Below, in pieces: positions 1 through 37,269 of a DNA stretch of 37,269 bases (position 1 is the stretch's first letter; each line of letters begins with the position of its first letter). Under the pieces are notes generated by a model, which saw only the letters and a list, made by a program, of their open reading frames with translations, ran no database searches and had not been told where the DNA came from. The DNA comes from Thermomicrobiales bacterium. GTDB lineage: Bacteria > Chloroflexota > Chloroflexia > Thermomicrobiales > UBA6265. A program made the translations under genes and the position numbers. The stretch lies in contig JAGQGU010000045.1 of assembly GCA_020432165.1 (NCBI GenBank), positions 1-37,269 on the forward strand, given 5' to 3'.

Positions 1-63
1 AACTCTTGACAGGACAGTTACTACGATTGCGAGTCGAGTCCGCTCGCATCGGCGGCGATGCCA

Positions 64-98
64 CCGTCATTCCGAGCGCGAAGCGTCGAGGAATCAAC
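64..98. repeat. GTCATTCC-type imperfect palindrome
   Basis: The stretch begins ACCGTCATTCC and ends GAGGAATC, so ATTCC (69-73) can pair with GGAAT (90-94) around a GC-rich middle. From memory, GTCATTCC...GGAATC palindromes are a widespread interspersed repeat in bacterial genomes. A relative beginning ACCGTCATCC is at 4504-4534. The rest of 1-153, downstream of obgE, shows no gene I can support. Confidence 0.4.
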
Positions 99-153
99 AG
101 AACAATTGGTGGTTTGGCATCACGCCGTCCAGTGCCCACCGCGTTACCCGGCT

Positions 154-179
154 CGCCGCCCACTTCGGGGCGGCGCTAC
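154..179 (-). repeat. GTAG-tagged hairpin (REP-like) abutting the obgE stop codon
   Basis: On the minus strand GTAG (179-176) is followed at once by an 8-bp perfect stem CGCCGCCC/GGGCGGCG (175-168 and 161-154) with a 6-nt loop. The TAG of GTAG is the obgE stop codon. No T-run follows, so it is not a classical intrinsic terminator, although it could protect the 3' end of the mRNA. Its layout matches the other GTAG hairpins in the window. Confidence 0.5.
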
Positions 180-1666
180 TCTTCGTCGTCGATGGCATCA
201 AGGGTATAGGTGCGATGGACGGGCTCGTAGTCCTCATCCTCGTCTTCACCGTCGTCCTCATCATCCCAATCGGAGATGAGCATGCCCTCTTCCTCCTCGG
301 CGAGGAGTTCGTCCAGTCTCTCGTCGTGCTCGACAGCCCACGGTTTCTCGTCGTAGCTCTCGCCCCAGGTCATCTCGAACGAGCCGATAGTGACGGTGTC
401 TTTCTCCTGAATACCCATCTTCTCGAGCTCGTCGATAATGCCCGCGCGATCAAGCACACGTTGGAAACGCTCGGCGCTCTCCCATTGGCTGAAGTTGGTC
501 ATGGCGGCGAACCGCTCGATACCAACGCCATTAACCTTGAACTGATGAGGTGAGACGCGCTCGATATCCCAGGCACGTTCATCGACATTGCCAATGGTGT
601 AAACGCGACGCTTCGGCTTCTCTTCCTCCAGCTTGCGCTCTTCCTCTTCGTGCTCGCGAATATCACGCATGCGCTCGGCCACGGCATTCTGCAGATCGCG
701 CACACCCTCGCCGGTCGCGGCCGAGATTTCGAAGGTCTCGTAGCCCTCGCTATCCAAAATCTCGTGCAATCGCGGCAGATTCTCCTGCGCTTCCGGCAGA
801 TCGATCTTGTTCAACACCACGATCATCGGCTTCTTCTGCATGCCAGGATCGAAATCGAAGAGCTCACGATTGATGGTGCGGAAATCCTCGAGTGGATCGC
901 GCCCTTCCAGGCCACCACTGGCATCGAGCACGTGGAGCAGCAGCTTGGTACGACGAACATGACGCAAGAACTCGTGCCCGAGGCCATGGCCTTCGGCGGC
1001 ACCTTCGATCAGACCCGGGATGTCGGCAAGAACGAACGAATCGCCACCAGCACCACCAACCTCAACGACGCCGAGATTCGGCTGGAGCGTGGTAAACGGA
1101 TAATCGGCAATCTTGGGCTTGGCCCGCGTGCTGCTCGCCAGAAGCGTGCTCTTGCCTGCGTTCGGCAAACCAACGAGGCCAACATCGGCAATCAAGCGCA
1201 GTTCGAGTCGAAGCCAGTATTCCTGGCCTGGTTCACCCAACTCAGCGATGCGTGGAGCGCGGCGAGTGCTGGTCTTGAAATGGACATTGCCAAGACCACC
1301 CTTGCCACCCTTGGCGATCACAAACTCCTCACCGGGATCAGTGAGATCGACGATCTGCTCGTCGGACTCGTCCATGAAAATGACCGTGCCTGGCGGAACA
1401 TTCACAACGATATCGGCACCGCTACGACCGAACTTGCGATTCCCTCCACCGGCCTGACCGTCCTTGGCGATGTACCGGCTGACGTATTGGAATGGCAGAA
1501 GGCTGTTCAGGTTGTCCTTAACGCGGAAGATGACATCGCCACCGCGACCGCCGTCGCCGCCGTCTGGGCCACCCTTGGGTGCATATTTCTCGCGGCGAAA
1601 GTGCATGGAACCGTTGCCACCCTTACCGGATTTGACGAATATGCGTGCTGTATCAACTAATGGCAT
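176..1666 (-). CDS. obgE: GTPase Obg/CgtA
   Basis: Obg-family GTPase of 496 residues, a ribosome-associated factor involved in late 50S assembly and stress control. Residues 1-158 form the glycine-rich Obg fold. The G domain shows G1 GLPNAGKST (166-174), switch-I threonines in YPFTTL (about 190-194), G3 DIPGL (215-219), G4 NKID (286-289) and G5 SAA (315-317). An OCT domain begins near residue 355 (RRVYTIG). The protein ends in a very acidic tail rich in Asp and Glu after residue about 440, longer than in many homologues. The ATG at 1666 gives the usual Obg N terminus. The gene is last in a minus-strand run, separated from the upstream tsaC gene by a 313-bp gap of hairpin repeats. Its TAG stop lies in the foot of a GTAG hairpin. 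Confidence 0.97.
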   Translation of the reverse strand: MPLVDTARIFVKSGKGGNGSMHFRREKYAPKGGPDGGDGGRGGDVIFRVKDNLNSLLPFQYVSRYIAKDGQAGGGNRKFGRSGADIVVNVPPGTVIFMDESDEQIVDLTDPGEEFVIAKGGKGGLGNVHFKTSTRRAPRIAELGEPGQEYWLRLELRLIADVGLVGLPNAGKSTLLASSTRAKPKIADYPFTTLQPNLGVVEVGGAGGDSFVLADIPGLIEGAAEGHGLGHEFLRHVRRTKLLLHVLDASGGLEGRDPLEDFRTINRELFDFDPGMQKKPMIVVLNKIDLPEAQENLPRLHEILDSEGYETFEISAATGEGVRDLQNAVAERMRDIREHEEEERKLEEEKPKRRVYTIGNVDERAWDIERVSPHQFKVNGVGIERFAAMTNFSQWESAERFQRVLDRAGIIDELEKMGIQEKDTVTIGSFEMTWGESYDEKPWAVEHDERLDELLAEEEEGMLISDWDDEDDGEDEDEDYEPVHRTYTLDAIDDEE

Positions 1667-1820
1667 GGAATTATCCTGTACTGATTATGGGCATCACATG
1701 AAAACGCAAACAACGCGGTCGCATCCGCGCTGGTCTATTGTGAACGATTGAGCGTCGTTGAGGCAATTGGTTGGCTGATCAGTATCGCTATGGGATCTGG
1801 GCTCAATCGGGCGTTAGAAG

Positions 1821-1905
1821 GTAGTGGCGTGCTTCGTGCACGCCCGGGAAGAAATGCTGGTTGCTGATCATCCGCCACCGAAGTGGCCGTAAAGGCCACC
1901 ACTAC
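1821..1905. repeat. Inverted pair of GTAG hairpins (BIME-like, 85 bp)
   Basis: The element starts GTAGTGG and ends CCACTAC. The left unit is GTAG (1821-1824), T, stem GGCGTGC (1826-1832), loop TTCGT, stem GCACGCC (1838-1844). The right unit, on the minus strand, has stem GTGGCC/GGCCAC (1883-1888 and 1894-1899), loop GTAAA on +, then CTAC (1902-1905). It sits in the 313-bp obgE-tsaC gap (1667-1979). An 11-bp direct repeat TGATCAGTATC lies on both sides (1776-1786 and 1925-1935). I see no gene in this gap. A close relative is at 34068-34151. Confidence 0.6.
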
Positions 1906-1958
1906 AGATGGAGTTGAGAGTCCATGATCAGTATCTATGTAGATCGCCCCAATCCATA

Positions 1959-1983
1959 CACCGGGCATAGGGCCCGGTGCTAC
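1959..1983 (-). repeat. GTAG-tagged hairpin supplying the tsaC stop codon
   Basis: On the minus strand GTAG (1983-1980) is followed directly by an 8-bp stem CACCGGGC/GCCCGGTG with a 5-nt loop (CCTAT on that strand). The TAG of GTAG is the stop codon of the tsaC/Sua5 gene, the same arrangement as at the obgE end. No T-run follows. Confidence 0.5.
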
Positions 1984-2603
1984 AGATCCTGCCAGGCGGC
2001 GTTGATCTCATCCGCACGAATAGCACCTTCACGGAGCACAACAATCTCGCCATCGACCACGCGAATGACGGTGCTGGGATTCTCCTGGGGCGAGAAGCCA
2101 CCATCCAGAATCACATCGATCTGGCCACCAAGCACATCGCGAATCTCCACAGCCGAGATCGCAGCAGGTTGGCCAGAGAGATTGGCACTGGTCGTCGCCA
2201 CGGCACCACCGAGACGCTCGGCAATGGTGAGCGGGATCGAATGGTTCGGTAAACGGACGCCAATGGTGTTATCCGGGGCTTTCACCTCGGCGGGCAGATG
2301 TTCGGCCGCGGGCAAAACCACCGTCAGCGCACCGGGCCAGAATTGTAGCGCCAGTTCGATCAGCCGCTCATCGACATCTGGACTCAGTTCGTCGACCACA
2401 CTCGCCCGCGAGATGAGGATGGGGAGGGGCTTATCTGGCTGCCGTCCCTTCAGATCGTAGATGCGGCGCAGCGCTTCAGGATGCGCAAGGCTCCCACCCA
2501 TGCCATAAACCGTATCGGTTGGGAAGGCCACCACACCGCCGTGACTCAACACACTGATTGCTTCTTCCAGAGCGCGACCATCTTCAAGACTCAGATATGC
2601 CAT
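1980..2603 (-). CDS. L-threonylcarbamoyladenylate synthase (TsaC/Sua5/YwlC family)
   Basis: YrdC-domain protein of 207 residues that makes threonylcarbamoyl-AMP from threonine, bicarbonate and ATP for the t6A37 modification of ANN-decoding tRNAs. Visible motifs are PTDTVYG (28-34), the K-x-R...K pattern in LKGRQPDKP (K52, R54, K58), a TTSANLSG motif, and STV near the C terminus. The length fits the single-domain TsaC form rather than two-domain Sua5. The start overlaps the 3' end of uvrC by 20 bp, suggesting translational coupling. The stop codon is contributed by a GTAG hairpin. Confidence 0.93.
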   Translation of the reverse strand: MAYLSLEDGRALEEAISVLSHGGVVAFPTDTVYGMGGSLAHPEALRRIYDLKGRQPDKPLPILISRASVVDELSPDVDERLIELALQFWPGALTVVLPAAEHLPAEVKAPDNTIGVRLPNHSIPLTIAERLGGAVATTSANLSGQPAAISAVEIRDVLGGQIDVILDGGFSPQENPSTVIRVVDGEIVVLREGAIRADEINAAWQDL

Positions 2604-4473
2604 CAGTCTGCTCCTTCACGGATGAGGTATCGCCAATCGCCGATTTCAGCGCCAGCGCCACGCTCTGATTGATCCCGTCGACCGCAGTGATCTCGTCGAT
2701 CGTGGCTGCACGCATTGCCTTGATGCTACCAAAATGCTTCATCAATGCCTTCTTGCGATTAGGTCCGATACCGGGAATATCATCCAATTGGCTCTTGAAC
2801 GCGTTCTTCCGACGGGTATTACGGTGGTAGGTAATAGCGAAGCGGTGTGCCTCATCGCGAATGCGCTGCACCAGAAAGAGCGCCTGAGAATCGCGCGGGA
2901 GCATAATCGAGTCGCTTCGTCCCGGCAGGAAGATCTCCTCCTGCTCCTTCGCCAGACCGCAAATCGGCACCTGCATCCCAACCTCAGCCAATGCTTCCAG
3001 CGCAGCGTTCAGCTGCCCCTTGCCACCATCAATGATCACCAGATCGGGTAACGTGGTCCATTTGCCTTCGGTCTCTTCATCCGCTTCTTTCGCCCGGCGG
3101 AAGCGACGCGTGATGATCTCCTTCATACTGGCGAAATCATCGGCTCCGACCACGGTCTTGATGCTGAAGCGGCGATATTCCTTCTTGGCGGGACGAGCAT
3201 CTTCAAAGACAACCATACTCGCGACCGGAGATGTACCCTGGATATTGGAGTTATCGAAGCACTCGATGCGGCGCGGCATACGGGGAAGATCAAGCGCCTC
3301 CGCCAACTCAGTCATGGCGGCGGTCATCTTCATCTCGTCGCTGAGATGCTTAATGCGAGACTGCTCCAGATTCTCCGCAGCACTCTTCGCGACCATGCGC
3401 ACCAACCCAAGCTGGTTCCCGCGTTGCGGCACGTGGATGGTTACCTTGCCACCACGTTTGCCGCTGAGCCATTCCTCGATCATCATCGATTCTTCTGGCA
3501 ACATGGCATATTGCATCACCAGGCGCGGCGGCACGATAGCCGCATCCTCATAGAACTGGGTGACAAAGGCCTGGAGAATATCGGCCTCGGAATCATCCAC
3601 CCGAGCCTGCATCGGAAAGAACTCGGAGCCGATCATCTTGCCATGGCGGAGGAAGCTGATCTGCACACCGGCATCGCCACCCTCCCCTTTGCTGACGCCG
3701 ATGATGTCGGCGCTGGAGCCGGTATCGATCACGATTTTCTGTCGCTCCAGCACATGGTTCACCGCCTGCAAGCGATCTCGAAGCTCAGCCGCACGCTCGA
3801 AGTTAAGCTCCTCGGCCGCGGTCAGCATCTCCTGTTCGGTCTCCTTCACGATCTCGTCGCCCTTGCCACTCAAGAATTTGGCGGTGGCATCGATCGATTT
3901 CATGTAATCATCACGACTCACGGCGCCGATACACGGCGCGGTGCACTGATGCATGTGGTAGTAGAGACAGACCTCGTCGTGTCCGGTGATCTTCTTGTCA
4001 CACTTGCGATAGGGAAAGAGTCGATTGAGTAGATTGATGGTCTTGTAGGCGGATGATGCGCTCGTGTACGGCCCGAAATACTGACTGCCATCCTGCACCA
4101 CCAGGCGTGTGCTGATCACCCGCGGCCACTCCTCATTGGTGATACGGATATAGGGATAGGTCTTACTATCCTTCAGCATAATGTTGTACTTGGGCAAGTA
4201 CTTCTTAATAAGAACGTTTTCGAGGATCAGCGCTTCGGTGGCGGTATCGGTGCGAATGACCTCGAAATCGACGATGTGGCTGACCAGCTCACGTGTCTTC
4301 GGGTCCTTGTGGCGCTGACTCTGAAAGTAGGAGCGCACCCGATTGCGCAGGCTAATCGCCTTACCCACATAGATGACATTGCCATCAGCGTCTTTCATGA
4401 GATAGACGCCTGGCCGGGTAGCCAGGGAAGAGAGACGGGTGCTGAAATCGGGACGGGGATTCTTCGTAGTCAT
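2584..4473 (-). CDS. uvrC: Excinuclease ABC subunit C
   Basis: UvrC of 629 residues, the dual-incision nuclease of nucleotide excision repair. The N-terminal GIY-YIG domain shows GVYLMKD (22-28) and YVGKA (35-39), which cut 3' to the lesion. The UvrB-interacting UVR motif (LNFERAAELRDRL) lies near residues 220-235. The RNase H-like C-terminal nuclease begins at RIECFDNSNIQGTSPV, with DLVIIDGGKGQL downstream. Tandem helix-hairpin-helix motifs close the protein (DDIPGIGPNRKKALMKHFGS). Length and domain order are complete. The 3' end overlaps the tsaC gene by 20 bp. uvrA and uvrB are not in the window. Confidence 0.97.
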   Translation of the reverse strand: MTTKNPRPDFSTRLSSLATRPGVYLMKDADGNVIYVGKAISLRNRVRSYFQSQRHKDPKTRELVSHIVDFEVIRTDTATEALILENVLIKKYLPKYNIMLKDSKTYPYIRITNEEWPRVISTRLVVQDGSQYFGPYTSASSAYKTINLLNRLFPYRKCDKKITGHDEVCLYYHMHQCTAPCIGAVSRDDYMKSIDATAKFLSGKGDEIVKETEQEMLTAAEELNFERAAELRDRLQAVNHVLERQKIVIDTGSSADIIGVSKGEGGDAGVQISFLRHGKMIGSEFFPMQARVDDSEADILQAFVTQFYEDAAIVPPRLVMQYAMLPEESMMIEEWLSGKRGGKVTIHVPQRGNQLGLVRMVAKSAAENLEQSRIKHLSDEMKMTAAMTELAEALDLPRMPRRIECFDNSNIQGTSPVASMVVFEDARPAKKEYRRFSIKTVVGADDFASMKEIITRRFRRAKEADEETEGKWTTLPDLVIIDGGKGQLNAALEALAEVGMQVPICGLAKEQEEIFLPGRSDSIMLPRDSQALFLVQRIRDEAHRFAITYHRNTRRKNAFKSQLDDIPGIGPNRKKALMKHFGSIKAMRAATIDEITAVDGINQSVALALKSAIGDTSSVKEQTDGISES

Positions 4474-4503
4474 GCGGCAATTATATCAGAACGGATGTTC
4501 AGA

Positions 4504-4534
4504 ACCGTCATCCTGAGCAAAGAGAAACCCTGGG
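4504..4534. repeat. GTCATCCTGAGC-type repeat fragment
   Basis: ACCGTCATCCTGAGCAAAGAG resembles the stretch at 62-83 (ACCGTCATTCCGAGC...) and, from memory, the common GTCATCCTGAGCGAAG interspersed repeat. It lies in the 124-bp gap upstream of uvrC. Further on, AACCCCGGGTCCACGT (4562-4577) nearly repeats AACCCCGGGCCCACGT (5038-5053), so the gap looks like fragments of older repeats. Confidence 0.3.
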
Positions 4535-4597
4535 TGTCGAAGGCGGCATCTTGCTGGCCTCAACCCCGGGTCCACGTATCAACTGAGTGACCGTGAC

Positions 4598-4867
4598 CTA
4601 CCTGAAGACGATGTTCCACTCGCGGATCGTCGCGCCGGTGATCAATCCAGCCTTGCTGAAGGGATCATTGGCGAGCATGGTCTGTGCCTCAGCGAGATCC
4701 TCGGCTTCGTAAATGATCAGCGCACCGCTGCCATCAAGAAAGGGGCCGGATTCGTAGAGCTTGCCAGCATCCAGCAATGCCTTCAGGTTCTCGCGATGCT
4801 CCGGTCGTACCTCTTGCAGACGAGCAGCATCGGTAGTGTATGAAACGACTGCGGCGAACTTGGCCAT
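4598..4867 (-). CDS. YciI family protein
   Basis: Small protein of 89 residues with the YciI/YCII ferredoxin-like fold signature. RPEHRENLKALLDAGKLYESGP carries the conserved His and the glycine-rich turn, followed by a GSGALIIYEAED strand and NDPFSKAGL, with a final R-x-W motif. Family members are dimers with a conserved His/Asp pocket, and most have no assigned substrate; some are dehalogenase-like. It stands alone between uvrC and a hairpin-filled 196-bp gap. The only likely start is the ATG at 4867. Confidence 0.85.
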   Translation of the reverse strand: MAKFAAVVSYTTDAARLQEVRPEHRENLKALLDAGKLYESGPFLDGSGALIIYEAEDLAEAQTMLANDPFSKAGLITGATIREWNIVFR

Positions 4868-4890
4868 GATTCCTTCCCCAATTACTCATC

Positions 4891-5046
4891 GTACGCCCGC
4901 ACTTTAGGTGCGGGCAGCATGAACCCTAAGCCCGTGCGTCATGCAGGGGCTACGTGGATCGACGGCGGTGCCGTCGATGCGGGCGGATACTGGCTTCGCC
5001 AGTATCCGCCCGTACGTGTGAGCGATACCCGGGGATTAACCCCGGG
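4891..5046. repeat. Array of five intergenic hairpins
   Basis: Five inverted repeats follow one another. They are: GCCCGCAC/GTGCGGGC (4895-4915, loop TTTAG); GCATGA/TCATGC (4917-4944, long loop); ATCGACGG/CCGTCGAT (4958-4978, loop CGGTG); a 14-bp perfect stem at 4980-4993/4999-5012 with loop CTTCG; and CCCGGGG/CCCCGGG (5028-5046, loop ATTAA). CTAC at 4950-4953 is GTAG on the other strand. CGTACG hexamers occur at 4890-4895 and 5011-5016. The third and fourth hairpins recur in altered form at 24095-24142. No T-runs were seen, so this looks like repeat DNA rather than a terminator series. Confidence 0.6.
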
Positions 5047-5063
5047 CCCACGTTTGCACCAAT

Positions 5064-5504
5064 CTAACCCTCGAACGAGATCTCGACGTTGATCGGCACA
5101 TTGCCGCGAATAGCATTGCTGATCGGGCAGGTCTGCTCGGCCGTGGTGGCGAGGGACTCGAACTGCTCGGCGGTGAGGCCTGGCACCTTACCGCTGATGG
5201 TCACATTGGCGTGAGTGATCTTGAAACCGCCGCCATCCTTGGGACCGAATCCGACATCGCTGGTCACCGTCAGTTCTTCCGGTGGGGTGCCGTTATTGGT
5301 CAGTGTCGCGCTCAGATTCATCGCCAGACAGCCGCTATGGCTGGCCGCCAGCAGTTCCTCCGGGCTGGTGCCGCCATTGGCATCGCCCACGCGAGTGGGA
5401 AGCGTGATCTTCTGCTCTCCCAATGCACCGGTTTCACCGCTAACCACGCCTCCACCATTGTGAAGATCGCCTGTCCAGACTGTTGTTGCCTTACGAGTTG
5501 CCAT
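5064..5504 (-). CDS. OsmC/Ohr family peroxiredoxin-like protein
   Basis: Protein of 146 residues with the OsmC/Ohr fold, thiol peroxidases that reduce organic hydroperoxides. The two redox cysteines are present: C59 in SPEELLAASHSGC and C126 in the EQTCPISNAIRGNVP motif. GTSPEELLAASH and CPISNAI favour the OsmC branch over Ohr. It probably acts in the cytoplasm as a small homodimer. The upstream gap to the aldehyde dehydrogenase gene is 42 bp, with an AGGAGCACATC run before the ATG at 5504 serving as ribosome binding site, so the two may be co-transcribed. Confidence 0.93.
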   Translation of the reverse strand: MATRKATTVWTGDLHNGGGVVSGETGALGEQKITLPTRVGDANGGTSPEELLAASHSGCLAMNLSATLTNNGTPPEELTVTSDVGFGPKDGGGFKITHANVTISGKVPGLTAEQFESLATTAEQTCPISNAIRGNVPINVEISFEG

Positions 5505-5546
5505 GATGTGCTCCTTTCGATGCGTTACTGATCCGATGGTACACGA

Positions 5547-7028
5547 CTATGCCGGAGTTGGCGGATCCATGAAGACCGTCTTGGTCTGGGTGTAGAACTC
5601 AACCGCCGCCTTGCCCTGCTCGCGGCTATAGGAACTGCTGGCCTTGTAGCCACCAAATGGCAGCTGATATTCGGCACCGGCAGTCTCGCTATTCACATGC
5701 ACCATACCGGCGTGAATTTCACGCACAAAGCGCATGGCCGTGCCGAGATCACTCGTGAAGATGCTGGCGCTGAGGCCGTACTTGACGCTGTTGGCGACGG
5801 CGATCGCCTCGTCCATATCATCAACCGGGATGACACCAAGAAGCGGTCCGAAGAACTCCTCCTGCCCCATGCGGGAATCTGAGGTCACATTCGTGAAGAG
5901 ACTGGGTGTGATAAAGGCACCGCCGGCCAACGCTTCCGGTCGCTCACCACCCATCACGAATTCTGCACCAGATTGCCTGGCCGCCTCGATCTCCCGGACG
6001 ACGCGATCCGCCGATGCATCATCGATAAGCGGACCCATCTGGGTAGCCTCATCCAGGGGATCACCCACGACCAACTTGCTGATGCGTTCCTGCAGCATGG
6101 CGGTGAAATCGCTGGCGATGCGACGATCGACAATCGCGCGGCTGGTAGCCGTGCATTTCTGTCCCGTGGCATTCATGGCACCAGCCATCACCTGCTGAGC
6201 AGCGTGCTGCATGTCGGCATCGGCAAGCACGATTGCCGGATTCTTGCCACCGAGCTCCAGCTGGACCTTGGCGCCGCGCGCCGCGGCCAGCGCCCGAATA
6301 TGACCGCCGACATCGGCCGAGCCCGTGAAGCTGATCGCGACCACGCGGGGATCATTGACGATAGCATCGCCAACGGCACCGGCGGGTCCGGTGACGACAT
6401 TGACCACCCCAGCGGGCAAGCCGGCATCTTCCAGGGCCTGAACCATGTGCATCGTGCAGAGTGGCGCGGCCGAGGCGGGTTTGAAGACGATCGTGTTACC
6501 GAAGGCCAATGCTGGTGCGACTTTCCAGACCGGAATCGCGATCGGGAAGTTCCAGGGGGTAATCATGCCAACGACGCCCAGTGGCTCGCGAATGCTGTAC
6601 AGCATGGTGGTGGGGTTGGCACTGGGATAGACATCGCCATTCGACTGCAGGGTCTCACCCGCGTAATAGCGCATGATATTGGCCGCACGGAGGGTTTCAC
6701 CAATGCCCTCCTTGATGGTCTTGCCCTCTTCTCGGGTGAGATCGCGACCGATCTCGTTGGCTCGTTGCACCAGCAGATCGGCAGCCTTGTACAGGATATT
6801 GGCGCGTTGGAGTGCACCGGTGCGACTCCAGCTCTTGAACGCTTCCTCGGCGGCTTCGATGGCGCTATTCACATCGTCAGCGGTGCCCTTGGCCATATGC
6901 GCGACGATCTCGTCGCGATCGGCGGGATTGCGCACCTCGAATGTTTCACCCGAAGCGGTCGGGACAAATTGACCGTTGATATAGTTTCCGTAAACGGGAG
7001 CGCCGTCGCGGAGTTCGTGTTGTGTCAT
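5547..7028 (-). CDS. NAD(P)-dependent aldehyde dehydrogenase (alpha-ketoglutarate semialdehyde dehydrogenase-like)
   Basis: Aldehyde dehydrogenase of 493 residues with PWNFP (N160), ELGGKNP (E258) and the catalytic cysteine C292 in GQKCTATSR. The C-terminal SxTAGAEYQLPFGGYK...SREQG stretch resembles alpha-ketoglutarate semialdehyde dehydrogenases of the YcbD type, so oxidation of a sugar-acid-derived semialdehyde is plausible. Substrate choice cannot be settled from sequence, and no sugar-acid catabolic genes are nearby. I placed the start at 7028 (MTQHELRDG) because AAAGGA lies seven bases upstream; an upstream in-frame ATG at 7055 would add nine charged residues. A GTAG hairpin pair separates it from aroC. 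Confidence 0.92.
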   Translation of the reverse strand: MTQHELRDGAPVYGNYINGQFVPTASGETFEVRNPADRDEIVAHMAKGTADDVNSAIEAAEEAFKSWSRTGALQRANILYKAADLLVQRANEIGRDLTREEGKTIKEGIGETLRAANIMRYYAGETLQSNGDVYPSANPTTMLYSIREPLGVVGMITPWNFPIAIPVWKVAPALAFGNTIVFKPASAAPLCTMHMVQALEDAGLPAGVVNVVTGPAGAVGDAIVNDPRVVAISFTGSADVGGHIRALAAARGAKVQLELGGKNPAIVLADADMQHAAQQVMAGAMNATGQKCTATSRAIVDRRIASDFTAMLQERISKLVVGDPLDEATQMGPLIDDASADRVVREIEAARQSGAEFVMGGERPEALAGGAFITPSLFTNVTSDSRMGQEEFFGPLLGVIPVDDMDEAIAVANSVKYGLSASIFTSDLGTAMRFVREIHAGMVHVNSETAGAEYQLPFGGYKASSSYSREQGKAAVEFYTQTKTVFMDPPTPA

Positions 7029-7057
7029 GAGTTTTCCTTTCTCTTTTCTCTGCACAA

Positions 7058-7130
7058 GGACATTACGTCCCCTCTATGGGTAGCAGAGGACCTTGTGTCC
7101 TCCTTTGGGGCAGACAAGCTGCCCGCTACC
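7058..7130. repeat. Inverted pair of GTAG hairpins plus extra hairpin (BIME-like)
   Basis: GGTAGC (7079-7084) pairs with GCTACC (7125-7130), enclosing two hairpins: GAGGAC/GTCCTC (7086-7102, loop CTTGT) and GGGCAG/CTGCCC (7108-7124, loop ACAAG). GTAG is thus at both outer ends in inverted orientation. A further small hairpin GGAC/GTCC with loop ATTAC lies at 7058-7070. The block fills the 110-bp gap between aroC and the aldehyde dehydrogenase gene, starting nine bases after the aroC stop. Confidence 0.6.
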
Positions 7131-7138
7131 TTCTGAAA

Positions 7139-8209
7139 TCACCACTCAATTCGCGCAGAGCGGTTCTGCAAAACCAGATCCGCCAGAACCAGCGCCAGCA
7201 TCGCCTCCAGCACCGGCACAGCGCGGGGCACCACCGAGGGATCGTGGCGTCCGTAGACGATGATCTTCTCCGGATCGAGGTTCTTTGTCACGGTATCCTG
7301 CTCGCGTTCGATAGAACTGGTCGGTTTGACCGCCACGCGCACGATCACATCCTCACCGGTGCTGATACCGCCCAGTGTGCCACCAGCGTTGTTCTCGCCA
7401 ATGCGAACCTGATCGCCATCCAACAGGAACGGATCGTTGCTCTGCGAACCACGCATACGCGCCTGGGCGAAACCGCGACCGATCTCGACACCCTTGGTGG
7501 CGGGGACGCTCAACATCGCCTGGCCGATCAGTGCATCCAGCTTGTCGAATGTCGGCTCGCCGAGTCCTGGAGGCATATTGAGCGCCCGAATCTCGACGAT
7601 ACCGCCGAGGCTATCCTTCTCTTCCTTCGCCTGGAGGATGGCGTCGATCATCTTCTCGGCCGCAACCGGATCAGCGGCGCGCACGATATTCTGCTCGATG
7701 ACATCACGATCAAAGGTCTCGCATGCAATCCCTCCGATCTCCTGGGCGAAGGCGAAGACATCGATACCTGCGCTGGCAATGATCTTCTTGGCAATCACAC
7801 CGGCAGCGACCCGTCCCCAGGTCTCGCGTGCGGAGGAGCGTCCGCCGCCACGATGATCGCGGTGACCGTACTTGCGCCAATATGTGTAATCGGCGTGACC
7901 AGGGCGGAAGACCTCCCGCAGGTTGTCGTACTTGCTGCTATCGGCATCCTTGTTATAGGTGATCAGGCTAATGGGAGCACCGGTAGTGACATCCTCATAG
8001 ACACCTGAGAGAATCTCAGCCGCATCGCGTTCGCCACGAGGAGTGGTTACCTTGCTCTGGCCGACACGACGGCGATCAAGGTCCTTCTGAATCTCTTCAA
8101 CCGTCAGCGGAATTCCTGCGGGCACACCATCAATGACCACACCAAGCGCCGGACCATGGCTCTCACCCCAGGTAGTGATCCGGAAAATCTTGCCGAAGCT
8201 GCTACTCAT
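7139..8209 (-). CDS. aroC: Chorismate synthase
   Basis: Chorismate synthase of 356 residues, which converts 5-enolpyruvylshikimate-3-phosphate to chorismate using reduced FMN, the last step of the shikimate pathway. The family signatures GESHG (15-19), RRRVGQSKVTTPRGE, RPGHADYTYWRKYG and HRDHRGGGRSSARET are present, and the C-terminal YGRHDPSVVPRAVPVLEAM motif is intact. No other shikimate gene lies beside it. Its ATG overlaps the stop of the upstream acetyltransferase by 4 bp (ATGA), so it is translated with an unrelated cassette of phosphatase, P-loop protein and acetyltransferase. Confidence 0.98.
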   Translation of the reverse strand: MSSSFGKIFRITTWGESHGPALGVVIDGVPAGIPLTVEEIQKDLDRRRVGQSKVTTPRGERDAAEILSGVYEDVTTGAPISLITYNKDADSSKYDNLREVFRPGHADYTYWRKYGHRDHRGGGRSSARETWGRVAAGVIAKKIIASAGIDVFAFAQEIGGIACETFDRDVIEQNIVRAADPVAAEKMIDAILQAKEEKDSLGGIVEIRALNMPPGLGEPTFDKLDALIGQAMLSVPATKGVEIGRGFAQARMRGSQSNDPFLLDGDQVRIGENNAGGTLGGISTGEDVIVRVAVKPTSSIEREQDTVTKNLDPEKIIVYGRHDPSVVPRAVPVLEAMLALVLADLVLQNRSARIEW

Positions 8210-9105
8210 GCTGGTTGCGTTTCCTTTTCAAAGATGATGCCGTAAATATCGTAATCGTCACGCTGGTGACGTTTGAAACCAGCGCGCGTGTAGAGTCGTT
8301 GGCTCGCCTCATTATCCGATTGCGTGCAGAGGGCAGCATTGGGCAGATCAAGCTCCGCCATGCGATACATGGCATGCATCAGCGCCTCGGCGCCGAGTCC
8401 CTGCCCCTGATAGTCGGCGTGAACGGCGATACGGTCAAGGTGTCCGAACCTGCTGTAGGCGGTGATGCCGGCATAGGTTACGACCTGGCCATCCAGAACA
8501 CCCGCCCAGACCTCCACCGAAGGCAGGCTCATCCACCAGGCGAACTCGGCATGGCTGTTGCGCCACATCGGCGAGAATGCCGAGGCATCGACGGCCATCA
8601 CACCCTGGAGAAGATCGAAGTCGCTGCCGCGGACCCTCACAAAGTTCAGTCGGCCAGTCTGCGGAATATCGAGGTAATCCAGCACTCGCTCATGGGTGAA
8701 GGTGATGACATGCTCGAGGCGATAGAGACCATTCCGTTGATAGAAGCTCTCGCGGCGCTTCTCGTAATGTTCGGAAGCGACGAAGCCGAGCATTCCCTTT
8801 GCTTTGGCCGCCGCAATCGCCGCCTGTACGAGTTCGTCTTCGTGAGCGAAGGCGGTCAGATCGCGCATCAATGGCACATCGGCGCGATGGCGCCAGGGTG
8901 CGCAAACGATGAACTCGCCGCTATCCGGATGCCAATAACTGAGGCCTGGCATCTCGTACAGCGCCCGCGCGATCGCATCCGCCGCGATCCGGGGATGGTT
9001 ATTCAGTCGCAACCGGGGAATGTCCGCCTGCGTCAGGGGTAGAACGTCCTCCGGCAGCGCAACAGGGCGAGGCTCGGGTCGATTTGTGAGTCGGAGAATG
9101 GTCAA
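8206..9105 (-). CDS. GNAT family N-acetyltransferase
   Basis: The C-terminal part has a GNAT fold: GVLDGQVVTYAGITAYS, DRIAVHADYQGQGLGAEAL (the Q-x-x-G-x-G acetyl-CoA loop), then NEASQRLYTRAGF. The N-terminal 150 residues are less typical and may form a second, degenerate GNAT lobe. The start is uncertain: the frame is open to 9369, but that extension is low-complexity and overlaps the P-loop gene. No ATG or GTG is available between that gene's stop (9170) and the conserved region. TTG at 9105 (MTILRLTNRP) or at 9135 are the best candidates; I used 9105, which gives 299 residues. The stop overlaps aroC by 4 bp. The substrate is unknown. Confidence 0.8.
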   Translation of the reverse strand: MTILRLTNRPEPRPVALPEDVLPLTQADIPRLRLNNHPRIAADAIARALYEMPGLSYWHPDSGEFIVCAPWRHRADVPLMRDLTAFAHEDELVQAAIAAAKAKGMLGFVASEHYEKRRESFYQRNGLYRLEHVITFTHERVLDYLDIPQTGRLNFVRVRGSDFDLLQGVMAVDASAFSPMWRNSHAEFAWWMSLPSVEVWAGVLDGQVVTYAGITAYSRFGHLDRIAVHADYQGQGLGAEALMHAMYRMAELDLPNAALCTQSDNEASQRLYTRAGFKRHQRDDYDIYGIIFEKETQPA

Positions 9106-9169
9106 CGTCTGATTCCAACTATCGCGCCGGTCCAATCCGTCGCTTTCATTTGCATAGTTTACCGCAGGA

Positions 9170-9523
9170 TCAGGAGAGATCGGCGAGAAACGCCTCGACC
9201 ATCGCGAGCACCTGATCAGCATCGTAGGCGGCGGAATCGATAACCATATCCGCGGCCGCATAGGCAGCGGCCAGGCGCTCGTACTGACGCTCGTAGACAC
9301 TCTCCAGCCAATCCGGACTGCGTCGCTGCCTGACAACATCAAGGCTGACATCAAGGGCGATGAGCACATCTGGGCTCCGTCGCTGCCACAGATCCTTCAC
9401 CGCGCTATGTTCCTGCGCCACCGCATGGGCATCGTGACCGTGCTCGCGCAAGCGCGCAACCAGCGTCGATTTGCCGCTGGCACAGGGTCCGACAACAACG
9501 ATGCGGGGCGATGTGCTCATCAT
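9170..9523 (-). CDS. Small P-loop NTPase/kinase-like protein
   Basis: Protein of 117 residues with a Walker A motif GPCASGKST (12-20) near the N terminus and little else diagnostic; RQRRSPDWLESVYERQYERL could be a lid-like arginine segment. The size and layout recall small nucleotide- or shikimate-kinase-type P-loop proteins, but there is no clear Walker B or substrate motif, so no reaction is assigned. It starts inside the stop of the upstream SpoIIE-type phosphatase gene (ATGATG, 4-bp overlap), which implies coupled translation. Downstream is a 64-bp spacer to the proposed acetyltransferase start. Confidence 0.75.
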   Translation of the reverse strand: MMSTSPRIVVVGPCASGKSTLVARLREHGHDAHAVAQEHSAVKDLWQRRSPDVLIALDVSLDVVRQRRSPDWLESVYERQYERLAAAYAAADMVIDSAAYDADQVLAMVEAFLADLS

Positions 9524-10251
9524 GTCACCGGAAAGGTTGCTTGCAGGCGGCGAATCGCCATCGGCTGCACAACCTTGCTTACCGAGAGCACGATCACCGC
9601 CATATCATCCCCCGGACGATCATTGTCGCGCGACTTGGCGTGTTCCAGCACCGTATCAGCGATCTCCTGCGCACTCTTGCCATTGCTCAGCACCAGCTCG
9701 GCCAGTTGCTGATAGTCGATAGCCCCCAACTGCTGACGCAAACCGGAGTGCGTAATACCATCGGTAAACATGACCAGTGCGACACCGTCCTCGGCGGGAA
9801 AGTGCTGTACGGCGGGTTTAGCAAACTTGGTGAGACCGATAGGCCCACTCGTCATCGGCACGACGCTGATCTCTCCATCCTTGCGCAACAGCATTGGTGA
9901 ATCGGCGTTGCGTGTCACCACCACTTCCCGCGTCTGCATATCCACCGAGACAAGATCAAGCGTTGCGCTCACCTGTCCGTGTCGGAAGGCAAAGAGGAAA
10001 TCGTGCGTGGCACGGGCGACGGCACCATCGCGTACGCCATCCTTGACCAGGCCGACGGCCTTGGCGGAGAGCAGGAGACTCAGCGTTTTCGCGGCCTTGC
10101 CACTCCCCTGTCCGTCGATCATGATCACGCTGAAGCCACCACCAGGCCGCTCCACCAACTCCACCGTGTCACCACTCTCGCGGCTGGCGTATTTATGCGT
10201 CTTCGCCAGCGCAACATCGATGGTGAGAAACTCCTGATCCAGTATCTTCAC
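9520..10251 (-). CDS. PP2C/SpoIIE-type serine phosphatase
   Basis: Protein of 243 residues matching the PP2C-like SpoIIE/RsbU/RsbX catalytic domain. It has an acidic metal site in MIDGQGSGKAAKTLS (equivalent to DG-x-GHG), a central FTDGI motif, and DNDRPGDDMAVIVL near the C terminus, with metal-binding aspartates in all three. There is no N-terminal sensor domain, so it resembles stand-alone RsbX-like enzymes that dephosphorylate anti-sigma antagonists. No STAS or anti-sigma gene is adjacent, so the partner is unknown. It is the first gene of the overlapping minus-strand run ending in aroC and faces the divergent HAD-TrmD gene across 109 bp. Confidence 0.88.
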   Translation of the reverse strand: MKILDQEFLTIDVALAKTHKYASRESGDTVELVERPGGGFSVIMIDGQGSGKAAKTLSLLLSAKAVGLVKDGVRDGAVARATHDFLFAFRHGQVSATLDLVSVDMQTREVVVTRNADSPMLLRKDGEISVVPMTSGPIGLTKFAKPAVQHFPAEDGVALVMFTDGITHSGLRQQLGAIDYQQLAELVLSNGKSAQEIADTVLEHAKSRDNDRPGDDMAVIVLSVSKVVQPMAIRRLQATFPVT

Positions 10252-10290
10252 GGTGGGTCAACTCCGATAGCAACGAATAGTGATGTGGGC

Positions 10291-10299
10291 ATCATACCA
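10291..10299 (-). promoter_or_regulatory. Possible extended -10 promoter for the SpoIIE-type operon
   Basis: On the minus strand TGGTATGAT matches an extended -10 element (TGnTATnnT) about 40 bases upstream of the start codon at 10251. No good -35 hexamer is visible 17 bases upstream. This is a sequence match only. Confidence 0.3.
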
Positions 10300-10360
10300 T
10301 CGCGACTTTTCGGTACACTGCCTGTGATTCTGATGTGCTCAGACGGACCCAGAGGATGGC

Positions 10361-11782
10361 ATGATTCAACTCGTTACCTTCGATTTTCACAATACGATCG
10401 CCCACTGCGATGCCTGGTTCAAGCTGGAGATTCGGCGACTACCGGCGGCAGCGTTGGCGCTGATCGATGCGGACGCACTGGCACGGATTGGCGATGACGC
10501 ACTCACCGAGGCCTATCGCACGCTCCGTATGAATGTGATCGAGAGCGGTATCGAGATCGAAGCCATTGATGGGTTGGAGCAGGTCTACGCACACTTCGAA
10601 CTGAGTTATCCACGCGAGGAGATAGAGGCGGCCGTCGAGAAGTTCATGCGAGAGGCACTGCTCGAAGCGGAGGCTGTTCCGACCGCGATCGAAGGCATCC
10701 GTCTTCTCCATGACCGTGGCATCCGCATTGGGGTGATCAGCAGTGCCATCTATCATCCTTTTCTGGAATGGACACTGGAGAAGTTCGGACTTGCCGATGC
10801 CGTCGAGTTCGTGGTTACGTCCGCGAGCGCCGGTATCTACAAGAGCAATCCTGCGCTCTATGCGCAGGTGCTGGAAAGCCTGGGCGTACCGCCCACGGCG
10901 GCGATTCATGTCGGCGATTCGGCACGCTGGGATGTCTGGAGTCCCCAACAGGCAGGTATGCGGGCGGTGCTGGTGCCGAATGGTGAACCTCTGAGCGATC
11001 TCCAACACGCTACCGAAGCCGAGCCGGATCACATCGCCGCAACGCTCTTCGATGCTGCCGAATGGATTCTGCAGCAACAGAATCCGGCGCTAATCATCGA
11101 TATCCTCACGCTCTTCCCGGGCATGTTCGAGGGAGTATTGGGAGAGAGTATCTTGAAGCGCGCCCACGCCAAAGGCCTCATCGATATCCGTGTCCACAAT
11201 ATCCGTGACTGGACGCATGACAAGCACCGCACTGCCGATGACACACCGTATGGAGGTGGAGCCGGTATGGTGATGAAAGCGCCGCCGATCGTCGAAGCGG
11301 TCGAGGATGTGCTGGGCGACGAACTGCCGTCGGCCCACGTAGCCATAATGAGCGCGGGTGGTCGCCGCTTCTCGCAAGAAATCGCGCAGGACCTCAGCGA
11401 ACACGGACGCGTGGTGTTGATCTGCGGTCACTATGAGGGGATCGATGAGCGTGTCTCGGAGATTCTCGGAGCCGACGAACTATCTATCGGCGACTACGTG
11501 CTCACAGGCGGCGAACTACCGGCAATGGTCATCGCCGATACGATCAGCCGTCTGGTGCCGGGCGTGATTACCGAAGAGAGCATTCTGGACGAGTCGCATC
11601 TCGGTGAGTATGTGGAGTATCCGCACTACACCCGCCCGCAGGAGTATCGTGGGCTGGAAGTGCCGGAGGTGTTGCTGAGCGGCCATCATGCCAGAATTGC
11701 CGAATGGCGGACTGAGCAAGCGAAATTGCGCACCGCCAGGTGGCGACCAGATTTGTTAACCAACTCCGATCCGGATAGTTAA
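10361..11782 (+). CDS. trmD: HAD-like hydrolase domain fused to tRNA (guanine-N1)-methyltransferase TrmD
   Basis: A single frame of 473 residues. Residues 1-235 are a HAD-superfamily domain: motif I DFHNT (8-12), motif II SS (127-128), lysine K161 in YKSNP, and motif IV GDSARWD (185-191). Residues 244-473 are a complete TrmD, which makes m1G37 in tRNA: DILTLFPGMF (247-256), DDTPYGGGAGMVM (293-305), GHYEGIDERV (356-365), YVLTGGELPAM (379-389), and EYPHYTRPQEYRG (419-431). There is no ATG, GTG or TTG between the domains near residues 230-250, so TrmD can only be made as the fusion. Motif I has His where active HAD phosphatases have the second Asp. AGAGGA precedes the ATG. The usual partners rpsP, rimM and rplS are absent. 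Confidence 0.93.
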   Translation: MIQLVTFDFHNTIAHCDAWFKLEIRRLPAAALALIDADALARIGDDALTEAYRTLRMNVIESGIEIEAIDGLEQVYAHFELSYPREEIEAAVEKFMREALLEAEAVPTAIEGIRLLHDRGIRIGVISSAIYHPFLEWTLEKFGLADAVEFVVTSASAGIYKSNPALYAQVLESLGVPPTAAIHVGDSARWDVWSPQQAGMRAVLVPNGEPLSDLQHATEAEPDHIAATLFDAAEWILQQQNPALIIDILTLFPGMFEGVLGESILKRAHAKGLIDIRVHNIRDWTHDKHRTADDTPYGGGAGMVMKAPPIVEAVEDVLGDELPSAHVAIMSAGGRRFSQEIAQDLSEHGRVVLICGHYEGIDERVSEILGADELSIGDYVLTGGELPAMVIADTISRLVPGVITEESILDESHLGEYVEYPHYTRPQEYRGLEVPEVLLSGHHARIAEWRTEQAKLRTARWRPDLLTNSDPDS

Positions 11783-11804
11783 CGAGAGTAGCGCAAACTG
11801 TCGC

Positions 11805-12842
11805 CTAACTCATTGGCTGCACGTGCTCTTCAATGAACTCAATTTCATCGGCGCTGAGGTTGTACTTCGCATAGAGCTGCTGGTCAATCTCCGCGATCGA
11901 CTTAGACCAGTCGACGTCAGACCTACTTGTGAAATCTTGGGTAGGAACGTGTGCCCAGACCCGTGCAAGATTGTCCTGAGTAACTTTCTTCATACCAAGC
12001 ATGGCGCGAGAAAACTTTGTTTTTATGTACTTGAGACACGCCTCAGCTTGCATCACCGTGCTAAATGAACCAACAGTTATGAAAGTACCAGTAACAGCCA
12101 TACCTGGTCCCAAAATCAGGGGTGGTGCGAGAGTTTCGCCAAATACCCCTGATCCACTTGCTTTTGGTAAGGCCACTTTGAACCGGTACAAAACCTCTGG
12201 GCCAGCAACAAAGTCTTTGCGAATCCATCTGAATGCTCGCTTTTTGTCCTCGTCAAGTCCTAGAACACACAGATAATCATGCCCGTCGTCGGGTCGATCG
12301 ACGAAGAATACTTGATGAAGCCGAGAAAACGCCCTTGAATCAATCTTGTAGTGATTACCCGCAGACATAGCGCTTGACAAATCTGGGTATTCCTCGTGCA
12401 TCGTGTGTGAATATCTGAACACGCGATCGTTCGTTATCCCTTCCTCAATCATTGAAGCGCCACGCTGGTCCGCAACTTTGGAGTCAATCGTAGCGAGTTC
12501 CGGATATTTCATGAACTTCACAATCGGTCCGATAGTTTTTGAGTCATCACGATAAGATACTGCGACCCCTCCTTTGATGTCGGTACCGGGAAACAGCTTA
12601 TCGCTGTTTGGGACATAGATTGGAACAGATAGATGCCGGTCACTAAGCATCTTGGCGTTCCATACCTTGGGAGTGTATCCAGCATCGAAGAGGAATCGAG
12701 CGGGAGTGATCAACACAGCCTTCTTCCCAACTTCGAACGCCGCGTCCATGAAAAGGTGATAAATGGGCATCTGGTTGGTCGCATTTCCTTGCGCGTCTTC
12801 CTGATATGGGGGGTTGCCAATCACCACGTCGAACTTCTTCAT
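11805..12842 (-). CDS. N6-adenine DNA methyltransferase catalytic half (NPPY protein, Eco57I-like)
   Basis: Protein of 345 residues that begins MKKFDVVIGNPPYQ, so catalytic motif IV (NPPY, 10-13) is within the first 14 residues and the AdoMet-binding motifs X and I are missing. Downstream AVLITPARFLFDAG resembles the strand after motif IV in Eco57I-type enzymes, and the rest is probably the target-recognition region. The ATG overlaps the helicase stop by 4 bp (ATGA). The missing AdoMet-binding half is visible at the C terminus of that helicase, and a second one is encoded by the first gene of the operon. I infer the enzyme assembles from separate chains. Local GC is about 47-50% in the lines I counted. 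Confidence 0.88.
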   Translation of the reverse strand: MKKFDVVIGNPPYQEDAQGNATNQMPIYHLFMDAAFEVGKKAVLITPARFLFDAGYTPKVWNAKMLSDRHLSVPIYVPNSDKLFPGTDIKGGVAVSYRDDSKTIGPIVKFMKYPELATIDSKVADQRGASMIEEGITNDRVFRYSHTMHEEYPDLSSAMSAGNHYKIDSRAFSRLHQVFFVDRPDDGHDYLCVLGLDEDKKRAFRWIRKDFVAGPEVLYRFKVALPKASGSGVFGETLAPPLILGPGMAVTGTFITVGSFSTVMQAEACLKYIKTKFSRAMLGMKKVTQDNLARVWAHVPTQDFTSRSDVDWSKSIAEIDQQLYAKYNLSADEIEFIEEHVQPMS

Positions 12843-15800
12843 GATTGAGCTCCTCCCGTCAGCATGTCGTCGATAACATGCTGGCGTTCCGCTTCGGTCA
12901 TAGCAGCCAGGTTTCCGACCCGGAAGTGGCCGGAGTTGGTTATCCAGTCCTTGCGTTCCGGCACGCCGCCAGAGACGGCCTCAATTGTGATGCGGTGCAG
13001 CAGTTCGTTGTGGCTCATCTCGAATACCTGTGATGTAAAGATATGCTTGAGCCGCGCATCCCGGTCGGGTATCGATTCAGCAAGCCCGGTATCAAGGCGG
13101 CGAACGAGTTCCATGAGGAAGAGCCCTGCGGTTGAGAAAAGATCAGCAAATGTCTTCGCTGGGTCAGAGAAAATGCCGGGATTCTCTGCTTCCAGCGTAT
13201 CCACCATCATCTTCACGACGGCTTCCGGGGTGAAGACAAGCGAGGTCTTCTGTTGCGGAATATAGGCGAAAATGTTCTCTTGCTGTGCGTCATCGAAATA
13301 GTCTGCCAACGTTTCCTTCTTGGTCAAGAACTCCTGAATCGATTGATCGAACACACTCTCGTCAAACAAGCCAGAAATGCTTGTGACCGTACCATTGGCC
13401 TCAACGACTTCCTGCCCGTCCCGCAGGAGCTTGAACTCATCGATGGTGATGCCAGTGATTTCCTCAAATACGTATGCTGGTGTGTAGCTGTCGAAGTTCG
13501 AGAGACGCACATTTCTGTCACCATAGGCCATGAGGAACATGGGAATTGTGCGCGCGAAGCCGCGAAGATGCGAACGGGCATCGTCCATTGTGGCGCTGGC
13601 CACCTTTTGCTCCTTCTTCGTCTCCTCCCGGGTGACAATATCCGTGGCGATCGCCACGGTTGTTGTGGTCACAATCGCAAGAAGGTCCTTCTGAAAGTCG
13701 ACATCAAGCTCTGCCCGTTTCGCTTCAACGGCCTCAGCCTCGGCTTCGGTTGCTGCGACCCTGATTTCATCGTCGAATCGCTTATGCGAGATATCGCGCT
13801 CTATGAGCGCGCGTTCTACCTCTCGAATCACGGCAGATTCGGTCTGTTTCTCGTCTCGCTCAACTTGTTTCGCTGTGAGGTCATAAGCCTCCTTTAGCTC
13901 TTCACGAAGCTCGCGGGATCTCTCGGTCACCAGTTTGGCAACTTCGCGCGCGGTTGTGTGATAGGGGGCACCATAATCGATCGGATCTATATCTGCGGCA
14001 CTCCACACAGGCTTGCCAAGCTCAGCGATCTTGGGATTGATGACCTTCTCAAAATCGACCTTCACATTGCTATCATCGTCAAATGTAGGCGTCTTCTCAG
14101 GTAGTTCGAACGTTTGCCCTGTCTTGATCTTGCCTTGCTTCGCCGTTGGGAGTTTCTCGAGAATCCCCTTGACTTGTTCGAGATTGCGGAAGATGCCAGA
14201 GACATTGGCAAACAGGAGATTGGAGAGAAAACCGCGTCGAACCACTTCTCGGGCTTTGAAGATTTGGGGGAACGTAAGTACCTGGGTAGCATCCAATTCC
14301 ACCATACGCCCTTCGGCGTCTTCGCCGATAACAGGGAAGAAGTTGAGAAGACGACCGACATTGCTCCGGCGAGCCTCGTGATCCCACGCTGGCGTGGGAC
14401 TCAAATTATTGGCGAAGGCATCGAAGATGGTAAGTGTTCGTTCAGGTGCGAAATCAAAGATGTATGCATTCTGCTTCTGGAATACGGAACCTGCTCTCTC
14501 AAACATGCATGGGTTTTGGGCCCTAAACGCCGCTTGCATATAGCGTGAGGGAGAAGTCATATTGGAAAGCATGATCACTGCGGTCCACTCTGGAACGGTA
14601 ACCCCGGTGGTCAACTGCCCGACGGACAATGTGATGGTCTTTCCACCAGTTTGCTCGGCTTCGGCGATCGCCTTACGAACTCTCTCTAGTGACTCACTAC
14701 TTGCATCCGGATCATCGTCATCAGAGCGCCCGTCACCCGCAGCAACGATAACTTCGTACTCGCCGAAAACTTCGTGACTCTTCAGCAGTTTTTCGAGTGC
14801 CTTCGCGGAAGCAACTCGATCCAGCAGCCAGAACGAATGTCGAATCTCGTCCCGTAGTTCTGGCGTGGAGAATGGGTATTTCTCGTTAACCGTGAGGCAA
14901 TCAAGAAATTTCAGGACGTCGGCCTCGTGCTCGAAGAAGCCATTCTGCTTCGTGCTAAAGAACTCACCGAGATCGAACGCGTAGTCTATATTGGCTTCAT
15001 CCTCGGCAATAGCAACACCGACTGTCAGTTGGTCAGAGATCATGCGCGAGACCTGGTACGTCAACATATTGAGCGTGGGGAGAGCACTGTACGGGTTCTC
15101 TGCGCTGTCATCGGCCCAGTTCTTGCGTGCCGTTTGTTCGTCCTCATACGTCCAGTTGAAAATCTGATCCCCACCAAACTTGCCGGAGGCAAGCGCCTTG
15201 AACGGTGTCCCTGAGAGATGAAGAGTCCACTTCCGCCTGATCTGGTTGAATGCGACATCTGTCTTAAACGTGTCGACACCTTCGTGCGCTTCATCGATCA
15301 CGAGTAAATCCCACTGCAGGTCGGCGATATGGCGCAGTTTGTCGTATTGGCCCCCGAAGTAGCGAGCACCTTTGAGATCCTGGAGTGAAACGAACTCGAT
15401 GATACGAGGGTCGTGATCAATTTGGGCTGCGCTGTGCGTCGTCCATTGAGAACGGGTCATTGGCGTACGCTCAGAAAGCGAAGATGACTCCGAGACGAAC
15501 GCATATGTTGTCTGATGACCGATGAACCTTATGTAGTCGTCATACCACGAATTCGCGATGGCAGGGCGGTTCGTGACGATGAGCGCCTTTTTGACCCCGA
15601 GTTTACGCATGAGGTCATACGTTGTTAGCGTCTTGCCAAAGCGCGGCTTCGCATTCCAGAGAACCTCATCGCTGCCATTGCGAAAATTGTCGATGGCGAG
15701 CTCGACAGCAGCAAGCTGCTCGGGGCGAAGCACATAATCATCTTCACCCTGCGACTGAAGGTCTCGGAAATCATGGCCGGTAAAATCATTGAAGTATTCG

Positions 15801-16129
15801 AGCGAAGTCTTAGGTAAGTCAGCAAACCGATGCCATTCAGTACGTTTTGGGCTTGTCTCACGTTGGACCCCCATTTGACGCAAGTAGGCATGAAACTCTT
15901 TGTCCGTGAAGCTGCCACCTTCAGCGGTGGTATACATCGCTCGCCGTGCCCACTCCAACTTCTTGGTAATCGACATTTGGGATGCTTGTTGATCGATCCG
16001 ATGTGTAGCACTCTGCTGTTCCGTGTAACCGATCTTCTCCCAACCCTGGTATTTGGGGATGTCTGGCGTCGTCCAAGAATAGATAAGAGGTGTGATTTCT
16101 CGATATGTTTTGATGCTCGGCCTAGCCAT
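12839..16129 (-). CDS. Large DEAD/DEAH helicase-restriction protein with C-terminal AdoMet-binding methyltransferase half
   Basis: Protein of 1096 residues. Residues 14-46 (PLIYSW...KIGYT...HRI) look like a GIY-YIG/T5orf172-type nuclease start. A superfamily 2 helicase core follows: RPEQ (135-138), Walker A PRFGKT (162-167), DEAH (279-282), SGTPF (306-310), and a VGQLTTGVTVPEW...AAFRAQNP region (503-540) for motifs V and VI. A charged, coiled-coil-like stretch spans about 755-850. Residues 965-1070 contain VFTPEAVVKMM and FADLFSTAGLF, which read as methyltransferase motifs X and I with no NPPY; NPPY opens the next gene. GAGGTG lies seven bases before the ATG, inside the upstream gene (8-bp overlap). 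Probably the ATP-driven restriction component. The nuclease assignment is the least certain part. Confidence 0.87.
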   Translation of the reverse strand: MARPSIKTYREITPLIYSWTTPDIPKYQGWEKIGYTEQQSATHRIDQQASQMSITKKLEWARRAMYTTAEGGSFTDKEFHAYLRQMGVQRETSPKRTEWHRFADLPKTSLEYFNDFTGHDFRDLQSQGEDDYVLRPEQLAAVELAIDNFRNGSDEVLWNAKPRFGKTLTTYDLMRKLGVKKALIVTNRPAIANSWYDDYIRFIGHQTTYAFVSESSSLSERTPMTRSQWTTHSAAQIDHDPRIIEFVSLQDLKGARYFGGQYDKLRHIADLQWDLLVIDEAHEGVDTFKTDVAFNQIRRKWTLHLSGTPFKALASGKFGGDQIFNWTYEDEQTARKNWADDSAENPYSALPTLNMLTYQVSRMISDQLTVGVAIAEDEANIDYAFDLGEFFSTKQNGFFEHEADVLKFLDCLTVNEKYPFSTPELRDEIRHSFWLLDRVASAKALEKLLKSHEVFGEYEVIVAAGDGRSDDDDPDASSESLERVRKAIAEAEQTGGKTITLSVGQLTTGVTVPEWTAVIMLSNMTSPSRYMQAAFRAQNPCMFERAGSVFQKQNAYIFDFAPERTLTIFDAFANNLSPTPAWDHEARRSNVGRLLNFFPVIGEDAEGRMVELDATQVLTFPQIFKAREVVRRGFLSNLLFANVSGIFRNLEQVKGILEKLPTAKQGKIKTGQTFELPEKTPTFDDDSNVKVDFEKVINPKIAELGKPVWSAADIDPIDYGAPYHTTAREVAKLVTERSRELREELKEAYDLTAKQVERDEKQTESAVIREVERALIERDISHKRFDDEIRVAATEAEAEAVEAKRAELDVDFQKDLLAIVTTTTVAIATDIVTREETKKEQKVASATMDDARSHLRGFARTIPMFLMAYGDRNVRLSNFDSYTPAYVFEEITGITIDEFKLLRDGQEVVEANGTVTSISGLFDESVFDQSIQEFLTKKETLADYFDDAQQENIFAYIPQQKTSLVFTPEAVVKMMVDTLEAENPGIFSDPAKTFADLFSTAGLFLMELVRRLDTGLAESIPDRDARLKHIFTSQVFEMSHNELLHRITIEAVSGGVPERKDWITNSGHFRVGNLAAMTEAERQHVIDDMLTGGAQS

Positions 16130-16829
16130 GAGCTTTCACCTCTTTATAGACATGATCTATGCGACAGGGTTCATATTTGGCATAGGTAGTGAAATCGAAT
16201 GCCCCTCTGTTGGCAGCGCGCAAGGAGTCTAGGGTGAACGGCTCACGTTGAACTATGCCCGGCACATTCAAAACCCGATTCCACCACGAGAACAGAATCA
16301 ACTCTCCACTTGCGTCTGTGCCAGTGAGCGTATTCCCTTGAACAATGTTTGCATTGATGAGACATACTGCTGACCGCCATAGGTTCGTTCGCCTACTACA
16401 TTTGATTCCGTTCCGTGTATGGAAATCAACGAACGACATTAGTAGCAGCTCTTGCGCAGTTTCAAAGTTGTCCTCCAGGAGTTCAACACCATAGATTGAC
16501 GCCAACGCAAACAAAGATTCGGTCGGCCAGAATTCAGGTTGATACCGCCTCTGGATTGCGGCAAGCTTCCGCTCAAGAATTGCGACAAGAAAGTTCCCGT
16601 CGCCTGCGGCAGGCTCAAAGAAGGTCTTGTCCACAAACTGAGGCCCGGTCTCCAGATCGGGGCGGACCAGGTCAAGCATTTGATTGACCAAATGGCGAGG
16701 CGTAAAGACTTCACCATAGGCCTTCACCCTGTGTCGAGACTTCACGAGTTGCTCAATCCTCCGCAAGTCTGACACCAGGTGCGCAGGTGATTCACTCTGC
16801 GGCCCTAAGGAACGAGATTGAGCTGCCAT
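16122..16829 (-). CDS. N6 DNA methylase AdoMet-binding half (no NPPY motif)
   Basis: Protein of 235 residues with methyltransferase motif X in GEVFTPRHLVNQML (39-52), motif I FFEPAAGDGNFL (70-81), an acidic strand-2 motif IYGVELLEDN (112-121) and NIVQGNTL (161-168), where family members often have Asp in place of the Asn. The chain ends at residue 235 without a catalytic NPPY, so it cannot methylate DNA alone. From memory, short proteins of this type occur beside helicases and NPPY proteins as restriction subunit M. It is the first gene of the three-gene island operon; GAGGGG sits only two bases before the ATG. It overlaps the helicase gene by 8 bp. Confidence 0.85.
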   Translation of the reverse strand: MAAQSRSLGPQSESPAHLVSDLRRIEQLVKSRHRVKAYGEVFTPRHLVNQMLDLVRPDLETGPQFVDKTFFEPAAGDGNFLVAILERKLAAIQRRYQPEFWPTESLFALASIYGVELLEDNFETAQELLLMSFVDFHTRNGIKCSRRTNLWRSAVCLINANIVQGNTLTGTDASGELILFSWWNRVLNVPGIVQREPFTLDSLRAANRGAFDFTTYAKYEPCRIDHVYKEVKAHG

Positions 16830-16856
16830 ATCCCCTCTTTGCGATCGACGAGTGCG

Positions 16857-16887
16857 ATACTACGTGATACTTACCAGTATGCGTCAA
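16857..16887 (-). promoter_or_regulatory. Candidate sigma-70 promoter of the modification/helicase operon
   Basis: On the minus strand TTGACG (16887-16882) and TAGTAT (16862-16857) are separated by 19 bases, slightly long. The -10 lies 28 bases upstream of the start codon at 16829. This fits independent transcription of the island. Confidence 0.4.
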
Positions 16888-16942
16888 ATAACGAGTTCTC
16901 GGAGGCTGGAGTCAACCAACAAGCTCCAGGCACGCCTTTTGG

Positions 16943-17707
16943 CTATGGCGACGATGTCAGCCCATGCAGCGCTTTCAGGCTGCGGAGATCGCGATCAGCA
17001 ACATAGCGGGCGTAGCTTTCCAGTGCATGCTGGATTTCACCGCGTTCGGCTTCGCTGGGGTTAACACGCGCGACCGCCGCGAGTCCCTCCCGTTGCAACA
17101 AACGCAGGTACTTCTGGGCATTCACCGAAAGCGGGATGGCGTGAGGATCGAGCTCCCGGCATTCCGGACAGAGTAATCCACCGAGCACTGGTGAAAATGC
17201 GTTCGTTTGGGCGGTGATCTCATCATCGCAGCCAACACATTTGAAGAGCTGCGGGCGATACCCAAGCTCGTTCAGCAAGGCCATCTCGAAGTGACGCGTG
17301 ACCATCCACGGATCAATACCATCATCCAGCAATACCAGTGATCGGCTCAACAACTCAAAGACGGCGCGATGCGGCTCGTCGGGCTGCGTAATGAGCTTCA
17401 CCAGTTCCACCAGGTAACTGGCGTGGCAGAAACGGGCGAGATCGGTATGCAGTGTGGGGAAGGCGCGCACCGGAGTCGCCGAACGCACCACATCCAGATC
17501 GCGACCGGTCGCGAGTTCCAGTGTCACCCAGCTACAGAGATCGAGATATGGTCCGGAGCGACTCTTCGTTTTGCTCGCGCCCTTGGCGATCACATCCAGC
17601 CGGCCATATTTCGGCGTAAAGACAATGAGGATACGATCGGCCTCGCCATATGCGCGCCGATCTATGACAATGGCTTCGGTGGAATAGTTGCGATCTCGGT
17701 TCGTCAT
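16943..17707 (-). CDS. recO: DNA repair protein RecO
   Basis: RecO of 254 residues, which loads RecA onto SSB-coated DNA with RecR in the RecFOR pathway. The N-terminal OB fold runs from about residue 8 (STEAIVIDRRAYGEADRIL) to 80. A four-cysteine zinc site is visible in FKCVGC and LCPEC (C157, C160, C180, C183). I chose the ATG at 17707 (MTNRDRNYS) because homologues begin just before the OB fold; the upstream ATG at 17776 would add 23 His- and Arg-rich residues unlike RecO. The gene is divergent from ccdA. Downstream, CTGGAG/CTCCAG (16906-16929) forms a weak hairpin without a T-run, just before the island promoter. Confidence 0.93.
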   Translation of the reverse strand: MTNRDRNYSTEAIVIDRRAYGEADRILIVFTPKYGRLDVIAKGASKTKSRSGPYLDLCSWVTLELATGRDLDVVRSATPVRAFPTLHTDLARFCHASYLVELVKLITQPDEPHRAVFELLSRSLVLLDDGIDPWMVTRHFEMALLNELGYRPQLFKCVGCDDEITAQTNAFSPVLGGLLCPECRELDPHAIPLSVNAQKYLRLLQREGLAAVARVNPSEAERGEIQHALESYARYVADRDLRSLKALHGLTSSP

Positions 17708-17830
17708 GGATTGCCTGTGGTGCCGATGCCGAAGTGCTCGGCGTTCTGGATGATTCCATGAATTGTACTCCAGCATTCATGCAGCACCCGATTGGGCAGA
17801 TGTCCGCCCGAATGGTAGGTTTGACTCACT

Positions 17831-18577
17831 ATGGACGATGTCTCCTTTCTGGCAGCATTTATCGCCGGGGTGCTCAGTATCACCTCGCCCTGTGTGCTCC
17901 CGCTCGTGCCCATCTACATCACCCACATTGCTGGCGTAAGTGCTGGTCAGGATCAGGCGACCGCGAAATCCGTGATCATGCGGAACGCACTCGCCTACGT
18001 ACTCGGGTTTAGCCTCGTCTTCATCGCCCTCGGTGCGGCGATGGGGGCCGTCGGCGAGATCGCTGGATCACTCGATTTCATTCGCCGCAATACCGATTGG
18101 CTGGTGCGCATCGGTGGTGTGCTGATGATGGTGCTTGGTTTGCACATGCTTGGGATCTTCCGCATTCCCTTTCTCTATCGCGATGCCCACATTCAGATGG
18201 ACGGTGGTAAGCCGGGCACAATCGCCTCCAGTTTCGTCATCGGTCTCAGTTTCGGCGCTGGCTGGACACCGTGCATGGGGCCAATCCTCGGCGTGATTCT
18301 CACCCTGGCGGCAAGTCAGGCGGATACGATGCGAGCCACATGGTTGCTCGTTGTCTATTCTGCCGGTCTGGCCATTCCCTTCCTCGCGGCTGCCCTCGCC
18401 TTTGGCTCACTCCCCGGTGTGATGCGGAAAGTGAACAAGCATCTGGGTCTGGTCGAGACGATTAGCGGTGCGATAATGCTGGCGGTTGGTATCATCATGA
18501 TCATGGGTTGGTATCAACTCATCTTCAATATCATCATCGATCACGCTCCGTGGACACCGTGGGAACCCGAAATCTAG
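17831..18577 (+). CDS. ccdA: Cytochrome c biogenesis protein CcdA
   Basis: Integral membrane thiol transporter of 248 residues, apparently with six transmembrane helices. It passes electrons from cytoplasmic thioredoxin to outward-facing thiol proteins. The two redox cysteines are in SPCVLPLVP (C21) and GWTPCMGP (C148), the paired motif of the DsbD/CcdA family. It starts the plus-strand run ccdA-resB-ccsA-resA, a System II (Ccs) cytochrome c maturation set, and would keep ResA and apocytochrome cysteines reduced. The ATG at 17831 is the natural start because the first helix follows at once; no strong ribosome binding site is seen. Confidence 0.95.
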   Translation: MDDVSFLAAFIAGVLSITSPCVLPLVPIYITHIAGVSAGQDQATAKSVIMRNALAYVLGFSLVFIALGAAMGAVGEIAGSLDFIRRNTDWLVRIGGVLMMVLGLHMLGIFRIPFLYRDAHIQMDGGKPGTIASSFVIGLSFGAGWTPCMGPILGVILTLAASQADTMRATWLLVVYSAGLAIPFLAAALAFGSLPGVMRKVNKHLGLVETISGAIMLAVGIIMIMGWYQLIFNIIIDHAPWTPWEPEI

Positions 18578-18619
18578 CCTGATCTTCTCGCTCCGCACAC
18601 AACACTGTCAGGATTCTTC

Positions 18620-20089
18620 ATGGCGGAAACCGCAATTAGTCCCGATTCTTCGCAACGTCGCTCCGGTCTCGAACGCGGTGTGGACAAGGTATGGCGCTTT
18701 TTCACCAGCGTCCGCAATGCCATTTACGAGATCAGCTTCCTCACCTTGCTGGTGCTGATTGGCACGCTGCGGGGGAGTTCGGTACCGCGCAGCATCGCTG
18801 ACAAACTGCCATTTACCGAAGGTCTGGTTGGCCGCTGGTATGCCTGGGACGTCTTCCGCTCAGGACTCTTCGCCGCGACGCTGGCTGTCATCGCCATCGC
18901 CATCATCATCTGCACACTGAACCGCGTGCCGCAGATCTGGCTGACGATTGCTCACCCCAAGATCACGACCAGCATGGGTTTCATCAACGGGGCCGAGACC
19001 GCCGCGACCTATCAACTGGAGGCATCCCCAGATACCGCTCTCGGAGAGTTGCAGGAAACACTGACCAAACGCCGCTATCGGGTGCTGACCGAGAAGGTGG
19101 GCGAAGTCACCCACCTTTATGCAGACAAGAATCGCTTCGCCAACTTCGGTACTTTCCCCTTCCATCTTGGTCTGATTCTGCTGCTGGTAGGTGGTATCGT
19201 CGCCTCCACCTTTGGCTTCCGCGAACAAGAGTTCACCATCGCCGAACACACACGAGAGAATGTTGGCCACGGTACCGGTCTCAGCGTGGAGCTGACCAAG
19301 GTGACGGATACCTGGAGTGAACTGGGTACGCCGGTCAAATATGAGAGCATCGTGACCATCTATGAAGATGGCAAGCCGGTGAAGGAAGGCAGCATTCGCG
19401 TCAATCATCCGATGACCTACGGATCGGCAACCTTCTATCAGAGTTCTATCGGCTATACCGCCGAGTTTACGGTGCGTAACGCCAATGGCGATATCGTCTT
19501 TTCCGGTCCAACCGAACTAGGTGGGTATATCGCCAAGAACAATCCGGATGCGCCAGCCGGCTTCATCGATATCCCGTTGGATGGTGTCCGCCTGAGTGTG
19601 ATTGCCAAAGACAAGAATCCCGACAATGAGCCAGAGCTGGACACGCTGAATCTGGCTCCGGGACAGATTTGGGTAGGCTTGCCGGGGGATACCACTGGCG
19701 TCGTCATTGAGCAGGGGCAACCTGCGCAGGTCGGAGAATACACCGTTACCTTCGAGCGCGAAGGTAACTTCTCCGTGCTACAGGTTGGCTACAACCCGGG
19801 TATCCCCATCTTCATCATCGCCGCCTTCTTTATGGTCGGCGGACTCATGGTGACCTTCTACTTCCCGCACCGGCGTATCCGCGCCATCCTGACGCCCGCT
19901 GAAACTGGCACCACCCTGGCAATGGCACCATTGGCAAAACGCGATTACAGCGGCAAGCGCGAGTTCTTTGGCATCCTCGGTCGGCTGAATGACCTATGGG
20001 GCACGAAACCCATCGTGAGAGCACCGAAAAACGCCACCGACTACGAATACCTTTACATCAACGCACCCGCGGGTGAGGAATCGCAGTAA
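18620..20089 (+). CDS. resB: Cytochrome c biogenesis protein ResB/Ccs1
   Basis: ResB-family membrane protein of 489 residues, half of the System II haem lyase with CcsA. Hydrophobic segments are visible near residues 37-50, 83-98 and 178-195, a large extracytoplasmic domain follows, and a last helix lies near 393-413 (IPIFIIAAFFMVGG). The conserved NHPMTYGSATFYQSS stretch (equivalent to N-x-PL-x-Y...FYQ) confirms the family. AGGA precedes the ATG by seven bases. The gap to ccdA is 42 bp and to ccsA 41 bp. Confidence 0.94.
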   Translation: MAETAISPDSSQRRSGLERGVDKVWRFFTSVRNAIYEISFLTLLVLIGTLRGSSVPRSIADKLPFTEGLVGRWYAWDVFRSGLFAATLAVIAIAIIICTLNRVPQIWLTIAHPKITTSMGFINGAETAATYQLEASPDTALGELQETLTKRRYRVLTEKVGEVTHLYADKNRFANFGTFPFHLGLILLLVGGIVASTFGFREQEFTIAEHTRENVGHGTGLSVELTKVTDTWSELGTPVKYESIVTIYEDGKPVKEGSIRVNHPMTYGSATFYQSSIGYTAEFTVRNANGDIVFSGPTELGGYIAKNNPDAPAGFIDIPLDGVRLSVIAKDKNPDNEPELDTLNLAPGQIWVGLPGDTTGVVIEQGQPAQVGEYTVTFEREGNFSVLQVGYNPGIPIFIIAAFFMVGGLMVTFYFPHRRIRAILTPAETGTTLAMAPLAKRDYSGKREFFGILGRLNDLWGTKPIVRAPKNATDYEYLYINAPAGEESQ

Positions 20090-20130
20090 ACTGGAAGCAA
20101 CATCGCACGATTCTCGGGAGGAATCCACCC

Positions 20131-21033
20131 ATGGATGGTCTGGTCCGCTTTTCTTTCTATCTCTTCGCCGGTGGGTCGATGGCAGTCATCGGTGCCGCCG
20201 TCATGTACATCATCTACGCGGTCGGTCGTCTGCGCGTGCAACGGGCACAGTTGACCACACCTGGTGGTCAATCCGTACCGACGAGTAGTCTTCATGCTGA
20301 GGAAGGGCCCATCGGCTACGCACGATTGGGAACCATGCTCACCATCTTCGGATGGCTCTCCATTGGCGGCGCCATCGCAGCTCGCTGGGGTGCGGCTGGT
20401 CATTTCCCGCTGAGCAATATGTACGAATACAGCATGATGTTCGTCTTCTGGGCCTGTATGTTCAATCTCATCTTCGAGCGAATGTACAAGGTGCGGCAAC
20501 TCGGCGCGATTGTGATGACAGTGGCAGCATTGATGTGTCTTTACATCTGGAGCTTGCCAGCGGATATGCGCGAGGTAAATCCGCTGATTCCGGCGTTGCA
20601 AGCCAATGCGATCATGCCCTTCCACGTCGGCTCATTCACGTTGGCCTACGCCACATTCGCGGTCGCCTTTGGCGCAGCTATCCTTTTCCTGATCAAGGAA
20701 CGCACTTCGGTTGCCTGGTTGCCGAGCGCAGAAATGTTAGACGATGTCGGCTTCCGTGCAGTGACGATCGGGTTCCCATTCTTCACGTTGGGGCTTATCC
20801 TCGGCTCGGTCTGGGCGCACGATGCCTGGGGGGTGTACTGGAGTTGGGATCCGAAGGAGACTTCGGCACTCTTCACCTGGCTGGTCTACGCGGTTTACCT
20901 GCACACGCGCACACTCCGCGGATGGACCGGGCGCCGGAGCGCGTACGTGTTGCTCTTCGGCTTTGCCGCCACCATCTTCACCTACTACGGCAACTACTTC
21001 TTCGGCGGTCTGCACGCCTATGGCGGTGTCTAG
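20131..21033 (+). CDS. ccsA: Cytochrome c biogenesis protein CcsA (ResC/CcsB type)
   Basis: Polytopic protein of 300 residues carrying the haem-handling WWD domain: SVWAHDAWGVYWSWDPKET (226-243). Candidate axial histidines are H165 (PFHVGSF) and H258 (YLHTRT). It moves haem across the membrane and with ResB attaches it to CXXCH motifs of apocytochrome c. GGGAGGA lies eight bases before the ATG at 20131, a strong ribosome binding site. The gene is followed after six bases by resA, so the two are co-transcribed. Confidence 0.95.
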   Translation: MDGLVRFSFYLFAGGSMAVIGAAVMYIIYAVGRLRVQRAQLTTPGGQSVPTSSLHAEEGPIGYARLGTMLTIFGWLSIGGAIAARWGAAGHFPLSNMYEYSMMFVFWACMFNLIFERMYKVRQLGAIVMTVAALMCLYIWSLPADMREVNPLIPALQANAIMPFHVGSFTLAYATFAVAFGAAILFLIKERTSVAWLPSAEMLDDVGFRAVTIGFPFFTLGLILGSVWAHDAWGVYWSWDPKETSALFTWLVYAVYLHTRTLRGWTGRRSAYVLLFGFAATIFTYYGNYFFGGLHAYGGV

Positions 21034-21039
21034 CAGTTC

Positions 21040-21723
21040 ATGAGTCAGTCATCAACAACAGAGGCACGCAACAAACAACTACGTCCAGTCAACGTGATCC
21101 TCGCTGTCGTAATCATCGGCGCGATTATCGGCACGACCTGGTGGCTGGGCGAAAAGAATGGCTGGGCCGATATCGGCACCGGCGGACAGAACGCGAAGCT
21201 CTTGCCGAAGGTGGGAGAAGAAGCCCCCGAGTTCTTCACGCTTCGTGAAGATGGCGAAATCATGCGCCTCTCCCAATACCGGGGGCAGGCGGTGTGGATC
21301 AATTTCTGGGGTAGCTGGTGTCAGCCATGTCGCGCCGAAATGCCAGACTTCATCAAGGCGTACGACGAACTTGCGGATCAGGATATTGTGATTCTGGCGG
21401 TGTCGATCGGCGAGAATCCGGAACAGGCTATTGCCTACCGCGATTTGGTCGGCGGCAGCTTCCCGATCTATATTGATCCGTCATTCATTAGTGCCTATAT
21501 CAATGCCGATGAGCACCCAGACCTGGCGGCCACATTCGAAAGCATGCGCAGTGACTGGCAAATCAGGAACTACCCCACCCACGTCTTTATCGATGCCGAC
21601 GGTATCGTGCGCAAAATCGTGCTTTCACAGATGAGTGAGCAGCAGATGATCGATACTGCCACCTCTGTGATCAATATGGGTCAAAGCCTGCTGCCCGAGA
21701 TCGTCATCACCAGATTCGATTGA
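21040..21723 (+). CDS. resA: Membrane-anchored thioredoxin-like protein (ResA-like)
   Basis: Protein of 227 residues with an N-terminal signal anchor (about 17-36) and a TlpA/ResA-type thioredoxin fold facing outward. The active site is NFWGSWCQPCRAEMPDF (C94, C97). A cis-proline appears in RNYPTHVFID. The segment between strands (about 150-175, FISAYINADEHPDLAATFESM) is longer than in a minimal thioredoxin. In this operon it most likely reduces the CXXCH cysteines of apocytochrome c, with electrons supplied by CcdA. Confidence 0.92.
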   Translation: MSQSSTTEARNKQLRPVNVILAVVIIGAIIGTTWWLGEKNGWADIGTGGQNAKLLPKVGEEAPEFFTLREDGEIMRLSQYRGQAVWINFWGSWCQPCRAEMPDFIKAYDELADQDIVILAVSIGENPEQAIAYRDLVGGSFPIYIDPSFISAYINADEHPDLAATFESMRSDWQIRNYPTHVFIDADGIVRKIVLSQMSEQQMIDTATSVINMGQSLLPEIVITRFD

Positions 21724-21752
21724 CGCCTACCTCCCCAACGTCTTGCTATCTG

Positions 21753-21765
21753 TGGCATAATGCCA
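21753..21765. promoter_or_regulatory. Perfect palindrome upstream of the DsbA-like gene
   Basis: TGGCATAATGCCA is a perfect 6-bp inverted repeat around a central A, 31 bases before the DsbA-like start and within the 72-bp gap after resA. It could bind a small dimeric regulator. No regulator family can be named. Confidence 0.3.
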
Positions 21766-21795
21766 TTGTTGCGTAGTTACTATACAAAGGGAAGT

Positions 21796-22404
21796 ATGAT
21801 GAAAATCACAGTTTGGATCGACTTCGTTTGCCCGTATGCCTGGACGGCCCAGCGGTGGCTCTTCGATCTGCAGAAGGAACTCGGCGACGATCTGGAGATC
21901 ACCTGGCGCTACTTCAGTATTGAGCAGGTGAACAAGGCTGAGGATGCCCCAAATGTGTGGGAGCACCCGAATGATGGCAGCAGTAGCACCATGCGTGCCT
22001 TCCAGGGTGCACATGCCGCTGGCAAGCAGGGTGCCGACAAGTACCTCGCGTATATGGCCGCGCTCTACAACCAGCGCCATATCAACAAGCGCAATCTGGG
22101 TACCCAGCAGATTCTGGAAGAAACCGCCGTCCAGGTCGGACTTGATCTTGACCAGTTCCGCGAAGACCTGAAGAGCGATGAAGTCTTCGAGATCTTCAAG
22201 AACGATCACACCGAGGCCGTCGAGAAGTACGGCATCTTCGGTGTACCAACGATCCTCTTCGAGAACGGTCAGAGCGCCTACCTGCGCATTAAGATCGGCG
22301 AGCCGCCGGTTGATCCGGTTGCATTCTGGGACGAATTCGTGGCTATCGTGCGTGATCGCCCGACGATTCTGGAGATCAAGCGACCGACTCCACCATCGGC
22401 ATAA
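21796..22404 (+). CDS. DsbA/FrnE-family oxidoreductase with a CPYA site
   Basis: Protein of about 202 residues with a DsbA-type thioredoxin fold: ITVWIDFVCPYAWTA at the N terminus, a helical insertion, and the cis-proline motif FGVPTILFENG near the C terminus. The site C12-P-Y-A15 has only the first cysteine of the usual CXXC, so it cannot form an intramolecular disulfide. It may act as a monothiol or glutathione-linked enzyme, as in 2-hydroxychromene-2-carboxylate isomerase relatives, which have S-P-Y. No signal peptide is seen, so it is probably cytoplasmic. AAAGGG lies four bases before the ATG at 21796; the ATG at 21799 is equally possible. Confidence 0.88.
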   Translation: MMKITVWIDFVCPYAWTAQRWLFDLQKELGDDLEITWRYFSIEQVNKAEDAPNVWEHPNDGSSSTMRAFQGAHAAGKQGADKYLAYMAALYNQRHINKRNLGTQQILEETAVQVGLDLDQFREDLKSDEVFEIFKNDHTEAVEKYGIFGVPTILFENGQSAYLRIKIGEPPVDPVAFWDEFVAIVRDRPTILEIKRPTPPSA

Positions 22405-22484
22405 CCCCTCACCTATAATTAGCGCGGATTCGCTCCTTCTCAGGCGAGTCCGCGTTTCACTTTTTCATCAGAACCGGACACTTC

Positions 22485-23114
22485 ATGTATTTGCCCGACC
22501 ATTTCAACCAGCAAGATGCGGATGAGATAGCTGCCTATATGCATGCGTTCCCGTTGGCGACAGTGATCACGATGGTGGATGGGCAGATGTGGCCGACCCA
22601 GATACCGCTCTTTCTGCAGGGCGATGTGTTGATCGGCCATGTCGCTCGCGCCAATCAGATGTGGAAACACGATGGCACCACAGACGTGTTGGTGGTTTTC
22701 GGTGGCGCCGATACCTATATCACCCCGAACTGGTACGAAACCAAACGACTCACGCACGAAGTGGTGCCAACCTGGAACTATGCGAGTGTCAATATCTGGG
22801 GAGAGCTCACCTTGCACGACGATGCCAAGTGGAAGCGGATGGCGGTCGGTAAGCTGACAACGATCCATGAGCGCACAAATGCGGAGCCCTGGAAGATGGG
22901 TGATGCGCCGCAGGAGTACCTGGAATCACAATTGGGACACATCATCGGGATTGAGATCAGCATCAACCGACTTGAGGCAAAGTGGAAGCTGAACCAAAAC
23001 CGCACGCTGGCAGATCGCGAAGGCGTGATTGCCGGACTCTCCAACCGCGGCAGTCAACCAGATGCTACGATCGCCGAGATGATGCGCACGACTATTACAC
23101 CCGATGCTGAGTAA
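22485..23114 (+). CDS. FMN-binding PaiB-like protein
   Basis: Protein of 209 residues of the PaiB / FMN-binding split-barrel family. The diagnostic VVPTWNYASVNIWG stretch (equivalent to VPTWNY-x-x-V-x-x-G) and the C-terminal KWKLNQNR motif (equivalent to KLSQN) are present. PaiB was named as a negative regulator of sporulation and protease genes in Bacillus; most homologues are probably flavin or haem-related enzymes, so a regulatory role here is only a family label. The 3' end overlaps mutY by 11 bp, suggesting coupled translation. Confidence 0.92.
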   Translation: MYLPDHFNQQDADEIAAYMHAFPLATVITMVDGQMWPTQIPLFLQGDVLIGHVARANQMWKHDGTTDVLVVFGGADTYITPNWYETKRLTHEVVPTWNYASVNIWGELTLHDDAKWKRMAVGKLTTIHERTNAEPWKMGDAPQEYLESQLGHIIGIEISINRLEAKWKLNQNRTLADREGVIAGLSNRGSQPDATIAEMMRTTITPDAE

Positions 23115-24087
23115 TCTGCCGGAAATACAGGACGAGATTCTCTCCTGGTTCAGCCAGCACCGCCGCGATCTGCCCTGGCGACATACTCGCGATCCCTACG
23201 CGATTCTGGTCAGCGAGATCATGCTACAGCAAACACAGGTGGACAGGGTGTTGCCCTACTGGCATGCCTGGATGGAGCGCTGGCCAACGGTTCACGAGCT
23301 CGCAGCGGCACCCGTAGCTGAGGTCATTCGTGCCTGGAAGGGGCTCGGATACAACCGACGGGCGGTCAATCTGCAACGAGCGGCGCAGGCGGTGGTTGAT
23401 CGTGGCGGTGAGTTCCCGCAGACGATCGACGAGTTGCTCACACTGCCAGGCATCGGGCCGTATACCGCTGGTGCAATCGCCTGCTTTGCCTATGAACAGG
23501 ATGTGCCCTTTATCGATACCAATATGCGGCGCGTACTTCATCGCATCTTCGTTGGTGTAGATTTGCCAAAGCCCACGGTGAGCGACAAAGAAGTCTTGGT
23601 CATTGCGGCAGAAGCCATTCCCGCGGGGAATGGTTGGCTGTGGAATCAGGCGATTATGGAATTTGGAGCAATCCAGTGCACCAGTCGCAAACCACTCTGC
23701 CTCACCTGCCCGGTGCAATCACATTGCTCTGCATTCCCGGAGATTCAGCTCGCCCTGGCCATCACAGCCAGACAACCGAAAGGGAAAGCGGTTCCATTTG
23801 AGCAGACGAACCGCTATTTTCGCGGTCGCATCATGGACGAACTTCGCGCTCATGAAGGCGATGGCGTGATGCTCGCGGAGATGGGACCTGCGGTAAAGGC
23901 AGGGTTCGCATCGACTGACTATCCATGGCTGCTGGAGCTGATCGAGGCATTGGCTGGCGATGGACTGCTTGTGATTGAAACACATCCCGTGCCGAAGGAG
24001 AGGCTAGAACTCATCTCTGGGGTCGCTGAGTCGAGTGTTCAGTACGATGCTACGCCGGTTGAAGAGATTCGGGTGAGGTTGCCCTGA
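23104..24087 (+). CDS. mutY: A/G-specific adenine glycosylase (MutY family)
   Basis: Protein of 327 residues that removes adenine mispaired with 8-oxoguanine. The catalytic Glu is E38 in SEIMLQQTQV; the helix-hairpin-helix LPGIGPYTAGAI spans 114-125; the catalytic Asp is D138 in FIDTN. A 4Fe-4S cluster site has cysteines 192, 199, 202 and 208 with spacing C-x6-C-x2-C-x5-C. The C terminus (about 228-300) looks like a short winged-helix module rather than the NUDIX-like 8-oxoG-recognition domain of classical MutY, as I recall for actinobacterial homologues. The stop codon is in the loop of a TTGCCC/GGGCAA hairpin (24079-24093). The start overlaps the PaiB-like gene by 11 bp. Confidence 0.93.
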   Translation: MLSNLPEIQDEILSWFSQHRRDLPWRHTRDPYAILVSEIMLQQTQVDRVLPYWHAWMERWPTVHELAAAPVAEVIRAWKGLGYNRRAVNLQRAAQAVVDRGGEFPQTIDELLTLPGIGPYTAGAIACFAYEQDVPFIDTNMRRVLHRIFVGVDLPKPTVSDKEVLVIAAEAIPAGNGWLWNQAIMEFGAIQCTSRKPLCLTCPVQSHCSAFPEIQLALAITARQPKGKAVPFEQTNRYFRGRIMDELRAHEGDGVMLAEMGPAVKAGFASTDYPWLLELIEALAGDGLLVIETHPVPKERLELISGVAESSVQYDATPVEEIRVRLP

Positions 24088-24142
24088 GGGCAATATCGAC
24101 GGCGATGCCGTCGATTCGGGACGATACCTTGCAGGATCGTCC
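24079..24142. repeat. Hairpin array after mutY, related to 4958-5012
   Basis: Three hairpins: TTGCCC/GGGCAA around the mutY stop codon (24079-24093); ATCGACGG/CCGTCGAT with loop CGATG (24095-24115); and GGACGAT...ATCGTCC (24119-24142), which extends to a 5-nt TTGCA loop with one bulged A. The second is nearly identical to 4958-4978 (loop CGGTG there), and the junction CCGTCGATnCGGG is shared. The array lies between the convergent mutY and glycosyltransferase genes and may act as a bidirectional 3' structure, though no T-run was seen. Confidence 0.55.
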
Positions 24143-24168
24143 TTTACATCCATAACCAATTGACGTCG

Positions 24169-25725
24169 CTAATACCGCGCGATTCTGGTGTGATACATCA
24201 GCGTCATCGCAGCCGTGAACCAGAGATAAACCCAAACCCAGGTCGGTGTCGCCTTCACGCTCCACTCGCGATTGCCGCGGAACTCCCACGCGATCACCTG
24301 AGCGACCGCAGGCACAGGCCATACCCAATACCATGGATGGCTGTTCACTGGCAGGAAGCTGATCACGAGCAGAATACCCATCCATGCATAGAGCAGATGA
24401 CCACTCCACCAGGGAATACCCTCCGGCAGAAGATCGTCTTCAGCGGGATCGGCGGAAATATGCTGGTCGTTCCATATCTTCCAACCAAGCCAGACTACAA
24501 TCCCGACAAACATCGCGGAGCTGGCAAACTGCAGCACATCGCGACTGAATTCGCTCCAACGCCAGCTGACATGACTCCCGAAAACAGCCCGGACAATACC
24601 GTTGATGCTTCGCCAGAGAGGATGGGTATAGAGTCGACTTGGTTCACGAACCATCTCGTCGAGCGTGTGGGTGCCATCCCAGTACGGCAGAAAGCTGACG
24701 ATGATGACACACAAGATGGCGATACCATCAAGCACCCATCTGCCAAAGATATTCACCAACCAGTTTGGTTTCTTGCGATCGACGAGACGGAGAATGCCCA
24801 ACACACCGAAGAGCGGCAGTGTGACGAACTTCACCATGACGCTAAATGCCACCAGGATCAGACCGGCCCGAAGAGCGGCAAGTCCGCCCCAGATAACCAA
24901 CATTAACCCCAATGTCGCTACCAGGACCGTGTGCGGATCGTTATGCACCTGACCGGTGCTCTCGATGATCATGTTCGGTTGCCAGGCCACCAATACCGCG
25001 CAAGCGACTGCCAGCTTTGCGTTACCGCCCGAGATTCGCCTCGTGAAAAGATAGATGGCAGCCACCAGCGCCAACACGAAGATACCGGCAAATGCCTTCT
25101 GCCAGAGCGTCGCTATGACTGGATCGGTCCCCGAAACGCTCATCAGGAGCGCGTTGTAGTTTACCCATTGCGGTCCGTAAACCGTACCGATATCGACCCA
25201 GAAAATGAAAGGATAGATCGGGCTGTTCGGCAGGTCGCTCATGAAGTGGACGTACGGGTTCAGACCCTTGGTTACAAAGTCACCCACGCCTTCATAGAAG
25301 AAGACATCCGAGTTACTGGGAATCATGAGGAAAAACTGCAGAATGTGAGCAGCGACTGGAGCCAACAGCCATAGCCAGAGTTTTGGCTGCGGAGACTTCA
25401 TAATCGCGACAAAAGCACCTATCTGGGTGATAAAGGCCACCAACATACCTGCCCGGAATCCCCAGACGATCACGCCCAAAGGCAGTTCGTAATGCGGAAT
25501 CACCGGTGAGAGCCAAGCCTGCCATAAGGCAACACGCTCGATGGCACCCCAATTCTCGACGATATTCATCGTGCCGTGGATGGTATCGGTAGGCATACCG
25601 AGTAACGCCAGACACATGACCAGGTGGCTGAGCAACATCAGAACCGTTAGCGGCCAGAACCCAATCCGACCACATGCCTCAGCGAGACTATCGAACCAGC
25701 GTCCCCACCTTCCTTTGCTGGTCAT
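24169..25725 (-). CDS. Polytopic GT-C-like glycosyltransferase (GT87/mannosyltransferase type)
   Basis: Membrane protein of 518 residues with roughly ten or more transmembrane helices. After the third or fourth helix a short outward loop carries SNSDVFFYEGVGDFVTKGLNPY (D140, Y144, NPY 156-158), similar to the first-loop acidic motif and NPY of polyprenol-phosphate-sugar-dependent GT-C enzymes such as GT87 mannosyltransferases. A C-terminal VNSHPWYWVWP stretch also fits this class. Donor and acceptor are unknown; a lipid-linked sugar is transferred on the outer face in the family. The start overlaps the mutS stop by 4 bp (ATGA), an odd partnership that probably reflects gene packing. Confidence 0.8.
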   Translation of the reverse strand: MTSKGRWGRWFDSLAEACGRIGFWPLTVLMLLSHLVMCLALLGMPTDTIHGTMNIVENWGAIERVALWQAWLSPVIPHYELPLGVIVWGFRAGMLVAFITQIGAFVAIMKSPQPKLWLWLLAPVAAHILQFFLMIPSNSDVFFYEGVGDFVTKGLNPYVHFMSDLPNSPIYPFIFWVDIGTVYGPQWVNYNALLMSVSGTDPVIATLWQKAFAGIFVLALVAAIYLFTRRISGGNAKLAVACAVLVAWQPNMIIESTGQVHNDPHTVLVATLGLMLVIWGGLAALRAGLILVAFSVMVKFVTLPLFGVLGILRLVDRKKPNWLVNIFGRWVLDGIAILCVIIVSFLPYWDGTHTLDEMVREPSRLYTHPLWRSINGIVRAVFGSHVSWRWSEFSRDVLQFASSAMFVGIVVWLGWKIWNDQHISADPAEDDLLPEGIPWWSGHLLYAWMGILLVISFLPVNSHPWYWVWPVPAVAQVIAWEFRGNREWSVKATPTWVWVYLWFTAAMTLMYHTRIARY

Positions 25726-28391
25726 ACGTCCTTCGCCTTCTGTCGCAACTCAAAGAGCACCCGAATCGCGTCCAGAGGCGTCATTGATTCCACATCGAGA
25801 GCCCTGATCTCCTCCAATACGGGATCCGGAGCATCGAAAAAGGTGAGTTGCATCTGCGGTGCTGGAATGGGTGTTTGCATGGCATGCTTGCGGATATCTG
25901 CTGAGGGAGCATGCTGCTCCAGATCCGCCAGAATCTCCTCCGCCCGGCGGGTCACTCCCTTCGGCAACCCAGCCAGACGGGCAACATGAATGCCATAGCT
26001 CTTGTCAGCATTCCCGGGGACAACCTTGCGCAGGAAGACAACGCGTTCACCATCCTCCAGCACATCCATCCGGCTGCAGGTGACACGCGGCAGCAGATCC
26101 GCCAAGGCTGTGAGCTCGTGATAGTGCGTGGCGAAGAGCGTCTTGCACCCAAGCCCGGGAGCGTTGTGAATGTACTCCACAATCGAGCGGGCAATGGCGA
26201 GTCCATCGTATGTGCTCGTGCCACGACCGATCTCGTCCAGCACTACCAGACTACGTTTGCTGGCGTGGTTGAGTATATTCGCGGTCTCCTTCATCTCCAC
26301 CATGAAGGTGCTATCGCCACTGGTGATGTCGTCCTGGGCACCGATGCGCGTGAAGATACGATCGACGATGCCAATCTCCGCCTGCGCCGCCGGCACAAAG
26401 CTTCCGATCTGCGCCATGAGCGTAATCAGCGCGACCTGCCGCAGCCAACTACTCTTACCAGCCATATTGGGACCGGTCAGAATCAGGATCTGCTTGTTAT
26501 CCGTATCGAGGGTGGCATCGTTGGCGATGTATTCGCCCCGTGGCAGTGTGCTCTCCAGTACCGGGTGACGACCATCAACGATGTGCAAGTGTTCATCGTC
26601 GGAAACGACTGGCCGAGTGTAGTTGCGCGCAACAGCATTGTCCGCAAGGGCGGAAACCACATCGATATAGGCGATCGTCTCGGCGGCGGCCATCAACCTG
26701 GTGCTCTGACCCGCCAGAATCGTGAGGAGTTTGTGATACTCCTGCGCCTCGAGATCATTGAGTGTATCTTCCGCAGTGAGCACAAGCGTTTCGTACTCTT
26801 TGAGCTGCGGGGTGAAGTAGCGGGTGGCATTAGCGAGTGTCTGCTTGGGGATGTATTCCTCGGGCAGGGCCGAACCCGCAACTCCCTGCTGGGCACGATC
26901 CTTCTCGGCATTCGCCAGTGCGGCGGCGGTGATCTCCAGATAGTAGCCAAAGACCTTGTTGTAGCCGACTTTCAGCGTCTTCAGCCCCGTCTTGTCCCGC
27001 TCTGTCCTCTCCAGATTCGCGATCCACTCACGAGCTTCCTTCGCCCGGGCACGATGCGCATCAAGCTCGCTGGCATATCCCGATGCGAAGATCTGGCCCT
27101 TGCCCAGTACCGCAGGGGGCTCATCGACCAGAGCCTGTTGGAGCAATGCCGCCATCTGGCTCAGATCGGGCAATGGTTTCACTCCGGGCACATCCGCCAG
27201 AAATGGACCAAGGCCGGGCAACTCCTGCAAGGTTGTCCGCAACTGCACAAGTTCACGCGGACTGATATTGCGCATGATCACGCGATTGGTGAGACGGGTG
27301 ATATCACCAATGCGCCTGAGCACCTCTCGGAGTCCAGTCCGATCGGCAGTGCGATCGGCGTACCATTGCACGGCATCAAGGCGACTGTTGATCGCGTTCA
27401 CGTCGAGCAGTGGTCGCGTGATCCAGTCACGTAACAGGCGGCCGCCCATGGGTGTTTTCGTGGCGTCCAGCACCGCGATCAGGCCAAGACGTTTGTCACC
27501 CCGTCCACTCGCCTCCAGCTCGAGATTGCGAATGGTCTGGGCATCAAGCTGCATGAACTCGGTAGTTGAGTAGGTACTCAGTGTGGTGATCTGCTGCAAG
27601 CCGGAGAGTTGCGTCTCCTCCAAGTATTGCAGAAGTCCACCGGCGGCACGCGTGGCAAACGGCTTGCCCGCGAGACCGAAGCCATCCAACGACTCGGCCT
27701 CGAAATGCCGCAGGAGAGCACGGGCTGCCCGATCTTCCTGCCAGCGCCAGGTATCGGTTGAGCTCAGGCTGACGTTGCCCGGAAGCCAGCTTTGCTGCGG
27801 CAATGCGAGATCGTCGGCGAATCCAGCCGCCACGACGATCTCGGCAGCACTAAGACGCAGGAGTTCTCGTCCGAGCGCCAACAGAGTCTCTTCCTGCGAA
27901 CCTTCGGATAACTCGGTGGTGCGGAACTCACCAGTAGTGATATCGGCGTGGGCAATACCGGCCCGTTTGCCATCGACCACGATCGCGGTAATGTAGTTGT
28001 TGGCGCGCGCATCGAGCATGGCTGGATCGGTTACCGTGCCAGGCGTAACTACGCGGGTAACATCGCGCTCGACCAGTCCCCTACCCTTGGTCGGTTCGCC
28101 GATTTGCTCGCAGATGGCAACCTTATACCCTGCCTGTACGAGCTTGGCGATGTAGCTATCGGCGGAATGGTACGGAATGCCGGCAAGGGGGACGCGATTG
28201 CCTTTGCCCATATCGCGCGCGGTCAGCACGATATCCAGTACCTCAGCGGCGATAACCGCATCGGTATCGAAGGTCTCGTAAAAATCACCCAACCGAAAAA
28301 GCAGGATATGCTCGCTGTAGCGCGCCTTAATCTGATCGTATTGCTTCCGCAGCGGCACGACTTCTTTGGTTGTGGTGGTATCCGTGGGCAT
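25722..28391 (-). CDS. mutS: DNA mismatch repair protein MutS
   Basis: MutS of 889 residues. The mismatch-reading Phe-x-Glu is in GDFYE (35-39). Connector, lever and clamp regions follow. The ATPase has Walker A GPNMAGKS (640-647), Walker B LVVLDEIGRGTST (about 718) and FATHYHEL. I chose the ATG at 28391 (MPTDTTTTKE) because it leads into the conserved start; an in-frame ATG at 28478 would add 29 residues and one at 28421 would add ten. mutL is not in the window. The glycosyltransferase gene follows with a 4-bp overlap; upstream it diverges from the LLM-FAD fusion gene. Confidence 0.96.
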   Translation of the reverse strand: MPTDTTTTKEVVPLRKQYDQIKARYSEHILLFRLGDFYETFDTDAVIAAEVLDIVLTARDMGKGNRVPLAGIPYHSADSYIAKLVQAGYKVAICEQIGEPTKGRGLVERDVTRVVTPGTVTDPAMLDARANNYITAIVVDGKRAGIAHADITTGEFRTTELSEGSQEETLLALGRELLRLSAAEIVVAAGFADDLALPQQSWLPGNVSLSSTDTWRWQEDRAARALLRHFEAESLDGFGLAGKPFATRAAGGLLQYLEETQLSGLQQITTLSTYSTTEFMQLDAQTIRNLELEASGRGDKRLGLIAVLDATKTPMGGRLLRDWITRPLLDVNAINSRLDAVQWYADRTADRTGLREVLRRIGDITRLTNRVIMRNISPRELVQLRTTLQELPGLGPFLADVPGVKPLPDLSQMAALLQQALVDEPPAVLGKGQIFASGYASELDAHRARAKEAREWIANLERTERDKTGLKTLKVGYNKVFGYYLEITAAALANAEKDRAQQGVAGSALPEEYIPKQTLANATRYFTPQLKEYETLVLTAEDTLNDLEAQEYHKLLTILAGQSTRLMAAAETIAYIDVVSALADNAVARNYTRPVVSDDEHLHIVDGRHPVLESTLPRGEYIANDATLDTDNKQILILTGPNMAGKSSWLRQVALITLMAQIGSFVPAAQAEIGIVDRIFTRIGAQDDITSGDSTFMVEMKETANILNHASKRSLVVLDEIGRGTSTYDGLAIARSIVEYIHNAPGLGCKTLFATHYHELTALADLLPRVTCSRMDVLEDGERVVFLRKVVPGNADKSYGIHVARLAGLPKGVTRRAEEILADLEQHAPSADIRKHAMQTPIPAPQMQLTFFDAPDPVLEEIRALDVESMTPLDAIRVLFELRQKAKDV

Positions 28392-28706
28392 GCGTGTTCC
28401 GGCACAATCGGGCGAATCCATCTGCTGAAGGATACCGCGCTCACCGGTTTTGCGGAGGAGGAGGACTGCTATGCACAATAGGGTCGCTGAGCCGACGCCA
28501 TCGGGAGCATTCCCAAGCGCGATCGACAGAAGTCATAGCATCAATCTATGACATCATGATACTGCTGGTGGATATTGAATTCACCGAAGTGTTTACCGAA
28601 GTGTTGCGTCACTGCACCATCAATTCTCCCTGCCATTCATGGTATTCTTACCAATCGTAAGTCCCTCGAGGGCGTAATTGTTCATCTATTCAGGAGTTCC
28701 CGACCA
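28392..28706. other. Divergent intergenic region, mutS / LLM-FAD fusion
   Basis: This 315-bp gap holds no gene I can support. It contains a 7-bp inverted repeat GTCATAG/CTATGAC (28532-28538 and 28546-28552, 7-nt loop), a direct repeat of ACCGAAGTGTT at 28583-28593 and 28595-28605 (12-bp period), and a 10-bp palindrome CCCTCGAGGG (28673-28682). These could be operator sites. No convincing -35/-10 pair was found in either direction. AGGAG (28692-28696) is the ribosome binding site for the fusion gene. Confidence 0.4.
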
Positions 28707-30989
28707 ATGCCAGATTACGGTCACGATATTCGCTTCGGTCTCTTCCTCACACCGGCGGCCCAACAGGCAGAGAATGTGGTCGCCCTCTCGCGATTGGCGG
28801 ACCAGGCAGGTCTGGACTATGTCACTTTTCAGGATCATCCGTATAATCCTGCCTTTATCGATGCCTTCACACTCATGACCTGGGTGGCGGCACAAACGGA
28901 ATCGATCAAGGTTTTCGGCAACGTGCTTAACCTGCCGCTGCGACCACCGGCGATGCTGGCGCGATCCTCGGCAGCCCTCGATATCCTCAGCAACGGTCGC
29001 TATGAGCTGGGCATCGGTAGTGGCGCGTTCTGGGATCCGATCGTTGCGATGGGCAGTCCACGCAGATCTCCCGGTGAGGCAGTACGAGCGTTGGAGGAAG
29101 CGATCGATCTCATCCGCGATATCTGGAATACCCAACGACCAGGCGATGTTCGCTTTCAGGGTGAGTTCTATCAGGTAAACGGCATGAATCGGGGACCGCA
29201 GACACCAACGCGCATCCCGATTCTGCTGGGTGCCTATAAGCCGAAGATGCTGGCTTTGCTAGGGCAAAAGGGCGATGGCTGGCTGCCAACGCTCGGCTAT
29301 ATGGGGCCTGAAGGTTTCGCTGAGGGGAATGCGCGCATTGATGACGCTGCAGTAGAGGCAGGTCGCTCTCCGCAAGATATCCGCCGCATGTACAACATCA
29401 TGGGCAGTTTCCTCCGGTCGGATCGTAGCTGGCTCAAGGGCACGCCAGCGACATGGGCCGAACAACTGGCCGAACTCTCCTTACGTGACGGCGTGAGCAC
29501 CTATCTCCTCGCCGCAAACGATCCGGCCACTATCGAGACATGGGCAGAAGAGGTGGCACCCGCTGTGCGAGAGATCGTCGCCAAGGCGCGCGGCGAGGAG
29601 ATTCCCGAACGAGCATCCCGCCCGTCGCTCGGTACCATCTTCAATGAATCGGGAGCGACGCGCAGCGACAAGATCGATTACGAGGCGATCCCAGCTTCGC
29701 TGAAAGCATCTTCGGTGACGCCTGATGATCCAGGATACGATCGCGTCCGCTCAACCTACATGCAATCCGGCACTCCCGGCCTGGTGCTGATGGCAGCCAG
29801 TGCAGAACAGGTTTCCGAGGGCATTCTCTATGCGGGAAAGCAGGATGTGCCTTTCAGCGTGCGCTCCGGAAGTCACGGCACGCTTAGTACCAACTCTGGT
29901 GGCATCATCCTCGATATCAGCCGCATCAACGACATCACCGTGCTGGACGAGGCCACACGACGTGTGCGCATCGGTGCCGGTGCTACCTGGGGTATGGTCG
30001 CGGAAGCATTGGCGCCCTACGGCCTTGCCATGACGAGCGGCGATTTTCCGGATGTTGGCGTGGGTGGACTCATCACCGCCGGTGGGATCGGACTGCTCGC
30101 ACGCAAATATGGCCTGGCCATCGACAATGTGACAGCGGCCGATATCATCACCGCGGATGGAACCCTCCACTCTGTCAATGCGGAGCAGAATCCGGAACTC
30201 TTCTGGGGTATTCGCGGAGCCGGAGCCAACCTTGGTGTGGTTACCCATATCGAGGTGAAGGCACTACCGGTCAACAATGTCATCGTTGCCCAAATCACAT
30301 TCGATGCCAGCAATCTGGTCGATTTCCTGGTGAACTGGGGCGGCTATATGGAGAATGCTCCGCGTGAACTCGAGAGCTTCCTCTATTACACACCGAGTCA
30401 ACGCGGTGCCCGCTCTGGTGCGACCGCGCAGGCGTTGATGGTGTGGGCGGATGACGATGTGGACGCAGCGGTGGCAGCACTGAATCCGGTACTGGAGGTT
30501 GCGCCCGTGTTGCAACAGGGCGCGACGATGCTTCCGTACGCGACGATCATGCAGCCAGTTGATCAGGCACATAGCGGTCAGCAAACGCTCAAGGTTCGCT
30601 CTGGCCTTATCAACGATCTTCATCGCGAAACTGCCGAAGCTATCGCCGAGCTCGTGGAAGTCGGTCGACTCCCGTGGATGAATTTCCGTCATCTGGGTGG
30701 CGCGGTGAACGATGTCTCGCCCGATGCAACCGCCTGGGCACATCGGAGCCAGCTGCTCTGCCTCAGCGCATACGATCTCTATCCGGATCGACGCAATCTC
30801 GATCCAGCCTGGCAACGATTCCAACCATTCGTATATGGCTGCTATCAAAATCTGGATTCGGACTATAGCGAACGCACGACGCGAGAGGTCTTCCCATCGC
30901 CGACCTACGAACGCATTCAGCGCCTGAAGACGCAGTACGATCCCACCAATCTCTTCCGGCGAAACCACAATATTCCGCCAGTGAAGTGA
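28707..30989 (+). CDS. Luciferase-like monooxygenase fused to berberine-bridge-type FAD oxidase
   Basis: Protein of 760 residues with two flavoprotein modules. Residues 1-295 are an LLM-class domain (FMN or F420-dependent TIM barrel: IRFGLFLTPAAQQ, ELGIGSGAFWDP, PILLGAYKPKMLALLGQKGDGWLP). After a linker, residues 350-520 are a PCMH-type FAD-binding domain: PFSVRSGSHG (H390 is the likely 8-alpha-histidyl FAD site), VGVGGLITAGGIGLLARKYGLAIDNV, and GAGANLGVVT. The C terminus ends in the BBE motif YDPTNLFRRNHNIPP. The cysteine used for bicovalent FAD in plant BBE is not evident. I start at 28707 (MPDYGHDIRF), ten bases after AGGAG; 44 residues of unrelated sequence lie upstream in frame. The substrate is unknown; oxidation of a sugar, alcohol or terpenoid is possible. 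Domain assignment is firm, function open. Confidence 0.9.
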   Translation: MPDYGHDIRFGLFLTPAAQQAENVVALSRLADQAGLDYVTFQDHPYNPAFIDAFTLMTWVAAQTESIKVFGNVLNLPLRPPAMLARSSAALDILSNGRYELGIGSGAFWDPIVAMGSPRRSPGEAVRALEEAIDLIRDIWNTQRPGDVRFQGEFYQVNGMNRGPQTPTRIPILLGAYKPKMLALLGQKGDGWLPTLGYMGPEGFAEGNARIDDAAVEAGRSPQDIRRMYNIMGSFLRSDRSWLKGTPATWAEQLAELSLRDGVSTYLLAANDPATIETWAEEVAPAVREIVAKARGEEIPERASRPSLGTIFNESGATRSDKIDYEAIPASLKASSVTPDDPGYDRVRSTYMQSGTPGLVLMAASAEQVSEGILYAGKQDVPFSVRSGSHGTLSTNSGGIILDISRINDITVLDEATRRVRIGAGATWGMVAEALAPYGLAMTSGDFPDVGVGGLITAGGIGLLARKYGLAIDNVTAADIITADGTLHSVNAEQNPELFWGIRGAGANLGVVTHIEVKALPVNNVIVAQITFDASNLVDFLVNWGGYMENAPRELESFLYYTPSQRGARSGATAQALMVWADDDVDAAVAALNPVLEVAPVLQQGATMLPYATIMQPVDQAHSGQQTLKVRSGLINDLHRETAEAIAELVEVGRLPWMNFRHLGGAVNDVSPDATAWAHRSQLLCLSAYDLYPDRRNLDPAWQRFQPFVYGCYQNLDSDYSERTTREVFPSPTYERIQRLKTQYDPTNLFRRNHNIPPVK

Positions 30990-32144
30990 TCAGGATGCAA
31001 CCGCCACTCGCCCCGGTTCGGTAGTGGCGGCGCAAATGACAACGCCAACGGCTGCGATAAGCATGGATAGTGGCGGATGCGCAAAGGCTCCTAGCAGAAC
31101 TACACCAACGCCAGCAAAGTAGATGGTCTGCAAATTCCGAGTACACGATTTCCGTAACGCCAGCACCCAGACTCCGAGCAGAAATGCCGCGACCGGGAGG
31201 GAGAGCGTGAGCGCTGCGAACCGGTGCGCTTCGGATTCGTACAGGATCGAATCGACAGCCACCTCGATGCCTGCCGAAAATGCACCTGCCGCCGCGAATA
31301 TGACGTAGTGGAAATATCCGAAGGTGAAGGCACCTCGCATATCCTCAATGAGATCGTGCTGACCGCGGCTGAAGTAGATCCACCACATGCCGGCTGCGAT
31401 AACGAGTCCACTCCCTGCCACCATCAACAGAGCAGGCACATGCTCATTGAGATCCAGCGCCTCGTTAACGGAGTTGGCGGACGCCAAAATCGATTCACCC
31501 AACAAGATGATCGTGAAGAGGCTATAGCGTTCAGCCAGGTGGTGTCGATGCCATGGTGTCTGACCCGCAGATTCGGCCCAGACAGGAATCAACATCTCCG
31601 CGACAACCAGGATCAGGAACGAGGCCAGTCCGAGGGACTCGGGCAAGAGCAATCGCAGCAACCAGAACACCTGCACGATGAAAATACCGCTGGCGTATCT
31701 CAGCGCAGTTGATTTGGCGTTGGCATCGCTGCTCGCGACGCGTAGCCACTGACCAATCATCGCCAGACGCATAATCACATAGCCAAAGGTCACTATCTTG
31801 AAATCGCTATGCTCCATGGCATCGGAGACACCAGCGGCCAGAACGAGCACACCCGCCATCTGCAGAATGGTCATAGCACGGTAGAGCCAGTCATCTACAT
31901 CAAACGAACTGGCGAACCATGTGAAGTTCACCCACGCCCACCAGATGGCGAAGAAGATCATCAGGTAAGACCCGATTGCGGTGGTGAGATGCCCCTCTGA
32001 TTCGATGTGATGCAGCTGTGAGGACGAAAACGAAACCGCCACCACAAACACCAGATCAAAGAAGAGTTCAAGTGGACTAGCCACACGATGATGCTCTTGA
32101 GGATCGCGCGCGATCATCCGTCGTAGTCCAAATCGGTTGGGCAT
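30990..32144 (-). CDS. ltrA: Low temperature requirement protein A (LtrA) family membrane protein
   Basis: Polytopic protein of 384 residues with many transmembrane helices and the LtrA signature near the N terminus: VASPLELFFDLVFVVAVSF. HRHHLAERYSLFTIILLGESI is also typical, with a His-rich loop and an ERY/GES pair. The family was named from a Listeria cold-growth mutant; its biochemical role is not established. It converges on the LLM-FAD gene with abutting stops (TGATCA, 30987-30992), so there is no spacer for a terminator. Start at 32144 (MPNRFGL); an internal ATG (MIARDPQ) would remove nine residues. Confidence 0.9.
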   Translation of the reverse strand: MPNRFGLRRMIARDPQEHHRVASPLELFFDLVFVVAVSFSSSQLHHIESEGHLTTAIGSYLMIFFAIWWAWVNFTWFASSFDVDDWLYRAMTILQMAGVLVLAAGVSDAMEHSDFKIVTFGYVIMRLAMIGQWLRVASSDANAKSTALRYASGIFIVQVFWLLRLLLPESLGLASFLILVVAEMLIPVWAESAGQTPWHRHHLAERYSLFTIILLGESILASANSVNEALDLNEHVPALLMVAGSGLVIAAGMWWIYFSRGQHDLIEDMRGAFTFGYFHYVIFAAAGAFSAGIEVAVDSILYESEAHRFAALTLSLPVAAFLLGVWVLALRKSCTRNLQTIYFAGVGVVLLGAFAHPPLSMLIAAVGVVICAATTEPGRVAVAS

Positions 32145-32270
32145 GCTCTCATTACCTCTATCAAATCGATATCAAGATAGTCGGATGGTACCAAACGTTG
32201 CAGAGTCAGCAATCCTCTGCGAATCTCTGCATGGAAATCCCGACAGCCAGGTGCGGCTGCGCGCGGTAGG

Positions 32271-34022
32271 ATGATGGAAATCGTCATCCGTATCCAACGC
32301 TGTGTACGAAAGGCTCCTCCGTTGATCACCCTACCTTCGGATCTCGAAATCGCTCAGTCCGCGACCATGCTCCCCATGGATGATGTCGCCGCCCAACTCG
32401 GCATTCCGGCGGAGTATCTCGTGCCATATGGCAGAAATGTCGCCAAGGTCGACCCCTCGGTTACCGATCTCTTCACCGACCGGGCACCTGGCAAATACGT
32501 GGTGGTGACCGCGATCACGCCAACTCCACTCGGCGAGGGCAAGACGACTACAGCAGTTGGACTTGCCCAGGGGATGAAGCAGATCGGACGAAGCAGCGTG
32601 CTAACACTGCGGCAACCGAGCATGGGACCGACTTTCGGTATCAAGGGAGGCGCGGCCGGTGCCGGTTATAGTCAGGTGCTGCCGATGGAGCAGCTGAATC
32701 TGCACCTCACTGGCGATTTTCACGCCGTCACCGCTGCCCACAATCTGCTGGCGGCCATGATCGATAATCATCTCCACCACGGCAATGCGCTGGATATCGA
32801 TATCGATTCCATCCAATGGCGCCGTGTGCTGGATGTGAATGATCGTTCCCTCCGCAATATCGTTATCGGGCTCGGCGGCAAAGCCGATGGGGTCACGCGC
32901 CAGAGCGGGTTTGATATCACGGCGGCCAGCGAGGTGATGACCACCCTCTCCCTCAGCACCAGTCTGGAAGATTTGCGCGAGCGTCTCGGTCGAATCGTGA
33001 TCGGTCGGAATCGTGCTGGCAAGTTCATCACTGCCGAAGATCTTGATGCGGCCGGTGCCATGACGGTCATCTTGCGCGATGCCGTCTGGCCGAATCTGCT
33101 GCAAACCACCGAGAACACGCCCGTGCTGATCCACTGTGGACCATTCGGGAATATCGCAACCGGCAACAGCAGTGTCATCGCCGATCGCGTCGGACTGCGT
33201 ACAGCCGAGTTCGTGATTACCGAGGCTGGCTTTGGTGCCGATATGGGAGCCGAACGCTTCTTCAATGTGAAGTGTCGGGTTGGACAGGCATTGCCTGCAG
33301 CGGCGGTGCTTGTCGTTACCGTGCGTGCACTAAAAGCGCACAGTGGTCGTTTCAAGATTGTGCCGGGCAAGAAGCTGCCAGATGAACTCCTGATGGAGAA
33401 CCCGGATGATGTGCTCGCGGGCATGGAGAATCTGCGCAAGCATATCAAGATTGTGCAGGACTTCGGCGTGCAGCCGGTCATCGCGATCAACGCCTTCCCG
33501 AGTGATTACGCCAGCGAGCACGAAGTGATCCGCGAGGTCGCACGCGAGATGATGGTGCGCTGCGCGGTCAGTACGCACGTGATGAACGGCGGAGCAGGTG
33601 CGGTGGAGTTGGCGGAGCAGGTCGCGCTGGCAGCAGAAGAACCAACCAACTTCCGCTACACCTATGAGCTCGACTGGAGTCTGCAAGAGAAGATCAACGC
33701 CGTTGCGACCAAGGTTTATGGTGCCGATGGTGTGACCTATGCGCCCCTGGCGGCAAAGAATCTGAAAGCGTTTGCGGACGCGGGCTATGGCAATCTCCCC
33801 GTTGTTATTGCCAAGACGCACCTAAGCGTGAGCAGTGATCCCAAACTCAAAGGTGCGCCAACTGGCTGGACACTGCCGGTACGAGAGGTTCGTCTGGCCG
33901 CGGGCGCGGGCTATGTCTATGCCATCGCCGGCGATATGACGACCATGCCCGGCCTGGGTAACTCGCCCGCTGCCGAACGGATCGATATCGACGATGAGGG
34001 ACGTGTGGTGGGACTGTTCTGA
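32271..34022 (+). CDS. fhs: Formate--tetrahydrofolate ligase
   Basis: Fhs ligates formate to tetrahydrofolate with ATP, giving 10-formyl-THF for one-carbon metabolism. Visible are PSDLEIAQ (22-29), the ATP loop TPTPLGEGKTTT (83-94), RQPSMGPTFGIKGGAAG and a complete C-terminal half. With this start the protein has 583 residues, longer than the usual 555-560. The first 17 residues (MMEIVIRIQRCV...) are not family-like, and the TTG at 32322, preceded by AAAGG, would give 566 residues (MITLPSDLEIAQ) and may be the true start. No folD or other folate gene is adjacent. A hairpin begins at the stop codon. Confidence 0.96.
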   Translation: MMEIVIRIQRCVRKAPPLITLPSDLEIAQSATMLPMDDVAAQLGIPAEYLVPYGRNVAKVDPSVTDLFTDRAPGKYVVVTAITPTPLGEGKTTTAVGLAQGMKQIGRSSVLTLRQPSMGPTFGIKGGAAGAGYSQVLPMEQLNLHLTGDFHAVTAAHNLLAAMIDNHLHHGNALDIDIDSIQWRRVLDVNDRSLRNIVIGLGGKADGVTRQSGFDITAASEVMTTLSLSTSLEDLRERLGRIVIGRNRAGKFITAEDLDAAGAMTVILRDAVWPNLLQTTENTPVLIHCGPFGNIATGNSSVIADRVGLRTAEFVITEAGFGADMGAERFFNVKCRVGQALPAAAVLVVTVRALKAHSGRFKIVPGKKLPDELLMENPDDVLAGMENLRKHIKIVQDFGVQPVIAINAFPSDYASEHEVIREVAREMMVRCAVSTHVMNGGAGAVELAEQVALAAEEPTNFRYTYELDWSLQEKINAVATKVYGADGVTYAPLAAKNLKAFADAGYGNLPVVIAKTHLSVSSDPKLKGAPTGWTLPVREVRLAAGAGYVYAIAGDMTTMPGLGNSPAAERIDIDDEGRVVGLF

Positions 34023-34040
34023 ACGACCCGTGGTCGTTCA
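34020..34040 (+). terminator. Hairpin at the fhs stop codon
   Basis: TGAACGAC (34020-34027, starting with the fhs TGA) pairs perfectly with GTCGTTCA (34033-34040) around loop CCGTG. There is no downstream T-run, so termination would be weak or the structure may simply stabilise the 3' end. It has the 5-nt loop of the intergenic hairpins but no GTAG foot. Confidence 0.4.
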
Positions 34041-34067
34041 GAATCCCCTGGATTGGTTGCTCTGCCG

Positions 34068-34151
34068 GTAGTGTCGCCCCTCGTGGGCGACTGTGAAAGC
34101 ACGTTAGGGTGGGATTATCCGCCACCAGGTGACCATAAAGGTCACCACTAC
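34068..34151. repeat. Inverted pair of GTAG hairpins (84 bp), relative of 1821-1905
   Basis: The element begins GTAGTG and ends CACTAC. Left unit: GTAG (34068-34071), T, GTCGCCC/GGGCGAC with loop CTCGT (34073-34091). Right unit: GGTGACC/GGTCACC with loop ATAAA (34128-34146), then CTAC (34148-34151). It shares ATCCGCCACC and the GTGrCCrTAAAGGyCACCACTAC core with 1871-1905; the differing stem base is compensated (G:C there, A:T here). It lies between fhs and yebC. Confidence 0.6.
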
Positions 34152-34203
34152 GGACGAAGCGACCATCTGGAAGATGCATCCGCAAAAAACCAAAAGCCCC
34201 AAA

Positions 34204-34212
34204 TGGTATACT
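34204..34212 (+). promoter_or_regulatory. Extended -10 promoter upstream of yebC
   Basis: TGGTATACT is a good extended -10 (TGnTATAcT), with the start codon 56 bases downstream. No clear -35 is seen, as is usual for extended -10 promoters. It would drive yebC-ruvC-tlyA. Confidence 0.5.
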
Positions 34213-34267
34213 GGAGTGCCGGAAAATCCCTGGCCCTCGAACCAGTAGCAGTACCACGGAGTCACCA

Positions 34268-35014
34268 ATGTCCGGACATTCCAAATGGTCCACAATCAAG
34301 CGCGCCAAGGGCGCCGCTGATACCAAGCGTGCCAACCTTTTCACCAAGCTCGCCCGTGAAATCACGGTGTCTGCTCGCACTGGCTTGCCTGATCCCGATG
34401 CGAATCCACGCCTGCGGATCGCCATTCAGAAGGCGCGTCAGGAGAATATGCCCAAGGACAATATCCAGCGGGCTATTGATCGTGCCGGTGGTGGAGCCGA
34501 TGGCGCCAACTACGACGAGATCACCTACGAGGGATATGGCCCGGGTGGTATCGCTGTGATCATTGACGCCATGACCGATAACAAGAACCGCACCGTCGGC
34601 GAGATTCGCGCCGCCATGACTCGTTCCGGTGGAAACCTCGGTGAGTCTGGCTCGGTGAGCTGGATGTTCGATCTGGTCGGTCTCATCGTTCTGCCGATGG
34701 ATGGTCAAGATGAAGACGAGCTTCAGATGATCGCCATTGAGGCCGGGGCGCAAGACGTCGCGGTAGAGGAAGGCTCTCTGGAGGTCTATACAGATCCCGC
34801 TGAGTTGCACACGGTCGCGGGTGCGATTGGCGAGGCAGGTCTCGAGCCGACCACGATTGAGCTGATCAAAAAGGCCAAAACACCGATGCAGCCCGATACG
34901 GAGACCGCGATTAAGGCAATCCGGCTGATCGAGAAGCTGGAGGATCTGGACGATGTCCAAACCGTCTACAGCAACCTCGAGATATCCGACGAAGTGATGG
35001 CGCAGGTCAGCTAG
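34268..35014 (+). CDS. yebC: YebC/PmpR family protein
   Basis: Protein of 248 residues starting MSGHSKWSTIKRAKGAADTKR, the YebC/TACO1 hallmark, with ENMPKDNIQRAIDRAGG and GYGPGGIAVIIDAMTDNKNRT further on. YebC proteins were first called transcription regulators of ruv and other genes; recent work assigns the family to translation of proline-rich or stalling sequences. GGAG lies six bases before the ATG. It heads yebC-ruvC-tlyA, with ruvC starting three bases after its stop, a conserved neighbourhood. Confidence 0.97.
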   Translation: MSGHSKWSTIKRAKGAADTKRANLFTKLAREITVSARTGLPDPDANPRLRIAIQKARQENMPKDNIQRAIDRAGGGADGANYDEITYEGYGPGGIAVIIDAMTDNKNRTVGEIRAAMTRSGGNLGESGSVSWMFDLVGLIVLPMDGQDEDELQMIAIEAGAQDVAVEEGSLEVYTDPAELHTVAGAIGEAGLEPTTIELIKKAKTPMQPDTETAIKAIRLIEKLEDLDDVQTVYSNLEISDEVMAQVS

Positions 35015-35017
35015 ATC

Positions 35018-35518
35018 GTGCAGCATGGCGGCATCACGCTCGGCATCGACCCCGGTACGGCCCGACTCGGCTATGGCGTCATCTCCGGTGGACTGCAGCC
35101 ACGCCTGATTGATGCCGGGCTCATCGAAACCTGGCCCGATGAACCGATGAGCGAACGTTTGGTGACGCTCTATGAGGGTGTGGTTGAGCTTCTGCAGGAG
35201 TTCAATCCCGACGTGGTGGCAATCGAGCAACTCTTCTTCGCGCGCAACGTCACCACAGCTATCACCGTCGGGCAGGCGCGTGGCGTCGTGATTCTGGCGG
35301 CGGCTCAGGCTGGTATATCGATTGCGGAGTACACCCCCAGCGAGATCAAGCATGCCATCGCCGGATATGGCAAAGCCAATAAACCGCAGATGCAGGAGAT
35401 GGTGCGTATGATTCTCAATCTCCCTACCATCCCGCAGCCGGATGATGCCGCCGACGCCCTTGCCATCGCCATCTGTCATAACCAAACGGTTCCGTTCGCT
35501 GATCGAGGATTACGCTAG
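35018..35518 (+). CDS. ruvC: Holliday junction resolvase RuvC
   Basis: Protein of 166 residues that cuts Holliday junctions with RuvAB. The RNase H-like active site is visible: D11 in GIDPGTARLGYG, E70 in VAIEQLFFARN, D143 and D146 in PDDAADALAIAICH. The start is GTG at 35018, three bases after the yebC stop. ruvA and ruvB do not follow; tlyA comes after two bases instead, so the ruv cluster is split in this genome. Confidence 0.96.
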   Translation: MQHGGITLGIDPGTARLGYGVISGGLQPRLIDAGLIETWPDEPMSERLVTLYEGVVELLQEFNPDVVAIEQLFFARNVTTAITVGQARGVVILAAAQAGISIAEYTPSEIKHAIAGYGKANKPQMQEMVRMILNLPTIPQPDDAADALAIAICHNQTVPFADRGLR

Positions 35519-35520
35519 CC

Positions 35521-36312
35521 ATGGCAAAGAATCCACGGCTGGATCAGGCGATGCTTGATCGCAATCTCTGCGAAACCAGGAGTCGCGCCAAGGCGATGAT
35601 TATGGCCGGTGATGTCTATGTCAATGGCCAAAAAGAGACGCGGGCCGGCCATCCCATTGCTCCCACCGACGAGATCACGCTGAAGGCGAAACCGCGCTTC
35701 GTCAGCCGCGGCGGCGAGAAGATGGATGGCGCGCTCAATGCATTCGACATTAGAGTGACGGGGATGGTCGGTGCTGACTTCGGAGCCAGCACCGGTGGTT
35801 TCACCGATTGCCTGCTCCAACGAGGCGCCAGCAAGGTTTACGCCATTGATGTCGGGTACGGCATCCTTGACGAACGTATTCGCACGGATGAGCGCGTGGT
35901 CGTGATGGAGCGCACCAATGCGCGCTATGTCGACGAACTCCCCGAACCAATCGATATCGTGGTGATTGATGTCTCTTTCATCTCGTTGAATCTGATCCTG
36001 CCCGCCGTCAAGGCAGTGCTGCGTCCCGGTCGTATCTGTGTCCCCCTCATCAAACCTCAGTTTGAAGCGGGGCCGGAGCACATCGGCAAACGTGGTGTTG
36101 TGCGCGACCCTGCCGTGCATGAGATGGTGCTACGCAATGTGCTGACCTTTGCCCAGGAGCAGGGGTTTGCGGTGGTTAACCTGATTGCTTCCAGCCTGCG
36201 GGGTCCCAATGGCAATGTCGAGTTTCTCGGTCATCTGGTGTATGGAGAGGTTACTGGCATCCCAACGACCGATGAACTGGTTGCCCGCGCGATGGCGACG
36301 ATTCCGGAGTAG
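35521..36312 (+). CDS. tlyA: TlyA-family rRNA 2'-O-methyltransferase (S4 + RrmJ-like)
   Basis: Protein of 263 residues. An N-terminal S4 RNA-binding domain (about 5-60, LDQAMLDRNLCETRSRAKAM...) is followed by SRGGEKMDGAL and an FtsJ/RrmJ methyltransferase fold: AdoMet motif DFGASTGGFTDCLL (86-99), then DVSFISL and KPQFEAG. In mycobacteria TlyA makes 2'-O-methylcytidine in 16S and 23S rRNA and affects capreomycin sensitivity; the old name hemolysin A is misleading. The ATG at 35521 lies two bases after the ruvC stop. It ends the operon; 36313-36699 follows. Confidence 0.95.
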   Translation: MAKNPRLDQAMLDRNLCETRSRAKAMIMAGDVYVNGQKETRAGHPIAPTDEITLKAKPRFVSRGGEKMDGALNAFDIRVTGMVGADFGASTGGFTDCLLQRGASKVYAIDVGYGILDERIRTDERVVVMERTNARYVDELPEPIDIVVIDVSFISLNLILPAVKAVLRPGRICVPLIKPQFEAGPEHIGKRGVVRDPAVHEMVLRNVLTFAQEQGFAVVNLIASSLRGPNGNVEFLGHLVYGEVTGIPTTDELVARAMATIPE

Positions 36313-36378
36313 CTTTACTACTCGCAGCACAACACATCACCCCTTCAAGTTCATATATGCCGAAAGTGTGATATCGTT

Positions 36379-36394
36379 TGTGAAACTGTTCACA
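36379..36394. promoter_or_regulatory. CRP/FNR-like palindrome TGTGA-N6-TCACA
   Basis: TGTGA, AACTGT, TCACA matches the classical Crp half-sites exactly, 23 bases upstream of a weak -35 candidate. It is nested in the larger AAGTGTGA/TCACACTT repeat, so it could equally be part of a terminator hairpin. Confidence 0.35.
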
Positions 36395-36416
36395 CTTTAT
36401 TTTGTATACCTTTCGC

Positions 36417-36443
36417 TTGAAATCTGCCAAATCGCCCTATACA
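36417..36443 (+). promoter_or_regulatory. Weak sigma-70 promoter candidate for the sigma factor gene
   Basis: TTGAAA (36417-36422) and TATACA (36438-36443) are separated by 15 bases, shorter than the 17-base optimum. It would give an mRNA leader of about 250 bases before the ATG at 36700. Confidence 0.3.
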
Positions 36444-36580
36444 CTGGTTATAAGGACATCGGCATATGCCATTATCGCCGGGGAGGTAATACAAACATCG
36501 ACGTCCGCATCATCACAAAACCTGCATGACGCGATGAATCTCATCCGTACGTTCGCAGGTTCGTAGCGGTCCTCGATATA

Positions 36581-36606
36581 TCGAATGCATGCAAAATCGC
36601 ATTCGA
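36581..36606 (+). promoter_or_regulatory. Leader hairpin whose loop contains an alternative ATG
   Basis: TCGAATGC (36581-36588) pairs perfectly with GCATTCGA (36599-36606) around a 10-nt loop starting with ATG (36589). That ATG is in frame with the sigma factor gene and would add 37 residues. The hairpin could control or hide this start. Confidence 0.4.
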
Positions 36607-36699
36607 ACAGCTATCAGCACGGACATCTTTGCGCAACGCCCCGACGTCAATGCCGACTCTGAGAGTGGTGCGCTCGCCCCAAGAGGTGGAAACGCTTCA

Positions 36700-37269
36700 A
36701 TGGATACGAGCAGTAGAGACGAGCAGACCTTTTATCTGGATACGGCATTCACCGACGAACTGGACGTGAGTGACGAGTCCGATAGCGCACCGGAGTATTA
36801 CTCCGCCCTTCTGGCCGAAGGTATCGACGTCGTCGATCAACGCCGCAATCGTGGTCGCGCTGGCCGCAACACCCAAACCGATGATAGCTATGCCACTGGT
36901 GCCAACGATTCTGTCCGCATGTATTTGCAGGAGATCGGCGAAACCAATCTGCTGAGTATGGACGAGGAAGTCTGGCTGGCGACCCGTATGGAGCGCGGTC
37001 TCGCCGCCGATGCCCGCATGCAGAAGCATGGCAAAACGCTCAGCGCGACAGAGATCGCCGACCTTCAGGCAGATAAGGCTGATGGCGATGCTGCGCGTGT
37101 TCACCTGATTCAGGCCAATCTTCGCCTGGTGGTGAGTGTCGCCAAGAAATATGTTGGCCGTGGACTTTCCTTCCTCGATCTGATTCAGGAAGGCAATATC
37201 GGACTCATGAAGGCGACCGACAAGTTCGATTACCACCGCGGGTTCAAGTTCAGCACCTACGCCACCTGG
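36700..37269 (+). CDS. rpoD: Primary RNA polymerase sigma factor (RpoD/SigA), 5' part
   Basis: The frame is open to the right edge (190 residues, incomplete). After an acidic, low-complexity N terminus, region 1.2 begins at [29 protein letters not shown] (about residues 70-98). Regions 2.1-2.3 follow: [31 protein letters not shown] and [15 protein letters not shown], where the window ends just before the -10-binding part is complete. The short spacer between 1.2 and 2 fits a non-proteobacterial primary sigma factor. I start at the ATG at 36700, ten bases after AGAGGTGG; the ATG at 36589 has no ribosome binding site. It may be a second primary-type sigma factor; the missing 3' half would decide. 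Confidence 0.92.

What the first reader, a model, noticed from the sequence alone, without database searches (positions are those of the whole stretch)
11805..16829. Three-gene modification/helicase island with two AdoMet-binding halves but a single NPPY catalytic half
Seen: gene 1 (16829-16122) has VFTP and EPAAGDGNF but no NPPY. Gene 2 is a 1096-residue DEAH helicase whose C terminus has another FTP plus motif I-like FSTAGLF, also without NPPY. Gene 3 begins at NPPY. All are coupled by 8-bp and 4-bp overlaps. Inference: the methyltransferase is assembled in trans, and one AdoMet lobe may be regulatory, a sensor, or an alternative partner for the same catalytic half. There is no HsdS-like gene, so specificity probably sits in the NPPY protein. 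This does not match the component lists of Type I, Type III, BREX or DISARM systems as I know them.
Basis: partly seen in the sequence, partly recalled or inferred. Interest (0 to 1): 0.78.

Follow-up and report, generated by a model that had tools for sequence, protein, structure and literature searches.

The report
DrdVI-type split restriction-modification system
These three genes are an uncommon layout of a little-studied, widespread kind of bacterial DNA-defence enzyme, in which one catalytic half of a DNA-marking enzyme comes with two partner halves, one that has kept the signature for binding the methyl donor and one that has always lost it.

Summary
In detail: three coupled genes (8-bp and 4-bp overlaps), two motif X/I lobes, one NPPY. 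Identity: a DrdVI-type split restriction-modification system. M1.DrdVI resembles gene 1, M2.DrdVI resembles gene 2's C terminus plus gene 3, and DrdVI is a fused translocase/GIY-YIG nuclease (GCAGCC m6A shown for cloned M1-2.DrdVI). So it is not outside known systems, but it is not Type I, III, BREX or DISARM.

A survey of 145 related loci shows four conserved modules: M1, m2n, catalytic half g3 (NPPY plus recognition) and nuclease-helicase. 94 of 98 loci with room on both sides hold all four; 114 of 121 complete loci hold exactly one NPPY. M1 keeps the AdoMet residues but never NPPY. m2n lost the first motif-I glycine and the motif-II acid in 132 of 132. g3 is fused to M1 in some lineages, to m2n in others, to neither here.

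Best explanation: M1+g3 writes m6A; the AdoMet-blind m2n docks the same g3 onto the nuclease-motor. The identity is firm; the lobe assignment is inferred. The window layout is a new variant, in a 5-kb island between trmD and recO.

The parts
16122..16829 (-). M1: lone AdoMet lobe (motifs X, I, II, III; no NPPY), homologue of M1.DrdVI
   Evidence: motif residues conserved in 63/63 M1a homologues
16590..16616 (-). motif I EPAAGDGNF of M1
   Evidence: EPxxGxG 63/63 in M1a
12839..16129 (-). Nuclease-translocase subunit with C-terminal pseudo-lobe (R-T-m2n)
15800..16102 (-). GIY-YIG/T5orf172-like nuclease domain (residues 10-110 of gene 2)
   Evidence: invariant Y17, K32, G34, R44, E98; T5orf172 hit in homologue L053; PMC4996451 notes GIY-YIG in a DrdVI homologue
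14210..15736 (-). SF2 helicase/translocase (AKPRFGKT, DEAH, SGTP, QAAFRAQ)
   Evidence: ResIII E=9.8e-13; conserved motifs
13271..14209 (-). Region between helicase core and m2n (coupler-like, by position only)
   Evidence: sequence position; no family hit
12842..13270 (-). m2n: degenerate AdoMet lobe (FTP, DLFSTAGLF, VFEMSHNEL)
   Evidence: homologous to M1a, hhalign E=1.6e-13; motif I first Gly and motif II acid absent in 132/132
11805..12842 (-). g3: catalytic half (NPPY) plus target-recognition part
   Evidence: Eco57I Pfam E=7.7e-17; M2.DrdVI C-terminal homologue
12804..12815 (-). motif IV NPPY
   Evidence: N-P-P at 99% of 139 sequences each, Y at 99% of 138
12168..12527 (-). variable stretch of g3, likely target-recognition region
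   Evidence: lowest column conservation, 0.35-0.47; inference
11783..16942 (.). inserted island between trmD and recO
   Evidence: 5.2 kb in the window against about 190 bp in the related genome G303; GC 50-53% against 56-61%

Best explanation
A DrdVI-type split restriction-modification system. Gene 3 (g3) recognises an asymmetric site, flips the target adenine and carries NPPY. Gene 1 (M1) supplies the AdoMet-binding lobe, so that M1+g3 is the modification enzyme (m6A on one strand). Gene 2 is an ATP-driven translocase with an N-terminal GIY-YIG nuclease; its C-terminal AdoMet-blind lobe (m2n) pairs with or docks on the same g3. The nuclease-motor can therefore read an unmodified site without methylating it, then translocate and cut. 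Shown: gene content, homology to DrdVI, complementary loss of motifs, fusion of g3 to either lobe. Inferred: which lobe methylates, lobe exchange, cleavage after translocation. (The identification alone would deserve about 0.93; the figure below is for the mechanism.)
For: Homology to M1, M2 and R.DrdVI with the same operon content; cloned M1-2.DrdVI gives m6A at GCAGCC (PMC6430315), and M1-M2.MaeIV gives single-strand GCACY (PMC10113651). AdoMet residues kept in M1 (motif I EPxxGxG 63/63 in M1a; EITCGEAP at 92-100% per position in M1b; motif II acid 63/63 and 74/74) and lost in m2n (132/132). Exactly one NPPY module in 114/121 complete loci. g3 fused to M1 in 36 ORFs and to m2n in 53 ORFs, with repeated changes on the helicase tree. 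AlphaFold2 of natural m2n-g3 (pLDDT 90, pTM 0.87) and M1a-g3 (pLDDT 84, pTM 0.79) both match gamma-class MTases such as CamA, M.BseCI and LlaGI/LlaBIII. Precedent: LlaGI flips its target adenine without AdoMet (PMC4872093).
Against: m2n is covalently linked to g3 in DrdVI itself and in many relatives with a compact linker, so m2n-g3 is also a natural unit. No published test was found that separates M1 from M2. No multimer prediction, PAE or coordinates were available, so the exchange is not modelled. M1b has GEA in place of GxG. AlphaFold2 tends to complete a fold whichever lobe is supplied.
Confidence: 0.5

Rival explanations
1. m2n+g3 is the actual methyltransferase despite its degenerate motifs, and M1 is an allosteric AdoMet sensor or stabiliser (heterodimer with one regulatory half).
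For: m2n-g3 is one chain in DrdVI and in many relatives, with a shorter motif I to NPPY distance (median 134 aa against 178 in M1-g3 fusions), and folds with the higher confidence. M1 has its own conserved C-terminal tail (W183 62/62).
Against: Loss of the motif I glycine (K or T instead) and of the motif II acid in 132/132. M1-g3 fusions exist in which m2n is on another chain.
Confidence: 0.25
2. All three lobes act together in one fixed complex: M1 binds AdoMet next to an m2n-g3 scaffold (composite or domain-swapped active site), with no exchange.
For: All four modules are retained together in 94/98 loci with room on both sides; complementary motif loss.
Against: I know of no precedent of a gamma MTase with AdoMet and NPPY in different Rossmann units; not modelled here.
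Confidence: 0.2
3. A decayed or inactive RM island: gene 1 and gene 3 are remnants of a broken methyltransferase.
For: A split gene with pieces lacking motifs is what decay can look like; the island differs in GC content from its flanks.
Against: All three frames are intact with overlapping starts; the same layout occurs in several actinobacterial genera at 69-77% helicase identity and the motifs are conserved.
Confidence: 0.04

Closest known systems
DrdVI (Deinococcus wulumuqiensis pDrdVI, M1/M2/R.DrdVI) and MaeIV split methylase family (REBASE)
   Same: M1 without NPPY, second MTase lobe plus NPPY and recognition half, GIY-YIG translocase-nuclease; single m6A per asymmetric site in the characterised members
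   Different: in DrdVI m2n and g3 are one protein (M2) and the helicase is separate; in the window m2n is fused to the helicase and g3 is free; specificity unknown
Type ISP (LlaGI, LlaBIII)
   Same: nuclease, SF2 translocase, gamma-class m6A MTase and recognition domain working as one machine; fold match of the MTase part
   Different: ISP is a single chain with an Mrr nuclease and one complete MTase; here a GIY-YIG-like nuclease, several chains, an extra M1 lobe and a degenerate second lobe
CamA / M.BseCI gamma-class m6A methyltransferases
   Same: best fold matches of the m2n-g3 and M1-g3 units
   Different: single complete MTases without a duplicated lobe, translocase or nuclease
OspHL35III-type Type IIG-like systems (PMC4752239)
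   Same: single recognition module shared by MTase, translocase and GIY-YIG nuclease
   Different: there translocase and GIY-YIG are separate proteins and the MTase is MmeI-like and in one piece

Membership tests
DrdVI-like split RM | M1 lobe without NPPY encoded next to the MTase | tested here: met
   gene 1 homologous to M1.DrdVI (L035), no NPPY
DrdVI-like split RM | second MTase lobe plus NPPY/recognition half (M2) | tested here: met
   gene 2 C-terminus plus gene 3 align with M2.DrdVI modules, though on two chains
DrdVI-like split RM | fused translocase and GIY-YIG nuclease | tested here: met
   gene 2 residues 1-660 align with DrdVI at about 35% identity; invariant GIY-YIG-type and helicase residues
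DrdVI-like split RM | m6A on one strand of an asymmetric site | not testable with these tools
   no methylome data for the window organism
Type ISP | single polypeptide with Mrr nuclease and one complete MTase | tested here: not met
   three chains, GIY-YIG-type N terminus, split MTase
Type I RM | HsdS specificity subunit | tested here: not met
   no HsdS family hit in the three proteins; island bounded by trmD and recO
Type III RM | Mod subunit plus Res subunit | tested here: not met
   motif order X-I-IV over two chains and no Mod family hit; only the helicase matches ResIII
BREX | PglZ/BrxC and complete PglX | tested here: not met
   three-gene island, no BREX model hit in the window proteins
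DISARM | DrmA/DrmB/DrmC with MTase | tested here: not met
   no such PADLOC hit in the three proteins

The most novel reading that the evidence does not exclude
A read/write switch by lobe exchange: one catalytic-recognition half is shared by an AdoMet-competent lobe (M1, writer) and an AdoMet-blind lobe carried by the nuclease-motor (m2n, reader), so that modification and restriction are decided by which lobe completes the same Rossmann fold.
Probability: 0.33. Interest if true: 0.82.

Novelty: new variant of a known kind. Interest (0 to 1): 0.58.

Why it matters
RM enzymes must choose between marking and cutting the same site. This family, found in at least 589 stretches of one public genome collection and barely described in the papers that could be searched, appears to have placed the two readings in two lobes that share one catalytic half. 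The window layout, with all three on separate chains, is a convenient natural version for testing which lobe does what by leaving genes out one at a time.

Tried and rejected
Solved-structure search by sequence for genes 2 and 3 gave nothing. NCBIfam names none of the three proteins. A search of Pasteurellaceae relatives for a natural M1-m2n-g3 fusion failed because a locus id is not accepted as centre, and the viral scan for one gave only DrdVI-type loci, mostly already held. No surveyed locus had M1 and m2n-g3 in one frame close enough to fold as one chain. First alignments for the M1-g3 fold put M1 tails into g3 and were discarded. Truncation/decay was rejected. Loci lacking M1 (L123, L134, L181) were examined for a restored m2n motif: L181 and L134 keep the K, and no m2n in the alignment has a restored motif. 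The idea that M1a and M1b are unrelated partners was rejected: they are homologous over 150 columns, E=5e-24.

Full report
What is there. The window encodes three coupled genes on the minus strand: gene 1 (16829-16122, 235 aa), gene 2 (16129-12839, 1096 aa) and gene 3 (12842-11805, 345 aa), with an 8-bp and a 4-bp (ATGA) overlap. Pfam gives ResIII for gene 2 and Eco57I for gene 3; gene 1 matches only weakly to MmeI_Mtase and N6_Mtase.

Surroundings. The genes fill an island between a HAD-TrmD gene and recO. In a genome of the same genus (G303) these two genes are about 150 bp apart (about 190 bp between aligned flanks), against 5.2 kb here. GC falls from 56-61% in the flanks to 50-53% in the island. 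The helicase has a match in 9 of 301 genomes searched in the phylum, the window's own included. The nearest relatives are in actinobacterial genomes and plasmids, with the same three-gene order.

Identity. A protein search of plasmids led to pDrdVI of Deinococcus wulumuqiensis 479, where a 212-aa M1, a 539-aa M2 and an 851-aa helicase lie in a row. The literature calls M1-2.DrdVI a Type IIG system with m6A at GCAGCC, cloned and expressed in E. [quoted passage not shown] The window is therefore a member of this kind.

Survey. ORFs of these 145 loci were searched with profiles of the modules: M1 (two types, M1a and M1b), m2n, g3, and hel (nuclease-helicase). Among 98 loci with room on both sides, 94 hold all four modules; 114 of 121 complete loci hold exactly one NPPY-bearing module. 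The linkage differs: M1a | m2n-g3 | hel in 35 (DrdVI type); M1b-g3 | hel-m2n in 26; M1b | g3 | hel-m2n in 17; M1a | hel-m2n | g3 in 7 (window type); M1b | hel-m2n-g3 in 6; M1a | g3 | hel-m2n in 5; and M1a-g3 | hel-m2n in 1. On a tree of 153 helicases the label 'g3 fused to M1' needs 22 changes (at least 16 forced by well supported branches) and 'g3 fused to m2n' 11 (at least 8), so links have been made and broken many times. Some breaks may be frameshifts in draft assemblies.

Complementary loss. In M1a, EPxxGxG is present in 63/63 and the motif II acid in 63/63; in M1b the motif I reads EITCGEAP, with E, C, G, E and P in 72/72, I in 94%, T in 92% and A in 97%, and the acid is present in 74/74. 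In m2n the first glycine is K or T and the acid is A, G or S in all 132. g3 keeps N-P-P at 99% of 139 sequences each and Y at 99% of 138. No unfused M1 and no hel-m2n chain contains [DNS]PP[YFW]. M1a and M1b are homologous over 150 columns (E=5e-24), and M1a and m2n over 67 columns (E=1.6e-13). The simplest history (inference) is duplication of one gamma MTase followed by loss of the catalytic half in one copy and of AdoMet binding in the other.

Structure. AlphaFold2 of a natural m2n-g3 stretch (L083, 527 aa, 75 rows) gives pLDDT 90.4, pTM 0.87; of a natural M1a-g3 fusion (L109, 586 aa, 80 rows) pLDDT 84.0, pTM 0.79, with a low-confidence linker 169-232 where M1a rows had been trimmed. Both match CamA best (E=2.4e-20 and 1.0e-13) and also M.BseCI, BrxX and Type ISP LlaGI/LlaBIII. 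TM-scores to CamA are about 0.6 for m2n-g3 and 0.40-0.45 for M1a-g3. So either lobe can complete the g3 half in prediction; coordinates, PAE and multimer modelling were not available, and such predictions tend to complete a fold.

How it probably works. M1 has the residues for AdoMet and g3 has those for catalysis and, by inference, the target (variable stretch); together they should modify. m2n sits on the nuclease-motor in the window and in most of the non-DrdVI forms. A lobe that cannot hold AdoMet could still let g3 flip and inspect the adenine, as LlaGI does without AdoMet in its crystal (PMC4872093). The nuclease-motor would then read the site without marking it and cut after translocation, in analogy to Type ISP. 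The lobe assignment and the exchange are inference. The main rival keeps m2n-g3 as the methylase with M1 as a sensor.

Verdict. Observation confirmed with two corrections (pseudo-lobe, GIY-YIG domain). Not categorically new: a new variant of the DrdVI kind. The general pattern (two lobes, one catalytic half, fusions both ways) was not found described in the papers that could be searched, and it makes the question of how such enzymes separate marking from cutting directly testable.

Noticed in passing
L139:9688-13838: Downstream of hel-m2n-g3: a partial g3, an inverted g3, a 33-bp 97% inverted repeat over the NPPY codons (10782-10814 / 12804-12836) and a tyrosine-recombinase-like ORF (by eye); looks like an invertible specificity cassette with its crossover at motif IV.
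   Followed up: partly
L062:1949-2818: A spare g3 on the opposite strand upstream of M1b-g3-hel-m2n, with inverted similarity at the NPPY region.
   Followed up: partly
window 10361-11782: HAD hydrolase fused to TrmD in one ORF; matched over both halves also in G303 and G313, separate matches in other relatives.
   Followed up: no
L035 M2.DrdVI and relatives (alignment A2): DrdVI-type M2 carries a conserved H..W..GKC.YCG...H insert between motif III and NPPY, zinc-finger-like.
   Followed up: no
L031:7710-8160: The Lactococcus fused enzyme has an extra N-terminal domain matching DUF4145 (below cut-off) / the Type I endonuclease model PRK11448 before the GIY-YIG part.
   Followed up: no
L084:3976-5961, L099:4079-5926: A GmrSD-like (DUF262-type, by eye) gene between M1b and g3; L069 has an extra GIY-YIG-like ORF there.
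   Followed up: no
L124: A copy of the window-type operon (74% helicase identity) lies on a contig classed as viral, 52.7 kb.
   Followed up: no
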